From positions 1-64,000 of the forward strand of contig CALDGQ010000010.1 of assembly GCA_937941765.1 (NCBI GenBank): 64,000 nt of DNA. Direction: 5' to 3'. The notes under the pieces are model-generated. The model was not told where the DNA came from. It did no database searches and was given only the letters and a program-made list of their open reading frames with translations. Of the stretch, positions 1 to 64,000 are shown piece by piece. Source of the DNA: an uncultured Saprospiraceae bacterium. Lineage in GTDB: Bacteria > Bacteroidota > Bacteroidia > Chitinophagales > Saprospiraceae. How positions within the stretch are numbered: the first letter of the stretch is position 1; the number at the start of each line of letters is the position of its first letter. The position numbers and the translations under genes are program-made.

Positions 1-158
1 CACATATAAGCAAAGGCACTTTTGAGTATTTTATGTTTAGCTTGTCCTACAGAAGAAGTCGAAGGAATATATTTTATTTTTTTTGTGATCTTATTATAAA
101 ATTCTTCTGACTCCTCTTCATAAGTATCTAGCAATAATTCAAATGGGTTTTCTGTCAT
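1..158 (-). CDS. Partial gene of unknown function at the end of the restriction-modification operon
   Basis: A reading frame starts at an ATG at 158 and runs leftward off the window edge; about 52 codons are visible, starting MTENPFELLLDTYEEESEE. It lies 14 bases after the hsdS stop, so it is very probably co-transcribed with hsdMS. The visible part is acidic and then lysine-rich, and ends SAFAYM, with no motif I can name. Some HEPN-type proteins in restriction-modification loci begin in a similar way, but that is only a guess. It could also be an accessory gene between hsdS and an hsdR that would lie beyond the left edge. Confidence 0.6.
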   Translation of the reverse strand, partial: MTENPFELLLDTYEEESEEFYNKITKKIKYIPSTSSVGQAKHKILKSAFAYM

Positions 159-172
159 TTTATTTCTATTTT

Positions 173-1423
173 TCACACAAACATCTGTTGCAATAAGCCT
201 TTTTTAAAGTTTTCCATTTGGGTAATCTGGTCGGATACTTTTTTGATTCGTTGGTCTAGAGTAATAAGGAAATTAGCTATTTTTTTCTGCTCAGGCACAC
301 TAGGCATTTCCCATTTAAGTTTTAAAAATTCTTTTTTACTCATAACTCTATTTCGGCCAGCTCCACCAGGTGAAATTACATCTAACTGAAAGCGAAATAT
401 TTTTTGAATAAAAACAAATTGGAAGTATTCATGAATGGCTATTTCTCTATTAAAGGTGTATGTAGGAAATCTATGAGAAACTAAACCTCCCTCATCTTCT
501 TTCTTAACTTTTGCTATTGCACCTTCCCAAGCAAAAGTAATATTGACTATTAGGTCATTTTCTTTTACCTCAAAAAGCTTTTCCATCATAACTTTATTCG
601 GATCAAAATTAGGTTTTTGAAATGTTCCTTTACAATGGCTTCGAATACCTATTGCTAAATAATTTGATTTGGGTTTATTTACTTCTCTAATTGTAGGAAT
701 TAAAAACTCCCCTAATCGCTTCTCTTCCCACTTCTCAAACGCTCCCCCATCCTCTTTCTTAAACCGAATCTCCTGACTAAAAATCTGTTGCATCACGCCT
801 TTTTTATATTCCTCCAATAAGGCTTTTTTGCGGCTGACTTGTTGTATTTTTTTGTCAATGGCGGAGAGGAAGGTGGCTATTTTTTTTTGTTCGGGTAGGG
901 ATGGGAGGTTGATTTTAAGTTTTTTAATATCATCCATATCTAGTTTCCCAGCCCCAATTCCAGTTCCAACTACTTTACTTAGCAAAAAGTGTTGTTTTGC
1001 TGAAAACCATTGATATAAAAACTCTGAATTAGATAGATCATTTAATGTTATTGATTTTAAATCTTGATTAAATGCGACATCTTTTGAGGTTATTCCCACG
1101 GGAATTTTATTGTACAACATACTACCTCTAACTAAAATTAAGATGCTACCTTTTAAAGAAAGTTTTGATCCATTTTTTAATCCCTCCAATGTTATTGTCC
1201 TTTCAGATTTTGAATAATATTTTCCACGCATAGATACCGCACTTATCCAAGGAATATCTCCATCCCAAAATTTATCATTTTCCTTAGATGGTGTTCCTCC
1301 AGATTTAAATTCAGCAATTTGTTCTAGATTTATTACCTGTATATTATCTGCAAAGTCTCTAAATCTCAATCCAGGTCCCACTTTCTTCTTTTTCTTCCCC
1401 TTCTTATTTTCCGTTTTAACCAT
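173..1423 (-). CDS. hsdS: Type I restriction-modification specificity subunit HsdS
   Basis: A 416-residue protein with the duplicated layout of HsdS: two target-recognition domains, each followed by a conserved helical spacer. The first spacer reads EQKKIATFLSAIDKKIQQV at about residues 178-196 and the second, EQKKIANFLITLDQRIKKV, is near the C-terminus; both continue into a K..L..YKKG/FKKGLLQQ segment. The first recognition domain has the typical IPWISA. HsdS sets the DNA target sequence of the HsdM/HsdR complex. It lies about 80 bases downstream of hsdM on the same strand. The lysine-rich N-terminal stretch (KKGKKKKK) before the first domain is unusual, so the true start could be slightly downstream. 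The family call is secure. Confidence 0.93.
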   Translation of the reverse strand: MVKTENKKGKKKKKVGPGLRFRDFADNIQVINLEQIAEFKSGGTPSKENDKFWDGDIPWISAVSMRGKYYSKSERTITLEGLKNGSKLSLKGSILILVRGSMLYNKIPVGITSKDVAFNQDLKSITLNDLSNSEFLYQWFSAKQHFLLSKVVGTGIGAGKLDMDDIKKLKINLPSLPEQKKIATFLSAIDKKIQQVSRKKALLEEYKKGVMQQIFSQEIRFKKEDGGAFEKWEEKRLGEFLIPTIREVNKPKSNYLAIGIRSHCKGTFQKPNFDPNKVMMEKLFEVKENDLIVNITFAWEGAIAKVKKEDEGGLVSHRFPTYTFNREIAIHEYFQFVFIQKIFRFQLDVISPGGAGRNRVMSKKEFLKLKWEMPSVPEQKKIANFLITLDQRIKKVSDQITQMENFKKGLLQQMFV

Positions 1424-1503
1424 TTTATATATTTTAAATCCGCCAAAAGCGAATGAATGTTAATGTATTGTTGAATTTAGCTATTGAAAATAGGTTTTTC
1501 CAA

Positions 1504-3063
1504 TTAAAAAGGAGCTTCAATTCCCAACTCTTTACAAAATCCAGCAATTTCCTTGTCGGTTTTGACCATCTCTTTATTGATGGATTTAATTTCTTTTGCT
1601 ACTGCTTCCAAGTCCACTGGTTCTTCTTCTTCAAAAGTATCGACATATCTTGGGATGTTGAGATTGTAATCATTTTCTTCGATTTCTGCGATGGTGGCGA
1701 CATGACTGTATTTGTCTTCTGCAGTTCTTTCTTTGTAGGTGGTGATGATTTTTTCAACATCCGCTTCCCGAAGATGATTTTGTGTTTTTATTTTTTCAAA
1801 ATGCTGACTGGCATCAATAAATAACACATCTTTTTCGTTTTCTCGTTTTTTCTTCAATACCAATATACAAGTCGGGATACTAGTTCCATAAAAGATATTG
1901 GCAGGCAATCCAATGACGGTGTCGAGATAATTTCTTTCCTTGATCAAAAACTCACGGATATGTCCTTCCGCTGCACCACGAAACAGCACACCGTGTGGCA
2001 ATACAATCGCCATGGTTCCTTTGTCATCGAGTTGGTGAATCATGTGTTGTAAAAAGGCAAAATCTGCTTTTGTTTTTGGTGCTAATTTTCCATAAGCCGA
2101 AAAGCGATCATCGGTCATAAACAATGGACTTGCGCTCCACTTGGCAGAAAAAGGTGGATTGGCAACGATGGCATCAAAACGCAAATCGATGTGTTGTGGT
2201 CTTTCCAGTGTGTCTTCATTTTTGATGTCAAAACGTTTGTAATGTACATCGTGCATGATCATGTTCATGCGACACAGGTTGTACGTTGTTGGATTTTTTT
2301 CTTGTCCATAAAAACCAGCGACTTCTTTTACCTCTCGTGCTACCCGTAGCAACAACGATCCAGATCCACAAGTAGGGTCATAGACATTTTTCAATTTCTT
2401 TTTTCCGACCGTCACCAGTTTTGCCAACACTTTACTTACTTGTTGTGGCGTATAAAATTCCCCCGCTTTTTTTCCTGCACCGCTCGCAAATTGTCCAATC
2501 AGATATTCATATGCATCACCAAGTACATCACTTTCATCATTGGCGATATCAAAATCGATTTCATCCAAGTGGGAGAGTACTTTGACGATGAGTTCATTCT
2601 TATCATTTTCAGATTTCCCCAACTTACTACTGGTCAAATCCAAGTCTTCAAATAGATTTCCAAAATCTTCTTCACTTTCCGCACCCATCGTACTTTGCTC
2701 GATACCCGCCAATACTTTCGCCAAGTCACCGAGGATAAATTTATTTTTTCCACCAGCATTCCCACGTCTTGCTAGTTCACTAAACAACTCCGATGGTTTT
2801 AAGAAAAATCCCAACGCATCAAGTGCCGCTTCTTTCACCGCACTCATATATTCCTCTTCTTTTTTATGTCCTTCAAGATCTTGAAAAGTCAGTTTGTCTG
2901 GTTTCAATATTTCATTGGCATACAAATCCATCTTCGTACTCAGGTATTTGTAAAAGATAAAACCAAGGATGTAATCTCTGAAGTCGTCGGCGTCCATTTT
3001 GCCTCTGAGTTCGTTGGCGATGTCCCATAGTTTTTGTTGGAGGTGTTGGTTTTGTTCTGTCAT
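1504..3063 (-). CDS. hsdM: Type I restriction-modification methyltransferase HsdM
   Basis: A 519-residue N6-adenine methyltransferase. The N-terminal helical HsdM domain (about 5-150) is followed by the catalytic domain. This has the SAM-binding motif DPTCGSG at residues 229-235 and the catalytic motif NPPF at 302-305, and GEFYTPQQV at about 201-209 is typical of HsdM. It methylates the target adenine chosen by HsdS, protecting host DNA. Length is normal for the family and all key motifs are intact, so it should be active. It starts 16 bases after the upstream membrane-protein gene, which suggests one transcript for the envelope proteins and hsdMS. No hsdR is visible; it may lie left of the window. 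Confidence 0.95.
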   Translation of the reverse strand: MTEQNQHLQQKLWDIANELRGKMDADDFRDYILGFIFYKYLSTKMDLYANEILKPDKLTFQDLEGHKKEEEYMSAVKEAALDALGFFLKPSELFSELARRGNAGGKNKFILGDLAKVLAGIEQSTMGAESEEDFGNLFEDLDLTSSKLGKSENDKNELIVKVLSHLDEIDFDIANDESDVLGDAYEYLIGQFASGAGKKAGEFYTPQQVSKVLAKLVTVGKKKLKNVYDPTCGSGSLLLRVAREVKEVAGFYGQEKNPTTYNLCRMNMIMHDVHYKRFDIKNEDTLERPQHIDLRFDAIVANPPFSAKWSASPLFMTDDRFSAYGKLAPKTKADFAFLQHMIHQLDDKGTMAIVLPHGVLFRGAAEGHIREFLIKERNYLDTVIGLPANIFYGTSIPTCILVLKKKRENEKDVLFIDASQHFEKIKTQNHLREADVEKIITTYKERTAEDKYSHVATIAEIEENDYNLNIPRYVDTFEEEEPVDLEAVAKEIKSINKEMVKTDKEIAGFCKELGIEAPF

Positions 3064-3079
3064 TATTGTCTCAGTTAGT

Positions 3080-3682
3080 TTAGTCTGTTTTATTTGCTTG
3101 TAAGATAGGGGATGTTTTATTAATATCTCCAGTTAGTTTTGGGGTAAGAAATTCTGCTTTTAGTGTAAGGTTTGCATTCTTTGAGAACTCTAGTATTTGC
3201 TCAAATTCACGTTTGATCCCATCATTGTATGTGAACTTATAAAGTCCAACTAATTGATCTATGTTGATCCGTTTTATTGTGATATTTTGATTAAAAGTGC
3301 TACCTGAGGGGAAATGGCGTCTTATATCAGTGTATTCCTTAAATCCTGGTAGAGCTACATTTTTAAGATTGTAAAGATTTCCACCAGAGTTTGTAAATTC
3401 AATATTGAGTTGATTACATGGTTCTCCCTCCTTGCAATTTATCCAATTAATGTCAGCTTGGAGAAAAGGTTTTTTGGATTCTCGAAACTCCTTAGTAAAT
3501 AGAGCAACCATTTCTTTATTTTCCCCATATTTAATTTTTAAACTTCTTGCTTCATAAGCGAACCAAACAGTCACCAGTATTCCAATAATCGCAATGTATT
3601 TATGAATGTGGGAAATGTTCTTGTGAATATGACACAAAATCTTCCATATCGTTTTGAAAATATTTTTAGCAATGTCTATCAT
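3080..3682 (-). CDS. Single-pass membrane protein of unknown function in the restriction-modification operon
   Basis: A 200-residue protein with an N-terminal transmembrane helix (YIAIIGILVTVWFAYEA, about residues 28-44) preceded by a basic, histidine-containing segment, then a soluble domain rich in beta strands. The soluble part contains INCKEGEPCNQLNIEFTNSGG, which looks like an immunoglobulin-like or DUF-type beta-sandwich, but I do not recognise a named family. Its ATG overlaps the stop of the upstream SPOR-domain gene (TAATG) and its stop is 16 bases before hsdM. It is therefore translationally coupled into the operon. No function can be assigned; a membrane-tethered accessory role is possible but is inference. 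Confidence 0.8.
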   Translation of the reverse strand: MIDIAKNIFKTIWKILCHIHKNISHIHKYIAIIGILVTVWFAYEARSLKIKYGENKEMVALFTKEFRESKKPFLQADINWINCKEGEPCNQLNIEFTNSGGNLYNLKNVALPGFKEYTDIRRHFPSGSTFNQNITIKRINIDQLVGLYKFTYNDGIKREFEQILEFSKNANLTLKAEFLTPKLTGDINKTSPILQANKTD

Positions 3683-4437
3683 TAGTTAAGTCTAGTATTA
3701 TTTGTATCGTACGAAACAATAAAACAATCCTTTATAGGAGAATTGGATATTAATCTTTTAACTACCTCTTTTGCTTGAGCTTTCGAAGAGAAAGTTTTTG
3801 CAGTTACGTACCTGAATGAATATATGGCTGAATTTGAGTTTGGTTCTTCTACTAAGTTAATAGAGATAAAGTCTTGAATCCTATCTAACTCAGACTTGGA
3901 AATTTTCGAGGAAGAAGCCATTATTTGAATTTTATAAAATGCTGATTTATCCCATAATCTTTCTTTTTCCGATGGAGTAATTGTATTTGGTGGTGTGCTT
4001 GGATTATTTGATTCAGGAGGTAACCCAGGAGGACTTGGTCTAACCTTGTAAATTGTTTTTGTTATTGGCTTTGCAACTGATATGTCGCTTCCCTTTGCTA
4101 CGTAAGAATGAGGACTCTCTGATCTTTCATTGAGATTAGTTATACCCAGTTGTTTTGTTGGATCAATAAGTATATGGAAGCCTTTATTTGTTTCAATTTG
4201 AAAGACTGATCCTCCAACTTCTTGTTCAATTTTCTGTAATTCAGATTTTGTTTGTTCATTGCTCAGTACATGAATTTGTGTGTATGTAATTGGTGATAAA
4301 AGGAGATCATCTTTTTCGATCATTTTTTTCTTTGTAAGTACTTCTTTACCGTTATAATTATTATGATAATATTTCTCGATACAAAATCCAACATTATAAA
4401 TACAGCAAAAAAGTAAAAAGACAATTATCTTTTTCAT
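3682..4437 (-). CDS. Exported SPOR-domain-like protein heading the restriction-modification operon
   Basis: A 251-residue protein with a clear signal peptide (MKKIIVFLLFCCIYNVGFC). A middle region with a proline-rich linker (RPSPPGLPPESNNPSTPP) leads to a C-terminal module of about 75 residues. That module starts FYKIQIMASSSKIS and ends with KEVVKRLISNSPIKDCFIV, the beta-alpha-beta pattern of SPOR/FtsN-like peptidoglycan-binding domains. SPOR domains bind denuded glycan strands at the septum. The gene overlaps the next by one base and is the first gene of the leftward operon that includes hsdM and hsdS. An envelope protein in that position is unexpected. The SPOR assignment rests on pattern and length only. 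Confidence 0.7.
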   Translation of the reverse strand: MKKIIVFLLFCCIYNVGFCIEKYYHNNYNGKEVLTKKKMIEKDDLLLSPITYTQIHVLSNEQTKSELQKIEQEVGGSVFQIETNKGFHILIDPTKQLGITNLNERSESPHSYVAKGSDISVAKPITKTIYKVRPSPPGLPPESNNPSTPPNTITPSEKERLWDKSAFYKIQIMASSSKISKSELDRIQDFISINLVEEPNSNSAIYSFRYVTAKTFSSKAQAKEVVKRLISNSPIKDCFIVSYDTNNTRLN

Positions 4438-4758
4438 GGGGTAGTAGTTTTAATGATTCCGAAATAAATAAGTAGCGTCTCCAAGTTGTTGTGTTTGAAA
4501 ACGTATAATACATACCACAAAACAAATTTTGAAATGATTTGAGCGGGGTAGTAGTTTTTATCCTGTTAGGTTGCTAAAGTGTAGGTTCTGCTAAAATACT
4601 TATTATTCAAGAAGAAATAAATAATATATGTAAATTATTTAAAATATAATTTACAATTTTCAACAACGAAATTGGTGGTTTATAGAATTTATAACTCCAA
4701 AATTAGATACCATATTTAATTTTAGTAGATTGTACTTATAGAATTAAAAGAATAAGTA
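4438..4758. other. Divergent intergenic region between the RM operon and rhuM
   Basis: An AT-rich gap of about 320 bases without a gene, holding divergent promoters for the leftward operon and the rightward RhuM gene. A direct repeat GGGGTAGTAGTTTT occurs at about 4438-4451 and again at about 4546-4559. No clear -7 motif or operator could be assigned. Confidence 0.4.
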
Positions 4759-5757
4759 ATGCAAGACCAGAACATAATCATCTACAATACTACCGATGGA
4801 AAAGCATCTGTTGTGCTTTACGCCAAAGACGGTGATGTATGGATGAATCAAAATCAACTGGCGGAACTTTTTGACACCTCTAAACAAAACATTGGTCAGC
4901 ATATAGCTAACATATTGGAAGATAAGGAGTTATCTCAAGATCCAGTTGTAAAGAAATACTTTACAACTGCTGATGATGGGAAGAATTATGAAGTGACTTT
5001 TTATGCTTTAGATATGATTCTTGCGATTGGATTTAGGGTGAGAAGTAAGCGAGGAATACAGTTTAGAATATGGGCTAATCGAAATTTGAAACAATTTATG
5101 ATCAAAGGGTTTGTCATGGATGACGATCGTTTAAAAAATCCTGATGGAAGACCAGATTACTTTGATGAATTGCTTGCACGAATTCGCGATATACGTGCCT
5201 CAGAAAAAAGATTTTATCAAAAAGTGCGTGAACTTTTTGCGCTAAGTAGTGATTATGATGCTACTGATAAAGCAACTCAAATGTTTTTTGCAGAAACACA
5301 AAATAAACTGCTATTTGCTGTTACGGAAAAAACTGCTGCAGAGATTGTAATGTCAAGAGCAAATTCTGATAAACCTAACATGGCACTTACTTCATGGAAA
5401 GGTTCTGTTGTTCGCAAGCAGGATATTTTCACAGCAAAAAATTATCTAACTGAAGATGAAATTGATAGTCTCAATAGATTAACGGTAATATTCTTGGAAA
5501 CTGCTGAATTAAGAGCAAAGAATAGGGAGGACCTTACTGTGAAATTTTGGAAAGAAAATGTAAATAAAATGCTTGAATTCAACGACATGAGAATTTTATT
5601 AGATGGTGGAAGTATTAGTAAAGCTCAAATGGAAAATAATGTTAGAGCAATTTATTCTGAATTTAATACTAAAAGAAAAGAGTATAACGCTAAACTAGCC
5701 GATGAAACTGATTTGAAAAACATTGAAAATGCGATAGAGAAATCAAAGGAAAAATGA
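4759..5757 (+). CDS. RhuM family protein (virulence RhuM / putative DNA-binding cofactor)
   Basis: A 332-residue member of the RhuM family. It starts with IIIYNTTDGKASVVLYAKDGD, and MNQNQLAELFDTSKQNIGQH (about 29-48) is the helix-turn-helix-like segment of the family. This is followed by KYFTTADDGKNYEVTFYALD and the highly conserved RSKRGIQFRIWANRNLK. The family is named after a Salmonella pathogenicity-island gene. It is repeatedly found inside or beside type I restriction-modification loci, where its biochemical role is not settled; toxin or DNA-binding roles have been proposed. Here it is divergent from the hsdMS operon. Length is full and there is no truncation. Confidence 0.88.
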   Translation: MQDQNIIIYNTTDGKASVVLYAKDGDVWMNQNQLAELFDTSKQNIGQHIANILEDKELSQDPVVKKYFTTADDGKNYEVTFYALDMILAIGFRVRSKRGIQFRIWANRNLKQFMIKGFVMDDDRLKNPDGRPDYFDELLARIRDIRASEKRFYQKVRELFALSSDYDATDKATQMFFAETQNKLLFAVTEKTAAEIVMSRANSDKPNMALTSWKGSVVRKQDIFTAKNYLTEDEIDSLNRLTVIFLETAELRAKNREDLTVKFWKENVNKMLEFNDMRILLDGGSISKAQMENNVRAIYSEFNTKRKEYNAKLADETDLKNIENAIEKSKEK

Positions 5758-5793
5758 CTTTGATTAAAACAATAAAGATATCATGTCAAGTAT

Positions 5794-5828
5794 AAAACCC
5801 CCAAGTAAAAATTTTACCTGGGGGTTTT
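5794..5828. terminator. Bidirectional intrinsic terminator
   Basis: An inverted repeat whose arms are AAAACCCCCAAGTAAAA and TTTTACCTGGGGGTTTT. It has an A-run on the left and a T-run on the right, so it can terminate both the rhuM gene from the left and the TerC-like gene from the right. Confidence 0.85.
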
Positions 5829-5871
5829 CAATATATTTCTCTTTGCTGAGGACATCAAAAACCAAAAAATC

Positions 5872-6654
5872 CTAAGCCCCTTCCTTCAATCCTTCCTCCC
5901 GATTCTTCTCCATAGTAATCTTCTTTTGATAACGACCTTGCACAATATCCACCAGTACCATAATAAAAAGAATAAAATAGAAAGTGGTTTTACTCATTGG
6001 AACGATTTCGTTACCAAAAATCTTGAGGTGAGCGAGGTGACCACCTTCTGTAATTAACATGATACCTACGACGAAGAGGACGAAGAGACCAAGCACTTCA
6101 TACATTCGATTTTTCTGCAAAAAATTGGAGACCACTTCTGCCATCACGATCATCAAAACACCACTGATGACGATAGCTGCAGCCATTACCCAAAACACAT
6201 CGGTCAATGCAATGGCACTCAAAATAGAGTCGAAGGAGAAAACTAAATTCATGATGATGATCATAAAAAGTACGGAATTTACAGAAGCTGTTTTTTTCTC
6301 TTCTGTTGCATCATGTTCGTGCAAAGACATCATGTGCCAGATTTCTTTCATCGCCGTGTACATAATGAAAATACCACCGGCCAAAACAATCAAACTATGT
6401 CCGTTGAAATGTCCTTCAATAAAAGTGGATTTAAAACCGAACAATTCATTTTGGAATTTTTCTATCAAATTCACCAAAATAAAAAGCAAAGCAATTCTCA
6501 AAAAGATGGCTAAGCCGATCCCTACTTGTCGTACCCATTTTTGCTTGTCTGCTGGTGCTCTTTTGGATTCTAGTGATATATACAAAAGATTGTCAAAACC
6601 AAGAACGGCTTGAAGCAATACCAATAGTGCGAGTGTAATTAAATTTTCTACCAT
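5872..6654 (-). CDS. TerC-family integral membrane protein
   Basis: A 260-residue polytopic protein with about seven hydrophobic helices. It carries the family signatures: LQAVLGFDNLLYISL near the N-terminus and LVFSFDSILSAIALTDVFWV near residue 140. The acidic residue in each FDN/FDS motif lies within a helix and is thought to take part in metal-ion transport. TerC/YkoY relatives are linked to manganese or tellurite handling and to loading of metals onto exported proteins. The gene stands alone on the minus strand. No yybP-ykoY manganese riboswitch is visible upstream on its strand; the upstream DNA is instead filled by repeats. The family call is good and the substrate is unknown. Confidence 0.88.
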   Translation of the reverse strand: MVENLITLALLVLLQAVLGFDNLLYISLESKRAPADKQKWVRQVGIGLAIFLRIALLFILVNLIEKFQNELFGFKSTFIEGHFNGHSLIVLAGGIFIMYTAMKEIWHMMSLHEHDATEEKKTASVNSVLFMIIIMNLVFSFDSILSAIALTDVFWVMAAAIVISGVLMIVMAEVVSNFLQKNRMYEVLGLFVLFVVGIMLITEGGHLAHLKIFGNEIVPMSKTTFYFILFIMVLVDIVQGRYQKKITMEKNREEGLKEGA

Positions 6655-6736
6655 AATATATGTGTCTCAATTGAAATGCGAATATAGTGGAATAGAAATT
6701 ATTAGAAAAAGAAATGGGCTATTAATACTTGATAGC

Positions 6737-6840
6737 GACGGTTGACGGTGAACGGCTGACGGTAAATGGGGAGTACGCTTGGAGCACGTGAGTATACACA
6801 CTCTTCGCGAGCTCCGTTTACGGTCAACCGTTCACCGTTG
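6737..6840. repeat. R1 palindromic intergenic repeat, copy 1
   Basis: An inverted-repeat element built from short GACGGTTGACGGTGAACGG units on the left and the complement (GGTCAACCGTTCACCG) on the right, enclosing a variable centre of about 50 bases. Related copies are at 6985-7127 and 50387-50486. The arms are strongly G/C-rich compared with the surrounding DNA. Confidence 0.85.
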
Positions 6841-6875
6841 TTGGGAACTATTCCCACTAAAACCATGTTATATTA

Positions 6876-6941
6876 TTGTATCAAGAGACCGACCAGGTCA
6901 GCAACCGAGCTACAAACGTCACGGTGCTAAAAACGATACGG
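6876..6941 (+). promoter_or_regulatory. Compact SAM-clan riboswitch-like aptamer
   Basis: The segment has the conserved parts of the SAM-I/SAM-IV riboswitch clan in the right order. P1 is TTGTATC (6876-6882) pairing with GATACGG (6935-6941). Then come AAGAG, a short GAC/GTC hairpin in the P2 position, the invariant GCAACC (6901-6906), a P3 helix ACCG/CGGT, and GGTGCTAA (6923-6930). It lacks the long kink-turn P2 and a P4 hairpin, so at 66 nt it is much smaller than standard SAM-I aptamers. On the plus strand the next gene is the metallophosphatase at 7223, with an R1 repeat in between. The call rests on motif and covarying-helix recognition, not on a model search. Confidence 0.62.
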
Positions 6942-6984
6942 ACTTGTCTGTCAAAAAAGTTTGAATAAATAAATGATAAGTTTG

Positions 6985-7127
6985 GGATGGGGGACGGGGA
7001 ACGGTTGACGGGGAACGGCGGGGAACGGTGAACGGGGGACACGCGATGAGTGCGTGAACTCGCGTACTCCTCGCGTATCGCCGTTCACCGTCAACCGTCA
7101 ACCGTTCACCGTTCTACCGTTCACCGG
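6985..7127. repeat. R1 palindromic intergenic repeat, copy 2
   Basis: A second, longer copy of the R1 family. The left arm contains GGGGAACGGTTGACGGGG and GGGAACGGTGAACGG; the right arm contains CCGTTCACCGTCAACCGT twice with small changes. The centre (ACTCGCGTACTCCTCGCG) is shared with copy 3 near 50440-50455. Copies 1 and 2 bracket the SAM-clan-like element. Confidence 0.85.
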
Positions 7128-7222
7128 TAATTTTTATAACATTAAGTTGAATTAAAAATAGGGGAATTTAGTAATGACATTCTTAGGTTCAAAAACAAAT
7201 AAATAAATAAACTAACAAACAA

Positions 7223-8128
7223 ATGACGCAACTAGACTTCATTGGCGACATCCACGGATACGCCGACAAATTAAGACAACTCCTCCTAAAAATGGAATAC
7301 GGGGTAAAAGGCAAAGGCTATCGACATAGTAGTCGGAAAGTAGTATTTGTCGGTGATTTTATTGACAGAGGACCGCATAATCCAGCAGTAGTGGAGATCG
7401 CTAGAGCGATGGTGGAGGCAGGTGATGCTTTTGCAGTGTGTGGGAACCACGAACACAATGCGATTGGTTTCAATACACTTGTCAAAAATGGGTATCTCCG
7501 GCCACATACTGTTAAAAATTTCAAACAACATTCTACAACGCTCTTGCAATACCATGGCAATCAGAAAGGATATGATGATGCAATAGCTTGGTTTAAAACC
7601 TTGCCATTGTTTATTGAACAGGAATCCTTTAGAGCGGTACATGCGACATACGATGATCGTTCGATCAAGACTTTAAAACGATTGACCGGAAATGGAGTGT
7701 TAAGTGATGATCAGTATTTGGAGTTGGTCAATAAAGATTCAGAATTATATAAAGCAGTAGAAATTACTTGTAAAGGAAAAGAAATTGCATTACCAGAAGG
7801 GCAAAGTTTTTTGGATAAAGATGGAACCGAAAGATTTGATATAAGATTGAAGTGGTGGTTAGATACTCAAAAAACAAGTATCAAAAATTTGAGCATTATT
7901 GAGGATATCGAGATTGATGAAAACAAATTTCTACAGACGGAATCAGATTACTATAAAGAAGAGGAGAAGCCTATTTTCTTTGGTCATTATTGGTTGAAAG
8001 GAGAGCCAAACTTGTATCGAAATAACGTTTGTTGTCTTGACTATTCTGTCGCAAAAGATGGGTATTTATGTGCTTATCGATTTAATGGAGAAGAGGAGTT
8101 GTCGAATGATAATTTGGTTTTTATATAA
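7223..8128 (+). CDS. Calcineurin-like metallophosphoesterase
   Basis: A 301-residue protein with the metal-binding signature of the calcineurin-like phosphoesterase family. GDIHG lies at about residues 8-12, GDFIDRGPHNP at about 49-59, GNHEHNA at about 81-87, and downstream histidines include the one in FFGHYWLKG near residue 253. PrpA/PrpE-like protein phosphatases and ApaH-like diadenosine tetraphosphatases share this set, and the HxxGPH pattern fits the bacterial PrpE type. It probably acts in the cytosol on phosphoprotein or nucleotide substrates; the exact substrate cannot be read from sequence. It is a single-gene unit preceded by the R1/riboswitch-like region and followed by a terminator-like repeat. 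Confidence 0.85.
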   Translation: MTQLDFIGDIHGYADKLRQLLLKMEYGVKGKGYRHSSRKVVFVGDFIDRGPHNPAVVEIARAMVEAGDAFAVCGNHEHNAIGFNTLVKNGYLRPHTVKNFKQHSTTLLQYHGNQKGYDDAIAWFKTLPLFIEQESFRAVHATYDDRSIKTLKRLTGNGVLSDDQYLELVNKDSELYKAVEITCKGKEIALPEGQSFLDKDGTERFDIRLKWWLDTQKTSIKNLSIIEDIEIDENKFLQTESDYYKEEEKPIFFGHYWLKGEPNLYRNNVCCLDYSVAKDGYLCAYRFNGEEELSNDNLVFI

Positions 8129-8146
8129 ATTTAGTTGTAATAAAAA

Positions 8147-8214
8147 ACCACCAAGTCTCTCGACCTCGAAACCCGAAAGTTTTCGGGGTCGGGGTATCGG
8201 GATGACTTGGTGGT
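8147..8214. terminator. R5 nested hairpin, probable terminator
   Basis: Outer arms ACCACCAAGTC (8147-8157) and GACTTGGTGGT (8204-8214) enclose a second palindrome (ACCCGAAAGTTTTCGGGGT). It follows the phosphoesterase stop by 18 bases and also lies downstream of the minus-strand gene at 8242. The inner TATCGGGAT module recurs in the hairpin at 10701-10740. Confidence 0.65.
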
Positions 8215-8241
8215 CTGTGAAAAATAAATAATCGATATTTA

Positions 8242-9807
8242 TTACTCTACACTAATAATTCCAAACCTAAAAGTATTTTTTCCCAACATATTAGGTTTGC
8301 TATTAAAAAAGAACAGCTCATTTTCACTTATTTGCGAACTTCTGCTTGGCATTAACAATGACTTTGCTTCTTTTTTATTGAAGAGTTCTTTTTTCTTAAT
8401 TTTTCCATTTTTATCGATCGTAGTCATTACGGCAATACAATCTTTTGCACTACTCACTCTTTTGTATTTATCCGGATCTGTAATGTTTCTTTTCAAATTA
8501 TCTTTATCATCATTGTAAACAAAATAAATTTTGTCTTTTGATTTTAAGGTAGCATACTTTTGATAGGTAGTTGATTGCATTTTCTGTTTCTTAGGAATTA
8601 AAGTGACATTGCTCACAACACCATCAGATCCAATGTTTATCACAACAATAGAATTACTGACATAGTAAGTGGTTGTGTAAGTACCATTTTGTGAAGAACT
8701 AGTCACGGTGTATGAATAATTTTCCTCTGCAGAAACAAAAATTTCTCCGTTATCTTGAATCAGTATTTTGTTAAATACAAATCGACTATTCAAACCGACA
8801 TCATTACTTTTTTTGTCTTTAGTAGTACCTTTTTTACCAAATGCGTCTAATTCTTTTGGAGTAAATCTACGCTTGTTGGCAAACTCAATATTTCCATCTT
8901 TAGAAGATAATTTCAAATAAAAAACACCTTGTAAAGGTCCATTTTTACTGTCTCCATAAAAACCGACACAAGCGATATCATCAGAATTATCTACTTCTAG
9001 TTTTATTCCTTTCACAAAAGCATCTTCTAGTTTTAATTCAAAAGCTTGGGTTTTATCAGTATCCTTATCTATTTTGTAAAGCTTCATGTCATAGGCAGGA
9101 GCTCTTTTATTGCCTTTACCTCTTCGGCTTTCTTTCTTTTTGTTGTCTTCATATATTTTGGCAACGAAAAACACTTCTCCTAATTCAGTAACCGTTACTG
9201 ATTCTATGTCCACTCTTTTTTCACTGTAAGGAAGTTTTATTTTTTTGTCATAGAGTTTATTGAAATCATTGTCTAGAATAGAGACATAGGCTTCATAATT
9301 TTCTTTTTTATTATTTCTATCAGTGTCGGCCATAAAAAGAAATTTGGTCGTGTCTTTTGAAATATACCAACGGCTTGTTGGATAATCCTTTTTTGTTTTG
9401 TAGACAAACCTTGCAATCTTTTTTGGTTTTGATGCTTTTCCGTTCATGTCGATCGGCGTGATATAGTATTGAATGTAATCATCAGATTTATTTCGTTCAG
9501 CTTGGAGCCAAGCAAATTTATCCTTGAAATATTTCATGCTTAGACTATAAATATTCTTTTTGTTTGTAACAAATTCCTTACTATAGACTTGTTTAAATTT
9601 CGAGTCATACTTTTCAAATATAAGAGGGGACTTTGGTTTTAATTCCTTAAAATACATATAGTGTCCTGTTGAATTTGAATGCAGATGACCTTGTAATGAT
9701 TTTCTTTTGGCAAGTTTATATTCTGGACTGAATTTAACAGTATATTGTGCAAACGACGGTAAACTGAATCCAATAAATAGGAGTAAAAAAAAGATTTTAT
9801 GTTTCAT
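8242..9807 (-). CDS. Exported protein of unknown function
   Basis: A 521-residue protein with a signal peptide ending LPSFAQ (cleavage before about residue 21). The mature part alternates charged strands with recurring FFVAK/FVYND/FLMAD segments, the pattern of a beta-propeller-like or long beta-rich fold; I do not recognise a named family. It has many lysines and no lipobox or type IX sorting tail, so it may stay in the periplasm. It is transcribed alone, divergent from the beta-barrel gene at 9884 with only 76 bases between the starts, so the two may share control. Function unknown. Confidence 0.78.
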   Translation of the reverse strand: MKHKIFFLLLFIGFSLPSFAQYTVKFSPEYKLAKRKSLQGHLHSNSTGHYMYFKELKPKSPLIFEKYDSKFKQVYSKEFVTNKKNIYSLSMKYFKDKFAWLQAERNKSDDYIQYYITPIDMNGKASKPKKIARFVYKTKKDYPTSRWYISKDTTKFLFMADTDRNNKKENYEAYVSILDNDFNKLYDKKIKLPYSEKRVDIESVTVTELGEVFFVAKIYEDNKKKESRRGKGNKRAPAYDMKLYKIDKDTDKTQAFELKLEDAFVKGIKLEVDNSDDIACVGFYGDSKNGPLQGVFYLKLSSKDGNIEFANKRRFTPKELDAFGKKGTTKDKKSNDVGLNSRFVFNKILIQDNGEIFVSAEENYSYTVTSSSQNGTYTTTYYVSNSIVVINIGSDGVVSNVTLIPKKQKMQSTTYQKYATLKSKDKIYFVYNDDKDNLKRNITDPDKYKRVSSAKDCIAVMTTIDKNGKIKKKELFNKKEAKSLLMPSRSSQISENELFFFNSKPNMLGKNTFRFGIISVE

Positions 9808-9883
9808 AATATTGTATATTTAAATTCTAAAAAAAACCGTGTGGTTATTGTCAGAATTTAGTAATTAATAATTAAATAAAGAT

Positions 9884-10675
9884 ATGCATAATAAGTTTAT
9901 TATTCTAACAACGTTGATTTTGTTTATTTGTTCTACAACTGCTTTTGCGCAACGTGACAAAAAGAAGAAAAAGAACAACGATGTTCAAATAATTGAATTC
10001 GGTGATGATACAGGTGATGACAGTGATGTTGCAACTTCTCTAACAGGGTTTATACTTAAAACCAGTCCTTCAGCTTTCATTAATGGATGGCAATTTTTTG
10101 AGGTTGAAAAGGGTTTTACGGAGTTCCTAAGTCTTCAAGCAGGAGCAGGATTTACATTCAAACCACTTCTTGGAAATTTATATTCTGAATTGTCTAGCGA
10201 ACTAGAGGTAGGAGATGAATGTGATAGTGATCAATGGGACAATGACTATTGTGATGATTATTTTGACCTAGAATATAGAAGGTTTAAAACAGGCCTTGTC
10301 TTGTCATTTTCGCCAAGATTATTTTTCAATGATTTTGCACCGGATGGTTCCTATTTTGGTTTGAAAATGAGATACTCCATACAGAACATGGAAGTACAAA
10401 TGGTTGAAGAAGGAACCACTAGTTTTAATCGACTTTCAGATGCTTATCAACCAGAAGTAGTAAAACGTTTTGATCTTGTTGGACATTACGGTTATCAATA
10501 TTTGTATGACAAATTAACTGCTGAATACTTTTTAGGATTAGGAGTACGATTCAGAAATCAAACTCGTCAAGACTTAGGATTCGATGCTTCCAATAATATT
10601 AGAAATGGAGAACGAACTTTTAAAAATACAAGACTAAGAATAGAAGCAGGACTTAGATTTGGTTTCCAACTTTAA
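9884..10675 (+). CDS. Predicted outer-membrane beta-barrel protein
   Basis: A 263-residue protein with a signal peptide ending TTAFAQ, then a lysine-rich/acidic linker (RDKKKKKNND) and a domain of amphipathic strands ending in RLRIEAGLRFGFQL. That aromatic/hydrophobic last strand is typical of outer-membrane barrels. An acidic insert (DECDSDQWDNDYCDDYFD) near the middle may bind cations or be a surface loop. No named family is recognised. It is divergent from the exported protein on the left and is followed by a hairpin terminator. Confidence 0.72.
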   Translation: MHNKFIILTTLILFICSTTAFAQRDKKKKKNNDVQIIEFGDDTGDDSDVATSLTGFILKTSPSAFINGWQFFEVEKGFTEFLSLQAGAGFTFKPLLGNLYSELSSELEVGDECDSDQWDNDYCDDYFDLEYRRFKTGLVLSFSPRLFFNDFAPDGSYFGLKMRYSIQNMEVQMVEEGTTSFNRLSDAYQPEVVKRFDLVGHYGYQYLYDKLTAEYFLGLGVRFRNQTRQDLGFDASNNIRNGERTFKNTRLRIEAGLRFGFQL

Positions 10676-10700
10676 TCAATTACGCATTGAAGTAAAAAAA

Positions 10701-10740
10701 ATCATCAAGTATCCCGATACTCATCGGAAGACTTGATGGT
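10701..10740. terminator. R5 hairpin, probable bidirectional terminator
   Basis: Arms ATCATCAAGT (10701-10710) and ACTTGATGGT (10731-10740) enclose a second palindrome TATCCCGATACTCATCGGA. T- and A-runs lie outside. It sits between convergent genes ending at 10675 and 10757 and shares its inner module with the hairpin at 8147-8214. Confidence 0.75.
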
Positions 10741-10756
10741 TTTTTATTTTACACAA

Positions 10757-12556
10757 TTATTTTTTCCTCAAAGCCTTGATTGCATATACATTTCCTGGAT
10801 GTAGTTCCAAAGATTTTTGATAATTCGCTTTTCCTAATTCAATCTCTCCATTTGCCAAATAAGTCTCTCCCAAACTATCATAAACGTTCCAAGAATTAGG
10901 AAAGGCAGCAACATTGATTTTGAAAATTTCGATTGCTTCTTTTAACTTTCCTTGATTCACTAATTGATATCCTAACATGTTGATTTCAAACTCATTGATT
11001 GGGAAATAGTCAGCTGTTCTTGAATATTTTTCAAAAGCATTTAATGCAAAGTCAATTCCTTTTGATTCAATATCGCTATTTAATGTTGTTGCGATTGAGC
11101 GCTTGATGGGAGAAGTGTTGTTGAGATATTCGTAAATGTTTGTCATGTAAGATTTATATAACATACTGTGGTGGTCACCGTAACTTTCAATAGTTTCGAC
11201 TCCATGTGCTTTGAAAAAATCGAGTTCTGCTTTTGTAGTTCTACCATTCGCTTCATCAAATCTAGCGTAATAAAATATAACATTGCTGAGATCTTTTCCT
11301 TTTAGTAATTGGGTAAATCTTCTTTTTGCATGTGAGGATACCAGGGATTCGACATTGGTAAAAATAGTTTCCATTTTGGGGCTGAGTAAATCAATTAGCG
11401 GGAAGCCTCCCCAAAAATCTCGCTCATAAGGTTCTGTACCATTTCTAAACCGAATAAATTTGCGACTCCCATCTTCATTGACTTGGTAGTTTCTCAAATC
11501 TTCGTCCAAATCTGCTCCCATTAGGATTAATTTGTCTGCCATATTTGGATGATCAAGTAAGTATGCAAACCCAATATAACAACCATAAGAATGTCCAATT
11601 ACAAAAACAGTTTTCCCTCTTTCTTTGAAATATTGAATCGATCGATGCATCATTTCTGCGCTTACATGATGTTCGTAAATACTTTGTTTTTCTGTGAGGG
11701 TAGGAGAGGCGTTTAAGATGGTTTGGTTGATCATTTGAGATTGAAGCACATCGACCCTAAGAAAATTTTCTTGATTTGGAAGTAAGGTTAATGGGCGCGG
11801 TCGATAGGCACTAATATCCGGCATCGGTCCTCCTTGTATAAAGATATAAACGGTATCACTTTCTTCATTTCCTTTGGATTGAAAAAGTAAGGTGGTATCT
11901 CTTGGCAATTGTGTCGGGATGTATTTTGAATAAGGTCTTGTTGCCAATTCCATGAAGGAGATATATCCATTAGTCGCAACGCCATTTCTCAAATATTGCA
12001 TTGCCAATTGCTCATCTTCCTCAGCAAGGCAAATTTCTGCAAGTCGGATATAGCCGTCGTCTTCCATGCAATCTTCTGCAACAAACAATTCCGTCAAGAC
12101 TCGTGCTTTTTCCATTTGGCCAGTCTTAAAAAACGAATTGGAGGTTGTATTTAGTTCAAATTTACTAACATAAAAAGCAGGGTTAGTTCTATTTTTTTGA
12201 ATCCATTTTTTACCTTGGGCAACACCTTGCTTTTCTAAGATCGAAAACAAAGTCATTGCCAAAGATTGATTAAGTTTAGGGAAATGTTTTTTTATTTCAA
12301 CTTCATATTGCTGATATTCTTTTGTCCTTTTCGATTGAAATAAAATATGTAAAGTTTTAAAAACTTCATCTTGACTTAGATAAAATTGGGTTGAATTTGA
12401 ATGTTTATTTAAAGTATCAATAGCGGAAGTAATACCTTCAGATTCAATTACATCATATGCGAATTGAGCCAATGATTGTTTTGGGATGTCTTGCGCATTT
12501 ATGTTGTTAAAAATGGACAATAGTATGGCTAGGAGCACTATGGTTGTTGGTCTCAT
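10757..12556 (-). CDS. Exported alpha/beta hydrolase with C-terminal TPR
   Basis: A 599-residue protein with a signal peptide ending NINAQ. An N-terminal helical region is followed by an alpha/beta-hydrolase core, with oxyanion-region strand IFIQGGPMP at about 238-246 and nucleophile elbow GHSYG at 321-325 (Ser323). The C-terminal 70 residues form tetratricopeptide-like helices (NSWNVYDSLGETYLANGE and LELHPGNVYAIKALRK). Bacteroidota often add such TPR tails to hydrolases. Substrate is unknown; esterase or peptidase activity in the periplasm is plausible. A TACATTTG sequence on its strand (12606-12613) matches the -7 consensus TAnnTTTG. Confidence 0.82.
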   Translation of the reverse strand: MRPTTIVLLAILLSIFNNINAQDIPKQSLAQFAYDVIESEGITSAIDTLNKHSNSTQFYLSQDEVFKTLHILFQSKRTKEYQQYEVEIKKHFPKLNQSLAMTLFSILEKQGVAQGKKWIQKNRTNPAFYVSKFELNTTSNSFFKTGQMEKARVLTELFVAEDCMEDDGYIRLAEICLAEEDEQLAMQYLRNGVATNGYISFMELATRPYSKYIPTQLPRDTTLLFQSKGNEESDTVYIFIQGGPMPDISAYRPRPLTLLPNQENFLRVDVLQSQMINQTILNASPTLTEKQSIYEHHVSAEMMHRSIQYFKERGKTVFVIGHSYGCYIGFAYLLDHPNMADKLILMGADLDEDLRNYQVNEDGSRKFIRFRNGTEPYERDFWGGFPLIDLLSPKMETIFTNVESLVSSHAKRRFTQLLKGKDLSNVIFYYARFDEANGRTTKAELDFFKAHGVETIESYGDHHSMLYKSYMTNIYEYLNNTSPIKRSIATTLNSDIESKGIDFALNAFEKYSRTADYFPINEFEINMLGYQLVNQGKLKEAIEIFKINVAAFPNSWNVYDSLGETYLANGEIELGKANYQKSLELHPGNVYAIKALRKK

Positions 12557-12605
12557 GACAAAGGGTTTGTTAAGTTAATAAATAAGAATTACGGGATTAG
12601 CCCAT

Positions 12606-12613
12606 CAAATGTA
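12606..12613 (-). promoter_or_regulatory. Candidate -7 promoter element
   Basis: TACATTTG on the minus strand fits the Bacteroidota -7 consensus TAnnTTTG, about 50 bases upstream of the hydrolase start. No convincing -33 TTG lies at the usual distance, so this is tentative. Confidence 0.3.
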
Positions 12614-12800
12614 GGCATGATGTTATTTGTTTGATTTTGATGAATAATGTGTTGTTTCCGAAATTTGCTACGCTCCTTTAGAGCTTTGACGACCACTTTT
12701 TTCAATAGGGGCGATGCCTCTATTTATTTTGCATAACCCCGTTGGGGTAGATCGTTTTTCAATATTTTAATATCAAAATATGCATTTCTTTTTGTGGGCT

Positions 12801-15185
12801 TTAAAACCGATTCGATTTTCCGCTCATAGATTTCAAATATTCAATAATAGGTCGATTCAAATCACGTATAGCAAAGTCCAACGAAGTCATATTGTTATTA
12901 TCGGTAGCATTAATGGCAGCTTTATTAGTAACTAGTGTAATAACACAAGATAAATTACCCGCTTTCACTGCATGCATCAAAGGAGTCAAACTTCCATCAC
13001 CTGCATAATTAGGATCTGCTCCACCAGCAAGCAGGGTTTCAACTAGTCTTATATTACCTTCTTTGGTGGCGGCAATAAGTGGTGTTAAAACATGACTCGT
13101 TGTTGTAGATATATTGTTGATAGTTGACGTAGTCTTATGACGATGGAAGCAATTAGGATTAACATCATTCAATAATCGAATAGTGATTTCTCGATCATTT
13201 TGAATCACCGCATCGAGTAAACCAAGACAAGTCGGTTCCATATATTCATCCTCATTTTCGTTTAGGATTTGTTCAATATCATTTAATGCACTTCGCTGTT
13301 CGTCATACGATTTATGGTTATGATAACTCTGAACATATTTATCAACAGATTTTTGTTTGCCCAAATCAACATGACTTGCAACATCAGAGATGGTGATGTA
13401 TTGTCCATTATGATTCGTTATATTCGGATTCACTTTCATCAATTTTTTTATAAAAGGAAAATCATTTCTGATACCCTCGCTACCAAGAGGGCATGATAAA
13501 TTTTCATTTAATAATATCGTTCGAATCGTTGGTTCATCTCTTAATTGGATAGCTTTTGATAGTTTTAAATAAGAAGGGTCTTTACATTCATTATCCTTAT
13601 CTGCGACATCAATTCTAAAACCAATATCACTGATGCGAATGATTTGATGTGCGTCAATTTGAATCACGGCACCATAAGACAATAGTCCTTGCATGATTTC
13701 AATATCTTCAATTGTTTCTTGATAATTGACATTCAAACAACGAACATCTTTTTCTAACAATAAATTTCTAACCAAGTTTAAATCTCGGTCATCTACGGCT
13801 TTACTTAGTTGGTCGCATACTGTTTGGTCAACTGTATTGTCGACTGTTTTATTTGTAGTTTTTTCATTAGTTTGTTGTGCTAACGACTGTTGTTTGTTGG
13901 CCACCATTTCTTTTACAGCCTTCAAGTTGGAACGCTTATTCTTTTTAATTTTAAGGCAATTTGGATCTAATGTTTTCAAGATTTTTTTGACTAATTCGAT
14001 ATCACCTGCTGCTACTGCTTTTTCAAATTCAGTACAATCACTAATCAATAAACTTGCTGATGAAATCGAATTGTTAGGTTTATTACTTGCAGTATTCTTT
14101 ATTTTTTCTGGTACTTGTTCAGCTTCTGAAATTGGTTGAGAAATTGATTCTTCAATTGTAATAGGGCTTTCAATTGTTTTTGCAATCGCATCAACTGGTT
14201 TATTGAGCACCAATAAAAGCAACAACAATACGGGCATTGCAAAAGCGTATTTCCAATAATTAAATTTGTTGGATCTTTTGGAGTTCATTTTCATAATCCT
14301 TTGTTTGATAAGGGATTGATTATAATTGGTGGTTATTGACAATGGAGCAGTTTTGCAAGCAAGTTTTACCAAACTCATCTGATAACTTTTTCTTTCCTGA
14401 TTTTGCATGTGTACCATTTCATCATCAGTTTGAAATTCAATATTATTCTTAATTGCATTTCTCAAAATCCAGATAAAAGGGTTGAACCACAAAGCAATAA
14501 CGGCCAACTCTGAAAACAACAAATCAAGACTGTGTTTTTTATCAACATGAATTTTCTCATGCGCAATAATTTGCTCGTAAGTTTCGTAATCGTACAAAGT
14601 AGGATTGATGAAAATGTAGTTGAAAAAGGAACAAGGCTCATCTTCTGTGGCCATGTTGACGATGATGATATTTTCATCCTCAACCTTATCATCGTTTTTA
14701 AATACTTTTCTCATGACACTAATCACTTGACCGAAAAGATTCAGCGACAAAACGATGACACCAAATGCATAGATTCCGAATACCCAAAATAGAATTCCTT
14801 TGCTGGATTGTTTTTGTGTTGGAGTTATACTGGGTGGAGATTTTGTCACTTGAAGCGTCTTCGCTTCAGATGTTTGATTTGGTTTTATTTTAGTAAAAAT
14901 GTTTGGAACATTTGCTTTGGGTTTAGCATCTCGATTTAAAGTTTTTTCAGAGAGTGGAGTAGTGGGCTGACTTAAGACAGAGACTTCATTCAACAACGTA
15001 TCTACATATCCTTGGTTTTCCATTAATTTCGGCAATACCAAAAAAGGAATTAGAAAAGTTAATACAATCGCACTTAATAAATAGTACCGGTTAACAGCAA
15101 AGAAACTTTCTCTTTCTAGTACCAATTTATAAAATGCTAAAAGCACTACAACAACTAATGAAGACTTAATCAATAGAATCAGCAT
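12801..15185 (-). CDS. M56 (BlaR1/MecR1-type) membrane protease fused to ankyrin repeats
   Basis: A 794-residue protein. Residues 1-340 form the M56 peptidase module: N-terminal transmembrane helices at about 5-22 and 34-52, a helix at about 129-151, the zinc motif HEKIH at 209-213 and a last helix (YAFAMPVLLLLLLVLNK) near 311-327. In BlaR1 the domain after the last helix senses beta-lactam. Here it is replaced by about 450 residues of ankyrin-type repeats, clearest at the end (TPLIAATKEGNIRLVETLLA, TPLMHAVKAGN, TSLDFAIRDLN). The stop-start with the upstream BlaI-type repressor is tight (1 base), so they form a two-gene sensor-regulator operon. The protease would cleave the repressor on sensing; the signal is unknown. 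Confidence 0.9.
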   Translation of the reverse strand: MLILLIKSSLVVVVLLAFYKLVLERESFFAVNRYYLLSAIVLTFLIPFLVLPKLMENQGYVDTLLNEVSVLSQPTTPLSEKTLNRDAKPKANVPNIFTKIKPNQTSEAKTLQVTKSPPSITPTQKQSSKGILFWVFGIYAFGVIVLSLNLFGQVISVMRKVFKNDDKVEDENIIIVNMATEDEPCSFFNYIFINPTLYDYETYEQIIAHEKIHVDKKHSLDLLFSELAVIALWFNPFIWILRNAIKNNIEFQTDDEMVHMQNQERKSYQMSLVKLACKTAPLSITTNYNQSLIKQRIMKMNSKRSNKFNYWKYAFAMPVLLLLLLVLNKPVDAIAKTIESPITIEESISQPISEAEQVPEKIKNTASNKPNNSISSASLLISDCTEFEKAVAAGDIELVKKILKTLDPNCLKIKKNKRSNLKAVKEMVANKQQSLAQQTNEKTTNKTVDNTVDQTVCDQLSKAVDDRDLNLVRNLLLEKDVRCLNVNYQETIEDIEIMQGLLSYGAVIQIDAHQIIRISDIGFRIDVADKDNECKDPSYLKLSKAIQLRDEPTIRTILLNENLSCPLGSEGIRNDFPFIKKLMKVNPNITNHNGQYITISDVASHVDLGKQKSVDKYVQSYHNHKSYDEQRSALNDIEQILNENEDEYMEPTCLGLLDAVIQNDREITIRLLNDVNPNCFHRHKTTSTINNISTTTSHVLTPLIAATKEGNIRLVETLLAGGADPNYAGDGSLTPLMHAVKAGNLSCVITLVTNKAAINATDNNNMTSLDFAIRDLNRPIIEYLKSMSGKSNRF

Positions 15186-15186
15186 G

Positions 15187-15543
15187 CTATTTGGAGTTAA
15201 TAATTTTAATTAATTCAGCTCTTTCATCATCTGTCAATTTTTCTTTTTTCGCAAAATGAGCTACTAGTTTTGGAAAAGAGTTTTCAAAAAACTTCTCTTT
15301 AATATCGCCAATTTGCTTCTCACGATAAGCATCAAAATCATCCACAGGGCTATATTGATGTGTGTTACCGATCAGTTCGGATTTGAGTACTCCTTTTTTT
15401 ACAAGAATTTTGACCAACGTAGCTACCGTGTTATAATGTGGTTTGGGTTCCGGCAATGCCTCCACAATATCGCGGATAAAAGCATTTTTCAGCTTCCATA
15501 CAATCTGCATAATTTGATCTTCTCTTTTGGTTAATTCTATCAT
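15187..15543 (-). CDS. BlaI/MecI-family transcriptional repressor
   Basis: A 118-residue winged-helix protein of the BlaI/MecI/CopY family. It opens LTKREDQIMQIVWKL and has the recognition helix segment PHYNTVATLVKILVKKGVL at about 35-53, then a dimerisation tail with the FPKLVAHFAK and LTDDERAELIKII segments. It binds palindromic operators as a dimer and is inactivated by cleavage by its M56 partner, which is the next gene downstream. Two perfect palindromes lie 24-61 bases upstream of its start and overlap a -7 element, consistent with autorepression. Length and motifs are normal. Confidence 0.92.
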   Translation of the reverse strand: MIELTKREDQIMQIVWKLKNAFIRDIVEALPEPKPHYNTVATLVKILVKKGVLKSELIGNTHQYSPVDDFDAYREKQIGDIKEKFFENSFPKLVAHFAKKEKLTDDERAELIKIINSK

Positions 15544-15561
15544 CTTCCTATTTGTTTAAAA

Positions 15562-15569
15562 CAAATCTA
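15562..15569 (-). promoter_or_regulatory. Candidate -7 promoter element of the blaI-type operon
   Basis: TAGATTTG on the minus strand matches the Bacteroidota -7 consensus TAnnTTTG. It overlaps the first operator palindrome by three bases and lies about 19 bases upstream of the repressor ATG. Confidence 0.55.
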
Positions 15570-15604
15570 CTAATTTTTTAGTAGACCTACTAATTTATTA
15601 GTAG
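15567..15604. promoter_or_regulatory. Tandem BlaI-type operator palindromes
   Basis: Two perfect inverted repeats, CTACTAATTTTTTAGTAG (15567-15584) and CTACTAATTTATTAGTAG (15587-15604), separated by two bases. The half-site CTACTAA is conserved in all four positions while the four-base centre varies, as expected for dimer binding by a BlaI-type repressor. Position over the promoter supports repression of the repressor/M56 operon. Confidence 0.88.
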
Positions 15605-15655
15605 TTTGAACCCAACTTTAACTTTTGGAGATGATAGATAAGGTGTGGAATATCG

Positions 15656-16078
15656 CTAATTACAATCAAAAAACTTCTCATAAACTACACTAAGACTATC
15701 AGCCCTTTTAGTTTTAAATTTCATAAAGTCTCTTTTTGAAAGCAACATCTGATTCAATGTTGGATTGGCAGGATTATAAGCAACTGGAAATTTATGTTTT
15801 TTTAATTCAGTACAAAAGGGGAGTGTAGGTTTAAGACAAAATTTATCGACATCAAAATACTTGTTATAAACCTTATCATTTAGGATGAATGAATATTGAC
15901 CAAAATCAGCTGTTTTACCAACACCACAATCAACAAAACTACCTGAAGTAATCTGAAAGGATTCCATTAAAGCTCTTTCTTGTGTTCTTTGTTGAAAGCT
16001 TTTTCGAATTCCTAAAAAGAAAAAAACGATAAAGCATATCAATATGAAAATTGAAAGTTTATCTTTTTGTTTGGCCAT
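15656..16078 (-). CDS. Small membrane-anchored protein of unknown function
   Basis: A 140-residue protein with one N-terminal helix (LSIFILICFIVFFFLGIRKS, about 8-27) after a lysine-rich start, and a soluble domain with four cysteines (DCGVG, FCLKPTLPFC, FFDCN) suggesting disulfides outside the cytoplasm. The GSFVDCG...FNDK pattern resembles small DUF3592-type beta domains, but I cannot name the family. It is transcribed alone between the BlaI operon and gpsA. Function unknown. Confidence 0.65.
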   Translation of the reverse strand: MAKQKDKLSIFILICFIVFFFLGIRKSFQQRTQERALMESFQITSGSFVDCGVGKTADFGQYSFILNDKVYNKYFDVDKFCLKPTLPFCTELKKHKFPVAYNPANPTLNQMLLSKRDFMKFKTKRADSLSVVYEKFFDCN

Positions 16079-16172
16079 GTTTTTTTAATTACTGTTCTGA
16101 AAAGATATCGAACCTTGTTGCTTGAAAAGCTGTGAACATTAGAACACACGCTCATGCAAACTCATGTTTGGT

Positions 16173-16228
16173 TGTTCACAAGCTCCACTTCGACATTGGA
16201 TATTCTGCGGTTGGATATTCTGCGGTTC
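16173..16228. repeat. R4 intergenic repeat with tandem 15-mers, copy 1
   Basis: An element starting GTTCACAAGCTCCACTTCG and ending with two copies of GGATATTCTGCGGTT (16198-16212 and 16213-16227). It lies four bases past the gpsA stop. The same arrangement, with C in place of G at the start of each 15-mer, is found at 62241-62298. Confidence 0.85.
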
Positions 16229-16232
16229 TAAT

Positions 16233-17234
16233 CTATCCTGCCTCATCTTCCGAGCCAGCTTCTTTCTTCAACAAACCACGGAATGCATCATTTACCGTAT
16301 TTTCTTCATACAACACTTTGTACACTTCCTCTGTAATTGGCATATCTACATTATATTTCTTAGCCAATTCCATTACTACTTTAGTTGTTTTAACCCCTTC
16401 TGCTACTTCATTCATGCTTGCAATAATATCGTCTAATTTTTTTCCTTGTCCCAATTGAAATCCAACAGTACGATTACGACTTTTGGAGCTAGAGCAAGTT
16501 GCAACTAGATCTCCCATTCCAGTAAGTCCAGCAAAAGTAAGTGGGCGACCACCCATGGCAACACCCAGTCTTGTCAATTCTGCTAAACCTCTAGTAATAA
16601 TGGCAGCGCGAGTGTTGTCACCTGCGTTTGCGCCATCACCCATGCCTGTAGCTATTGCGACAATATTTTTTAACGTTCCTCCTAATTCACATCCAATCAC
16701 ATCATCATTGGTGTAAACACGGAAAAGTCCTGTTTGAAAAACTTTCTGGAGTGCTTTCGCAATTGTTGAATCTACCATCGCAATCACACTTGCAGCAGCT
16801 TGACCTTTGATAATTTCTTTTGCCAAATTCGGACCTGTCAATAAACCGACTGGATGACCAGGCATCAATTCTTCGATCACTTCCGTCATTCTCATTTTTG
16901 TGGACATTTCAATTCCTTTGGACAAACTAAGAATAGGAACCCAAGGACGAATAAATGGTTTGGCTTTTTCTAAGACGGATCGCATATGTTGAGAAGGTAT
17001 CCCCATGACAATAACATCTGCATTTTTGACAGTCGCTTCGATTTCTTCACTGGCTTTCAAAGTTCGTGTCAATCTCGCATCCGGTAAATATTTATTGTTG
17101 GTATGTTGGGTGTTTATTTCGTTAACGGTGTTTTTATCTCGAGCCCATATTGTCACATCTGCATTTTTTGCAGCAAGAGAAGCAACGGTAGTTCCCCATG
17201 ATCCACCTCCTAATAATCCGACTTTCAGTTTCAT
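16233..17234 (-). CDS. gpsA: Glycerol-3-phosphate dehydrogenase [NAD(P)+]
   Basis: A 333-residue soluble enzyme that reduces dihydroxyacetone phosphate to sn-glycerol-3-phosphate for phospholipid synthesis. The N-terminal Rossmann motif is GLLGGGSWGTTVASLAAKN (residues 7-25). The catalytic lysine lies in GGTLKNIVAIATGMGDG (about 190-206), and the substrate-binding segment GLTGMGDLVATCSSSKSRN (about 247-265) is typical of GpsA. Length matches the family. It is the last gene of a leftward run with a HAD hydrolase and the cox cluster, but gaps of about 100 bases suggest its own promoter. An R4 repeat begins immediately after the stop. Confidence 0.95.
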   Translation of the reverse strand: MKLKVGLLGGGSWGTTVASLAAKNADVTIWARDKNTVNEINTQHTNNKYLPDARLTRTLKASEEIEATVKNADVIVMGIPSQHMRSVLEKAKPFIRPWVPILSLSKGIEMSTKMRMTEVIEELMPGHPVGLLTGPNLAKEIIKGQAAASVIAMVDSTIAKALQKVFQTGLFRVYTNDDVIGCELGGTLKNIVAIATGMGDGANAGDNTRAAIITRGLAELTRLGVAMGGRPLTFAGLTGMGDLVATCSSSKSRNRTVGFQLGQGKKLDDIIASMNEVAEGVKTTKVVMELAKKYNVDMPITEEVYKVLYEENTVNDAFRGLLKKEAGSEDEAG

Positions 17235-17327
17235 AACATTTGGTTTTATATAATTCCTAAGATAGTTGAAAGTGTCAATCTATTATAAAAAATTTTGTTC
17301 TATGTCGAAGATCCTTCTAACAAAGGT

Positions 17328-17996
17328 TTAAAAACTTATTTCTTTCAGATCATTCACCACCATACTAGCTTCAAATTCCCAAGCATCGAAAATATTTTCT
17401 TTTGATCGATGTACCCAAATCGTCTTCATTCCATAATTAGCAGCGCCAATTATATCAAAAGAATTTCCAGAAATCATCCACGTATTTTCTTTTTGAGAAT
17501 TGGTTTTATGATTGAAATATGCGTAGCCATGTGGATTCGGTTTGAAAGTTTCAATGTCTTCTAAGCTGACAAATCCTTCAAAAAGATTTAAGATTTTGGC
17601 ATTGGAAAGTAAATGAAAAAGTGCATTATTACTTCCATTCGAAAATGCGAATAATCGATGTCCTTCAGTTTTTAATTGATTGATTGCATCTAGACATTCT
17701 GGGAAAAGTGGGAGTACTTTATATTCATTCATCAAATCCACTTTTTGACTATCAGTTAATTCGACCTTATGTTTTTGACAACAAAAATCGAGTGCTTGTT
17801 GAGTGACGGTTGAGAAGGGGACATACTTTTGCATGGCACTTCGACGAAAAGAATATTCTAATTGTTTGTTTCTCCAAGATTCGTTGAATACTGCAGCTTT
17901 ATGACCCATCAATTTTTCAAGGGAATAGAAAATATTGGTCGTGTCAATTAGTGTTCCGTAAACATCGAAGGCTAGGGTGTATTTTGTTGGATTCAT
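17328..17996 (-). CDS. HAD-family hydrolase, type II haloacid dehalogenase-like
   Basis: A 222-residue HAD protein. Motif I is FDVYGTLID at about 9-17 (nucleophile Asp10), motif II is FAFSNGS at about 112-118, a lysine lies in ETFKPNPHGY at about 149-158, and motif III is in SGNSFDIIGAANYGMKTIWV at about 176-195. This set is that of L-2-haloacid dehalogenases, which remove halide from 2-haloacids through an aspartyl ester. Many members act on other small substrates, so the substrate is not certain. It sits between the CoxE-type gene and gpsA on the same strand. Confidence 0.85.
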   Translation of the reverse strand: MNPTKYTLAFDVYGTLIDTTNIFYSLEKLMGHKAAVFNESWRNKQLEYSFRRSAMQKYVPFSTVTQQALDFCCQKHKVELTDSQKVDLMNEYKVLPLFPECLDAINQLKTEGHRLFAFSNGSNNALFHLLSNAKILNLFEGFVSLEDIETFKPNPHGYAYFNHKTNSQKENTWMISGNSFDIIGAANYGMKTIWVHRSKENIFDAWEFEASMVVNDLKEISF

Positions 17997-18112
17997 TTTG
18001 GTTTTTGATTTAGCTTTTTCTCTTGAAGAATTTACAGATTCTTATTGGTAACTAAGTGCTCCCAATTTGACCTTAGCGACTTATCATCTTAGTCGTAAAT
18101 TAAATGCGCTGA

Positions 18113-19249
18113 TTAAAACAGCCTAACAATCCCCTTCAAAGATTCTAAATTATGAGCCGACGTAAAAACATCAATATAAGGCATTGCCAACTTCATCGCT
18201 TTTGTCTCCACTTTATAATCTGGATTGCCAGCCAATGGATTCATCCAAATAAGTTGACTAGATTTTCTTTGCAAATATTTCATGGTACTTTCAATCTCAT
18301 CCGTGTTTCCAGTATCCCATCCATCACTCAAAATGAGAATGATTGATTTGTTGTTTAACAATTTGTCTCCGTAATTGGTTTTAAATTGGCTAAGCGATTC
18401 ACCAATACGAGTTCCGCTTGACCAGTATGGAACTTGGTCGGCAAGATTGGTCAGTACATTATCAAAATTTCCATCAGAAAGGGTAGAAGTCAACGAAACC
18501 AAACGAGTACTAAAAGCAAATGTTTTGATATTCAAACTAACCTGGTTGAAGCCATACATGAATTCGATTAAAAATTTACTGTACAATTCCATGGATCTAG
18601 AAACATCACAAATTAGAACAAGATTGAGTTTTTTGATTTGCTTTTCTTTGTAATGAAAACGGTGAATATCCAATCCATTTCGCATTGCTTTTCGAATCGT
18701 ATTTTTGATATCAATTGTTTTATTCGAATAAGAACGGATATTTCTTCTTGATTTTTTATTGGATAATTTTTTAGCAATTAATCGGATGATGTCTATTAAA
18801 TCTTGATGTTCATTGGTTTTGAAAGAAGAGAAATCTTGTTTTGAAATGGCTTCCAATGCACTGAAAGATGCGACTTCCAACTCTTCAGATTTTTGTCCAT
18901 TGTACAACCAATTTTTCAAAGCTTGTAAATCACTTTTTTGCCGACTTGGTTTTGGAACTTGTACTTCTTTTTCCTCATTTTTAATTTTGCCATCTTCCGC
19001 TTTTGCAAGTTGTGTCCAATAGTCATCATAGATTTCTCCAAATGTCAGAAACTGTTTTCTGTTTTTGACCAAGATAGATTTATACATTGCTTTTTGAAGG
19101 GCGTATGATGTTGGGATTCCTTTTTCCAATACACTTAATATTTCTAGTTCTTCATGTACGCTGACTGTGAATCCTTTTGTTCTTAGGAAACGAATGAATT
19201 GGATCAGGTGTTCAGGCAGGGAAGTTTTTCTGGTGATTAGTTTTTGCAA
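18113..19249 (-). CDS. CoxE-like VWA-domain protein
   Basis: A 378-residue protein of the CoxE/VWA-containing family. An N-terminal helical part (PEHLIQFIRFLRTKGF) is followed by a von Willebrand A domain with the metal-site motif DVSRS in LVLICDVSRSMELYSK (about 214-229) and the later LSDGWDTG (about 308-315). In carboxydotrophs CoxE works with the AAA ATPase CoxD to mature the CO dehydrogenase active site. The MoxR/CoxD gene lies directly upstream here. The start is a TTG at 19249: no in-frame ATG occurs between the upstream stop and the conserved region. The pair follows the structural genes coxG-S-L-M. Confidence 0.87.
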   Translation of the reverse strand: MQKLITRKTSLPEHLIQFIRFLRTKGFTVSVHEELEILSVLEKGIPTSYALQKAMYKSILVKNRKQFLTFGEIYDDYWTQLAKAEDGKIKNEEKEVQVPKPSRQKSDLQALKNWLYNGQKSEELEVASFSALEAISKQDFSSFKTNEHQDLIDIIRLIAKKLSNKKSRRNIRSYSNKTIDIKNTIRKAMRNGLDIHRFHYKEKQIKKLNLVLICDVSRSMELYSKFLIEFMYGFNQVSLNIKTFAFSTRLVSLTSTLSDGNFDNVLTNLADQVPYWSSGTRIGESLSQFKTNYGDKLLNNKSIILILSDGWDTGNTDEIESTMKYLQRKSSQLIWMNPLAGNPDYKVETKAMKLAMPYIDVFTSAHNLESLKGIVRLF

Positions 19250-19319
19250 TTGTGTTGTTGTTAAATTTTTAGTTTAGTTGTTTTTTTGCCATTAAGTGGA
19301 TACAAGAGATTAAGAAAAA

Positions 19320-20204
19320 TTAAGCGAGCTTTTGTTTCACACCAACCCGCTCAAATAACTCCGCCAAAGAATCCTGACTCGTCCGTATATCTTGCCAATC
19401 TTTCAAAATAACACCTAAAGTTGATTCCACAATTTCTTTATCCAAATGTTCGATATGCATAGAACTCAAGGCCGTTGCCCAATCCAACGTTTCTGCGATT
19501 CCTGGATTTTTTTCCAATTTTAATTGTCGCACTTCTTTCATGAAAAGACAAATTTGATTTGCTAGTTTTTTATTTATCGTTGGATTTTTGGATAGGACAA
19601 TACTCAATTCTTTTTCAAAATCTGGATAGTCAATCCACAAATACAAACAACGTCTTCGCAGTGCTTCAGATAATTCACGCGTTCGATTTCCGGTGATGAT
19701 TACATGTGGAATATTTTTAGCTTTTTGTGTTCCAATTTCAGGAATTGTAATTTGCCAATCAGACAATAATTCTAAAAAGAAACTTTCAAATTCTTCATCT
19801 GCACGATCAATTTCATCAATCAGTAAAACTGGTGCTTTCTCTTGCATGATAGATTGTAACAAAGGTCGCTTCATCAAAAAATCATCACTGAAAATATTGG
19901 CTTCTTTTTCTTTCAAAGTCATGTTCTCATTCTCTTGCATTTTGAGAAACAACAATTGCTTTTGATAATTCCATTCATAAATTGCGTGATTGGCATCGAG
20001 ACCTTCGTAGCATTGTAAACGTATCAAATTGGTATCCATGACTTGTGCCATAACTTTAGCAATTTCTGTTTTTCCAACACCTGCGGGTCCTTCAATCAAC
20101 AATGGTTTTTGAAGCAAAATAGATAAATGGATGGACATGGAAATCGCATCATCGGTGATGTAACTTTGTTTTGAAAATTTTTCTTTGATTTGTTGGATGT
20201 CCAT
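19320..20204 (-). CDS. MoxR/CoxD-type AAA+ ATPase
   Basis: A 294-residue AAA+ ATPase. Walker A is GPAGVGKTEIAK at about 38-49, Walker B is VLLIDEIDRAD at about 124-134, sensor 1 is VIITGNRTRELSEALRRRC at about 168-186, and a C-terminal lid follows. MoxR-like ATPases act as chaperones for metal-cofactor insertion, paired with VWA proteins. Here the VWA partner is the next gene downstream. The neighbourhood (Mo-hydroxylase subunits upstream) points to CoxD, which inserts copper or sulfur into the Mo site in true CO dehydrogenases. For a form II enzyme its target is uncertain. Confidence 0.9.
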   Translation of the reverse strand: MDIQQIKEKFSKQSYITDDAISMSIHLSILLQKPLLIEGPAGVGKTEIAKVMAQVMDTNLIRLQCYEGLDANHAIYEWNYQKQLLFLKMQENENMTLKEKEANIFSDDFLMKRPLLQSIMQEKAPVLLIDEIDRADEEFESFFLELLSDWQITIPEIGTQKAKNIPHVIITGNRTRELSEALRRRCLYLWIDYPDFEKELSIVLSKNPTINKKLANQICLFMKEVRQLKLEKNPGIAETLDWATALSSMHIEHLDKEIVESTLGVILKDWQDIRTSQDSLAELFERVGVKQKLA

Positions 20205-20301
20205 TATTCTTTTACAAATTTAGTTATCGATGAGACGAGAGGTTTCCTGAATTCTAATTTATCCTGTAATCTAAATATTTTTAACCTCAAGGCGTCCCTA
20301 A

Positions 20302-20338
20302 GTCCACGAGCTCCCCTTCCTTTTTTGAAAAGGAAGGG
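20302..20338. repeat. Partial R4-related sequence and perfect hairpin
   Basis: GTCCACGAGCTCC (20302-20314) is shared with the R4 copy at 62241-62298. It runs into a perfect hairpin CCCTTCCTTTT/AAAAGGAAGGG (about 20314-20338). It lies in the 228-base gap between the coxM-type gene and the MoxR gene. Confidence 0.55.
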
Positions 20339-20376
20339 ACGTCCGACCTTAGTCGGTACAGGGATGGATAAAAAAT

Positions 20377-20410
20377 AAAATGAGGCGAACAATGTTGAAC
20401 GCCTCATTTT
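20377..20410. terminator. Intrinsic terminator after the coxM-type gene
   Basis: Inverted repeat AAAATGAGGCG (20377-20387) and CGCCTCATTTT (20400-20410), followed on the minus strand by an A/T-rich run. It lies 22 bases past the stop of the FAD subunit gene, so it probably separates the structural subunits from the MoxR/CoxE genes. Confidence 0.8.
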
Positions 20411-20432
20411 AAAGATATAAAATTAAAACTAA

Positions 20433-21275
20433 TTACTTCAATCTTAATAATGCTCTTTTTGTATAAACCTTCGCAAGATGTGTCCGGTATTTTTCTGAAG
20501 CATAATGATCGCCCATGACTGAAACACCATTGGCAATTGTTCCTAAAGCAGCATCAATATTTGCTTCAGTCAATTCTTTGCCAATTAATTCTTTTTCGAC
20601 TTCCATTGGACGAAATGCGACTTCAGCTAAACCTGTTACACCAATTCTCAAAGCTTTCACTACATTCCCATCCATCTCTGCAGCCGCTGCAATACCAACA
20701 ATTGCAAATCTGGAAGCAGGTTGTTTGAATTTTTCATAAACTGAATTTGCATTGTAGGCGGTTTTAGGAATTCGGATAGCAGTAATAATTTCTCCATCCG
20801 CTAAAGCAGTTTCATAAAAACCAGTAAAGAACTGATCAATATCTACTTCTCGTTGACCCGTTTTATTTTTGATAACCACATTGGCATCTGAAGCTAGTAA
20901 AACGGCTGGCCAATCCGCTGCAGGATCTGCGTGTGCAATACTACCACCGATGGTCCCCATATTTCTTACCTGTCGATCACCGATGGTGTGCGCAGCTTCT
21001 GCCATCATTGGAGCAGCTTTTGCAAGGGCACTGTTAGAAGCGATGGAGGCATGCGTAGCACCACCACCTACCGTAACGGATTGTGCGTTGTCATTAATAC
21101 CTTTGATGTTTTCAATTTTAGAAATGTCAATCAAAGTATCTACAGAATTGAGTCGTAATTTAAGTGCTGGAATCAAACTATGTCCACCACCTAATATCTT
21201 TGCATCGTCCGTCATTAAGGATAGTGCCTCATCAACTGAACTTGCTTTTTTATAATTGAATGATATTGGAATCAT
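20433..21275 (-). CDS. coxM: Molybdenum hydroxylase FAD-binding subunit (CoxM-like)
   Basis: A 280-residue FAD-binding subunit of the xanthine dehydrogenase/CO dehydrogenase family. FAD-binding motifs are GGGHSLIPALKLRL at about 32-45 and TIGGSIAHADPAADWPAVLL at about 108-127, followed by the C-terminal CO-dehydrogenase flavoprotein domain. It carries electrons from the Fe-S subunit to FAD. It is the third of three structural genes (S, L, M order on the minus strand) with gaps of about 20-40 bases, so it is co-transcribed with the other two. Length is typical. Confidence 0.93.
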   Translation of the reverse strand: MIPISFNYKKASSVDEALSLMTDDAKILGGGHSLIPALKLRLNSVDTLIDISKIENIKGINDNAQSVTVGGGATHASIASNSALAKAAPMMAEAAHTIGDRQVRNMGTIGGSIAHADPAADWPAVLLASDANVVIKNKTGQREVDIDQFFTGFYETALADGEIITAIRIPKTAYNANSVYEKFKQPASRFAIVGIAAAAEMDGNVVKALRIGVTGLAEVAFRPMEVEKELIGKELTEANIDAALGTIANGVSVMGDHYASEKYRTHLAKVYTKRALLRLK

Positions 21276-21315
21276 TGTATTTAATTTTAGAATTAAGAAA
21301 TAAATTACCCAAACA

Positions 21316-23685
21316 CTATCCTTGCATAGCGGTCCAAACTCGTTCTGGCGTCATTGGCATTGGAATATCTTTGACTTTATATCCAGCTTTCCAAAGCGCG
21401 TCCACCACTGCATTTACAACAGCAGGAGTGGAGCCAATACAACCAGCTTCACCAGCTCCTTTGACACCAAGCGGATTGTGTGGACACGGTGTTACGGTTC
21501 TGTCAATTTCGAAACTTGGAAAATCATCAGCACGTGGCATACAATAGTCCATGTAGGAACCATTAATCAACTGGCCAGTATCATCGTATAGTGCACCTTC
21601 ATGCATGGCTTGTCCAATACCTTGTGCCAATCCACCATGAATTTGACCATCCACAATCATAGGATTGATAACATTGCCAACATCATCTACTGCAATGAAA
21701 CGCAAGAGTTTGGTAGCGCCAGTTTCTTTATCAATTTCAACAATTGCAATGTGAGCCCCAAACGGGTATGTAAAGTTAGCAGGATCATAGAAGCTAGAGA
21801 AATCCAATCCAGGTTCCAGTCCTTCAGGATAATTATGAGGAACATATGCGGTTAAAGAAACATCTCCAAAACTGACTGATTTGTCTGTTCCTTTAACGGT
21901 CCATTTACCTTCTGCATAATCCAAATCATCAACGGAAGCTTCCAGTAAATGTGCTGCAACTTTTGCTCCTTTATCTAATACTTTTTCAATTGATTTTACA
22001 ATAGCTGATCCTCCAACGGCCAAACTTCTTGAACCGTAAGTACCCATTCCAAATGCGACGCTATCCGAATCACCGTGGATAATTTCTACATCTTCTAAAG
22101 CAATACCCATTTTGTCGGCAACAATTTGCGCAAAAGTAGTTTCGTGTCCTTGACCATGAGAGTGTGAGCCGGTGTATACACTAACTTTTCCAGTAGGTTG
22201 TACCCGAACTTGTGCAGACTCAAATAATCCAGCACGTGCACCTAGTGCACCTACAACTGCTGATGGTGCAATTCCACATGCTTCGATGTAAGTTGAAAAA
22301 CCGATTCCTAATATTTTATTAGTTGAGAGAGCTGCTGCTTGATCTTTTCGGAAATTTTCGTAACCAACCATTTCCAAAGCACGTTTCAGAACAGGTTCAT
22401 AATTTCCACTATCATATTGTAACGCAACTTGTGTTTGATAACCAGGTTGTTCAACACCATCAAAAGCTGGGATGAAATTTTTCAATCGCAATTCAGCCGG
22501 GTCCATATCCATTTCTAGTGCGGCTAAATCTAGTAGTCGCTCCAATAGATAAGTTGCTTCAGGTCTACCTGCACCACGGTAAGCATCTACCGCATTGGTG
22601 TGTGTAAACATTGCTTTTACATCTACATTTACTTTTGGAGTGGTGTAGAGTCCTTGCATCAAAGTTCCGTGCAAGTAAGTTGGTACCGCAGGAGCGAAAG
22701 TAGAAAGATACGCACCCAAGTTTGCAAAAGTAGTTGCTTGTAAAGCGACAATTTTTCCATCTTTATCAAAACCCATTTTAGCATTGGAATTGTGGTCACG
22801 ACCATGTGCGTCTGTCATGAATGCTTCACTTCGATCACAAGTCCATTTAATCGGTCTGCCAATATGTTTAGATGCCCACACCAACAATGCTTCTTCTGCA
22901 TAATGGAAAATTTTGCTACCAAAACCACCTCCGACATCCGGACCCACAACTCTTACTTTATGCTCAGGAATTCCTAAAACAAATGCACACATTAAAAGTC
23001 GTATTAAATGTGGGTTCTGAGTTGAAGTCCAAATCGTATATTTATCATAAGCAGTATCGTATTGAGCAACAACACCACGTGTCTCCATTGCGTTTGGTAC
23101 GACGCGTTGATTTACAAAATCTAATTCTGTAACATGATGTGCGCTTGCTAGTGCAGCAGCGACTTCTTCTTTTGGATTTCCCAATTCCCAATCAAAGCAA
23201 AGGTTGCCGGGACAATCAGGATGGACTTGAGGAGCACCTGGTTCGGCAGCTTTTTTAGGATCAGCTACAGCATCCAAAACATCATAATCTACATCAATTA
23301 GATCAGCGGCATCTTTTGCAATTGCTTTGGTTTCTGCCATTACGACTGCAACTCCATCACCTACATGTCTAACAGTTCCTCTGACCAAAAGTGGGTGAGG
23401 CGGTTCTTTCATCGTGTCTCCGTTTTTGAAATCCACTTGCCAACCACAAGGAACTCCAGCGATTGCTTCTGGAATATCAGCCCCAGTAAGAATGGAAACC
23501 ACTCCAGGTACTTTTAATGCTTCAGCTGTATCAATATTCTTTACATGCGCATGTGCATAAGGACTCCGCACAATATATGCGTGTACCATGTTGGGAATTT
23601 TTATATCGTCGGTATAATTACCTTGACCTGTAATGAAGCGTTTGTCTTCGACTCGTTTTACAGATTTACCTATATAGTTTGTCAT
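21316..23685 (-). CDS. coxL: Molybdenum hydroxylase large subunit, form II CoxL-like
   Basis: A 789-residue molybdopterin-binding subunit. GGGFGSKIFHYAEEALLVWA (about 252-271) is the Mo-cofactor region, AYRGAGRPEATYLLERLLD (about 359-377) is the active-site loop, and the catalytic glutamate sits in GVKGAGEAGCIGSTPAVVNA near residue 745. The loop AYRGAGR marks form II enzymes; true aerobic CO dehydrogenases (form I) have AYXCSFR. The substrate is therefore probably not CO but an unknown aldehyde, purine or N-heterocycle. All domains are complete. Confidence 0.93.
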   Translation of the reverse strand: MTNYIGKSVKRVEDKRFITGQGNYTDDIKIPNMVHAYIVRSPYAHAHVKNIDTAEALKVPGVVSILTGADIPEAIAGVPCGWQVDFKNGDTMKEPPHPLLVRGTVRHVGDGVAVVMAETKAIAKDAADLIDVDYDVLDAVADPKKAAEPGAPQVHPDCPGNLCFDWELGNPKEEVAAALASAHHVTELDFVNQRVVPNAMETRGVVAQYDTAYDKYTIWTSTQNPHLIRLLMCAFVLGIPEHKVRVVGPDVGGGFGSKIFHYAEEALLVWASKHIGRPIKWTCDRSEAFMTDAHGRDHNSNAKMGFDKDGKIVALQATTFANLGAYLSTFAPAVPTYLHGTLMQGLYTTPKVNVDVKAMFTHTNAVDAYRGAGRPEATYLLERLLDLAALEMDMDPAELRLKNFIPAFDGVEQPGYQTQVALQYDSGNYEPVLKRALEMVGYENFRKDQAAALSTNKILGIGFSTYIEACGIAPSAVVGALGARAGLFESAQVRVQPTGKVSVYTGSHSHGQGHETTFAQIVADKMGIALEDVEIIHGDSDSVAFGMGTYGSRSLAVGGSAIVKSIEKVLDKGAKVAAHLLEASVDDLDYAEGKWTVKGTDKSVSFGDVSLTAYVPHNYPEGLEPGLDFSSFYDPANFTYPFGAHIAIVEIDKETGATKLLRFIAVDDVGNVINPMIVDGQIHGGLAQGIGQAMHEGALYDDTGQLINGSYMDYCMPRADDFPSFEIDRTVTPCPHNPLGVKGAGEAGCIGSTPAVVNAVVDALWKAGYKVKDIPMPMTPERVWTAMQG

Positions 23686-23707
23686 TATTATTTTTTTAAG
23701 GGATTAG

Positions 23708-24196
23708 TTAAGCAGTTGCACCGTTCATTTTTTTGGCGGCATATTGAATCGACTTCACAATGTTATGATAACCTGTACATCGACAGAAATTTCCTTCCAA
23801 CGCATCTCTTATTTCATGTTCGGTTGGATTGGCATTACTTTTCAAAAGATCGACCGCGGTCATCATCATCCCAGGTGTGCAGAATCCACATTGTAATCCA
23901 TGTTCTTCTTTGAATCCTTCTTGGATAGGGTGTAGCTCGCCATTGGTAGCTAGTCCTTCTACGGTGGTCACTTCAGCGCCATCAGCTTGGACAGCTAGTA
24001 CGGTGCAAGACTTTACGGCATGTCCGTTTAGATGAATGGTACAGGCACCACAACTACTGGTATCACAACCAATGTGGGTTCCAGTTAAAGATAGATGTTC
24101 ACGTAGGAAATTTACTAACAATTCTCTTCCTTCCACTTCGCCCTCGTATTGTTTTCCGTTTACGTTTACTGAGATTTTATTCTTCATAGTTGGCAA
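23708..24196 (-). CDS. coxS: Molybdenum hydroxylase 2Fe-2S subunit (CoxS-like)
   Basis: A 162-residue iron-sulfur subunit. The plant-type ferredoxin cluster is bound by [21 protein letters not shown] (first part at about 44-52) and the second cluster by CGFCTPGM and [13 protein letters not shown] near residues 104-150. It relays electrons from the Mo site to the FAD subunit. The start at 24196 gives [14 protein letters not shown]; the second Met (24187) is an equally good start. It overlaps nothing and is 22 bases from the large-subunit gene. Confidence 0.94.
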
Positions 24197-24231
24197 GTTT
24201 AATTATAAAACAATTTTAGTAGTTATGAAAT

Positions 24232-24969
24232 TTATTTAGATCCGAAAATTGATTTGAAAAAATTGGCAATGGAATTTAACAATCCACTTTCATTAGCGGT
24301 TGTAGCAGCATTGGTTGAGGTCACTTTCTCTTTTTCTGGCATCGTGACGGTTTCAATCACTTTTTCTTTTACCGAATTGGTTTCAACGATTGTGTTGTCT
24401 CTTTCAACCAATTTATCTTCAACAATTTTTTCTTGTCTTTTTTCTTTAGAATGGAGTGGTGTCGATTCCACTTTTTCATTTTTCTCAACAACTTTAGATT
24501 CAGTTGCAGTAGTTGCTTCATTTTCCTCAATGTGCTTTTCGAGTGCTTCAAAAACTTCTTTAGTAATGACATTGGCTACACCGGACAATACGCGTTGTCC
24601 TGTTCTTGCAATCATTCCAGAAAGTTTTGCATTGCCATCAAAAATTAAAGCAGCATTTCCATTTTCGGTTTCATCAATTTTCATATCAACTTTGACATGC
24701 GCATTTCCGATTTTACTATGCTGTTCCATGTTGATCACAAATGATTCGGGTTCTGTCTTCTCAACAACATTTAATTTTCCTTTAAAAGAACCTTTTACTG
24801 GACCTATTTTTATGTCCGATATCGTTTTGAATTGATCTTCACCGGTTACTTCTAATTTTGAAACACCAGGAGTGATTTTAGCTAGTACTTCAGGATCCAT
24901 GAGGTAGGACCAAAGCTTTTCTCTTGAGATTTTAAACTCGTGTTTTCCGTTTACTTTCATTGTTCCCAA
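24232..24969 (-). CDS. coxG: CoxG-family SRPBCC protein
   Basis: A 245-residue protein whose first 150 residues are a CoxG/SRPBCC domain (MKVNGKHEFKISREKLWSYL, then DPEVLAKITPGVSKLEVTGE). This is followed by a low-complexity charged linker of Glu/Lys/Val/Thr and a short hydrophobic C-terminal helix (LLNSIANFFKSIFG) that could anchor it to the membrane. In carboxydotrophs CoxG anchors or recruits the enzyme to the membrane and has been suggested to bind quinone. It is the first gene of the cox-type operon here, 35 bases upstream of coxS. The low-complexity linker is species-variable. Confidence 0.9.
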   Translation of the reverse strand: MGTMKVNGKHEFKISREKLWSYLMDPEVLAKITPGVSKLEVTGEDQFKTISDIKIGPVKGSFKGKLNVVEKTEPESFVINMEQHSKIGNAHVKVDMKIDETENGNAALIFDGNAKLSGMIARTGQRVLSGVANVITKEVFEALEKHIEENEATTATESKVVEKNEKVESTPLHSKEKRQEKIVEDKLVERDNTIVETNSVKEKVIETVTMPEKEKVTSTNAATTANESGLLNSIANFFKSIFGSK

Positions 24970-25139
24970 TATACTTTATTATTGGGGAAAACACATTAAA
25001 TATTTTTAAAATTTACCATCTCTAAGAATTTTATTTTGACTTAATTGAAATAGTAGTTCAATTTGATTGTTTCGAATTCTTTAAAAAATGAAAATTGAAG
25101 CGGTAGGTAAATGAGAAGTATCATTAAAAGTGGTCAAAA

Positions 25140-25165
25140 AAAATGAGGACCGAAGTCCTCATTTT
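25140..25165. terminator. Intrinsic terminator
   Basis: Perfect hairpin AAAATGAGGAC / GTCCTCATTTT with a CGAA tetraloop, flanked by an A-run on the left. It lies eight bases past the stop of the VWA gene at 25173, so it terminates that minus-strand gene. The sequence resembles the terminator at 20377-20410. Confidence 0.9.
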
Positions 25166-25172
25166 ATATAAT

Positions 25173-25820
25173 TTAAATAGCTGTATCATCTGTATTTTCC
25201 TTATCAAAAATGTCAATTACTTTTTGCTCACTGATAATTGAATCCATGTATTTTTTTCTGGATTTCGACATTCTTTTAAATGCGTTTGCGCTACCTGCTT
25301 TACTGTCTGTGTAGGATAACATTTTGTCTCTAGTAATTCCAATAGATTGCGCTTCCATCATGGCTTGTTCTGTTGTTCCCATAAAAGTAATGATCCAATC
25401 ATCCGCTTCTTTTTTGCGAATTAGTTGTTTAATTATTGTGGCATCAAATTCTTTAGAATCATTTTCTTGCCCGTCGGTAAAAATGGTAACAAAGACACCG
25501 TCATTTTCATCTTGTATTAATTGAAAGGCTTTTCCAATTGCATCATATAATGCGGTCATTGCTCTTGGAATATAATCACCATCTTTCATCTGGATCAAAT
25601 TCTCCGGTTCGACCGCATCATACAACACTTTAAAATCACCATGTGAAGAAAAATCAACGACTGTAATCTTGTTGTTAACAGCCGTGTTGCTTTCCTTGTC
25701 TTCTTTTAGTTCTGTAAAAATTTGATTGATCCCACCTATGACTTCTTCTGTTTTACTTCTCATGCTTCCAGATGCATCAATAATCAGTAAATTGTGAATG
25801 TTTTTGTTTTTCTTTCTCAT
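25173..25820 (-). CDS. VWA-domain protein (YegL-like)
   Basis: A 215-residue, mostly single-domain von Willebrand A protein. The metal-ion site is DASGSMRSKTEEVIGGINQI (about 15-34), with a Thr at ALYDAIGKAF and the aspartate of IFTDGQENDS (about 115-124). It has no signal peptide and is soluble. YegL-type proteins are found with phosphatases and kinases in some stress or signalling operons, but none lies beside this gene. It is divergent from the acyl-CoA ligase gene at 26151. Role unknown. Confidence 0.85.
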   Translation of the reverse strand: MRKKNKNIHNLLIIDASGSMRSKTEEVIGGINQIFTELKEDKESNTAVNNKITVVDFSSHGDFKVLYDAVEPENLIQMKDGDYIPRAMTALYDAIGKAFQLIQDENDGVFVTIFTDGQENDSKEFDATIIKQLIRKKEADDWIITFMGTTEQAMMEAQSIGITRDKMLSYTDSKAGSANAFKRMSKSRKKYMDSIISEQKVIDIFDKENTDDTAI

Positions 25821-26150
25821 GTCATTTTGAATTTAATTAAAAAATAAAAGATTGGTACATTGTTATGGTAAGCATGACAATCAGTTGCATGCGGTGCGTT
25901 TGCATTGCCGATGGATATTCGACTTAAAATGAAAACTTATTAAGGAGGTGTAACAATGTAATTTCGGAACTTTATTTTGATAGGTCTTCTCTTGTGTCAA
26001 TGAATGAAGCTTTCATATTGTTCCTCCCTATCTTAACTAATAAATGAAAGAATAAGTTCCCGAAGATTCGTTTTTTATTTTTAAATAAAATTGATTAAGT
26101 TCAACAATATTTTGCTAGGATAAATTGCTAATTCGAAAAACAAAATAATA
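25821..26150. other. Divergent intergenic region with competing stems
   Basis: A gap of 330 bases. It holds a perfect inverted repeat TACATTGTTA (25856-25865) / TAACAATGTA (25951-25960). The right arm can also pair with ATTGTTCCTCC (26017-26027). A strong Shine-Dalgarno AAGGAGG (25942-25948) precedes an ATG-TAA (25956-25961). No coding frame of note was found. Confidence 0.45.
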
Positions 26151-27701
26151 ATGCTAAACCTTTCTGTAATTCTTGAAGACAGTGCAAACCGTTTCCCTTC
26201 CAAAGAAGCTTTTATCTTTGGAGAAACGCGTTTAACATTTGCACAAATAAATGGAGCTGCCAATCAGATTGCAAATGGATTGAAAGAAAAAGGTATTAAG
26301 AGAGGAGATAAGGTGGCGATTAATTGTTTGAATCTTCCTTACTTTCCAATGGTTTATTTTGGAATTTTAAAAGCAGGTGCAACTGTAGTACCATTAAGTG
26401 TTTTGTTGAAAAGAGAGGAGGTTGCATATCATTTAAAAGATTCAGAAGCCAAAGCATGTTTTTGTTTTGTGGGTACGCCGGATTTACCGATGGCGACAGA
26501 AAGCTATGCTGGATTTTCGCAAGTAGATGCTTGTGAACAATTTTATGTCATTACTTCAAAACCAACAGATCCATCTCCAATTGATGGGGTTTCCACTTTA
26601 GGAATGTTGATGAATGGACAATCTCCTGTTTGTGAAACGGCTCAGACAAGTGCAGAAGATTCGGCTGTGATTATTTATACTTCGGGAACGACGGGTCAGC
26701 CCAAAGGTGCGGAGTTGACTCATTCTAATTTAATGTTGAACGCGATTGTTTCTTCCAACATTATAAACACCATGTCAATCGATACCCAATTAATTGTCTT
26801 ACCGCTGTTTCATATTTTTGCAATGACTTGCTTGATGAATGCAGGTATTTATAAAGGTACGACGAGTGTTTTGTTGCCACGATTTGATGCAGCAACAGTA
26901 TTGGGTTTGATGCGTGATCATAAAGTCACCATCTTTGCAGGTGTTCCAACAATGTATTGGGGGTTAGTCGCTTACGAGAATAAAACATTCGATTTAGAAG
27001 CGATTAGCAAGAATTTAAAATCCTGTGTTTCAGGAGGTGCATCCTTGCCTGTGAAAATACTAGAAGATTTCGAAGAAAAATTTAAAGTAAAAATATTGGA
27101 AGGCTATGGAATGTCAGAAGGTTCGCCTGTTGTTACTTTCAATCAATTAGAGGTAGGAAGCAAACCTGGAAGTATTGGTACCCCAGTTTGGGGAGTAGAG
27201 GTAAGAATCGTTGATGAAAATGGAAAGGAAGTCTCGGCTGGAGAAAAAGGAGAATTGATCTATCGCGGTCACAATGTTATGAAAGGCTATTTCAACAAGC
27301 CTGAAGCCAATGCCAAAGCCCTTAAAAATGGCTGGTTACATTCAGGAGATATTGCTGTAAAAGATGAAGATGGTTTTTTCTTCATTGTCGATCGTACTAA
27401 AGACATGATTATTCGTGGTGGTTTAAATGTCTATCCGAGAGAAGTGGAAGAAGTAATGATGAAGCATGAAGCGGTTTCTATGGTTGCTGTAATCGGAATT
27501 CCCGATGACAAAATGGGTGAAGAAATTAAAGCTTGTGTGGTTTTGAAAGATGGTCAATTAGTAACATCAAATGATTTAATGAATTGGACAAAAGAGAAGA
27601 TCGCTGCTTACAAATATCCTCGAGTTATTGAGTATATGGATACTTTGCCACAAAGTGCCACTGGCAAGATATTGAAGAAGGAGTTACGAAAAATGGGGTG
27701 A
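26151..27701 (+). CDS. Long-chain acyl-CoA synthetase / AMP-binding ligase
   Basis: A 516-residue ANL-superfamily ligase. The phosphate-binding motif is IIYTSGTTGQPKGAELTHSN at about 172-191, A5 is GYGMSEGSP at about 320-328, A7/A8 are SGDIAVKDEDGFFFIVDRTK and IIRGGLNVYPREVEE at about 399-435, and the catalytic lysine is in SATGKILKKEL near the end. It activates a carboxylic acid, most likely a medium- or long-chain fatty acid, to its CoA thioester via an acyl-AMP. It stands alone. The start ATG at 26151 has no Shine-Dalgarno, as usual for the phylum. The exact acid is not readable from sequence. Confidence 0.93.
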   Translation: MLNLSVILEDSANRFPSKEAFIFGETRLTFAQINGAANQIANGLKEKGIKRGDKVAINCLNLPYFPMVYFGILKAGATVVPLSVLLKREEVAYHLKDSEAKACFCFVGTPDLPMATESYAGFSQVDACEQFYVITSKPTDPSPIDGVSTLGMLMNGQSPVCETAQTSAEDSAVIIYTSGTTGQPKGAELTHSNLMLNAIVSSNIINTMSIDTQLIVLPLFHIFAMTCLMNAGIYKGTTSVLLPRFDAATVLGLMRDHKVTIFAGVPTMYWGLVAYENKTFDLEAISKNLKSCVSGGASLPVKILEDFEEKFKVKILEGYGMSEGSPVVTFNQLEVGSKPGSIGTPVWGVEVRIVDENGKEVSAGEKGELIYRGHNVMKGYFNKPEANAKALKNGWLHSGDIAVKDEDGFFFIVDRTKDMIIRGGLNVYPREVEEVMMKHEAVSMVAVIGIPDDKMGEEIKACVVLKDGQLVTSNDLMNWTKEKIAAYKYPRVIEYMDTLPQSATGKILKKELRKMG

Positions 27702-27773
27702 ATTTGAAATGTGTGAAATGAATACACCATTATTCATCGTTATTTGGAATTTTTTACTTTTATTTGCAGTTCG

Positions 27774-27823
27774 AAACAAAAAACAAAAACACTAGAGCGT
27801 GTAGCTCAGTTGGTTTAGAGCAT
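27774..27823. repeat. Duplicated leader and 5' half of tRNA-Val
   Basis: A 50-base copy of the sequence at 27920-27969 (one mismatch, C at 27798 for A at 27944). It includes the A-rich leader and the acceptor 5' strand and D-arm of the tRNA, then stops at the start of the anticodon stem. No matching 3' half follows, so this is not a functional tRNA gene. Confidence 0.88.
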
Positions 27824-27919
27824 GAGCGAACGGTCCCGATGGAATCGGGATTTAATTGACCAGAGTCAATTAAAAGAAAGTGAACCGGCCACCATAGTGG
27901 ACGGCTTGCAGAAAAGACA
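27824..27919. other. 96-base hairpin-rich insert between tRNA half and tRNA
   Basis: Contains three consecutive hairpins: GTCCCGAT/ATCGGGAT, TTAATTGAC/GTCAATTAA (perfect, loop of four) and CCGGCCAC/GTGGACGG. It also contains a 38-codon frame from 27822 that looks like chance. It separates the duplicated tRNA half from the complete tRNA. Origin unknown. Confidence 0.5.
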
Positions 27920-27940
27920 AAACAAAAAACAAAAACACTA

Positions 27941-28015
27941 GAGAGTGTAGCTCAGTTGGTTTAGAGCATTACCTTGACAGGGTAGGGGTCGGGGGTTCGA
28001 ATCCCTTCACTCTCA
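27941..28015 (+). tRNA. tRNA-Val (anticodon GAC)
   Basis: A complete cloverleaf. The acceptor stem is GAGAGTG/CACTCTC, the D-arm GCTC/GAGC, and the anticodon stem TTACC/GGTAG with loop TTGACAG (anticodon GAC). The T-arm has the TTCGAAT loop, and the discriminator is A with no encoded CCA. A near-consensus promoter may be the TTATTTG near 27761. Confidence 0.95.
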
Positions 28016-28056
28016 CAATGAAAAAGCTTTCTCAGAAATGAGGAGGCTTTTTTTGT

Positions 28057-28150
28057 TTTTACAAATGTTGAATAGACATCCTATCTGTTATTTTTATGTG
28101 AAACAGCCTAGAAGCTGTGCTACTTAAAAGTCACTCCTTGCAACAATTTA
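28057..28150. repeat. R6 direct repeat, left copy (flanks XRE gene)
   Basis: About 94 bases, with blocks ACAAATGTTGAAT, ACATCCTATCTGTTA, GTGAAACAGCC, TGTGCTACTT and TTGCAACAA. These recur in the same order at 28758-28854 downstream of the XRE gene with about 75-80% identity by eye. Confidence 0.75.
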
Positions 28151-28263
28151 TTTTCGTGAATTTTAAAACTTGTACTATAGGTACTATTTTATTGATGATT
28201 TTATTTTAAAGATTTATACTTTCGTGCATTCTTAATTTTAGCAGAAAAAAAGTAATTTATATT

Positions 28264-28722
28264 ATGTCATATGCGGTAGTTTTAAAATCATTGCGGAAGA
28301 GAAATAAGATGACTCAAGTTGTCGCTGCAAAAGCGATTGATGTTACTTCTGCTTATTTATCCAAAATTGAAAATGGTTCCAAGGTGCCTAGTATGATACT
28401 TTTGGAAAGAATATCGAAAGTATACAAAATACCGTTGTCAGTTATTAATTATTTAGCTTCTCAGGATGAGATTTCAAAATTAAAGAAACCTAAAGAATTA
28501 AAAGCTGTTCAAAAACTCATCGATGAAATGATCCAATATTTATTTTTTGAAGAATCTTTTACGCTGACAAAATATGCTGAAGATTTTAAAAATCTCAGAA
28601 AGTTAAAGGTGACAGCAAAGAAGAAGCGATTTGAACAGAAGACTGGATACGACACTCAATTGGCAAAGCCTGCTAAAGCAAGTGAACAAAGGTCTAAATA
28701 TGGTAAACGAAAAATAAAATAG
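28264..28722 (+). CDS. XRE-family helix-turn-helix regulator
   Basis: A 152-residue protein. The N-terminal HTH_3 domain (LRKRNKMTQVVAAKAIDVTS, about 9-28, then YLSKIENGSKVPSMILLERI) is followed by a short helical linker and a lysine-rich C-terminus (KRFEQKTGYDTQLAKPAK) of no known domain. It is a DNA-binding repressor or activator; the basic tail may add non-specific DNA binding. No partner gene lies next to it on either side. It is enclosed by imperfect direct repeats of about 95 bases, which suggests it moved or duplicated as a small cassette. A toxin-antitoxin partner is not visible. Confidence 0.88.
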   Translation: MSYAVVLKSLRKRNKMTQVVAAKAIDVTSAYLSKIENGSKVPSMILLERISKVYKIPLSVINYLASQDEISKLKKPKELKAVQKLIDEMIQYLFFEESFTLTKYAEDFKNLRKLKVTAKKKRFEQKTGYDTQLAKPAKASEQRSKYGKRKIK

Positions 28723-28757
28723 TACAAAATACACGTCTAACTTCTTCGGTTTACTTA

Positions 28758-28854
28758 CGTTCACAAATGTTGAACAAACATCTTGTCTGTTAATTTTAAA
28801 TGAAACAGGCAGGAATACCTTGTGCTACTTTTAAGTCTCTACTTGCAACAAGCT
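28758..28854. repeat. R6 direct repeat, right copy (flanks XRE gene)
   Basis: The right copy contains ACAAATGTTGAAC, ACATCTTGTCTGTTA, ATGAAACAGGC, TGTGCTACTT and TTGCAACAAGC, parallel to 28057-28150. A fragment of the same family (GAACAGACATCTTTTCTGTT) occurs at about 52062-52083. Confidence 0.75.
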
Positions 28855-28867
28855 TTAGGCAACTTAT

Positions 28868-29920
28868 TCAAAAAGGCTCAACATGATTAATCAAATCACC
28901 TGACTTCCACAGCTCATCAAACTCCTCCGCCATTTCCCCACCACGTTTCGCCACCTCATACCAATTTTTAATTCGCTGATCCTTATTGTCAAAATAAGTT
29001 TCAAAATCTTCTCGGGTCGGAATTTTAGAATCTGGTAAACTATCAACAAATGATTTGGAAGGTGAAATGAGCACCATCCGATCCAAAACTTTTCCATTGA
29101 ATTTTCTCCACGGTAAAAATTTGTCAAACCAACCTTCAATAATGTTGTCCGCAAAATGAGGATATAAAATTAAACCATCCGTGTTGTAGTCCAAACCAAT
29201 ATGATAATCAATCAAAGCACCATCCCAAAGTAATCCATTCATTCCTTGGATATTATCGACAGGATTCATAAAAGTGGGTAAGGTTCCAGTGGATCTTAAT
29301 GCGGAGGTGGCATTTTCTTTTGTGAAATTTTGATAAATATTTTTAAAACCATCGTTTATTATAACATTGTGATTGCTATCTGAAGTAAAGATGACTCGCT
29401 CCACAGCGGATTTTAATAAATTTCTTGACAAGGTGTTTTTTAGAACGATCGGTAAGAAATTACGTCGATATTTACTACTAATTTTTTTCTTAAAATTTGT
29501 TTTGGTAGCAATCACATTGAGTTTGAAAGCTTGTTCTGTCAGTATATTTTGGATTCCATTTTTACCTAATGTTGTAATGATGATGTCATTTACGGTATTC
29601 GTAACCTCAGTAGGAGTAGGGTAGGTGTCGTAACTTTGTTCGGTGTATGCTTTTAGAAAACGATCTAGTGTTTCAGTTGGATTATCGAAAAGATAACAAA
29701 GCATTCGCCAAGCTCCGGCAGAAGCACCGATTAAGTGAAGTGGTTCTTTACGGTCATAAAACCAATTGTTTAAAAGGTATTTGTCAAAAGCTTGAAGCAC
29801 GATCCATTTAGGACCTCCAGCTGCTGCAGGAATGACAGAAATATCTTTTGGAGACAACCCATTTTCTCGAATATGATTCAGTGCATATGCACCCGCTTTG
29901 ATGTTGAAAGTTTTTGGCAA
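28868..29920 (-). CDS. Patatin-like phospholipase
   Basis: A 350-residue patatin-domain protein. The oxyanion-hole region is AAAGGPKWIVLQ at about 32-43. The nucleophile motif is GASAG at 65-69 (Ser67), and the catalytic Asp lies in WDGALIDYHIG near residue 235. These make the Ser-Asp dyad of lipid acyl hydrolases. There is no signal peptide, so it acts in the cytosol or at the inner leaflet. It is transcribed alone and ends 14 bases after the R6 repeat. Substrate specificity is unknown. Confidence 0.87.
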   Translation of the reverse strand: MPKTFNIKAGAYALNHIRENGLSPKDISVIPAAAGGPKWIVLQAFDKYLLNNWFYDRKEPLHLIGASAGAWRMLCYLFDNPTETLDRFLKAYTEQSYDTYPTPTEVTNTVNDIIITTLGKNGIQNILTEQAFKLNVIATKTNFKKKISSKYRRNFLPIVLKNTLSRNLLKSAVERVIFTSDSNHNVIINDGFKNIYQNFTKENATSALRSTGTLPTFMNPVDNIQGMNGLLWDGALIDYHIGLDYNTDGLILYPHFADNIIEGWFDKFLPWRKFNGKVLDRMVLISPSKSFVDSLPDSKIPTREDFETYFDNKDQRIKNWYEVAKRGGEMAEEFDELWKSGDLINHVEPF

Positions 29921-29940
29921 TCGTATGTTTTGTTTAATTA

Positions 29941-29977
29941 GAAAAGCCCTTCGAATGTTAAAATCGAAGGGCTTTTC
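29941..29977. terminator. Intrinsic terminator
   Basis: Perfect hairpin GAAAAGCCCTTCGA / TCGAAGGGCTTTTC with a short AT-rich loop. It lies 15 bases past the stop of the T9SS protein gene on the minus strand and about 20 bases upstream of the patatin start. Confidence 0.92.
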
Positions 29978-29992
29978 TTTTGTATATGAGTA

Positions 29993-31861
29993 TTAGTGAA
30001 CAATCACAAATTTTTGTGACTGTACTTTGTTATCAGATCTTAGATATAATAAGTAAGAACCTGTTGGATACTGATTGGTATCGAATGTTATCGTTTCATT
30101 TTGAATGTTGTGAAAATTACGATTTTCAATCACCTTACCAAAAGCGTCCGTAATTTTGACATTCAAATTCTTAGCAACTTTTTCCAAATCTAATGCTAAT
30201 TGTATTTGTTGGTTAGCAGGATTTGGGAATAATTTTGTCTTAAATGAAGTAACTACCTCTTCATTGGAATTAGGATCAGGTATTGGCTCAATAAAAATAT
30301 CAATAGCAGGAATTCTATCCGCACCAGAAAAACCACCGTTGAATAATTCTCCAGCACCATTGATGCTCACATCGTGGATAGCGTTGGTGAATTGATAATC
30401 GACTTCGGTATTGATGGCCGTAAATACAGTGTTGTTTCCACTATAGCTCACCATCGCTAGATAATAAATACCACCAATAAATTCAATTCCTTGCTCACCA
30501 TCATCAAGATTAAACAAATCAACAGATGCAACGTCGTAATTATCGTAACCACTACCAAATTCATAAGTACCAAAACCAAGAAGAATCAAATCATCAGTGG
30601 TTGCTTCATCTGCCAATGGGTCTGCCCCAATTTGATAAATCTTTACAGTTGCAGCTTCTCCTTCCATGGTATTGCCTTGTTGTGCTGCCATCATGAAGCT
30701 CGAAGACATCGCTTGATCTCCATCATTTTGTATGAAAAACTGGTAACCAAATTCATAGGCGCCACCACCAGATACGGTCAATCCACCATTAGAATCAAAC
30801 GGGGATTTACGAATCACATTAGACGTAATAGAAAAATTTTGTAGTATAGTTGTGCTATTCAAATAATTGGTACTGTCGCTATTGACTTCATAGTTTAAAG
30901 TGTATACATCCGTACCAAGGCCTAGTGCAGCCATGTCAAACACATCAGGAATAATCAGTGTTTCGCAAGAATCTTCACCTAATACATTATCGACTGGAAA
31001 CGGATCTACACGATTAAAAGTACTATTGAAAACTTGAGCACCGCCACTATCATTAATGGTACAAGCGAGAGAAGTATTCGGTTGTTCTAACAATCCAGTA
31101 TTGCAAACCTCTGCATCGAGTTCAGTTACCGCTGGCAATTGTGAAATCGGTGTCCCAAATAAAACAGGATATGCACCTCTCACTAAGTTCAAATTATTGT
31201 TAGGTGTAACAATTAATTTGACATCATCAATTAACCAAAAATAATACCGACCATCAAAAATAAATTTGAATTGAACTCCATTTGATCCACCTACATATTC
31301 AGAAATATCTATCAATTGGATATCGCCTGGATCTGTAGAGGCGTTTCCTGAAATACCTTCATTGATGATAATTGCTTGCCAAGTAGCTCCACTATCCGCA
31401 CTCACTTCTACTCTTGTTTCACTTTGGAAAGCTCTATAAGATTGATAAAATTCTAGAGAAATATTTGGGTATGCACTGCAATCAATAACAGGAGAGACCA
31501 ATTCGGCAGCATGAGGTGCTGGAGAAAGACCCATATAAAAATTTCCTGCAGTTCCATTGTTATCTAAAAAATCGGAACTAAATAAAGCACAACCATTTCC
31601 TACAGAAGGAGATTGAATCGTTCCAGCATCTCCCCAATAGGCACCCATTTCTGCACGACCATCATCTGACCATTCCCAAAGTGTATTGTGCAATGAGTCG
31701 AGGACACCACAAGACAATGGATTATTTTGCCAAGTAGAATCGATCCCACCAGCAAATTGTTCTTCATAAATAACTTGTGCATTCAATGAATTCGCAAAAA
31801 AGCAACATGCGAATAACATTATTAGCAAACCTGTTGTTGTAATTGTAATTTTTTGTGTCAT
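29993..31861 (-). CDS. Secreted protein with type IX secretion sorting domain
   Basis: A 622-residue protein. A signal peptide (ending NSLNAQ) leads into a MAM/jelly-roll-like beta-rich domain (LEFYQSYRAFQSETRVEVSA, about 124-143) of the kind found in secreted adhesins and enzymes. A long beta-sandwich region follows, then the type A sorting domain at the end (LFPNPANQQIQLALDLEK, then GKVIENRNF and YPTGSYLLYLRSDNK). The sorting tail sends it through the T9SS to the cell surface or medium. No catalytic motif is visible, so an adhesive or structural role is more likely than an enzyme. Confidence 0.9.
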   Translation of the reverse strand: MTQKITITTTGLLIMLFACCFFANSLNAQVIYEEQFAGGIDSTWQNNPLSCGVLDSLHNTLWEWSDDGRAEMGAYWGDAGTIQSPSVGNGCALFSSDFLDNNGTAGNFYMGLSPAPHAAELVSPVIDCSAYPNISLEFYQSYRAFQSETRVEVSADSGATWQAIIINEGISGNASTDPGDIQLIDISEYVGGSNGVQFKFIFDGRYYFWLIDDVKLIVTPNNNLNLVRGAYPVLFGTPISQLPAVTELDAEVCNTGLLEQPNTSLACTINDSGGAQVFNSTFNRVDPFPVDNVLGEDSCETLIIPDVFDMAALGLGTDVYTLNYEVNSDSTNYLNSTTILQNFSITSNVIRKSPFDSNGGLTVSGGGAYEFGYQFFIQNDGDQAMSSSFMMAAQQGNTMEGEAATVKIYQIGADPLADEATTDDLILLGFGTYEFGSGYDNYDVASVDLFNLDDGEQGIEFIGGIYYLAMVSYSGNNTVFTAINTEVDYQFTNAIHDVSINGAGELFNGGFSGADRIPAIDIFIEPIPDPNSNEEVVTSFKTKLFPNPANQQIQLALDLEKVAKNLNVKITDAFGKVIENRNFHNIQNETITFDTNQYPTGSYLLYLRSDNKVQSQKFVIVH

Positions 31862-32478
31862 GTAAAATGAATTTGAAATGAATGATATTCTAAAAATAAG
31901 AATTCTTTTGAGGTGGTATGTGAAATAATTAGCTGTTATTTGACAAAAACTGGTTTGTGATTGAAAAATTTAATTTTCAAAGTATTTTAAATATAAGTTT
32001 AGTCTCAAAAATCTGATTTATGAACATACCAATCAGAGTTAATAACTTCTACTATTTCTCGATCTTTAATATTTTGTTGATTGTGATTCGGTTCATGAAG
32101 AGAAGGATAGATATGATTTGCAAATAAAAGAAGTCTCTTGAATGATAGAAATTATACGATAAGGTAAGTTTCAATCGGTAGATATTCTAGTGGTATTCAG
32201 AAGTAACAAAGCTTCATTTTTGAATGCTAGAAATTCGAATTTCATTAAATTTGAATAAGAATCAATATCATTCCAATCCATGTTTTGATTTTCAAGGATT
32301 CTTTTCTTGTTACTTTTTCAATTGAAAAAAAGTAACCAAAATTCTAGATTTTAAAAACTCGTCCCTCAAACATTTAAAATCCGCCACCCGCTTCAAAATT
32401 CTGCTTTCGGATATTTAAGGTTAATATTTAACAATTTAAATACGTAATTGAGTTTTGACTTCATTACCTCGTTTTTTA
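31862..32478. other. Long intergenic region without a gene
   Basis: 617 bases of AT-rich DNA. A palindrome at 32309-32336 has arms GTTACTTTTT and AAAAAGTAAC, and the following CCGCCACCCGCTTCAAAATT stretch resembles a degenerate dispersed repeat. I see no coding frame, tRNA or riboswitch motif; the upstream control region of the T9SS gene lies at its left end. Confidence 0.5.
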
Positions 32479-33618
32479 TCACACCACACTATTTTCAATT
32501 TCCATAATTGCGTCTACATGTGCTTGTGCAATTTTTTCTCTCACAGCAGGATTTAGCAATTCAAGACATTGTGCTTGGTTGTTGTAGAATCCATTTTCTG
32601 TAAGTACAGCAGTCATACCAGTATGGCGAAGCACATAAAATTGTCTTCCAGACTGAGTTTTGATATGTCGATTTTTCCAACCAGTGGCAGCAACAATATG
32701 TTTTTGAAAAATAGCTGCGATTAACTTTCCTTGCGCATTTCCTTTAAAAAACCAGGTTTCAACACCACTGATAGAAGGAGCAGACCATTGACCATACGGA
32801 GCTGGCGCAGCATTGGAATGGATTGATAAAAACAGTTTTGGTAAATTTGATTTATAAATATTAGCACGATATACACGTCCTTCTAAAAAATTGTCAACAT
32901 CTACTTCTGGAACCACATTGTAATATTGGACACCGATTGCATCTAGTTTCACCATCATTCTTTTTACAATATCCCTATTGAACTCATATTCTTTTAATTG
33001 GCGACCATCAGGAAAAACAGGAGAGCGCTTCCCTTTTGTTTTGCTACCATGTCCATTATCTAAGCACCACATATATCTTGCGATGTGTTGTGATTGTGTT
33101 GTTGGAACTGGTTCTACCGGTGTTGGAGTAGGAGTCGGAGTTGGTGGTGAAGTTGGTTCACTAGTAGTTGCTCCGGTTGCTGTTCCTGGTGCAGGTTCAG
33201 GAGTCGGAAATGGAGTTCCAGTAGTTCCTGTCGGAGTTGGTTCTGGAACCGGGATTTCAATATCATCAACCACAACAGGATCCGGGATCACAGGATCAGG
33301 AATAACAGGATCCGGAATTTGAGTAGTGGTCGAATCAGGTAAAGTAGGTTCTGGAAGGATGATTTCAGGTTCAGCCGGCGTAGGTGGAGTTACAGGTGGA
33401 TCTGTCTCTTCTAACAACACATCATAATTTTCTTCTCCTTGAATTTCTTCTTCATCATATACCTCCACAGCATTTTGTTCCGAGGAAGACATTTCAGATG
33501 CATCTTGTGGTTCTTCCACTTCAATTTCAGGTAGACCTTCGTGTTCCTGTTGAGAAGAGGAGGTTTTCGAAAAAGAAGAGAATATTGATTTTAGAAAATC
33601 TAGTATGCGTTGAATCAT
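32479..33618 (-). CDS. N-acetylmuramoyl-L-alanine amidase with long proline-rich linker
   Basis: A 379-residue protein. An N-terminal helical segment and an acidic, proline/threonine-rich linker (including PDPVIPDPVIPDPVV and PTPTPTPTPV) run to about residue 185. This is followed by an Amidase_3 domain: WCLDNGHGSKTKGKRSPVFP (zinc His), EFNRDIV, LFLSIHSNAAP (zinc His) and the catalytic Glu in AVLTENGFYNN. It cleaves the lactyl bond between muramic acid and the peptide. The N-terminal start lacks a clear signal peptide, so export or membrane association through residues 1-20 is uncertain. Confidence 0.88.
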   Translation of the reverse strand: MIQRILDFLKSIFSSFSKTSSSQQEHEGLPEIEVEEPQDASEMSSSEQNAVEVYDEEEIQGEENYDVLLEETDPPVTPPTPAEPEIILPEPTLPDSTTTQIPDPVIPDPVIPDPVVVDDIEIPVPEPTPTGTTGTPFPTPEPAPGTATGATTSEPTSPPTPTPTPTPVEPVPTTQSQHIARYMWCLDNGHGSKTKGKRSPVFPDGRQLKEYEFNRDIVKRMMVKLDAIGVQYYNVVPEVDVDNFLEGRVYRANIYKSNLPKLFLSIHSNAAPAPYGQWSAPSISGVETWFFKGNAQGKLIAAIFQKHIVAATGWKNRHIKTQSGRQFYVLRHTGMTAVLTENGFYNNQAQCLELLNPAVREKIAQAHVDAIMEIENSVV

Positions 33619-33717
33619 CGTATGATATTAACAGTGTTTTGCTGTGATTTATTCAAATATACTAAATATGTGGTTTTTGTTTAATTTATTGGGAAAGGGA
33701 ATTGAAAAAGGATGTTT

Positions 33718-33830
33718 GGATATTTGGACTTTTAGATGGGTAGACGCTTCTTATTCAAAGAAAATGATTAATAAAAATGCAATTTCCTTTGAATAAGAAG
33801 TGTCTAAATATCCAAATATCAGATGTCTAA
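33718..33830. repeat. Imperfect long inverted repeat
   Basis: Arms AGACGCTTCTTATTCAAAG and CTTTGAATAAGAAGTGTCT pair at the centre. Outside them, GGATATTTGGA and TCCAAATATC extend the palindrome. It lies just downstream of the signal peptidase gene on the minus strand and may be a terminator or a small inverted-repeat element. Confidence 0.65.
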
Positions 33831-33856
33831 AGTTCAATATAAGGTCGAAGTGATCC

Positions 33857-35434
33857 TTACATCTTATAAGCAGAAGTAAACAGTCGATCCCAATTGATCC
33901 CGTTTGCAATACTACCATTTTTAGTAGAGAACCAGATGAACAAAGGTTTTCCAACAATATGATCGTGTGGTACAAAACCCCAAATTCTTGAATCTTCAGA
34001 ATTGTGTCGGTTGTCACCCATTGCCCAATAATAATCTTGTTTGAAAGTATAAGTCGTTGCAGGGTTGCCATTGATGATGACATTGCCACCTTTTACTTCT
34101 AAAGTGTTGCCTTCGTATTCACCAATGATTGCTTTATAAAGTGCAATATTTTTTGGACTAATATCAACCGTTGCGCCTGCTTTAGGAACATAGATTGGAC
34201 CAAAATCATCAACTGTCCAACCAGGGAAATTAGCAGGATCGTGCGGGAACACATGATTAGGACTACGAGGAGTAGCAGGTGGAACGACTTCGACAGTTAC
34301 GTCGCCACCCCAAGCTTTAATTTTTTCAACTTGTTGTTCATTCAAAAAGAAAAAACCGGAGCTTGCATTTGGATGTTCTTTGACGCTAACACCCATTTCA
34401 TCTAACTTTTTCATGTTGATGCCACCACCACCTTTGATGCGATATAGATATTGCAAGTTAGTTGGATTTTTAACTGGTTGGCCATTGATATATACTTGTC
34501 GATTGATGATTTGCATGCTGTCTCCAGGTGTTGCAATACATCTTTTTATGTAGTGATCTTTTTTATCGACTGGTCTTTCAGTTACTTTATCCATTCTAAA
34601 ATTAGGAGGTAATTCTCCAGTCCTTTTTAGTTGGTTGTAGCTCCAATTCCGAGAAGCTGTAACAATGACTTTCCCACCTTCTGGATAATTAAAAACAATC
34701 GGTTCATTTTTATCAATACTTTCCATTGCCGGTAAACGGAAATAATCAAAACTAGGACTAGAAAAATAAGACTCTTTATTGATGAACGGAAGTCTATTGT
34801 GAAGTAAGGGAACCATAAAAACAGTCTGTGGCATTCTTATCCCATAATGTGCTTTGCTTACAAAAAGAAAATCACCAACCTTCAAAGAACCTTCCATTGA
34901 AGAAGTTGGGATTTTGTAAGCTTCAATCAAAAACATACGAATAAAAGCAGCAGCGAATACCGCAAAGATGATGGCTTCTGCCCATTCCCGAGCACTAGAC
35001 TTTTTGTAAGGATTGTTATCTAATAATTTTTTCAGTTTATATTTTTCACCACTTTCCTGTGCTTCTCTAATTTTTAAATTGTAGGCACCTTCCGCTTCTA
35101 GAGTTGGACCTAAATATTTGTCATTGGCATTGTTACCTACTAAGAAAAATTTCAAAGGTGCAACAACAACCGCCAAAAATGAATCGCCAAATCCATACTT
35201 CCCAAATGATCTAACTAAGTCGACACACATTCCAGCGAAAATGAAAAAGTTTACGATTGGCAATAATAGTAATGCAGCCCACCAGCTTTTGCGACCAATA
35301 AGTTTGGCCCATTCGACAAAGTTGACTCCAGGAATCAATGCTTTCTTAGGATCAACTCCTGCTTTCTGGAAAATCTTATATAAACTTAAGCTAAGTAAGA
35401 TGTAAAAAATGATCAAAAATAATGTGAATCCCAC
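33857..35434 (-). CDS. lepB: Signal peptidase I
   Basis: A 525-residue inner-membrane protease that removes signal peptides. Several N-terminal transmembrane helices occupy about 1-110. A helix at about 151-171 leads to the catalytic serine in IPTSSMEGSLKVGDFLFVS (Ser179), and the catalytic lysine is in DHYIKRCIATPGDSM (Lys297). The C-terminal box GDNRHNSEDSRIWGFVP is intact. The protein is longer than typical LepB because of extra N-terminal helices and inserts between the boxes, which is common in this phylum. It stands alone. Confidence 0.93.
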   Translation of the reverse strand: MGFTLFLIIFYILLSLSLYKIFQKAGVDPKKALIPGVNFVEWAKLIGRKSWWAALLLLPIVNFFIFAGMCVDLVRSFGKYGFGDSFLAVVVAPLKFFLVGNNANDKYLGPTLEAEGAYNLKIREAQESGEKYKLKKLLDNNPYKKSSAREWAEAIIFAVFAAAFIRMFLIEAYKIPTSSMEGSLKVGDFLFVSKAHYGIRMPQTVFMVPLLHNRLPFINKESYFSSPSFDYFRLPAMESIDKNEPIVFNYPEGGKVIVTASRNWSYNQLKRTGELPPNFRMDKVTERPVDKKDHYIKRCIATPGDSMQIINRQVYINGQPVKNPTNLQYLYRIKGGGGINMKKLDEMGVSVKEHPNASSGFFFLNEQQVEKIKAWGGDVTVEVVPPATPRSPNHVFPHDPANFPGWTVDDFGPIYVPKAGATVDISPKNIALYKAIIGEYEGNTLEVKGGNVIINGNPATTYTFKQDYYWAMGDNRHNSEDSRIWGFVPHDHIVGKPLFIWFSTKNGSIANGINWDRLFTSAYKM

Positions 35435-35704
35435 TGTCTGACTATTTTGTTAATTAAAAAGTAGAGCGCTATTTGTTTGTGTAGCACCTCATAGTAGCAC
35501 AAATATAAGTGAAATTGTAAATTAGGTCTATTTAGTTAGAACTAAGTGTGAATTTGGTCGACAGAATAGTAGAAAAGATTGGATGAGACTCTTTATTTGG
35601 GCTTTTTGAAAAATGGCTGAGTGAATATTTGAAGTGGACCTAGTCGCAACACGACGATATAGCCGCGAGAGAATAGTGAAACCGTTCTCATATTTCGTAA
35701 AAAT

Positions 35705-36067
35705 TTATTCTACATAACCTTCAATCAACAAAATCTCCGCTTTCTTTTGGCAAGACAAATACACCTTAATTTTCTTGGAAAAGTAGCCAATCTTTTTTGC
35801 ATCAAAAGTAACTTGGATAGTAGAGTAGGAGCCGGGTTCGATAGGATCGTAAGTCCAAGTAGGCGCTGTGCAACCACATGCCGTTCTTACATTATCGATG
35901 AGGAAAGGTTCATCAGAAGTATTTTTTAAGACAAAATCAAAAGTTGCGGGACGATGTTGTTGGATTTCTCCGAAATCATGTTCTTTTGGAGAATCCCATT
36001 CAAAAGCAGCATCCGTTGCAAATAACGAAATAGAGAATAGAAAAGAGAATATGATAAGTTTGCTCAT
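35705..36067 (-). CDS. DUF1573 domain protein
   Basis: A 120-residue exported protein with signal peptide (ending LFATDAA) and the DUF1573 core: WDSPKEHDFGEIQQHRPATF, then FVLKNTSDEPFLIDNV and the cysteine motif RTACGCTAPTW at about 63-73. DUF1573 is an immunoglobulin-like fold frequent in Bacteroidota, and its Cys-Gly-Cys may bind metal or form a disulfide. Its role is not known. It is a single gene with a 270-base upstream gap. Confidence 0.9.
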   Translation of the reverse strand: MSKLIIFSFLFSISLFATDAAFEWDSPKEHDFGEIQQHRPATFDFVLKNTSDEPFLIDNVRTACGCTAPTWTYDPIEPGSYSTIQVTFDAKKIGYFSKKIKVYLSCQKKAEILLIEGYVE

Positions 36068-36097
36068 CGCAATTTTTTGTATTTAGATCTAATTAAT

Positions 36098-36126
36098 GAG
36101 ATGAGAGGTTTGGAAACCTTCATCTC
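36098..36126. repeat. R3 palindromic repeat, copy 1
   Basis: GAGATGA (36098-36104) and TCATCTC (36120-36126) arms enclose an inner palindrome GGTTTGGAAACC. The second copy is inside the element at 38920-39109. Confidence 0.7.
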
Positions 36127-36193
36127 GTTATTGATGTTCGAGGTTAAGATTTTGCCCACCGTGGCAAAGGTTTCCAACCGCTTGCCTCAATTG

Positions 36194-36676
36194 CTATGCT
36201 TCAATTATTTCTTCATCCTCATCGGAAGCCAAAATATCCCAAGTATGATCGGCTAATAATTTGACCGTTGCAACGAATTTTAATTTAGAAGATCGGCCCC
36301 ATTCTTCAGGAGCGACCATGGACAATACTTTCTCTCCATCTTCTTTTTCATAAAGATGATAGATGTGATTGATCAATGGTTTAAAACCGACATCAGCTAA
36401 ATAAATGTCTTCTGAAATTTCAACTCGCTTTTGAATTTGTTTTGCTTGTGCCGCCAGTAATTCAACTTGTTGTCTGATCTGATCCAACTGCATATTCGTT
36501 TGCTCATGCATCGCACTGACTGCTAACCCTTTGGTACGACCTTTATCAATTGGTTTGATGACAGCGCCACCTACAGTATGTGCATACGGTAGTAAATGAG
36601 GATTTTCAGCGACTTTATCCTCATCAATTGGATTGACAAAACTTTGAGATTCTTTTTTTTCTTCGTTCTCTTCCAT
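36194..36676 (-). CDS. DUF2452 domain protein
   Basis: A 160-residue protein of the DUF2452 family: SFVNPIDEDKVAENPHLLPYA at the start, the TNMQLDQIRQQVELLAAQAK helix in the middle, and a C-terminal SILAS/DILASDEDEE acidic end. Members are found mainly in Bacteroidota and have no known function. No signal peptide or membrane helix. It stands alone. Confidence 0.86.
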   Translation of the reverse strand: MEENEEKKESQSFVNPIDEDKVAENPHLLPYAHTVGGAVIKPIDKGRTKGLAVSAMHEQTNMQLDQIRQQVELLAAQAKQIQKRVEISEDIYLADVGFKPLINHIYHLYEKEDGEKVLSMVAPEEWGRSSKLKFVATVKLLADHTWDILASDEDEEIIEA

Positions 36677-36882
36677 AACAGAAATTCACTTTAATTTAAC
36701 CCGAAATCAACTTGATAGTTGCATTGTGAAAAATTATAACAAATATTTAGGAGTTGTGTTTACAAATTGTCTTACTACAAGATAAAGAAAATCCATCTTA
36801 ATTCAAATGAACTAAGATGGATCTCTGTGTCTGTTCTTTAGGAAATACAGACATTTCTATACTACTAAAAAAGTAGGGTAGA

Positions 36883-37872
36883 CTATTTTAAAGTAAATTC
36901 TCCAGCGCCAGATAAGTATCCTTTGTTGTAGACTTGGACTTTGTAATTACCTTTTTCAAATGCAGTACCTGGTTCCCAATGCATACAACTGTTCATAGAA
37001 ACATTATTGTATTCCACATCTTTGGACTTGGTGTAACGTACTTCTTCGCCGGTTGCTTTATTATTCATAACCCCTGAGCCAAGACTTTCGACAGCCATTG
37101 TTTCACCTCTTGGATTGATCAAACGAACATAGAATGTTTCATCACCAGCTTCAACAACCGCATTGTTATTAATAGCGTAGCAAATTTTTAAGCGGTCGAT
37201 ACTTTTAGCAGCATTTCTTTCAACAGCTTTTCCGCTTTTTTTCAATTTCCATCCAGTTACATCAACAGAACCGACTGAAATAATAGAACCTAAATTAACT
37301 TTGGCAGTTAACTGTTCTCTAACATCTTCTAATTCTGATTTTTCAGAAACTAAAACTGCTTTTTCAGCAAGCAATCCTTGATTACTTACTCGTTCTGTTT
37401 TAACCTCTTCTCGCAAGATTTTTTGTTCTTCACTTAATTGGGTATTGCGCACCGTAAGTTGTTCTTTGTCTCGCTTGAGCGCTCCAATTTCGGCTATGAA
37501 ATTATCTTGTTGGGTAATTAAGCTATTGATTTGCAAACGAGCATTTTCAAGATCTTCGCGGGTGTTTCTCTCTTTAGAAATTAGAGCACCGATACGATTC
37601 TTTTGTTTCTTCAATTCACCTTCTTGTTCAGCAATTCTTTGATCGAGTGCTGCGCTCTTACCTTTTTGATCTTCCAATTCAGAAAGTGCATCGTAGTATT
37701 GCTTTTCTAAATCAGCTTTTAATTTTTCAGTTTCGATAAGGTCTTTATCAAGTTGGGAGATTTTCTCATCCGCATTAAATTTGTTGAATAGCAAATAACC
37801 GTTTACTGCTAATAAAGCAAGGATTACCATAGTTGCAATCGCAGTTAATTTGCTTTTAGAATTTGAACTCAT
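36883..37872 (-). CDS. Membrane-anchored coiled-coil protein
   Basis: A 329-residue protein with a single N-terminal helix (AIATMVILALLAVNGYLLF, about 11-29). A long coiled coil at about 35-195 (heptads such as SALDQRIAEQEGELKKQKN) is followed by a C-terminal beta-sandwich domain (FYVRLINPRGETMAVESLGS, then GNYKVQVYNKGYLSGAGEFT). It probably sits in the cytoplasmic membrane with the coiled coil and beta domain in the periplasm. Similar proteins are common in Saprospiria genomes but I cannot name a function. Single gene. Confidence 0.78.
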   Translation of the reverse strand: MSSNSKSKLTAIATMVILALLAVNGYLLFNKFNADEKISQLDKDLIETEKLKADLEKQYYDALSELEDQKGKSAALDQRIAEQEGELKKQKNRIGALISKERNTREDLENARLQINSLITQQDNFIAEIGALKRDKEQLTVRNTQLSEEQKILREEVKTERVSNQGLLAEKAVLVSEKSELEDVREQLTAKVNLGSIISVGSVDVTGWKLKKSGKAVERNAAKSIDRLKICYAINNNAVVEAGDETFYVRLINPRGETMAVESLGSGVMNNKATGEEVRYTKSKDVEYNNVSMNSCMHWEPGTAFEKGNYKVQVYNKGYLSGAGEFTLK

Positions 37873-38155
37873 GACAATGGTTTTTTTTAAATTATTTGGG
37901 AGATACCAATAATATTGTTTTCTCTAAAAAGTCTTTAATAACTAAGTTATTTAACTAATTGAGTATTAACGAATTTTATAATCAAAAAATTGCACTTTTT
38001 AACAAATACAATTAGTTGTTATATTACTTAAAAATTATTCCAAAAAAGATGAATCGGAAACTTTGGGAGGGTTACAGAGCTTAAATCAGTATGCAAATTT
38101 AAATAAAAGGCTTACTTTACAATAAATTATAATAGGTTATTTAAAAAATACTAAC

Positions 38156-38902
38156 ATGCTTGAGAACATTGATTTGTATAACATCCTATTCCTTGATATT
38201 GAAACCGTTTCTGCACAACCAAGTTTCGATGATATTTCTGATGATTTTAAACCGCTTTGGAAGAAAAAATCTAAGTCTGTATTAAGGGTAAAAGAGGAAG
38301 AATTGACGGATGAAATGGTAGCAGATTCTTATGCTGATAAAGCGGCCATTTATGCGGAATTTGGAAAAATAGTTTGCATTTCCGTTGGCTTTTTGAAAAA
38401 AACAGAGGATGGAGAAATGATCATCCGATTGACTTCTTTTGCAGATGAAGATGAGCAAAAACTATTGTTAGATTTTGCGGACATGTTGAACAAGCATTAT
38501 AATATTCCTTCCAAACACAGTATTTGTGGTCATAATTTACGTGAGTTTGATGTTCCATATATTTGTAGACGCATGGTGGTACATAGTGTTCCCTTTCCAA
38601 GATTGCTGATGATCTCTGGGAAAAAACCATGGGAAACTAAACACTTATTAGACACGATGGAAATGTGGAAATTTGGTGATTACAAAAGTTACACTTCTAT
38701 CAAAGTATTGACGGCATTATTAAATTTACCTTCTCCAAAAGATGACATAGATGGTAGTGAAGTTGGCCGAGTATATTGGCAAGAACAGGATCTAAAACGG
38801 ATCGCCGTTTATTGCGAAAAAGATGTTTTAGCTTGTGCTCAATTGTTGCTAAGATATAATGCACATCCTAATTTGGAAGATAGTCAAGTGGAGCATGTTT
38901 AA
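38156..38902 (+). CDS. DEDDy-type 3'-5' exonuclease (predicted, PolB-exo2 family)
   Basis: A 248-residue protein with the RNase H-like exonuclease motifs. Exo I is LFLDIET at about 11-17. Exo II is CGHNLREFDVPYICRR at about 122-137. Exo III is YCEKDVLACAQLLLRY near 222-237, of the Y-x3-D (DEDDy) type. The overall pattern is that of predicted 3'-5' exonucleases related to PolB exonuclease domains. It probably degrades or proofreads DNA ends; direct substrate unknown. It stands alone upstream of the MITE-like element and rpe. Confidence 0.88.
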   Translation: MLENIDLYNILFLDIETVSAQPSFDDISDDFKPLWKKKSKSVLRVKEEELTDEMVADSYADKAAIYAEFGKIVCISVGFLKKTEDGEMIIRLTSFADEDEQKLLLDFADMLNKHYNIPSKHSICGHNLREFDVPYICRRMVVHSVPFPRLLMISGKKPWETKHLLDTMEMWKFGDYKSYTSIKVLTALLNLPSPKDDIDGSEVGRVYWQEQDLKRIAVYCEKDVLACAQLLLRYNAHPNLEDSQVEHV

Positions 38903-38919
38903 AAGAATGTAAAATTTAA

Positions 38920-39109
38920 AATGAAAAATTAAGAATAAGACGTTACTATGTAAGAATACGTCAGACTGTGCGAAAATTCCAAAGCAAAGAGGTTAGAAAC
39001 CTTTGCTCGAATACCGTGTGTATTACGAGATGAAGGTTTCTAACCTCTCATCTCGAACGAGTATTTTCGTACAGTCTGACGCTATGACGGTCTATTTTAA
39101 TTTTTCATT
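38920..39109. mobile_element. Nested inverted-repeat element (MITE-like), contains R3 copy 2
   Basis: Outer arms AATGAAAAATTA (38920-38931) / TAATTTTTCATT (39098-39109) are perfect. Second arms CGTCAGACTGTGCGAAAAT (38959-38977) / ATTTTCGTACAGTCTGACG (39063-39081) have one mismatch. The core contains GAGATGAAGGTTTCTAACC...CATCTC (39027-39054), an R3 copy. No transposase or target-site duplication was identified, so 'mobile' is inference. Confidence 0.65.
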
Positions 39110-39160
39110 GGTATTAAAAAATTCCTTTATATCTTATCCGTTTTCTTATACCTTTACGTC

Positions 39161-39832
39161 ATGAAACATCTCATTGCACCATCGTTATTAGCCGCTAATT
39201 TTCTCAAGTTACAAGAAGAAATGGAAATGATCAATAACAGTAAAGCTGATTGGTTACATGTTGATGTAATGGATGGAAATTTTGTTCCTAACATTTCTTT
39301 TGGATGCTCCATTATCAAGCAAGTTAAATCGGTTTGCAACAAACCATTGGATGTTCATTTGATGATTGCAAATCCAGAAAAATACATCGAACAATTTCGG
39401 GAGGCAGGAGCAGATACAATAACGGTTCACTACGAAGCATGTCCTCATTTACATCGAACTATTCAGCAAATTAAAAGTACTGGTGCAAAAGCTGGTGTGG
39501 CATTAAATCCGCATACACCAGTTACTGTACTGGAAGATGTTTTGGAAGACTTAGATCTTGCATTAATAATGTCTGTCAATCCCGGTTTCGGTGGACAAAA
39601 GTTTATTTATCGAACCATTCCAAAAATACGACAACTACACGACATGATAGTTGTTCAAAATACCTCAACTTTAATTGAAATTGACGGTGGGGTAGGTTTG
39701 CAAAATGCGCAAGAGTTATTGAAAGCAGGTGCCAATGTTTTAGTAGCTGGAAGTGCAGTTTTTAAAAACGAGAACCCTAACAAAGTAATTACCAGTCTTA
39801 AAGAAATAGGTAAAGACACCATGTTCGTCTAA
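39161..39832 (+). CDS. rpe: Ribulose-phosphate 3-epimerase
   Basis: A 223-residue TIM-barrel enzyme interconverting ribulose 5-phosphate and xylulose 5-phosphate in the pentose phosphate pathway. Motifs are IAPSLLAANFLKLQEEME at 4-21, WLHVDVMDGNFVPNISFG at 32-49 (metal His and Asp), DVHLMIANPEKYI at about 66-78, and NPGFGGQKFI and EIDGGVGLQNAQEL further on. Length and motifs are typical. It starts 52 bases after the nested inverted-repeat element. Confidence 0.96.
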   Translation: MKHLIAPSLLAANFLKLQEEMEMINNSKADWLHVDVMDGNFVPNISFGCSIIKQVKSVCNKPLDVHLMIANPEKYIEQFREAGADTITVHYEACPHLHRTIQQIKSTGAKAGVALNPHTPVTVLEDVLEDLDLALIMSVNPGFGGQKFIYRTIPKIRQLHDMIVVQNTSTLIEIDGGVGLQNAQELLKAGANVLVAGSAVFKNENPNKVITSLKEIGKDTMFV

Positions 39833-39869
39833 GGAACGTTCTAAAAACTGATACAAGAAATAAGATCCC

Positions 39870-42398
39870 ATGAGGTATATATTAACTACTCTTTTTGTTT
39901 TTTCCTTTCTATTTTCATTCGCTCAAAACAAAGCAACGATTGCTGGTTCCATTGTCGATGGCGTGACCAATGAAGCGGTAGAATTTGCTACGGTTTATGA
40001 AAAAGGAACTTCGAATGCGACAGAATCTGACTTTCAAGGAAAATTTAGAATTGAGGTACGAGCAGGAAAAGAGATTACCTTAGTTTTCTCTCGATTAGGT
40101 TACAAAGAATCTGAAATATTACTAACACCAACTAAAAAAAGAACTACGAGACAGTTGGATATATCTATGGCTCCGCAAGATTCAGATGTAGAAATTATTG
40201 TAACTGGTGATAAGATAGAGGATACTGGAATGATCAGAGAAGAAGTTACAGAATTGAAATTGTTGCCAACAACTACTGGAAACCTTGAGTCTGTTCTACC
40301 TCATATTGCGCTCGGAACCAATAGTGGAACTGGTGGTGAATTGAGTTCACAATACAATGTACGTGGTGGAAACTATGACGAGAATTTAGTGTATGTCAAT
40401 GATTTTGAAATTTACCGACCGCAATTGATTCGCTCTGGGCAACAAGAAGGATTGACCTTCCCAAATATTGATTTGATTAGAGATTTGTCTTTTTCCTCTG
40501 GTGGATTTCAAGCAAAATATGGAGATAAAATGTCTTCTGTTTTGGACATCAAATACAAGCGACCGGATTCATTAAGGTCTTCTGTTGGGTTGAGTTTTCT
40601 AGGTGGTTCAGCACACGTAGAAGGAAGTATAACTTCTAAAAAAGACAGTTACAAAAAGTTTCGATATTTGATGGGGGCACGTTATAAAACGACTCGATAT
40701 TTATTAGGAACGTTGGATGTAAGTGGAGAATACACACCTAATTTTGCGGATGTACAAGGTTATTTTACCTATGATATTAATCGAGATTGGCAGGTCGGTT
40801 TGATTGGAAATTACAATCGTTCTGAGTATTCATTTATTCCAACGGAACGAAGTACAGGATTGGGATTAATTGATTTTGCGCTCCAATTGACATCTGTTTT
40901 TGAAGGGCAAGAAGTAGATGATTTTTCAACTTATATGTCTGGTGTTTCTTTGACTTATCTGCCAGATAGAGATCAAAATCCGTTTTATCTCAAGTTCTTA
41001 GCATCGACTTATCAAAGTGATGAAAATGAACGTTTTGATATATTAGGGTATTATTTGTTAGGTCAGGTTGAATCTGATTTAGGAAGTGATGATCTTGGAG
41101 AAGTAGTCTCCGTGTTAGGGACGGGAACACAACATCAATTTGTAAGAAATTATTTGACTTCCAACGTCACCAATGTACAACACAAAGGTGGAATTGAATT
41201 AGTCAAAGAGCATGATGATCCCTCAAAATCAAGTAATCACTTCTTTAACTGGGGTGTTAAATATCAGCATGAAATTATTAATGACCGGATCAATGAATGG
41301 GAGCGATTGGACTCGGCAGGTTATTCACTGAACTATGATGAAGAAGAAGTGCTGATTAGAAATGTACTAAAAACTGAAAATAATTTATCTTCAGACAGAT
41401 TTACAGCCTATGTTCAAGACACTTATTCGCTTTCAAAAGATAGTTTGTCTGAATTAAAATTAACAGCCGGTGTACGTGCTTCTTATTGGACCTTAAATAA
41501 TGAATTTTTCCTTTCTCCAAGAATGCAATTTTTGTACAAGCCGTTGAAATGGAAAAGAGATATTACGTTTAGATTTGCATCAGGAATTTATAACCAAGCC
41601 CCTTTTTATCGAGAATTGAGACGACCGGATGGTACCATCAATGAAGATTTATTATCACAAAAATCCATACACTTTGTTGGAGGAATTACTTATGATTTTG
41701 AGTTAGGAAAATTGAGTCCTAAAAAATTCAGAATCATTACGGAAGCCTATTATAAAATTTTGGAAGATGTAGTTTCTTATGAAGTTGACAATGTTAGAAT
41801 TCGATATTCTGGAGAAAATGATGCGACCGGATATGTGGCAGGATTGGATTTTAGAATGAATGGAGAATTTGTGCCAGGAGCAGAATCTTGGGTCAACTTA
41901 TCATTTCTACGTGCACGAGAAAGTCTCAATGGCATCAATCATTTGAAAAGAGAAATTGGGGATTCAACTGCACAAGTTGTGAAAACAGTACCAAGACCAA
42001 CAGATCGTTTTATGACTTTGTCCATGTTCTTTCAAGATTATTTGCCCAAAAATAAAAACTTCAAAATGCATCTCAACTTTACGGTTGGTACTGGATTGCC
42101 TTTTGGTCTTTTAGGAAACAATCGCGAATATCGTAATACATATCGTTATGAAACTTATCATCGAGTAGACATTGGATTCTCTGTTTTGCTTTGGGATGAA
42201 GCATGGCGTTTTAGGAGAACAAAACATCCATTGCGATTTTCAAAAAGTACTTGGTTGAGTCTAGAAGTGTTTAATTTAATGGAAGTTTCCAATGTAGCAT
42301 CCAATACCTGGATCAAAACTATTTACAACACCCAATATGCAATTCCAAATTATTTGACTTCTCGAAGAATTAATTTGAGATTAAAAATGGACTTCTAA
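39870..42398 (+). CDS. TonB-dependent receptor with carboxypeptidase-like N-domain
   Basis: An 842-residue outer-membrane receptor. A signal peptide (ending FSFAQ) leads to a CarboxypepD_reg-like domain (ATIAGSIVDGVTNEAVEFAT, about 22-41) and a plug domain with QYNVRGGNYDENLVYVNDFE (about 162-181). A beta-barrel ends in ...RRINLRLKMDF. It imports a large substrate using TonB energy. No SusD-like partner follows, so it is not a classical Sus-type pair; substrate unknown. It is 37 bases downstream of rpe and probably has its own promoter within the gap. Confidence 0.93.
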   Translation: MRYILTTLFVFSFLFSFAQNKATIAGSIVDGVTNEAVEFATVYEKGTSNATESDFQGKFRIEVRAGKEITLVFSRLGYKESEILLTPTKKRTTRQLDISMAPQDSDVEIIVTGDKIEDTGMIREEVTELKLLPTTTGNLESVLPHIALGTNSGTGGELSSQYNVRGGNYDENLVYVNDFEIYRPQLIRSGQQEGLTFPNIDLIRDLSFSSGGFQAKYGDKMSSVLDIKYKRPDSLRSSVGLSFLGGSAHVEGSITSKKDSYKKFRYLMGARYKTTRYLLGTLDVSGEYTPNFADVQGYFTYDINRDWQVGLIGNYNRSEYSFIPTERSTGLGLIDFALQLTSVFEGQEVDDFSTYMSGVSLTYLPDRDQNPFYLKFLASTYQSDENERFDILGYYLLGQVESDLGSDDLGEVVSVLGTGTQHQFVRNYLTSNVTNVQHKGGIELVKEHDDPSKSSNHFFNWGVKYQHEIINDRINEWERLDSAGYSLNYDEEEVLIRNVLKTENNLSSDRFTAYVQDTYSLSKDSLSELKLTAGVRASYWTLNNEFFLSPRMQFLYKPLKWKRDITFRFASGIYNQAPFYRELRRPDGTINEDLLSQKSIHFVGGITYDFELGKLSPKKFRIITEAYYKILEDVVSYEVDNVRIRYSGENDATGYVAGLDFRMNGEFVPGAESWVNLSFLRARESLNGINHLKREIGDSTAQVVKTVPRPTDRFMTLSMFFQDYLPKNKNFKMHLNFTVGTGLPFGLLGNNREYRNTYRYETYHRVDIGFSVLLWDEAWRFRRTKHPLRFSKSTWLSLEVFNLMEVSNVASNTWIKTIYNTQYAIPNYLTSRRINLRLKMDF

Positions 42399-42705
42399 TT
42401 GACAATTTTAATTTTCATTGAACTGATTTCCAGAAAGTAATATATGTGGTTCGTTTTGATATTAATTTATGCTTATTTTTGTATCAATAAGTGCCTGAAA
42501 TTTGGCACAAAAATCACAGTTTTACGTTTAAATAATAGTTTTCCCCCAATCGATACGCTTGACAAAGCGATACCCTTTTACGTCGCTTCTCATAACTCCT
42601 TACAAAATAGCTGTTTAGCTTATTTTGTTCTGAGTAATATTCAATTCTTAGCTTACTGACACCACCAATTATCAATTTATTAATTCAGTTGTAAAATTCG
42701 GAATA
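42399..42705. other. 307-base leader region before the giant gene
   Basis: A candidate -7 element TATTTTTG (42474-42481) lies near its left end. Two hairpins follow: GTGCC/GGCAC (about 42490-42507) and a perfect ACAAAATAGCT/AGCTTATTTTGT stem (42602-42628). A short open frame at 42444-42659 looks non-coding. This gives a structured 5' untranslated leader of about 220 bases. Confidence 0.45.
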
Positions 42706-45700
42706 ATGCGTTTACATTCCTTTCTTCTTATTTGTATTTCCTTTCTATCAATCAATGTGTTGATGGCTCAAAGTGATCAATTGACTAATCATCACGATCA
42801 CCATGATCATGATAAATGTGGTTTTATTCAAGCAACCAAATGGATGGTTGATGCGAATCCTGAATATGCGAAACAGCTAGATGACTATATGAAAAAAGGA
42901 TTGCCCGTCCTATCATCTGATGAATATACCAAAAGCTTTGCACCGACAATTACGGTTCCAGTAGTCGTTCACGTGATTCATAACGGAGAAGCGGTTGGTA
43001 CGGGTGCCAATATTGCAGATGGGCAAATCCTTGCTCAAATTGATATAATGAACGAAGATTTTGCTGCTTTGAATGGAAATTATAACAACACACCTTCACA
43101 ATGGCAAAGTGTTTTAGGAAATCCTGAAATTCAATTTTGTTTGGCAAATGTAGATCCAAGTGGTAATCCAACTTCAGGGATTACAAGAAATAACATCACA
43201 GTTACAGGTACCAACGCCAACAATCATAATATTGAAGATATCAAAGCCCAATTGTTTTGGAATTCAAATAATTATTATAATGTTTACGTAGTAGGAATAC
43301 CTGGCACAACTTCACAAGGAGGAGTTTTAGGATATGCTTATTTGCCTTTCTTTGGAACTATTGGAAGCTCCAATGATGGAACTGTTTGCGATTACAGATG
43401 GTTTGGAGGTGAAACTGGTTGGCCAAATACGGGAGCAAAAACAATGACACATGAAACAGGTCATTACCTAGGTCTTTCACATACATGGGAAAGTGTTCAA
43501 GGAAATGGTGGTTGTACAAATGATGATGGAATTGCAGATACACCTCAAATCGAAATGGCAACTGCCCAAATAAATCCAAACTTCAATTGTTTTGCAGGGT
43601 ACCCAACAGGTCCAGTTTCGTGTGGAAATGAACACATGTATGTCAACTATATGGATTATGTGAATGATGATGGTTGTTATACTTCATTTACACAAGGACA
43701 AGTCAATGTAATGAGAGCAGTGATGGATGGAACAGCGGGCAATCTAGGATTCGCAAGCAGATTACCTTTAGCTAACAATTCATCTACAGTTTGCACAAAT
43801 ATTGTTGCAAATGATGCTGGAATTACTGCAGTTATCAATCCTGCTGGCCAAGTTTGTTCAGCGGGTACCATCACACCTCAAGTGACTTTAGCAAACTTTG
43901 GAGCCGATCCACTTACTAGTGTTACCATTTCATATACAATTGATGGTGGTACTCCAACTACTTTTAACTGGACTGGAAATCTAGCACAAAATGCAATGGT
44001 AAATGTTTCATTGCCTGCCTTTATGCCTCCAGCTAGCGTTTATACTTTCAATGCTTTTACGACCAACCCAAATGGAGTTGCAGATCAAGATACCTCTAAT
44101 GATGCAACAAGTACAACCTCATCATCTGTTACCGCATCTAATATTCCATTATTTGAAGATTTTGAACAACTTAGTTGGGATCCATCTTCACAAGGATTGT
44201 TTCCTTATAATGTTACCAATGATGCATTTTCATGGGAATTAACAACCTTGGTTTCTAGTTACGGAAATGGTTCCAATGCTGCCGTATTTAATAACTACGA
44301 TGGTAACAATACAAGCAATCCATTTAACACAGTAGATGCGTTAATCACACCGACTTATGATTTTTCAAATGTTGTTGGTGCAACTTTATCATTTGATTAT
44401 GCTTATTCTGGTTATAATGATGGGGCTCAATATTTAGGTGATAGTTTGATTATATTAATTTCTACAGATTGTGGAACTACTTTCTCACAAAGGATTTACG
44501 AGAATGGAGGTTTGACCTTGGAAACAACTCCAGCAGGAACAGCTAAGTTCACACCAACCGCAAATCAATGGGGAACCGAAACTATTAGCCTTGCAGCATT
44601 TGATAATACTTCAACATTGACCGTTTCTTTCTTAAATTGGTCAGGATGGGGTAATCAAATATTTTTAGATAATATCAATATTTCAACAACATGCGCACTG
44701 ACTACTTCCATTTCTGGAAACAACTTAAATTGTAATGGTGTTTGTGACGGAACTGCCGCAGCAACTGCATCCAATAATGTCGGAGCAGTAACTTATGCAT
44801 GGAGTGCAAATGCAGGCAATCAAACTACAGCAACAGTCGCAAATTTATGTGCCGGAACTTATACAGTAACTATTACGGATGCTGCAAATTGTTCAGAGAC
44901 AGAAACAATCACATTAACAGAACCTACTGCTGCATTGACATCTACCGCAACCGGTACTGATGAAATGGCAGTAGGAGCAAATGATGGAACAGCTATTGGT
45001 ACACCAAATGGCGGAACTACACCATATACCTATGCTTGGTCAAACGGAATGACGACTCAAAGTATTTCCAATTTAGCACCGAATACTTACACCGTAATTA
45101 TAACAGATAACAATAATTGTACGTCTACTTCAAGTTATACGGTTTTACCATTTAATTGTCCTGCAATAAATGCAACGGTAACACCGACAGATATTTCATG
45201 TGCAGGTGCTGCTGATGGTAGTGCAATCGTGACTGTCACCGGAGGAACACCTCCACATACTTATGCATGGAGTAACGGCCAAACAGGTTCTACCGCAACT
45301 GGATTAGCTACAGGTAATCACAGTGTTATTATTACAGATGGTAATCAATGTACAACCACATTAAATACCACGATCAACGAACCTGCTGCATTAACCGCAA
45401 CAGCAACCGCTACAGATGAAACTGGAGTAGGAGCAAATGATGGAACCGCAACAGCAGTGGGTGCAGGCGGTACACCTGGATATACCTATGCATGGAGCAA
45501 TGGAATGACAACCGCCACCATTGCTAATTTGGTACCTGGTACTTATACCGTTGTCGTGACTGATGCTAACAATTGTAATAGCACGATGCAAACTGTTACG
45601 GTTGAAGCCTTCGATTGTCCTTTGCTAAATTTACAAGTAATGGGAACAGATATTTCGTGTAATGGTGCATCAGATGGAACTGCGTCTGCTTCATTTAATG

Positions 45701-48700
45701 GAGGTACAGGGCCATGGACCTATAGTTGGAATAATGGAATGACAACACAAACTATTTCAGGATTAAGTGGTGGAACTTATACGGTAGTTTTAACTGATGG
45801 ATCCAATTGTACAGAGACTGCAAGTGTAACGGTTTCAGAGCCATCTGCAATTGTATTGACTGCAACCGCAACTGATGAAACAGCAGTAGGTGCAAATGAT
45901 GGAACTGCAACAGCTACTGTCTCAGGAGGAACGATGCCATACACTTATAGTTGGAGCACAGGAGCTACAACAGCTTCTATTTCAAATTTACCAGCAGGTG
46001 TATATACCGTTATGGTGACAGATAATAACAATTGTTCTACAAATACTTCTGTGACCGTTAATGGAGTCAATTGTACAGGATTTGCATCAGAATTTAATGC
46101 AATTAATATTTCATGTTTTGGAGCAAATGATGGATCAATAACAGCTGCACCAGTTGGAGGAACGACACCATATACTTATTTATGGAATACAGGTGCAACT
46201 ACACAAATGATTAGCAATTTGTCAATGGGAATGTATGCTGTTGAAATAACCGATGCTAGTAATTGTAGTGTTTCAATATCTACATCTATTATGGAGCCTG
46301 TTGCTTTGGTTGCAAATGCAATGAGTACCAATGAAACGACTGCTGGAGCAAATGATGGAACTGCTAATGCAACTGGTCAAGGTGGAACGCCTGGTTATAC
46401 CTATAGTTGGTCGAATGGTGCAACAAGTGCAAATATTACTGGATTAGCTCCTGGAACTTATACGGTTGATATTTCAGATAATAATAACTGTACCGCTTCA
46501 GCTTCTGTAACTATACTAAGTGGTAACAATCCATGTAGTTCATTTAATGCCTCAACTACAATTGTCAATGCTTCTTGTAATGGAGGAAATGATGGTTCTT
46601 CTACGGTTGTTTTAAACGGTGGAACTGCTCCATATACTTATAATTGGAATAATGGACAAACTACACAAACTGCCATAGATCTTACTGCAGGAATATATAC
46701 GGTGACGGTTACAGACGCCAATAATTGTCCAGTTGAAATGGCCAGTACCGTTTCTGAACCATCTGCTATGATTGTAACTGTTTCTGGGACAGATGAAACT
46801 ACTGCGGGTGCAAATGATGGAACAATGACTGCGACTGTTGTTGGTGGAACGCCAGGTGTTCCTGGTTATGTCTATAACTGGAGCAATGGAATGACAACTG
46901 CAACAATTACAGATTTAGCACCTGGTAATTATGATGTTGTAGTAATGGATTCCAATAGTTGCTCAATGCAACAAACGGGTACCGTACTTCAAGGTGCTGC
47001 ATCGTGTGCAGGATATAGTGGATCAACAAATGCCATCAATGTAAGTTGCAATGGAATGAGTGATGGAATAGCTGAAGTAGTAATTAACGGTGGAACAGGG
47101 CCATTTACTTACCTATGGAGTAATGGTCAAACCACACAAATGGCAACGGCATTAACCGCAGGAAGTCACGATGTTGAAATTACAGATGCTAATCAATGCG
47201 TACTTAATTTGTCAACAACGATAACAGAGCCAGCTGCACTAATCGTTAATGTAAGTGGTACTGATGAAACTACGGAGAATGCAAATGATGGAACCTTGAA
47301 TGCGGCTGTATCAGGTGGAATTGCTGGCTATTCTTATAGTTGGTCAAACGGTGCAACTACTGCAAGTATCAATAATCTTGCTCCTGGAAATTATACAGTT
47401 GATATTACAGATGCTAATAATTGTACAGTTACAAGTAGTGGAATCGTATTAGCCGGTGCCTCATCTTGTGCAGGATTTGGCGGAACTATCAACAAGGTAG
47501 ATGCGACTTGTAATAACTTTAGTGATGGGACTGCAACAGTAGTTCTTTCAGGTGGAACAGCACCTTATACTTACTTGTGGGATAATGGACAAACCAACCA
47601 AACGGCATCGCAATTAACATCAGGGTCTTATGAAGTGACGGTTTCCGATGTCAATAATTGTAGTGCTGTTTTAGCAGTGACGATAAATGAGCCTGCTGCA
47701 ATTGTACTAAGTGTTGCCGCTACGGATGAATCAATGCCAGGTGCCAATGACGGTAGTTTAAGTGCAAGTTCTACAGGCGGAATTCCTGGATACTCATACT
47801 TATGGTCTAACAATGAAAATACAGCTGTTATTACTGATTTAGAGCCAGGTGCCTATACAGTGACAGTTACTGATAATGCTGGTTGTGAAACAATAGGTGT
47901 AGGAACAGTGTTAGCTGCTCAAAATGCTTGTGCAGGCTTCAATGCAAATATCGATGTAACACAAATTACTTGTAATGGATTGGCAAACGGAATGGCAACA
48001 GCACAAGTAGTAGGAGGAACCATGCCATTAACTATGCAATGGAGCAATGGTCAAACTGGAATGACGGCAACAGGTCTAGGTGTTGGGAATCACACTGTTG
48101 CAATTTTGGACGCGAATCAATGCCCAATCAATTTAAATTTTGCCATATCAGAACCACTACCAGTATTTGTAACAGTCTCCCATACCAATGAGACTGCTTC
48201 AGGTGCTGAAGACGGTACTGCAACAGTAACTGGTGCAGGTGGAACGATGCCATATACCTTTTTATGGGATACCGGAGCGACAACAGCTACCATTAATAAT
48301 CTAGCGGTGGGAACCTATTCAGTTACAGTGACCGATGCAAATAATTGCGCAAGTTCTCAATCTGTATCTATCAATTCTAACGGCTCTAATTGTACCGGTT
48401 TTGATTTAATTACAAATGGTGTGGATGTAAGCTGTTTCAATGGAACGGATGGAGGAGCTTCTGCAAATGTTACCGGTGGAACAAGTCCTTACAACTATAT
48501 GTGGAGCAATGGAATGACAAGCCCATCAATTTCAAACTTAATATCTGGAACTTATGTAGTGACAGCAACAGATGCAACAGGGTGTATTGTTTCAGAAACG
48601 ATTATGGTTACACAACCTTCAGCGATTCAACCAAACATTGTTGGACTAGATGGAGAATGTGGAATTAATGGAAGTGCCTCAGTCAACCCGCAAGGTGGAT

Positions 48701-49560
48701 TCGAACCATATTCTTATTTATGGAATACAGGTGAGGTGACAAATGCGGTAACCAATTTAGCAGCAGGTGCTTATTCTGTTGTGATTACAGATGGAGCCGG
48801 ATGTTCTGTGACCGCCACTACGTCTATTGCTGTAGATCCGACTTTCGTAAGTTTTGATGTAACAAAAAATAACATTACATGTGCAGGAGATAATGACGGG
48901 ATGATTGACTTGACTGTTTTGACAGGAACCGCTCCTTATAATTTTATGTGGGATAATGGAATGACTACGGAAGATATTTCTGGATTAACCGCCGGTAGTT
49001 ATATGGTGACGGTTACCGATGCCAATGGATGTGTCAATAGTTCAAACGTAATTATTAATGAACCAGATGAATTCTCAGTAGTTTTGAATACAATCAATGT
49101 TACCAATGGAAATAATAATGGAATGACTATGGCCAATCCAGCAGGAGGTACGAGTCCATATTCATATATGTGGAGCAATAATGTAACTACTCAAATTAAT
49201 AATGACTTGACTCCAGGAACTTATACCGTTACAGTGACCGATGCAAATCAATGTACAGTAGTAAATTCTACGATTGTAGAAGATATTACTGGTGTTGAAA
49301 CGATTGAAACTTTGACCGAATTAGAAGTATATCCGAATCCAACGCGTTCATTGATAAATATTGAAGCGACTTTTACTACCTTTGAAGCTGTTGAATTACA
49401 CTTGATGAATGTTGTAGGTCAAACTGTTTGGAGCAAAAACGTTGAAGGGAATACGCTTATAGAAACAATTGATGTTACCGCATTTCCTGCTGGAACCTAT
49501 TTATTGAAAATTGGAACCGAATCAGGTCAAGTGATTGAGAAAATTGCAATTGTAAAATAA
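42706..49560 (+). CDS. Giant secreted M43 metalloprotease / SprB-repeat protein with T9SS sorting domain
   Basis: A 2284-residue protein. Signal peptide (ending LMAQ) and a His/Asp-rich segment (HHDHHDHDKCGF) precede an M43 (pappalysin) protease domain. Its zinc motif HETGHYLGLSH is at 249-259, and a Met-turn region lies near MDYVNDDGC. A CARDB-like domain starts at about 369 and a jelly-roll domain at about 482. Twenty SprB-type repeats run from about 664 to 2192, each with a core such as GGTxPYTYxWSNGxTTxxI followed by GTYTVTVTDANNC. The type A sorting domain VYPNPTRSLINIE starts at residue 2208. It is sent to the cell surface by T9SS; SprB-like repeats are tied to gliding adhesion. CvfB-like gene follows after one base. 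Confidence 0.93.
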   Translation: MRLHSFLLICISFLSINVLMAQSDQLTNHHDHHDHDKCGFIQATKWMVDANPEYAKQLDDYMKKGLPVLSSDEYTKSFAPTITVPVVVHVIHNGEAVGTGANIADGQILAQIDIMNEDFAALNGNYNNTPSQWQSVLGNPEIQFCLANVDPSGNPTSGITRNNITVTGTNANNHNIEDIKAQLFWNSNNYYNVYVVGIPGTTSQGGVLGYAYLPFFGTIGSSNDGTVCDYRWFGGETGWPNTGAKTMTHETGHYLGLSHTWESVQGNGGCTNDDGIADTPQIEMATAQINPNFNCFAGYPTGPVSCGNEHMYVNYMDYVNDDGCYTSFTQGQVNVMRAVMDGTAGNLGFASRLPLANNSSTVCTNIVANDAGITAVINPAGQVCSAGTITPQVTLANFGADPLTSVTISYTIDGGTPTTFNWTGNLAQNAMVNVSLPAFMPPASVYTFNAFTTNPNGVADQDTSNDATSTTSSSVTASNIPLFEDFEQLSWDPSSQGLFPYNVTNDAFSWELTTLVSSYGNGSNAAVFNNYDGNNTSNPFNTVDALITPTYDFSNVVGATLSFDYAYSGYNDGAQYLGDSLIILISTDCGTTFSQRIYENGGLTLETTPAGTAKFTPTANQWGTETISLAAFDNTSTLTVSFLNWSGWGNQIFLDNINISTTCALTTSISGNNLNCNGVCDGTAAATASNNVGAVTYAWSANAGNQTTATVANLCAGTYTVTITDAANCSETETITLTEPTAALTSTATGTDEMAVGANDGTAIGTPNGGTTPYTYAWSNGMTTQSISNLAPNTYTVIITDNNNCTSTSSYTVLPFNCPAINATVTPTDISCAGAADGSAIVTVTGGTPPHTYAWSNGQTGSTATGLATGNHSVIITDGNQCTTTLNTTINEPAALTATATATDETGVGANDGTATAVGAGGTPGYTYAWSNGMTTATIANLVPGTYTVVVTDANNCNSTMQTVTVEAFDCPLLNLQVMGTDISCNGASDGTASASFNGGTGPWTYSWNNGMTTQTISGLSGGTYTVVLTDGSNCTETASVTVSEPSAIVLTATATDETAVGANDGTATATVSGGTMPYTYSWSTGATTASISNLPAGVYTVMVTDNNNCSTNTSVTVNGVNCTGFASEFNAINISCFGANDGSITAAPVGGTTPYTYLWNTGATTQMISNLSMGMYAVEITDASNCSVSISTSIMEPVALVANAMSTNETTAGANDGTANATGQGGTPGYTYSWSNGATSANITGLAPGTYTVDISDNNNCTASASVTILSGNNPCSSFNASTTIVNASCNGGNDGSSTVVLNGGTAPYTYNWNNGQTTQTAIDLTAGIYTVTVTDANNCPVEMASTVSEPSAMIVTVSGTDETTAGANDGTMTATVVGGTPGVPGYVYNWSNGMTTATITDLAPGNYDVVVMDSNSCSMQQTGTVLQGAASCAGYSGSTNAINVSCNGMSDGIAEVVINGGTGPFTYLWSNGQTTQMATALTAGSHDVEITDANQCVLNLSTTITEPAALIVNVSGTDETTENANDGTLNAAVSGGIAGYSYSWSNGATTASINNLAPGNYTVDITDANNCTVTSSGIVLAGASSCAGFGGTINKVDATCNNFSDGTATVVLSGGTAPYTYLWDNGQTNQTASQLTSGSYEVTVSDVNNCSAVLAVTINEPAAIVLSVAATDESMPGANDGSLSASSTGGIPGYSYLWSNNENTAVITDLEPGAYTVTVTDNAGCETIGVGTVLAAQNACAGFNANIDVTQITCNGLANGMATAQVVGGTMPLTMQWSNGQTGMTATGLGVGNHTVAILDANQCPINLNFAISEPLPVFVTVSHTNETASGAEDGTATVTGAGGTMPYTFLWDTGATTATINNLAVGTYSVTVTDANNCASSQSVSINSNGSNCTGFDLITNGVDVSCFNGTDGGASANVTGGTSPYNYMWSNGMTSPSISNLISGTYVVTATDATGCIVSETIMVTQPSAIQPNIVGLDGECGINGSASVNPQGGFEPYSYLWNTGEVTNAVTNLAAGAYSVVITDGAGCSVTATTSIAVDPTFVSFDVTKNNITCAGDNDGMIDLTVLTGTAPYNFMWDNGMTTEDISGLTAGSYMVTVTDANGCVNSSNVIINEPDEFSVVLNTINVTNGNNNGMTMANPAGGTSPYSYMWSNNVTTQINNDLTPGTYTVTVTDANQCTVVNSTIVEDITGVETIETLTELEVYPNPTRSLINIEATFTTFEAVELHLMNVVGQTVWSKNVEGNTLIETIDVTAFPAGTYLLKIGTESGQVIEKIAIVK

Positions 49561-49561
49561 C

Positions 49562-50401
49562 ATGATTAAAGTTGGTCAGCATGCTGATCTAGAAGCAATA
49601 AAAATTACACCGCAAGGAATGTATCTGGACGGAGGTCCATATGGTGAAGTACTTCTTCCCAATAAATACATTCCGGAAGATTTAGAACCCGGAGGATCCC
49701 TTCGGGTTTTTCTTTATACCGATTCTGAAGATCGTGTCATTGCTACTACTTTAGAACCCAATGCGGTTACTGGAAAATTCGCAGTAATGCAAGCAGTAGA
49801 TGTCAATAAAGTAGGGGCATTTCTAGATTGGGGATTAGAAAAAGATCTCTTCGTCCCATTTTCCCAACAAATGGTTGACATGGAAAGAGGTCGATACTAT
49901 TGCGTCTATGTTTACAACGACGAAATCACAGATAGAGTAGTGGGGAGTGCGAAAATTCACAAGTTTGTTAGCGAACCACCAAAAGATTTAGAAGTCAATC
50001 AAAAAGTGGAGATTCTTGTGGCTCAAACGACGGATCTTGGTTACAAAGCAATTGTAGATCAAAGTTATTTTGGTCAACTATACCATAATGAGATTTTTGG
50101 TAAAATTTATGTCGGCCAATATCTAGTCGCGTACATAAAAAAGATACGAGAGGATGGAAAAATTGATTTAGTTTTTCAAAAAACTGGTTTCAAAAATGTA
50201 ATTGATGATGTTTCTCAAATGGTGCTAGATACGATTCAAGAAAATGATGGTTTCCTTCCACTCAATGATAAAAGTGCTCCTGAAGATATTTATAGAGAAT
50301 TTCAATTCAGTAAAAAGATCTTTAAAAAAGCAGTAGGGCAGTTGTATAAAAACAAGTTGATTACGATTGAGAAAGATGGGATTAAGACGGTTGACAATTA
50401 A
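49562..50401 (+). CDS. CvfB-like S1 RNA-binding protein
   Basis: A 279-residue protein of the CvfB/YitL family. N-terminal S1-like domains (YLDGGPYGEVLLPNKYIPED, then VNKVGAFLDWGLEKDLFVPF at about 80-99) are followed by a winged-helix C-terminal domain (APEDIYREFQFSKKIFKKAV). CvfB proteins bind RNA and influence virulence or stress genes in other bacteria. It begins one base after the giant SprB-repeat gene, so it is coupled to it. Its last codons (TVDN and stop) come from the R1 repeat at 50387-50486, which overlaps the end of the gene. Confidence 0.87.
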   Translation: MIKVGQHADLEAIKITPQGMYLDGGPYGEVLLPNKYIPEDLEPGGSLRVFLYTDSEDRVIATTLEPNAVTGKFAVMQAVDVNKVGAFLDWGLEKDLFVPFSQQMVDMERGRYYCVYVYNDEITDRVVGSAKIHKFVSEPPKDLEVNQKVEILVAQTTDLGYKAIVDQSYFGQLYHNEIFGKIYVGQYLVAYIKKIREDGKIDLVFQKTGFKNVIDDVSQMVLDTIQENDGFLPLNDKSAPEDIYREFQFSKKIFKKAVGQLYKNKLITIEKDGIKTVDN

Positions 50402-50486
50402 CGGTGAACGGTTGACGGGGAGCAAGTGTGCAGACGCAATCCTCGCGTACTCCCCGTTAACGGTCTATCGTCTACCGTTCACCGTT
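50387..50486. repeat. R1 palindromic repeat, copy 3, overlapping a stop codon
   Basis: Left arm GACGGTTGACAATTAACGG and GTGAACGGTTGACGGGG, right arm CGGTCTATCGTCTACCGTTC/ACCG, centre with ATCCTCGCGTACTCC like copy 2. The repeat starts within the last four codons of the CvfB-like gene and contains its stop at 50399-50401. Confidence 0.85.
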
Positions 50487-50496
50487 AATAAAAAAA

Positions 50497-51204
50497 ATGA
50501 AAATCATCACCTGGAACTGCAACATGGCCTTTCGGAAAAAATGGCCAGCCATCCTAAAATACAACCCAGATATTTTAGTACTTCAGGAATGCGAACATCC
50601 ATCTAAATATAAAGAAGCGGAGCAAATTCCAAACTACAATGAATTCCTTTGGTTTGGAGATAATGAAAACAAAGGCGTCGGTATCCTCTCTTTCAATGAC
50701 TATCAAATCAAAGCCGATCGGAATTATAATCCTGATTTCAAATACATTATTCCTTTAAAAATTATTGGTCCCAAAAAGTACAACCTCTTTGCGATTTGGG
50801 CAATGCCGGTCAAAAATAGGCCATCGAAAAGCTACTGTTATCAAATATGGGAAGCGTTGCATTATTACAAAAGACGACTCAATAATAGGACGATTCTAAT
50901 TGGTGATTTCAATAGCAATTCCATTTGGGATCATCAAAAGAAAATGGGTAACCATGCACAAAATGTTGCTTTTCTTCAATCCAAAAACATCATTAGTCTG
51001 TATCATCATCTTCAAAATGAAGTGCAAGGAGTAGAGTCTCAACCTACCTTATTTTTATTGAAAAATGAGAATAAGCCATATCATTTAGACTATTGTTTTC
51101 TATCAAGAGAACTCATTTCAAAGCAAACGAAGTTGGAAATTGGAAAGCATGATGATTGGATAAAGTTGAGTGATCATATGCCGCTAATCGTGGATTGTGT
51201 TTAA
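50497..51204 (+). CDS. Endonuclease/exonuclease/phosphatase-family protein
   Basis: A 235-residue protein with the DNase I-like fold: ITWNCNMAFRKKWPAI at 3-18, VLQECEHPSK (metal Glu) at about 29-38, GDFNSNSIWD at about 132-141 and DYCFLSRELISKQ, with the last SDHMPLIVD (catalytic His) at about 225-233. The family includes nucleases and phosphatases; this shows no added domains. No signal peptide. It follows the R1 repeat and is transcribed alone. Confidence 0.88.
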   Translation: MKIITWNCNMAFRKKWPAILKYNPDILVLQECEHPSKYKEAEQIPNYNEFLWFGDNENKGVGILSFNDYQIKADRNYNPDFKYIIPLKIIGPKKYNLFAIWAMPVKNRPSKSYCYQIWEALHYYKRRLNNRTILIGDFNSNSIWDHQKKMGNHAQNVAFLQSKNIISLYHHLQNEVQGVESQPTLFLLKNENKPYHLDYCFLSRELISKQTKLEIGKHDDWIKLSDHMPLIVDCV

Positions 51205-51205
51205 A

Positions 51206-51273
51206 GTTCAGGCGACTTCAGTCGCCTATCTCCAATGATGATATTAGAAGGGCGACTAAAGATCGCCGGAACC
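51206..51273. repeat. R2 palindromic repeat, copy 1
   Basis: Arms GTTCAGGCGACTTCAGTCGCC (first 20 bases) and GGCGACTAAAGATCGCCGGA/ACC. It starts two bases after the stop of the EEP-family gene. The matching copy is at 52095-52160, on the other side of the AhpD-like gene. Confidence 0.9.
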
Positions 51274-51383
51274 AAATAAGGAATTTTTGACAACAAGCAA
51301 GGAAATACTGCCTACTCAAAAAGGTTGATATGCCTGCATCTTTGTATTGTAAATAATTTTTAAACAATAAAAAGAAAAGTATT

Positions 51384-51932
51384 ATGTCAAAATTTAAAGT
51401 TCCAACAAGAGAAGAAGTTTCAACAAATAATCAAGCGATATTTGACAACCTTCAAAAAGGATTAGGATTCGTTCCAAACTTATATGCTTATTTCGCGAAA
51501 AACGAAACTGCACTTGGTGATTACCTAGGTTTACAAAACCGTAAATCAACCCTAAAAGCAAAAGAAAGAGAGGTCATCAATCTAGTTACTAGCCAAGTGA
51601 ATGGGTGTAGATATTGCCAATCAGCGCATACCGTGTTAGGAGGAATGAATGGATTTACACCAGAACAGATTCTAGAGATCCGTCAAGGAACCGCTGCTTT
51701 TGATAGTAAATTGGATGCATTAGCAAAGTTTACACAATCAACAACTGCTAACAAAGGAAATGCAACACAGGAAGCAAAGGATGCGTTCTTTGCTGCAGGA
51801 TATACTGAAGCTAATTTAATTGACGTAGTAATGGTAATTGGTGATAAGATCATCAGTAATTACATTCACAACCTTACAGGATTTCCGATTGATTTTCCAG
51901 TTGCCCCTGAATTGGAAACCGTACCTGCTTAA
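51384..51932 (+). CDS. AhpD-like / carboxymuconolactone decarboxylase family protein
   Basis: A 182-residue protein with the CMD/AhpD fold. The redox motif is in NGCRYCQSAHTVLGGMNGFT (Cys-x-x-Cys with His, about 72-91). LGDYLGLQNRKSTLKAKEREVI and VMVIGDKIISNYIHNLTGFP flank it. Members reduce peroxiredoxin partners or act as peroxidase-like enzymes; no AhpC gene lies nearby. The gene is flanked on both sides by R2 repeats. Single gene. Confidence 0.88.
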   Translation: MSKFKVPTREEVSTNNQAIFDNLQKGLGFVPNLYAYFAKNETALGDYLGLQNRKSTLKAKEREVINLVTSQVNGCRYCQSAHTVLGGMNGFTPEQILEIRQGTAAFDSKLDALAKFTQSTTANKGNATQEAKDAFFAAGYTEANLIDVVMVIGDKIISNYIHNLTGFPIDFPVAPELETVPA

Positions 51933-52286
51933 GTAATTTATTCCAATAAACCGCCCCTAAACCGCATAGTTTGTAGATACCAATTTTAGGTATCGAAGCA
52001 GAGGTGATTGATCATTGTTAGAAAAAGTTCGCAATGGTTTTTTGCCTCTGCTTTTTTTATGTAGAACAGACATCTTTTCTGTTTTCTAGCTAAAGTTCAG
52101 GCGACTTCAGTCGCCATTTTCCAAATGATGAAAGAAAAGGCGACTAAAGATCGCCTGAACAGGTAAAATACCTTCACGTCTAGTCGCATTAAGAAATTTG
52201 TGTTCTAAATAAAAATAAAAAAAATGGAGCCACCCGCACAGTGACCCCATTTCGGAGAGAGATAAAACGCTAGTATTGATATAATT
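51933..52286. other. Intergenic region with long-loop terminator and R2/R6 repeats
   Basis: A hairpin AAGCAGAGG...CCTCTGCTTTTTTT (about 51994-52061, long loop) is a probable terminator of the AhpD-like gene. It is followed by an R6 fragment and the R2 copy at 52095-52160. The rest is AT-rich. Confidence 0.55.
52095..52160. repeat. R2 palindromic repeat, copy 2
   Basis: Arms GTTCAGGCGACTTCAGTCGC and GCGACTAAAGATCGCCTGAAC (perfect outer GTTCAGGCGA/TCGCCTGAAC). Same order and orientation as 51206-51273, so the two copies are direct repeats around the AhpD-like gene. Confidence 0.9.
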
Positions 52287-54056
52287 TTAAAACCTTAAGA
52301 TCCGCCTCACATCTTCCTCATCATCAATTACTTCATCTACGATATCCAAAACAAATTTCACTTTCCCTTCACCTTCACGTTCAATTTCTTTAAATTTTTC
52401 TGGACGATAGACTGCTAACTTATTTTCTTTCGTTACCAACCACATGATGTTATCAGATTGTTTGTTGTAAATGACATCCTTATTTTGTTTAGTGAAAAAT
52501 TTAGAAACCGTATTTCTAGATTTATCCACCATGAATGCTTGTTTATTGTTAAGAAATTTATTTTTCTTGTCAACAAAATCACCTTTAACACGGGACATGT
52601 AGTAGGGTAGTGGACGATCACAATTCCAGATACCGAAAGCAGAAACTTCAAAACGATTGATTACTTTTTGCTTGATCATTTCACCAGAAACTAAGTCATC
52701 TCTGTTATTCTTTTTGTAGATCGCAATACGTTCTTCATAAGTCTTATCAACCGCTGCTTTTTCTGCAGCCAAACGTGCATTTAAGTCCCCTTTCAAAGTA
52801 GCCAAACTACTTTCTCGTGCCGCTACTTCTTGTTCATACTTAGCGAAATCGGCAGCAAAATCTTGTAATGCTTTTTCATAATTCTCACCTGATAACACAG
52901 GATTTGCCAAAAAAGTCACTTGCTCGGTAGGGTTAGATAGGGTAATTTCAAAATCAATATTGTTGATCTTTTTGATGGCTACATCTGCAAAACGTTTTTC
53001 CATTTTCTTCTCATCAAATGCACCATTTCTAGGCGATACTTGCCAAAGCACTTCCCCATATTTCTCCTTCATTTCAATCAATTCATTTTGTGCATCATTG
53101 ACCAAGTTTTCTTCTTCAATATTGCTACGACGACCAGTTATTTTAGCCGTTTCAAAATCGAAATCAAATACCAGGTCACTTCCATTCTCTTTCTTAGGTT
53201 TGATTGGTGCAACTGGATTTGGGATTGATAATTCAATTTCAGCGAGTGCAGTCCTTCCTCTTTGTTCAATCATATCTACTTGTTGTGCTTTCATTTTCTC
53301 AGGAGTCTCAGGTTCTTCATTTTCAATGATAAATTCAATATTATCGACTCCTCTGTAATCCCAATTTCTCTTCACTTCATCCAAACGATAAATATTGAAA
53401 TTCGGTTTCACATTTACATTCGGAATTGCGATGTTGGAAACCAATTCCACTTTTATCGATTTATCTGGAGCAATCTCTACCCGCTCACCATTCTTTTCAC
53501 CATAGATCTCAATCATACCAGCAGATTCCAAAATATATTCCGTTCCATTCGAGTCATATTCCATTGGAATTCCTGACATGAAAAAATCTATATAATCGTG
53601 GAACTCTCTAAACTTGATGTCTACTTTTCCTTTGACTGGTTTGCCATCTTTGTCGACAAAAGCGTTATCAGGAACGATTACTTTGGATCCACTTTCAAAT
53701 TCATATACGCCACCTTTGGAATTCTTGATTTTATGAGATGCAAAAACAGGTTTAATATTTTTGAAAGGAGGATTGACATAAGGGGTTTCAATCACCACTT
53801 CATTTTCCACATTTATCTTATCTTTCTTGCCAATGCCGCCAAAAAATAACAATGCTCCTGCGAGAATGGCTGCTGCTGCACCTGCAACGGCTTTCAACCA
53901 TCTAAGTTTGGGTCGTTTTCTTGCTTTGGGAATGCCAGGATCTGCACTAGTATTGGCAGTAGCATTCTTCAAGACACGATCAAAATCCATATGCTTGCTG
54001 ATCTCAGCATCGCTTAAGTTTTTTGGGTCTTTTTTGAAATTGTAATTCTTCTTCAT
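52287..54056 (-). CDS. Membrane protein paired with ECF sigma factor
   Basis: I place the start at the ATG at 54056 (MKKNYNFKKDPKNLSDAEIS), not the longer frame from 54098, because this Met opens the conserved region. The protein is 589 residues. An N-terminal cytosolic segment of about 60 residues (KHMDFDRVLKNATANTSADP) precedes one transmembrane helix (AGAAAAILAGALLFFGGIG), and a long extracytoplasmic region with a GSKVIVPDNAFVDKDGKPV domain and a helical middle follows. Such proteins follow ECF sigma genes in many Bacteroidota and may act as anti-sigma factors or envelope sensors. The sigma gene lies 42 bases upstream. Confidence 0.75.
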   Translation of the reverse strand: MKKNYNFKKDPKNLSDAEISKHMDFDRVLKNATANTSADPGIPKARKRPKLRWLKAVAGAAAAILAGALLFFGGIGKKDKINVENEVVIETPYVNPPFKNIKPVFASHKIKNSKGGVYEFESGSKVIVPDNAFVDKDGKPVKGKVDIKFREFHDYIDFFMSGIPMEYDSNGTEYILESAGMIEIYGEKNGERVEIAPDKSIKVELVSNIAIPNVNVKPNFNIYRLDEVKRNWDYRGVDNIEFIIENEEPETPEKMKAQQVDMIEQRGRTALAEIELSIPNPVAPIKPKKENGSDLVFDFDFETAKITGRRSNIEEENLVNDAQNELIEMKEKYGEVLWQVSPRNGAFDEKKMEKRFADVAIKKINNIDFEITLSNPTEQVTFLANPVLSGENYEKALQDFAADFAKYEQEVAARESSLATLKGDLNARLAAEKAAVDKTYEERIAIYKKNNRDDLVSGEMIKQKVINRFEVSAFGIWNCDRPLPYYMSRVKGDFVDKKNKFLNNKQAFMVDKSRNTVSKFFTKQNKDVIYNKQSDNIMWLVTKENKLAVYRPEKFKEIEREGEGKVKFVLDIVDEVIDDEEDVRRILRF

Positions 54057-54098
54057 AACTATATTTTTAAAATGAGCCAATTGGAATGTTGACGTCAT

Positions 54099-54719
54099 TT
54101 ATTTGTTAGCAACAATTATTTTTTTTAATTTATCTAAAATACGGTACGTTTTTACCTTTGCATTGCTTTCGGTAATTTCCATTATTTCAGCAATTTCTTT
54201 AAAAGATCGTTTCTCGAAAAAGCGCATTTCTATCATTTGCAATTTTGCTAATGGAAGTTCATCCAATGCTCGCAACAACTCGTCAGTAGTGTGTTGAGAA
54301 ATAGATTCTTCCATCGTTTCTGTTATGTTATTTAATTGCGCATCTTCAAAACTGACCACTCTATTTTTCTGTGTTTTTCTATAATGAGTTGTAATTTCAT
54401 TAGAAGCAACTCGATATAAAAAAGCAGAATAAGGAACTCCTTTGAATTGGTATTTGTCCAATTTTTGGAGTGCTTTGGTAAAAACTTGAGAGCAAATATC
54501 AGCGGCAAGGCTTTCATCTGCTACCCGTTTAAAAATGAATCGGAAAATTTGAAGGTAATATCTTTCGTAAATTGGCTTGAAAAGTGTTGGATTATCCTTG
54601 GCAGCAAGGATTTCCTGCCACTCAGCTTCAATAGCATCTACTGAAATTGTCTTTTTAGCTTGGTTCATTGTCTTTGAACGTTTTGCAAGTTTAGCATTGA
54701 GCGCAAAGTTTGACATCAT
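54099..54719 (-). CDS. ECF-type RNA polymerase sigma factor
   Basis: A 206-residue sigma-70 protein of the ECF type. Region 2 is FKPIYERYYLQIFRFIFKRV (about 47-66) with DICSQVFTKALQKLDKYQ, and region 4 is LPLAKLQMIEMRFFEKRSFKE with AEIMEITESNAKVKTYRILD near the end. No extra domains. The Met18 codon (MNQAKKTISV) is a possible alternative start. The membrane-protein gene that follows is its likely anti-sigma partner. Target genes unknown. Confidence 0.92.
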   Translation of the reverse strand: MMSNFALNAKLAKRSKTMNQAKKTISVDAIEAEWQEILAAKDNPTLFKPIYERYYLQIFRFIFKRVADESLAADICSQVFTKALQKLDKYQFKGVPYSAFLYRVASNEITTHYRKTQKNRVVSFEDAQLNNITETMEESISQHTTDELLRALDELPLAKLQMIEMRFFEKRSFKEIAEIMEITESNAKVKTYRILDKLKKIIVANK

Positions 54720-54809
54720 ATAATGTGTTTTAAATCAGGCTTTTAAATACCGTTTTGGACCGGTCCGATGGTTTTGATCAATTACCTTTTTGTCCGTTTC
54801 AAACACATA

Positions 54810-54913
54810 ATGACATTTAACAGAAAAGTTACAGTTTTAATTACGAATTTTACCTAAAACCACAAAAGCTTATCAGAAAGTATCTCATTACCGCAATTAC
54901 AGCAATTTTTTTA
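54810..54913 (+). pseudogene. Out-of-frame N-terminal part of the outer-membrane barrel gene
   Basis: A frame from ATG 54810 reads MTFNRKVTVLNYEFYLKPQK and then LIRKYLITAIKQFF before TAG at 54911-54913. The basic and first hydrophobic part fits the start of a signal peptide. The next frame (from 54902, no start codon) continues AIFLVAAFPTLSYTQQSEVD into the barrel. One base appears to be missing near 54900, next to a run of seven T. It could be a true frameshift or a sequence error. Confidence 0.5.
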
Positions 54914-54955
54914 GTTGCTGCTTTTCCGACACTTAGTTATACCCAACAAAGTGAG

Positions 54956-55969
54956 GTGGATACTAGTACCGTCAAGAATTATTCTTTAACAGGATTTCCT
55001 TTTGTTTTTTATCTACCAGAAACGAAACTCGGATTTGGTGGATTGGGTTCTTATACTTTTCGATTTAAAGGAGAACCTAGAGAAAGTATTTCTTCACAAC
55101 TGCAAATTGGATTTGCTTATACTTTGCGAAAACAGATGTTGTTGTATGTTCCGTTTCGATTGCATTTAAAAAATGATCATTATCGAACATATGGGGAGTT
55201 TGGCTATTATAGATATTTATTCGACTTTTATGGAATTGGTAATGAAGCAGATGGCGAGGAAACTTATTTTGTAAAATTTCCAAGAATTAGAGTCAACGTT
55301 TTAAAAAAAGTCGGTTCAAATGTATATGCTGGATTTCGATATTGGATGGATGATTACAACATTGTAGAAACGGATCCAAACGGATTGTTGGAAAATGAAG
55401 TGATTACAGGAGCAAGAGGAGGATTTTTCTCAGGAGCTGGTTTGATTTTGAATTACGATACACGAGATCAACCATATGCTTCTGAAAAAGGTTTTTATGC
55501 TGAGTACATCATGTTTAGAAACGGAAAAAGATTTGGTTCTGATTTCGAATTCTCCAAAATATTTTTAGACCTCCGTTATTTCTACAAAAACAAATGGGAT
55601 CATGTACTTGCATTTCAAAGTTTTACGGAATTTACAGGAGGTGATGCGCCATTCAATCAATTAGCATTGTTAGGAGGTAGTAAAAAAATGAGAGGTTATG
55701 TTACTGGAAGGTATCGGGAAAACCACATGCAGCTATTCCAAGCAGAATATCGAGCACATTTATTTTGGAAATTAGGAGTGGTTGCTTTTGGTTCTTTGGG
55801 AGCAGTAGAAAATCGATTGGTTGATTTTAAAGGGGAACATATCCGATGGACATTGGGTTGTGGATTGCGTTTGCGTTTAACGGAAGCTGAAAAAATTAAT
55901 TTAAGAGTTGATATGGGATTTGGAAAAAATACCAAAGGACTCTATATTACGATAGGTGAAGCGTTTTAA
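54956..55969 (+). CDS. Outer-membrane beta-barrel protein (Omp85/surface-antigen-like)
   Basis: A barrel of about 330 residues. The open frame as given starts at a GTG (54956) and lacks a signal peptide, but the DNA just upstream encodes a signal sequence in two frames (see 54810-54913), so the natural protein is probably longer. The barrel has the pattern of BamA/TamA C-terminal domains: FGGLGSYTFRFKGEPRE, LILNYDTRDQPYASEKGFYA (about 161-180), a GGSKKMRGYVTGRYRENHMQ segment near residue 240 (the RGY loop), and a final strand RVDMGFGKNTKGLYITIGEAF. No POTRA domains are present. Function is unknown; transport or assembly is possible. Confidence 0.82.
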   Translation: MDTSTVKNYSLTGFPFVFYLPETKLGFGGLGSYTFRFKGEPRESISSQLQIGFAYTLRKQMLLYVPFRLHLKNDHYRTYGEFGYYRYLFDFYGIGNEADGEETYFVKFPRIRVNVLKKVGSNVYAGFRYWMDDYNIVETDPNGLLENEVITGARGGFFSGAGLILNYDTRDQPYASEKGFYAEYIMFRNGKRFGSDFEFSKIFLDLRYFYKNKWDHVLAFQSFTEFTGGDAPFNQLALLGGSKKMRGYVTGRYRENHMQLFQAEYRAHLFWKLGVVAFGSLGAVENRLVDFKGEHIRWTLGCGLRLRLTEAEKINLRVDMGFGKNTKGLYITIGEAF

Positions 55970-55972
55970 GAA

Positions 55973-56668
55973 ATGAAATTATCGATTATTATTCCAACAT
56001 TAAATGAGGAAAAAAACATTGAAAAATTACTCCTCCATTTAAATAGTATTGAGAATATTGAAGCTCATGAAATTATCATTGCGGATGGAATGAGTCAAGA
56101 CAATACTGTCCAAGTTGCTAATGCTTTAGGAGCAAAAATTTGCCAAACCAATATTCAAAATAGAGGTGTACAAATGAACGTTGCCGTCAAAAAAGCTTTA
56201 GGAGATATCTACTATTTCATCCATGCCGACACGATTCCTCCAAAATCATGTGTGCAGGATGTTATTTCTGAAGCTAAAAAAGGAACTCAAATAGGCTGTT
56301 TTCGCTTTCGATTTGATTCCAAACATCTGCTTTTAAAAATCAATTCTTTTTGCACCCGATTTCCATGGATGTGGTGTAGAGGAGGTGATCAATCATTATT
56401 CGTAACAAGCGCATTTTTCCATCAATTAAATGGTTATGATGAATCTTGTCAAATTATGGAAGATTTTGATTTTATTATCCGAGCAAAAAAGCAAACGAGG
56501 TTTGCTATCATACCAAAAGACGTTTTAGTCTCGGCCAGAAAGTACGATCACAATGGCTACTTCAAAGTTCAAATAGCCAATCTTATCGCTCTTCGCAAAT
56601 TTAAAAAAGGAGATTCCTATGAAAGTATCCTGAGTACTTACAAGAAGATGCTAAACTACCGTTACTAG
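55973..56668 (+). CDS. Glycosyltransferase family 2, TIGR04283-type
   Basis: A 231-residue glycosyltransferase. SIIIPTLNEEKNIEKLLLHL at 3-22, IIIADGMSQDNTVQVANALG at about 34-53, a DxD-like FIHADT at about 81-86, then WCRGGDQSLFV and MEDFDFIIRAKK. This pattern fits the TIGR04283 subfamily, often found next to thiol or arsenosugar-type genes. No such gene is adjacent. It starts three bases after the barrel stop, so the two are probably co-transcribed. Confidence 0.88.
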   Translation: MKLSIIIPTLNEEKNIEKLLLHLNSIENIEAHEIIIADGMSQDNTVQVANALGAKICQTNIQNRGVQMNVAVKKALGDIYYFIHADTIPPKSCVQDVISEAKKGTQIGCFRFRFDSKHLLLKINSFCTRFPWMWCRGGDQSLFVTSAFFHQLNGYDESCQIMEDFDFIIRAKKQTRFAIIPKDVLVSARKYDHNGYFKVQIANLIALRKFKKGDSYESILSTYKKMLNYRY

Positions 56669-56794
56669 CCCTTTACTATTATATAAAAATTATGCATATT
56701 TGTACCTTATGAAACAGGATCTGCCTTAGCACCATCCGAAACACTATTTCCAAATTTTTTGAGCTCTTGTAAAAGGGCTTTTGTTTTTAAATTA

Positions 56795-59677
56795 ATGTAT
56801 AAACTACTCCCTGCAGTTTTAGTCCTATTGGTTTTATGCACGTGTCAACGACGCGATGTAGAGACCTACCAATTTCACGCTCCTTTCATGCAAGGAGATA
56901 TCAGGTGGGTGGATTCCTTACTCACCAATATGACGGTTGATGAAAAAGTGGGGCAACTCGTTTTCTTAAATGCTAAATTAGATTCCACAGCACAAGAAGA
57001 TTCTCTTTTTCATTGGGTCAATCAAAACCAAATCGGTGGATTGATGATGAAAAACTTGGAAGTAAATAATTTCATCCGGTTAGTCGATACCATTCAACAA
57101 ATATCCAAACGTCCTTTATTTATTGCAGCAGATCAAGAAAGTGTGTTGCAAAATTATTTTTCAGATACTTATCAATTTCCCAACAAAGCTTCATTAGCGT
57201 CCATGCGTTCCGATTCTATGAAAAATGTGTTGCAACGATATATGATCAAGCAATACAAAGCGATGGGTATCAATTTCTCTTTCAGTCCAGGTATCAATGA
57301 GTTTTGTTACAAAAGAGATGAAAAAATGAGCGGGCCGATCTATACGGATAAAGTACGTTTGTTGCAAAATTCAGTTGCCTACATGGATGCTTTGCAAAAA
57401 GAGAAGATATTTTGTGCTGCTACTACTTTTGATCAGTTCATTTATGTTGACAATGACACGACTAATTTGCAAGAAGCGTTATTATTTCCTAGCAAACTGT
57501 TGACGTTGAGTGGACTTTCTGGTTTTTTGATTGATGATGGCATCTTGCAAATTGATACCATCGCAAAACTACAAACACACTTTTTAAAACAATATCTAAA
57601 TCAGCATGTAGAGTTTCATGGCCTATTGATGGGTAGATTGACCCCTCAAATTACGATTGATAAATTGTTGCATACAGGGACGGATGTTTTTATTGTCGAA
57701 AACAATGTAAGTGAGGTCACCAATTATTTAAAACGGTTTGTAAACGAAGGTTTGATGTCTGAAAAGGTGTTGAATGAAAAAGTAGCAAAAGTATTGTTGG
57801 CAAAACGTTGGATAGGAGCCAACAAAAAACCTAAAAAACTAGATCGAGAAATTGCAGCGGAATCCGTGCTTAACAGAAAGTATCGATACCTACGACACAA
57901 ATTATTTAAGAAAACATTGACTTTGGTAAATAATCCTAAAGATCTTTTACCTTTTTCATATACCCATGCACGCAAGTTTCAACTCTTGCATGTGGGTGAT
58001 AAAGAATTGGATGAATTTCAGTCTTACTTTTCAAAATATGCCCTGTACAGTAAAAGCTTAGTGAAACCCGATTCCAATGGGGTAATTCAACCGCTTAAAG
58101 TATCTAAATATAAAAATGCAACCGTTATCATCACTTTAGATGAGCAAAAATTAGATTCTGAAACGAATTTAGATTGGATTCATTCTGTGAATGAGCTGAG
58201 TCGAAAAACAAAAACAGTCTTGATTAATTTTGGGGATGCTAGAAATTTTGCACACTTCGATAATACGGTAACGATGGTGCAATTGTATGAAACGAATGAG
58301 ATTAATGAGTCATTGGCTGCTCAATTGTTATTTGGAAGTGTAACGGCAGAGGGAAGTTTGCCATATGCTGTTGATCATCGTTTTTTAAATGGACACTCTA
58401 TTAAAACACCGATTACACGTATCGCATTTGCAGAACCAGAAGAGGTAGGAATTGCTCCAGAAAAATTAGTGGGTATCAATGCCATTGCCAAAAGTGCGAT
58501 TGCAAAAGGAGCCATGCCTGGTTGTCAAGTCGCGGTAGTTAAAGATGGAAAATTAGTTTATTCAGAATCATTTGGACATCATACTTATCGGAAAAACCAG
58601 TTGGTCAAAACGACCGATATATACGACATCGCTTCCATTACCAAGGTAGCTGCAACCACATTGGCGGCGATGAAATTGAATCAAGAAAATAAATTTAGCA
58701 TCAACGACAAATTAATCAAACATGTTGATTGCGGGTCAGATTCGAAAATCAGAAATGTTACGTATAAAAAATTGTTGACACATAGTTCTGGACTACAACC
58801 ACATATGCCAATCACCGAATATGTTTTCAAAGAGTATGCAACCGATACAGAATGTGATTATTATTTCTGCAAAGAAAAACAAGGTGATTACAGTTTGCAA
58901 GTGGCCGATTCAATATTCATAGACAAAAGTTATGTGGATACGATTTGGAGAGATGTTTATGATATTAAAATTAAAAGGAAGCGAAAAAAATTCCAATATA
59001 GTGATGTCAATTTGAATTTGGTTTTCAAAATGGTTGAGAACGTGTCAAAAAAACCGATTGATGAATATCTGGCAACTAACTTTTACAATCCACTAGGTCT
59101 ACGTCGACTGATGTATAAACCACTAAAAAGATACCAACCAAAAAATATTGTTCCAACACAAGATGATGCTATTTGGAGGAAGCAATTGTTGCGGGGTCAT
59201 GTACATGATGAAGGGGCGGCATTGATGGGTGGAGTTGCAGGAAATGCTGGTTTATTTTCCAATGCAGAAGACTTAGCCGTTCTATTTCAAATGATGTTGA
59301 ATGGAGGAGTATATGGTGGAAAAGAATACCTCAAAAGCGAAACAATTGATCTATTTACATCAAAAAAATGGGGTAACCATAGAGGATTAGGATTTGATGT
59401 CAAACGCTCTGGAAGTAAGTCTGCATCCTCAAAGGCTTCCAATAAAACTTATGGACATACTGGTTTTACAGGTGCATGTGTATGGGTAGATCCAACAAAA
59501 GACTTGATATTTATCTTTCTTTCCAACAGGATACATCCGGATATGAACAATTCAAAATTGTATAAAGAAAAAGTAAGGAAAAGAATGCATCGGGTTATTT
59601 ATGATGCTCTAAATACTTACACCGACCCTGATTGGGCAAGTACCGTCAAAACTGGTTCCCAACTAGCTGTAAAGTAA
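56795..59677 (+). CDS. GH3 domain / beta-lactamase (serine hydrolase) fusion protein
   Basis: I place the start at ATG 56795 (MYKLLPAVLVLLVLCTCQRR), a signal sequence with a cysteine, not the upstream TTG. The protein is 960 residues. The N-terminal half is GH3-like: MTVDEKVGQLVFLNAKLDS, then LFIAADQESVLQNYFSD and MGINFSFSPGINEF. The KHFPGHG motif of NagZ-type enzymes is not there; CAATTFDQF occupies its place. The C-terminal half is a class C-type serine hydrolase with SITK (Ser614), YSDVN and HTG motifs, all intact. Such fusions occur in Bacteroidota and are thought to act on peptidoglycan or glycosides. The gene is single. Confidence 0.85.
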   Translation: MYKLLPAVLVLLVLCTCQRRDVETYQFHAPFMQGDIRWVDSLLTNMTVDEKVGQLVFLNAKLDSTAQEDSLFHWVNQNQIGGLMMKNLEVNNFIRLVDTIQQISKRPLFIAADQESVLQNYFSDTYQFPNKASLASMRSDSMKNVLQRYMIKQYKAMGINFSFSPGINEFCYKRDEKMSGPIYTDKVRLLQNSVAYMDALQKEKIFCAATTFDQFIYVDNDTTNLQEALLFPSKLLTLSGLSGFLIDDGILQIDTIAKLQTHFLKQYLNQHVEFHGLLMGRLTPQITIDKLLHTGTDVFIVENNVSEVTNYLKRFVNEGLMSEKVLNEKVAKVLLAKRWIGANKKPKKLDREIAAESVLNRKYRYLRHKLFKKTLTLVNNPKDLLPFSYTHARKFQLLHVGDKELDEFQSYFSKYALYSKSLVKPDSNGVIQPLKVSKYKNATVIITLDEQKLDSETNLDWIHSVNELSRKTKTVLINFGDARNFAHFDNTVTMVQLYETNEINESLAAQLLFGSVTAEGSLPYAVDHRFLNGHSIKTPITRIAFAEPEEVGIAPEKLVGINAIAKSAIAKGAMPGCQVAVVKDGKLVYSESFGHHTYRKNQLVKTTDIYDIASITKVAATTLAAMKLNQENKFSINDKLIKHVDCGSDSKIRNVTYKKLLTHSSGLQPHMPITEYVFKEYATDTECDYYFCKEKQGDYSLQVADSIFIDKSYVDTIWRDVYDIKIKRKRKKFQYSDVNLNLVFKMVENVSKKPIDEYLATNFYNPLGLRRLMYKPLKRYQPKNIVPTQDDAIWRKQLLRGHVHDEGAALMGGVAGNAGLFSNAEDLAVLFQMMLNGGVYGGKEYLKSETIDLFTSKKWGNHRGLGFDVKRSGSKSASSKASNKTYGHTGFTGACVWVDPTKDLIFIFLSNRIHPDMNNSKLYKEKVRKRMHRVIYDALNTYTDPDWASTVKTGSQLAVK

Positions 59678-59716
59678 TTTTCATATCTTGCAAGAAAAAT
59701 CACTATTCCATGCGCC

Positions 59717-60304
59717 ATGATTGACTTTGAGAAAATAAAAGCGATTTATAAGCTTGGAAAAGAATTATCACTTCAAGATATTCAGTTGCTAATTGCTGCG
59801 GCAACACCTAAATCTTTTGCTCCGACCGCTTATCTAATTGAAGAAGGTGCTACCAAAAGAGAAATCCATTTTATTGTTAAAGGCCTAGTTCGTGTTTTTA
59901 TTGTAAACGATAAAGGAGAAGAAATTACATCACGAGTGGTAACTGAAAATCATCCTGCTACTAGTTCTGATATCATCCTTTTTAACCGACCATCAAGATT
60001 TTATATACAAGCAATAGAACCTACAAAAACACTTACAATTGATTTTGATGAATTGCAACTCATAATCGAAAAGCATCCAAAATTGATGCGATTGCGTAGG
60101 AATATCTTATTTGATTTATTGCGAGAATCAACCACTCATATTGAATCATTCATATTGTTGTCTCCTGAAGAACGGTATTTGCAGTTTGTAGAAAACTATG
60201 CGGATATCTGTAGTCGCATACCTGATAAATACATTGCTAATATCCTAGGAATCACGCCGGTCTCATTAAGTCGTATCCGTAAACGTATTGCTGGTAGAAA
60301 GTAG
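59717..60304 (+). CDS. Crp/Fnr-family regulator
   Basis: A 195-residue cyclic-nucleotide-binding-like regulator. An effector domain (YLIEEGATKREIHFIVKGLV, about 36-55) and dimer helix (LIIEKHPKLMRLRRNILFDL) are followed by an HTH-type C-terminus (YIANILGITPVSLSRIRKRI). It lacks the usual cAMP arginine-serine pair, so the ligand is probably not cAMP. It lies about 39 bases after the beta-lactamase gene and before the sterol desaturase gene, which it may control; that is inference. Confidence 0.88.
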   Translation: MIDFEKIKAIYKLGKELSLQDIQLLIAAATPKSFAPTAYLIEEGATKREIHFIVKGLVRVFIVNDKGEEITSRVVTENHPATSSDIILFNRPSRFYIQAIEPTKTLTIDFDELQLIIEKHPKLMRLRRNILFDLLRESTTHIESFILLSPEERYLQFVENYADICSRIPDKYIANILGITPVSLSRIRKRIAGRK

Positions 60305-60397
60305 AAGTAATATGGGTAGAGTCAATATGGGAGCATCCCATCGCTATAATATCCCATCGTTATTATCTTTTGTTAACGTCACCAACCAAACATCTAC

Positions 60398-60405
60398 TGT
60401 ATCTT
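60398..60405 (+). promoter_or_regulatory. Candidate -7 promoter element
   Basis: TATCTTTG matches TAnnTTTG, 23 bases upstream of the ATG at 60429. The nearest TTG is at 60368-60370, which is farther than the usual spacing. Tentative. Confidence 0.4.
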
Positions 60406-60428
60406 TGAATAAAAAATAAAGTAGTAAC

Positions 60429-61229
60429 ATGGAAGAGCTCTTTAAAATATCTGGTCCAACAGTAACACTTTTAATTAGATATTTTCTGATTGCTGGAATA
60501 CCATTTCTGATATTGTATATGTTGTGGCCAACTAAATTTTCTAAAAATAAAATTCAAGAACGTTTAGCTCAAAACAAGGATTTTATGCGTGAATTCGCGC
60601 ATTCTATCAAAACAAATTTGATTTTGGGTGGTATTATTGCTGTGATAGTTTTCACACCTTTGAGAGCATATACTCAGATTTATTTGGATGCTGCTGCTTA
60701 TCCGAGTTGGTGGATGCCAGTAAGTGTGTTGTTGGCAGTTTTAGTACATGATACCTATTTTTACTGGATGCATCGGACCTTACATCATCCTGCATTGTAC
60801 AAAGCAACCCATTTAATGCATCACAAATCTACCAACCCAACACCCTTGGCATCTTTTTCTTTTAATGCGATTGAGTCCGTTACAGAATCCTTGATTTTTC
60901 CAATTGTTGTATTGCTTATTCCAATGCATCCAATAGCGTTGGTGTCTTTTGGAGTACTGTCAACTATTGTTAATGTTTATGGTCACTTAGGCTTTGAAGT
61001 TGCCCCAAAATGGTTAAGGCATTCCTTCCTTTTTGAAATTGTAAATACCTCTGTCCATCACAATTTGCATCATGAAAAATTCAACGGAAATTACGGATAC
61101 TACTTCAGGATATGGGATCGATTGATGGGTACGGAGAATCCTGACTATGTGAGGCAGTATGATGTGATACAGGAACAGCGGTTTGGAAGCGGAGTGGAGT
61201 TGAAGATTGCGGAAGAATGTAAAATGTAA
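60429..61229 (+). CDS. Sterol desaturase / fatty acid hydroxylase-like protein
   Basis: A 266-residue membrane protein with three or four transmembrane helices and the four-histidine-cluster signature of the FA_hydroxylase family: HDTYFYWMHRTLHH (about 110-123), HLMHHKS (about 131-137), HLGFE and VHHNLHHEKFNGNYGYYFRI (about 216-235). These bind a diiron centre that oxidises a C-H bond of a lipid. Substrates in bacteria include carotenoids, sterols and fatty acids and cannot be told apart here. A Crp-like regulator lies upstream on the same strand. Confidence 0.9.
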   Translation: MEELFKISGPTVTLLIRYFLIAGIPFLILYMLWPTKFSKNKIQERLAQNKDFMREFAHSIKTNLILGGIIAVIVFTPLRAYTQIYLDAAAYPSWWMPVSVLLAVLVHDTYFYWMHRTLHHPALYKATHLMHHKSTNPTPLASFSFNAIESVTESLIFPIVVLLIPMHPIALVSFGVLSTIVNVYGHLGFEVAPKWLRHSFLFEIVNTSVHHNLHHEKFNGNYGYYFRIWDRLMGTENPDYVRQYDVIQEQRFGSGVELKIAEECKM

Positions 61230-61318
61230 AATTAAAATTAAAAATAGACCGTCAGCAAGTATGCACACGTATCGACGATCTATTTTTAATGATACATTAT
61301 ACATTTTTAATTTTTCAC
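61210..61318. repeat. Inverted-repeat element between convergent genes
   Basis: Arms TTAAAAATAGACCGTC and GACGATCTATTTTTAA (one mismatch) enclose a short loop. The outer AAAATGTAAAATTAAAATT parallels the outer arms of the element at 38920-39109 (both carry GAC-GGTCTATTTTAATTTTT). The terminal part overlaps the ends of both flanking genes. A terminator function is likely. Confidence 0.6.
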
Positions 61319-62227
61319 AGAAGAAATCCGATCTGGATAATCCGTAATAATCCCATCCACTCCATATCGAATCAACGTCTCCATTCTTTCCACTTTATTG
61401 ACGGTCCAAGGAATTACACGCATATCCATTTCATGACATTTCTTGATTACTTTCTTAGTTAACAACTTGTGGTCAGGGCTGTAAAGATCCGGTTTGAAAC
61501 CTAAATTTTTAATGTGTTTGTCGACATCTGGTCCATCAATAAATTCAACTAGCATAGCGATTTCCATGTCAGGATCTTGCTTTTTTATTTCTCTTAACAA
61601 ATCGAAATCGAAGGCTTGTAAATTAGTGCGTTTCTTGATTTTCAAGTCGGTCAATTCTTGTAGCATAATTTCAACAAACTCCTTAGGGTAAGGGGTTGCA
61701 ATACCATAATATTGCGCATAACTTTTCATTTCAATATTGAAATTCGGTTTTGGCAATTTATTTTTTCGGCAATGTTTATCCACTGCTTTTACCATATCTT
61801 TGAAAGAAGGTTTGTAAACAGGTTCTGGTATTTGATTAGGGAATTTCTTGTGTCCTCGAATTCCGCAATCATATTGTTTAATTTCTTTGTAATCCATCTC
61901 ATAGACAATCAAAGTTTTCTCTTCTTTTTTGGTAACAGGTTCCCCATTCGGTTTGGTGGAAATGACGTGAGAGAAATAAGGTTCGTGAGAAACAATGATT
62001 TTTTTATCTTTTGAAACGACTACATCCAACTCCAAGGTATGGACATTATATTCTAATGCTTTTATAAATGCGGGAATCGTATTTTCAGGTGCTAATCCAC
62101 GAGCTCCTCGATGTCCTTGCCAGCTAAATATTTTCGATGAGTTTTTCATGTTAGTTGTTATTTTTCGATTACAGGAAGTGCTTAGTAAGATTGTTGTTGT
62201 TAAAATGATGAATGACAAGTCTCTCAT
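61307..62227 (-). CDS. Glycerophosphodiester phosphodiesterase
   Basis: A 306-residue enzyme. An N-terminal signal with a cysteine (LLSTSCNRK, lipoprotein-like) leads to the GDPD domain: WQGHRGARGLAPENTIPAFI (about 35-54, His pair and Glu), LELDVVVSKDKKIIVSHEP (Asp/Glu and His, about 64-82), and FNIEMKSYA in the middle. It hydrolyses glycerophosphodiesters to glycerol-3-phosphate and an alcohol. A TIM-barrel protein of normal length. It may be a lipoprotein of the periplasm. Confidence 0.93.
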   Translation of the reverse strand: MRDLSFIILTTTILLSTSCNRKITTNMKNSSKIFSWQGHRGARGLAPENTIPAFIKALEYNVHTLELDVVVSKDKKIIVSHEPYFSHVISTKPNGEPVTKKEEKTLIVYEMDYKEIKQYDCGIRGHKKFPNQIPEPVYKPSFKDMVKAVDKHCRKNKLPKPNFNIEMKSYAQYYGIATPYPKEFVEIMLQELTDLKIKKRTNLQAFDFDLLREIKKQDPDMEIAMLVEFIDGPDVDKHIKNLGFKPDLYSPDHKLLTKKVIKKCHEMDMRVIPWTVNKVERMETLIRYGVDGIITDYPDRISSVKN

Positions 62228-62240
62228 AATATTAATTTAG

Positions 62241-62298
62241 GTTGTCCACGAGCTCCATTTCGAAATTCGATATTCTGCGGTTCGATATTCTGCGGTTC
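62241..62298. repeat. R4 intergenic repeat with tandem 15-mers, copy 2
   Basis: GTTGTCCACGAGCTCCATTT then two copies of CGATATTCTGCGGTT (62268-62282 and 62283-62297). It lies 10 bases past the stop codon of the next minus-strand gene (62309). Compared with 16173-16228 the first base of each 15-mer is C instead of G, in both tandem units. Confidence 0.88.
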
Positions 62299-62308
62299 AA
62301 AATAGGTT

Positions 62309-63076
62309 TCAATACGTCGATTTACCACGAACCCGACTCCAAACCGCCCTAACAACAATCCCGATATGATTAAAAAAATTCCCAACAGCACCATAATGTT
62401 TGCTCAACACTTTATAACGATCGGTCAAAGCCCGTTGATGTTGTTGGCGAGAAGTCCCACCAATCAAAAAATTAGCAAGTACTTCATTTGTGTTCGTATT
62501 TTTTCGACTCTTTTTTAAACATTCAATGACCCAATCAATATCCGCACTTAAATTATCCATCATGTATTTCGGGGCAATAGATTTTCTCGGCAAAAAAGCT
62601 TGATGGCTCACGACCATTCCTTTTTTCAAACTTTTCCAATCCAATTGCGCTGGCAATTGCTGAGTTGTAATTTCACTCCGAGTACCAAGATCAGCTCGGG
62701 TATCATCAACCATCATCACTTCACCGAAAAGTATGTCCGTATCTGATTCCATCTGCAACGCCATTTTTTCCACTGTATCAAAATCTCGAATTGTATCGCC
62801 ACAATTCATAAACCATACAAAATCGCCAGTAGCCATCCGCAACCCTTTGTTCATCGCATCGTAAATTCCTTTATCCGGTTCTGTGATCCATCGGTCCAGA
62901 TCCTCATCGTATTGCTTAATGATAGCTAGCGTTCCATCAGTCGATCCACCATCCACAATAATGTATTGAATATCAGGATAGGTTTGTTCGATCACACTTT
63001 TGATAGTGGGTTCCAAAAGCGTGGCGCCATTGTAGACTACTGTTATGATACTAAAAACTGGATTTCCTGTTGACAT
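62309..63076 (-). CDS. Glycosyltransferase family 2 (WcaA-type)
   Basis: A 255-residue GT-A glycosyltransferase. SIITVVYNGATLLEPTIKSV at 9-28, IIVDGGSTDGTLAIIKQYDE at about 39-58, the donor-site KGIYDAMNKGLRMATGDFVW (about 69-88) with FMNCGDT, then a helical C-terminus (HQRALTDRYKVLSKHYGAVG). Such enzymes build surface polysaccharides. No other polysaccharide gene is adjacent. The stop codon is 10 bases before the R4 repeat. Confidence 0.9.
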   Translation of the reverse strand: MSTGNPVFSIITVVYNGATLLEPTIKSVIEQTYPDIQYIIVDGGSTDGTLAIIKQYDEDLDRWITEPDKGIYDAMNKGLRMATGDFVWFMNCGDTIRDFDTVEKMALQMESDTDILFGEVMMVDDTRADLGTRSEITTQQLPAQLDWKSLKKGMVVSHQAFLPRKSIAPKYMMDNLSADIDWVIECLKKSRKNTNTNEVLANFLIGGTSRQQHQRALTDRYKVLSKHYGAVGNFFNHIGIVVRAVWSRVRGKSTY

Positions 63077-63224
63077 TTAGGTGTTTGTATGTTTGCAAAT
63101 GTATGGTTTTAGCTTCAAAAATGGGAAAAAATAGGTACCTTTGGCACCTTCATTAAACAGGTTTTATATACCTGAGAATCAATTAGAGAGATATATAAAA
63201 TATTTATCAAATTTTAGCATTTCT

Positions 63225-64000
63225 ATGGATAACTCCCTTTTAAAAAACCTGCTTCCTCACATTGGTGCTTATGTCATCATGCTTTTATTGACCTTTCTGT
63301 TTTTCAAACCATACGTTTTCGACGGAAAAGTACTGAAACAAAGTGATAATATTCGTGCCCGTGCCATGCAAACGGAGATGAACAAAGTGAAAAAAGAAAC
63401 TGGTGTCTTGCCTTTGTGGACCAATTCGATGTTCGGAGGAATGCCGACTTTTCAAATCAAAAATCCGTCTAGAGGAAATTATGCAGGACATGTATTATCT
63501 ACCATGTTATTAAGACAAAGTATGACGAAGCCACATGTAGTTATTTTGTTGGCAATGTCTCTTTGTTATCTCTTCTTAATTACCCTCAAAGTCGATTGGC
63601 GAATCGCCATAATGGGCTCGGTAGCATTTGGACTATCGAGTTATTATATGGATCTCGCAGATGAAGGACACTCAACAAAGATGGCAGCATTAGCATGTGT
63701 GCCTGGAGTGTTTGCAGGAGCAGTGTTGGCATATCGAGGAAAATATCTGTTGGGAGGTGGATTGTTTGGGCTGTTTTTAGCCTGTAATATCGTTGCCAAT
63801 CACTTACAGATTACTTTTTATATGTTTTTATTGTTGTTAATTCTTGGGTTGGTAAAATTAATATATGCTGCCAAAGAAGGAGCCATTCCATTATTTGCAA
63901 AAGCATCTGGTGTACTTGTCTTAGCAGGCGCATTAGCAATGTTAAGTAATTCAACCAACTTAGCAACTACATGGGAATATTCTAAAGAAACCATAAGAGG
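63225..64000 (+). CDS. YfhO-like polytopic membrane protein (partial)
   Basis: Starts at ATG 63225 (MDNSLLKNLLPHIGAYVIML) and runs off the right edge after about 258 codons. It has at least six hydrophobic helices and a periplasmic loop with LPLWTNSMFGGMPTFQIKN, the pattern of the YfhO family near the N-terminus. YfhO proteins are GT-C-like membrane proteins of poorly known role, in some bacteria tied to lipoteichoic acid glycosylation. The gene is divergent from the glycosyltransferase at 62309. Confidence 0.8.
   Translation, partial: MDNSLLKNLLPHIGAYVIMLLLTFLFFKPYVFDGKVLKQSDNIRARAMQTEMNKVKKETGVLPLWTNSMFGGMPTFQIKNPSRGNYAGHVLSTMLLRQSMTKPHVVILLAMSLCYLFLITLKVDWRIAIMGSVAFGLSSYYMDLADEGHSTKMAALACVPGVFAGAVLAYRGKYLLGGGLFGLFLACNIVANHLQITFYMFLLLLILGLVKLIYAAKEGAIPLFAKASGVLVLAGALAMLSNSTNLATTWEYSKETIR

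What the first reader, a model, noticed from the sequence alone, without database searches (positions are those of the whole stretch)
6876..6941. Minimal SAM-clan riboswitch-like aptamer in an orphan position
Seen: P1 TTGTATC/GATACGG (two G-U wobbles at the outer end), AAGAG, GCAACC, P3 ACCG/CGGT and GGTGCTAA in SAM-I/SAM-IV order, but P2 is only a three-base hairpin and no P4 hairpin is present. Known: standard SAM-I aptamers exceed 100 nt and carry a kink-turn P2 and P4; SAM-IV lacks P4 in the core. Inferred: this is a reduced or previously unmodelled member of the clan. It lies between two R1 inverted repeats, and the nearest downstream gene is a phosphoesterase, not a methionine gene, so it may be a relic or serve an unannotated RNA.
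Basis: partly seen in the sequence, partly recalled or inferred. Interest (0 to 1): 0.68.

Follow-up and report, generated by a model that had tools for sequence, protein, structure and literature searches.

The report
SAM-I/IV riboswitch with changed downstream gene
This is an ordinary, complete and still conserved RNA switch of the known SAM-I/IV family that should sense S-adenosylmethionine; what is unusual is that a sister species keeps the same switch in front of a different gene.

Summary
The feature is real but longer than reported. Window 6873-6968 (+) is a full-length match to Rfam RF01725, the SAM-I/IV riboswitch (53.2 bits, cut-off 41.1). It is not a relic: in the one same-genus genome listed, 88 of 96 aptamer positions are identical, against 72 of 164 fourfold-degenerate sites in two genes of the locus. 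A promoter-like pair of blocks and a 10-pair alternative helix are kept as well. The downstream gene is not: the sister genome has two small CxxC proteins and two large genes before the same phosphoesterase. Non-methionine neighbours are common: of 103 loci (Rfam- or pattern-selected, not a census), motif search finds methionine-cycle genes after 19 and none of the motifs tried after 77. Verdict: a new member of a known family, probably a working cis-regulatory leader. Its present target and direction of switching are unproven; SAM binding was not tested.

The parts
6842..6872 (+). promoter-like pair TGGGAACTATT (6842-6852) and GTTATA (6867-6872), conserved at the same spacing in the sister genome
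   Evidence: identical runs of 11 and 6 at identical offsets, 26 of 60 upstream bases identical in all; 0 of 20000 shuffle pairs reach the longest run. No sigma-factor class assigned; the sigma-70 scan lists no + strand site
6873..6968 (+). SAM-I/IV riboswitch aptamer, full length
   Evidence: RF01725 53.2 bits, gathering 41.1, model 1-99 of 99; only match in this 81.6% complete genome
6878..6939 (+). P1: 6878-6882 with 6935-6939 (5 pairs)
   Evidence: covariation
6887..6899 (+). P2: 6887-6890 with 6896-6899 (4 pairs)
   Evidence: all 4 pairs have two-sided changes across 22 sequences
6900..6928 (+). P3: 6900-6902/6926-6928, 6905-6907/6922-6924, 6909-6910/6918-6919
   Evidence: 100% of cells paired
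6941..6952 (+). 3' hairpin (called P5 in SAM-IV): 6941-6943 with 6950-6952
   Evidence: 89.4% of cells paired
6913..6963 (+). PK-2 pseudoknot: 6913-6917 (CAAAC) with 6959-6963 (GTTTG)
   Evidence: loop-tail complementarity across 100 loci exceeds all 60 swapped controls; in the window's own columns of A1 only 46.1% of cells pair
6939..6984 (+). candidate alternative helix 6939-6948 with 6975-6984 (10 pairs); excludes the 3' hairpin and uses the last P1 base
   Evidence: minimum-free-energy fold; both sister-genome changes in it keep pairing; 195 of 5000 shuffles of the tail reach its score
6973..7008 (+). ATG and 11-codon open frame at the foot of the alternative helix; start conserved in the sister genome, rest repeat-derived; probably not a real gene
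   Evidence: read; sister frame of 38 codons
6985..7128 (.). dispersed inverted repeat (R1), downstream copy
6737..6838 (.). dispersed inverted repeat (R1), upstream copy
7223..8128 (+). metallophosphoesterase (PF00149; NCBIfam resemblance to Pnkp/PrpE/ApaH, all below cut-off), nearest co-directional gene
   Evidence: orthologue at +7404 from the aptamer in the sister genome
5872..6654 (-). TerC family membrane protein, divergent; also upstream of the aptamer in the sister genome, there with a Tll0287-like gene between

Best explanation
A member of the SAM-I/IV riboswitch family in the 5' leader of a + strand transcript. Shown: aptamer architecture (P1, P2, P3, 3' hairpin, PK-2), family membership by covariance model, and purifying selection. 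Inferred: it binds SAM; binding stabilises P1, the 3' hairpin and PK-2 and so prevents the alternative 10-pair helix 6939-6948/6975-6984, which in the unbound state takes the 5' strand of the 3' hairpin and pairs the G of the AUG at 6973-6975 and the codons after it. The switch therefore sits at a start-codon region. In this genome the region is followed by a dispersed repeat and then by a metallophosphoesterase, the likeliest present target by co-transcription. Whether SAM turns it off, as is usual in the clan (recalled), or on cannot be decided from sequence. My split: SAM-I/IV aptamer 0.95; still functional 0.85; switching between PK-2/hairpin and the alternative helix 0.4; phosphoesterase as target 0.35.
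For: RF01725 full length above cut-off. 96.3% of cells paired and 68 two-sided-change cells against 19.0 in shuffles, over 22 sequences. PK-2: 100 loci, native 10.24 against 8.79 (sd 0.19) with tails swapped. 88 of 96 aptamer positions identical between sister genomes against 35 of 84 and 37 of 80 fourfold sites; seven of the eight changes are unpaired and the eighth keeps a pair. Promoter-like blocks kept at fixed spacing. The alternative helix is in the minimum-free-energy fold of both species, and both sister-genome changes in it keep pairing.
Against: No ligand binding or expression data. Only two genomes are known to carry this arrangement. The stretch is not unusually stable: 9 of 200 shuffles fold as well (z -1.61), and the computed folds show P2 but a shifted P1 (window) or neither P1 nor P3 as in the family (sister). 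The alternative helix alone is reached by 195 of 5000 (window) and 263 of 5000 (sister) shuffles of a 30-base tail, and across 97 loci the comparable test is only weakly positive (12.29 against 11.68, sd 0.21). The anti-P1 platform common in the family is absent here (best 5 pairs, 91 of 100 shuffles as good; score 11.0 against a swapped mean of 13.06). A repeat hairpin and 254 bases separate the aptamer from the phosphoesterase. The open frame at 6973 is short and repeat-derived.
Confidence: 0.6

Rival explanations
1. The aptamer once served a gene now lost and is decaying: a relic.
For: The downstream gene differs between sister species; the frame after the conserved ATG is repeat-derived in both.
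Against: 88 of 96 identical against 72 of 164 fourfold sites; promoter-like blocks kept; no change in any P1, P2, P3 or PK-2 pair.
Confidence: 0.07
2. It works as a short stand-alone SAM-sensing RNA, perhaps acting in trans like the Listeria SreA riboswitch RNA (recalled; listing only), with no cis target.
For: Promoter-like block, aptamer and about 20 bases of tail are conserved while the next gene is not; a repeat hairpin follows in both species.
Against: Co-directional genes follow in both species. The only terminator-like site in 6650-7240 is at 7115-7129, one found against 0.6 expected in shuffles. No trans target was looked for.
Confidence: 0.12
3. The native target is the CxxC small protein (kept in the sister genome, lost here), and the phosphoesterase has merely come to lie next to the aptamer.
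For: CxxC proteins begin 131 and 593 bases after the aptamer in G001 and 285 bases after it in G306, another genus. The family occurs in only 9 of 398 genomes and is not found in this one. R1-like repeats lie on both sides of the CxxC pair in the sister genome.
Against: The other CxxC copies (8 loci examined) have no RF01725 match nearby. This genome is 81.6% complete, so the absence is not certain. Whether the block was lost here or gained there is unknown; its 899 aa gene has only a 29-32% identical counterpart elsewhere in this genome.
Confidence: 0.25

Closest known systems
SAM-I/IV riboswitch, Rfam RF01725
   Same: Full-length model match above cut-off, single short P2, 3' hairpin and PK-2, conserved core.
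   Different: Followed by a phosphoesterase instead of a methionine-cycle gene; the anti-P1 platform common among relatives is missing.
SAM-IV riboswitch, RF00634
   Same: PK-2 and a hairpin 3' of P1; no P4 (description in PMC6890682, passages seen).
   Different: P2 is not split into P2a and P2b and is too short for PK-1; the best match of the clan is RF01725. The separate RF00634 score was not printed.
SAM-I riboswitch (S box), RF00162
   Same: Shared order of core elements.
   Different: No kink-turn P2, PK-1 or P4; no RF00162 match at E <= 0.001 in this genome.

Membership tests
SAM-I/IV riboswitch (RF01725) | covariance-model score above the curated cut-off over the whole model | tested here: met
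   53.2 bits against 41.1, positions 1-99 of 99
SAM-I/IV riboswitch (RF01725) | one undivided P2 helix, no PK-1 | tested here: met
   4-pair P2 with a 5-base loop; criterion from PMC6890682
SAM-I/IV riboswitch (RF01725) | hairpin after P1 and PK-2 between the P3 loop and the 3' tail | tested here: met
SAM-I/IV riboswitch (RF01725) | P4 helix between P3 and P1, as PMC6890682 describes for the class | tested here: not met
   J3/1 is unpaired in my structure. Not treated as defining: the RF01725 consensus structure has no such helix, and by eye 1 of 22 aligned members shows one
SAM-I/IV riboswitch (RF01725) | binds SAM and discriminates against SAH | not testable with these tools
   needs in-line probing or calorimetry
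SAM-IV riboswitch (RF00634) | P2a/P2b and PK-1 | tested here: not met
   P2 of 4 pairs
SAM-I riboswitch (RF00162) | covariance-model score above cut-off | tested here: not met
   0 matches in the genome at E <= 0.001; RF01725 alone reaches its cut-off here
trans-acting SAM riboswitch RNA (SreA type) | short terminated transcript with a trans target | not tested
   no transcript data; one weak terminator-like site

The most novel reading that the evidence does not exclude
In Bacteroidota the SAM-I/IV aptamer is a reusable SAM-sensing 5' module with exchangeable cargo. It controls a large set of small-protein genes beside the methionine cycle, a set I did not find described in the listings. The window copy is a case caught after an exchange: promoter-like block, aptamer and platform stayed under selection while the cargo changed from CxxC proteins to a phosphoesterase, or the reverse.
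Probability: 0.25. Interest if true: 0.6.

Novelty: new member of a known kind. Interest (0 to 1): 0.34.

Why it matters
For this locus, modest: it moves the element from 'odd reduced aptamer' to a complete, selected SAM-I/IV riboswitch and explains the features that looked strange. The wider point could matter more: many of the sampled Bacteroidota SAM-I/IV riboswitches precede recurrent small-protein families. One representative each of five of the larger clusters (23, 17, 13, 8 and 5 loci) has no Pfam match at E <= 0.01, so SAM may control functions in these bacteria outside the methionine cycle.

Tried and rejected
Anti-P1 expression platform for the window: rejected (best 5 pairs, 91 of 100 shuffles; sister 81 of 100), although it is general among relatives. 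Second SAM-I/IV or SAM-I copy in the genome: none found (genome 81.6% complete). CxxC gene elsewhere in this genome: none found (best E 0.6). Aptamer near other CxxC copies: none in 8 loci. A close aptamer relative elsewhere in the order: 396 genomes searched by DNA gave only this genome and one 28-base partial match; G001, which matches, does not appear there, so that draw is incomplete. The sister's 899 aa gene as a simple orthologue here: only 29-32% identity. Papers: one search listed 20 of 64 papers naming SAM-IV riboswitches; (three terms) found none; two searches found 2 and 5 papers for the family's Rfam name or number; two searches listed 2 and 1, and one search listed 5 (orphan-riboswitch terms), none with a title on this family's targets in Bacteroidota. 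Of all these I saw listings only, except passages of PMC2864571 and PMC6890682. The 2014 crystal-structure paper is not held; what I know of it is recall.

Rows dropped before counts: alignment A1 holds 22 of the 31 Rfam-found loci L001-L031; left out were L002, L006, L008 and L030 (divergent, SAM-I-like or near a contig end) and L019, L020, L022, L023 and L027 (near-duplicates). One search left out L002, L006 and L057, loci without the core pattern, and duplicates (113 items to 100; one, L096, has an empty tail and scores 0). One search left out L002, L006, L057 and L096, those without the core or a full tail, and duplicates (97 left). One search set aside 6 duplicates and 4 with under 300 bases downstream; its 103 still hold L002, L006, L057 and L109. 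The 113 items are 31 Rfam-found loci and 82 pattern matches. Two of 18 pattern loci checked did not match RF01725 (L057, L109). Cluster sizes include near-duplicates.

Full report
What is there. Rfam's covariance models give one riboswitch in the 64 kb window: RF01725, SAM-I/IV, at 6873-6968 on the + strand, 53.2 bits against a cut-off of 41.1, the whole model matched (repeated on the local stretch). It is the only RF01725 match in the genome, and there is no SAM-I match at E <= 0.001; the genome is 81.6% complete. P2 has four pairs, not three. The missing P4 is not an anomaly: the RF01725 consensus line has none, and by eye 1 of 22 relatives in alignment A1 has one. The cryo-EM paper on SAM-IV says that in SAM-I/IV the P2 helix is undivided and PK-1 is lacking, but also that the class has a P4 compared with SAM-IV (PMC6890682, passages seen). 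The 2010 paper that reported the variants says that they lack the internal loop in P2 (PMC2864571, passages seen).

Is it structure, not chance. On 22 of the 31 Rfam-found loci (so the set leans to the model), the 20 pairs of P1, P2, P3 and the 3' hairpin are formed in 96.3% of cells, with 68 cells changed on both sides against 19.0 in shuffles; every slid register falls to 48.0% or less. With the window's PK-2 columns added, PK-2 itself pairs in only 46.1% of cells; I put this down to the pseudoknot sitting at shifting positions in loop and tail. A register-free test on 100 loci gives a mean loop-tail score of 10.24, against 8.79 (sd 0.19, largest 9.20) in 60 swaps of tails between loci. Some loci, many of them flavobacterial, show only 3-4 pairs there. 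Plain thermodynamic folding is no support: 118 bases fold with z -1.61, 9 of 200 shuffles doing as well, and the computed folds do not show the family's P1 register.

Is it alive. The one same-genus genome listed (G001) carries the aptamer on the same side of the divergent terC gene, with one extra gene (Tll0287-like) between. Over 96 bases, 88 are identical; seven of the eight differences lie outside helices and one turns A-U into G-U in the 3' hairpin. In two genes of the locus the same comparison gives 35 of 84 (terC) and 37 of 80 (metallophosphoesterase) identical fourfold-degenerate sites. So the aptamer is under strong purifying selection. Just upstream, TGGGAACTATT and GTTATA are kept at identical offsets, 26 of 60 bases being identical in all; 0 of 20000 shuffle pairs match the longer run. 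I read this as a promoter, without naming the sigma factor; the simple sigma-70 scan found nothing on the + strand.

What it could control. In the window the next + strand gene is a metallophosphoesterase 254 bases on, past a dispersed inverted repeat. In G001 the repeat is followed by two CxxC proteins (145 and 76 aa), an 899 aa gene without a Pfam match, an 1109 aa UvrD-type helicase with a PD-(D/E)XK domain, and then the phosphoesterase orthologue at +7404, all on the same strand (the pair looks like AddB/AddA, which is recall). A related CxxC protein follows the aptamer in G306, a different genus. The CxxC family is rare, in 9 of 398 family genomes and not found in this one; 8 other CxxC loci examined carry no RF01725 match. 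So the next gene changed between sister species, and which arrangement is older is open.

How it may switch. Across 97 loci the 3' tail is complementary to the locus's own P1 5' strand well beyond swapped controls (16.51 against 13.06, sd 0.35), so an anti-P1 element is the usual platform. The window lacks it. Its minimum-free-energy fold instead shows a 10-pair helix 6939-6948/6975-6984 that excludes the 3' hairpin and encloses PK-2's 3' strand. The sister genome keeps all ten pairs through two substitutions, A-U to G-U and G-U to G-C. By nearest-neighbour energies without PK-2, P1+P2+P3 with nine of these pairs scores -20.2 and the aptamer form -16.2 kcal/mol; SAM and PK-2 would have to tip the balance. 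Shuffled tails reach the helix score in 195 and 263 of 5000, and a similar test across loci is weakly positive (12.29 against 11.68, sd 0.21). This step is a proposal. The AUG at 6973-6975 begins 9 bases after PK-2 and lies at the foot of this helix; the frame it opens is 11 codons here and 38 in G001, mostly repeat sequence, so I do not claim a gene.

How unusual is the context. RF01725 matches occur in 31 of 398 family genomes, 29 over the cut-off. A pattern scan of named genomes stopped at 119 stretches, of which 80 were listed and used, mostly Bacteroidota by title; 16 of 18 checked match RF01725 over its cut-off. Of 103 distinct loci with at least 300 bases downstream, motif search finds metK 13, metH 3, metF 2, metX/Y/B 1, a MoxR-like ATPase 3, an N-formylglutamate amidohydrolase motif 4, and none of these in 77 (motifs recalled and not exhaustive, sample selected and truncated, a few non-members included). 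Clustering of downstream ORFs gives recurrent small-protein families in 23, 17, 13, 8 and 5 loci beside metK in 20, near-duplicates included; one representative of each of these five has no Pfam match. A non-methionine neighbour is therefore no sign of decay.

Verdict.

Noticed in passing
L003/L033 (G014), L084, L130: SAM-I/IV aptamers precede a MoxR-like AAA+ ATPase; in G014 a diverged S-adenosylmethionine synthetase-like gene lies about 3.5 kb downstream on the same strand.
   Followed up: partly
L052, L060, L102, L119; L009 (G306): Two or three SAM-I/IV aptamers within a few kb, some in tandem or divergent, beside small unknown genes.
   Followed up: no
downstream ORF clusters (e.g. L074, L052, L077, L124): Recurrent families of about 80-150 aa proteins after SAM-I/IV aptamers; these four representatives have no Pfam match and no NCBIfam match reaching its cut-off.
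   Followed up: partly
window 6737-6838, 6985-7128, 50397-50489: Dispersed inverted repeat with GTTGACGGTGAACGG arms: 60 sites in this genome, 13 in the sister genome, against 2 and 0 for the control pattern.
   Followed up: partly
window 173-5757: Type I restriction HsdS (173-1423) and HsdM (1504-3063) genes and a RhuM-family gene (4759-5757; PADLOC candidate PDC-S05) on the far side of terC.
   Followed up: no
L029 (G084): SAM-I/IV aptamer with what looks like an extra hairpin between P3 and P1 at the P4 position, ahead of metH.
   Followed up: no
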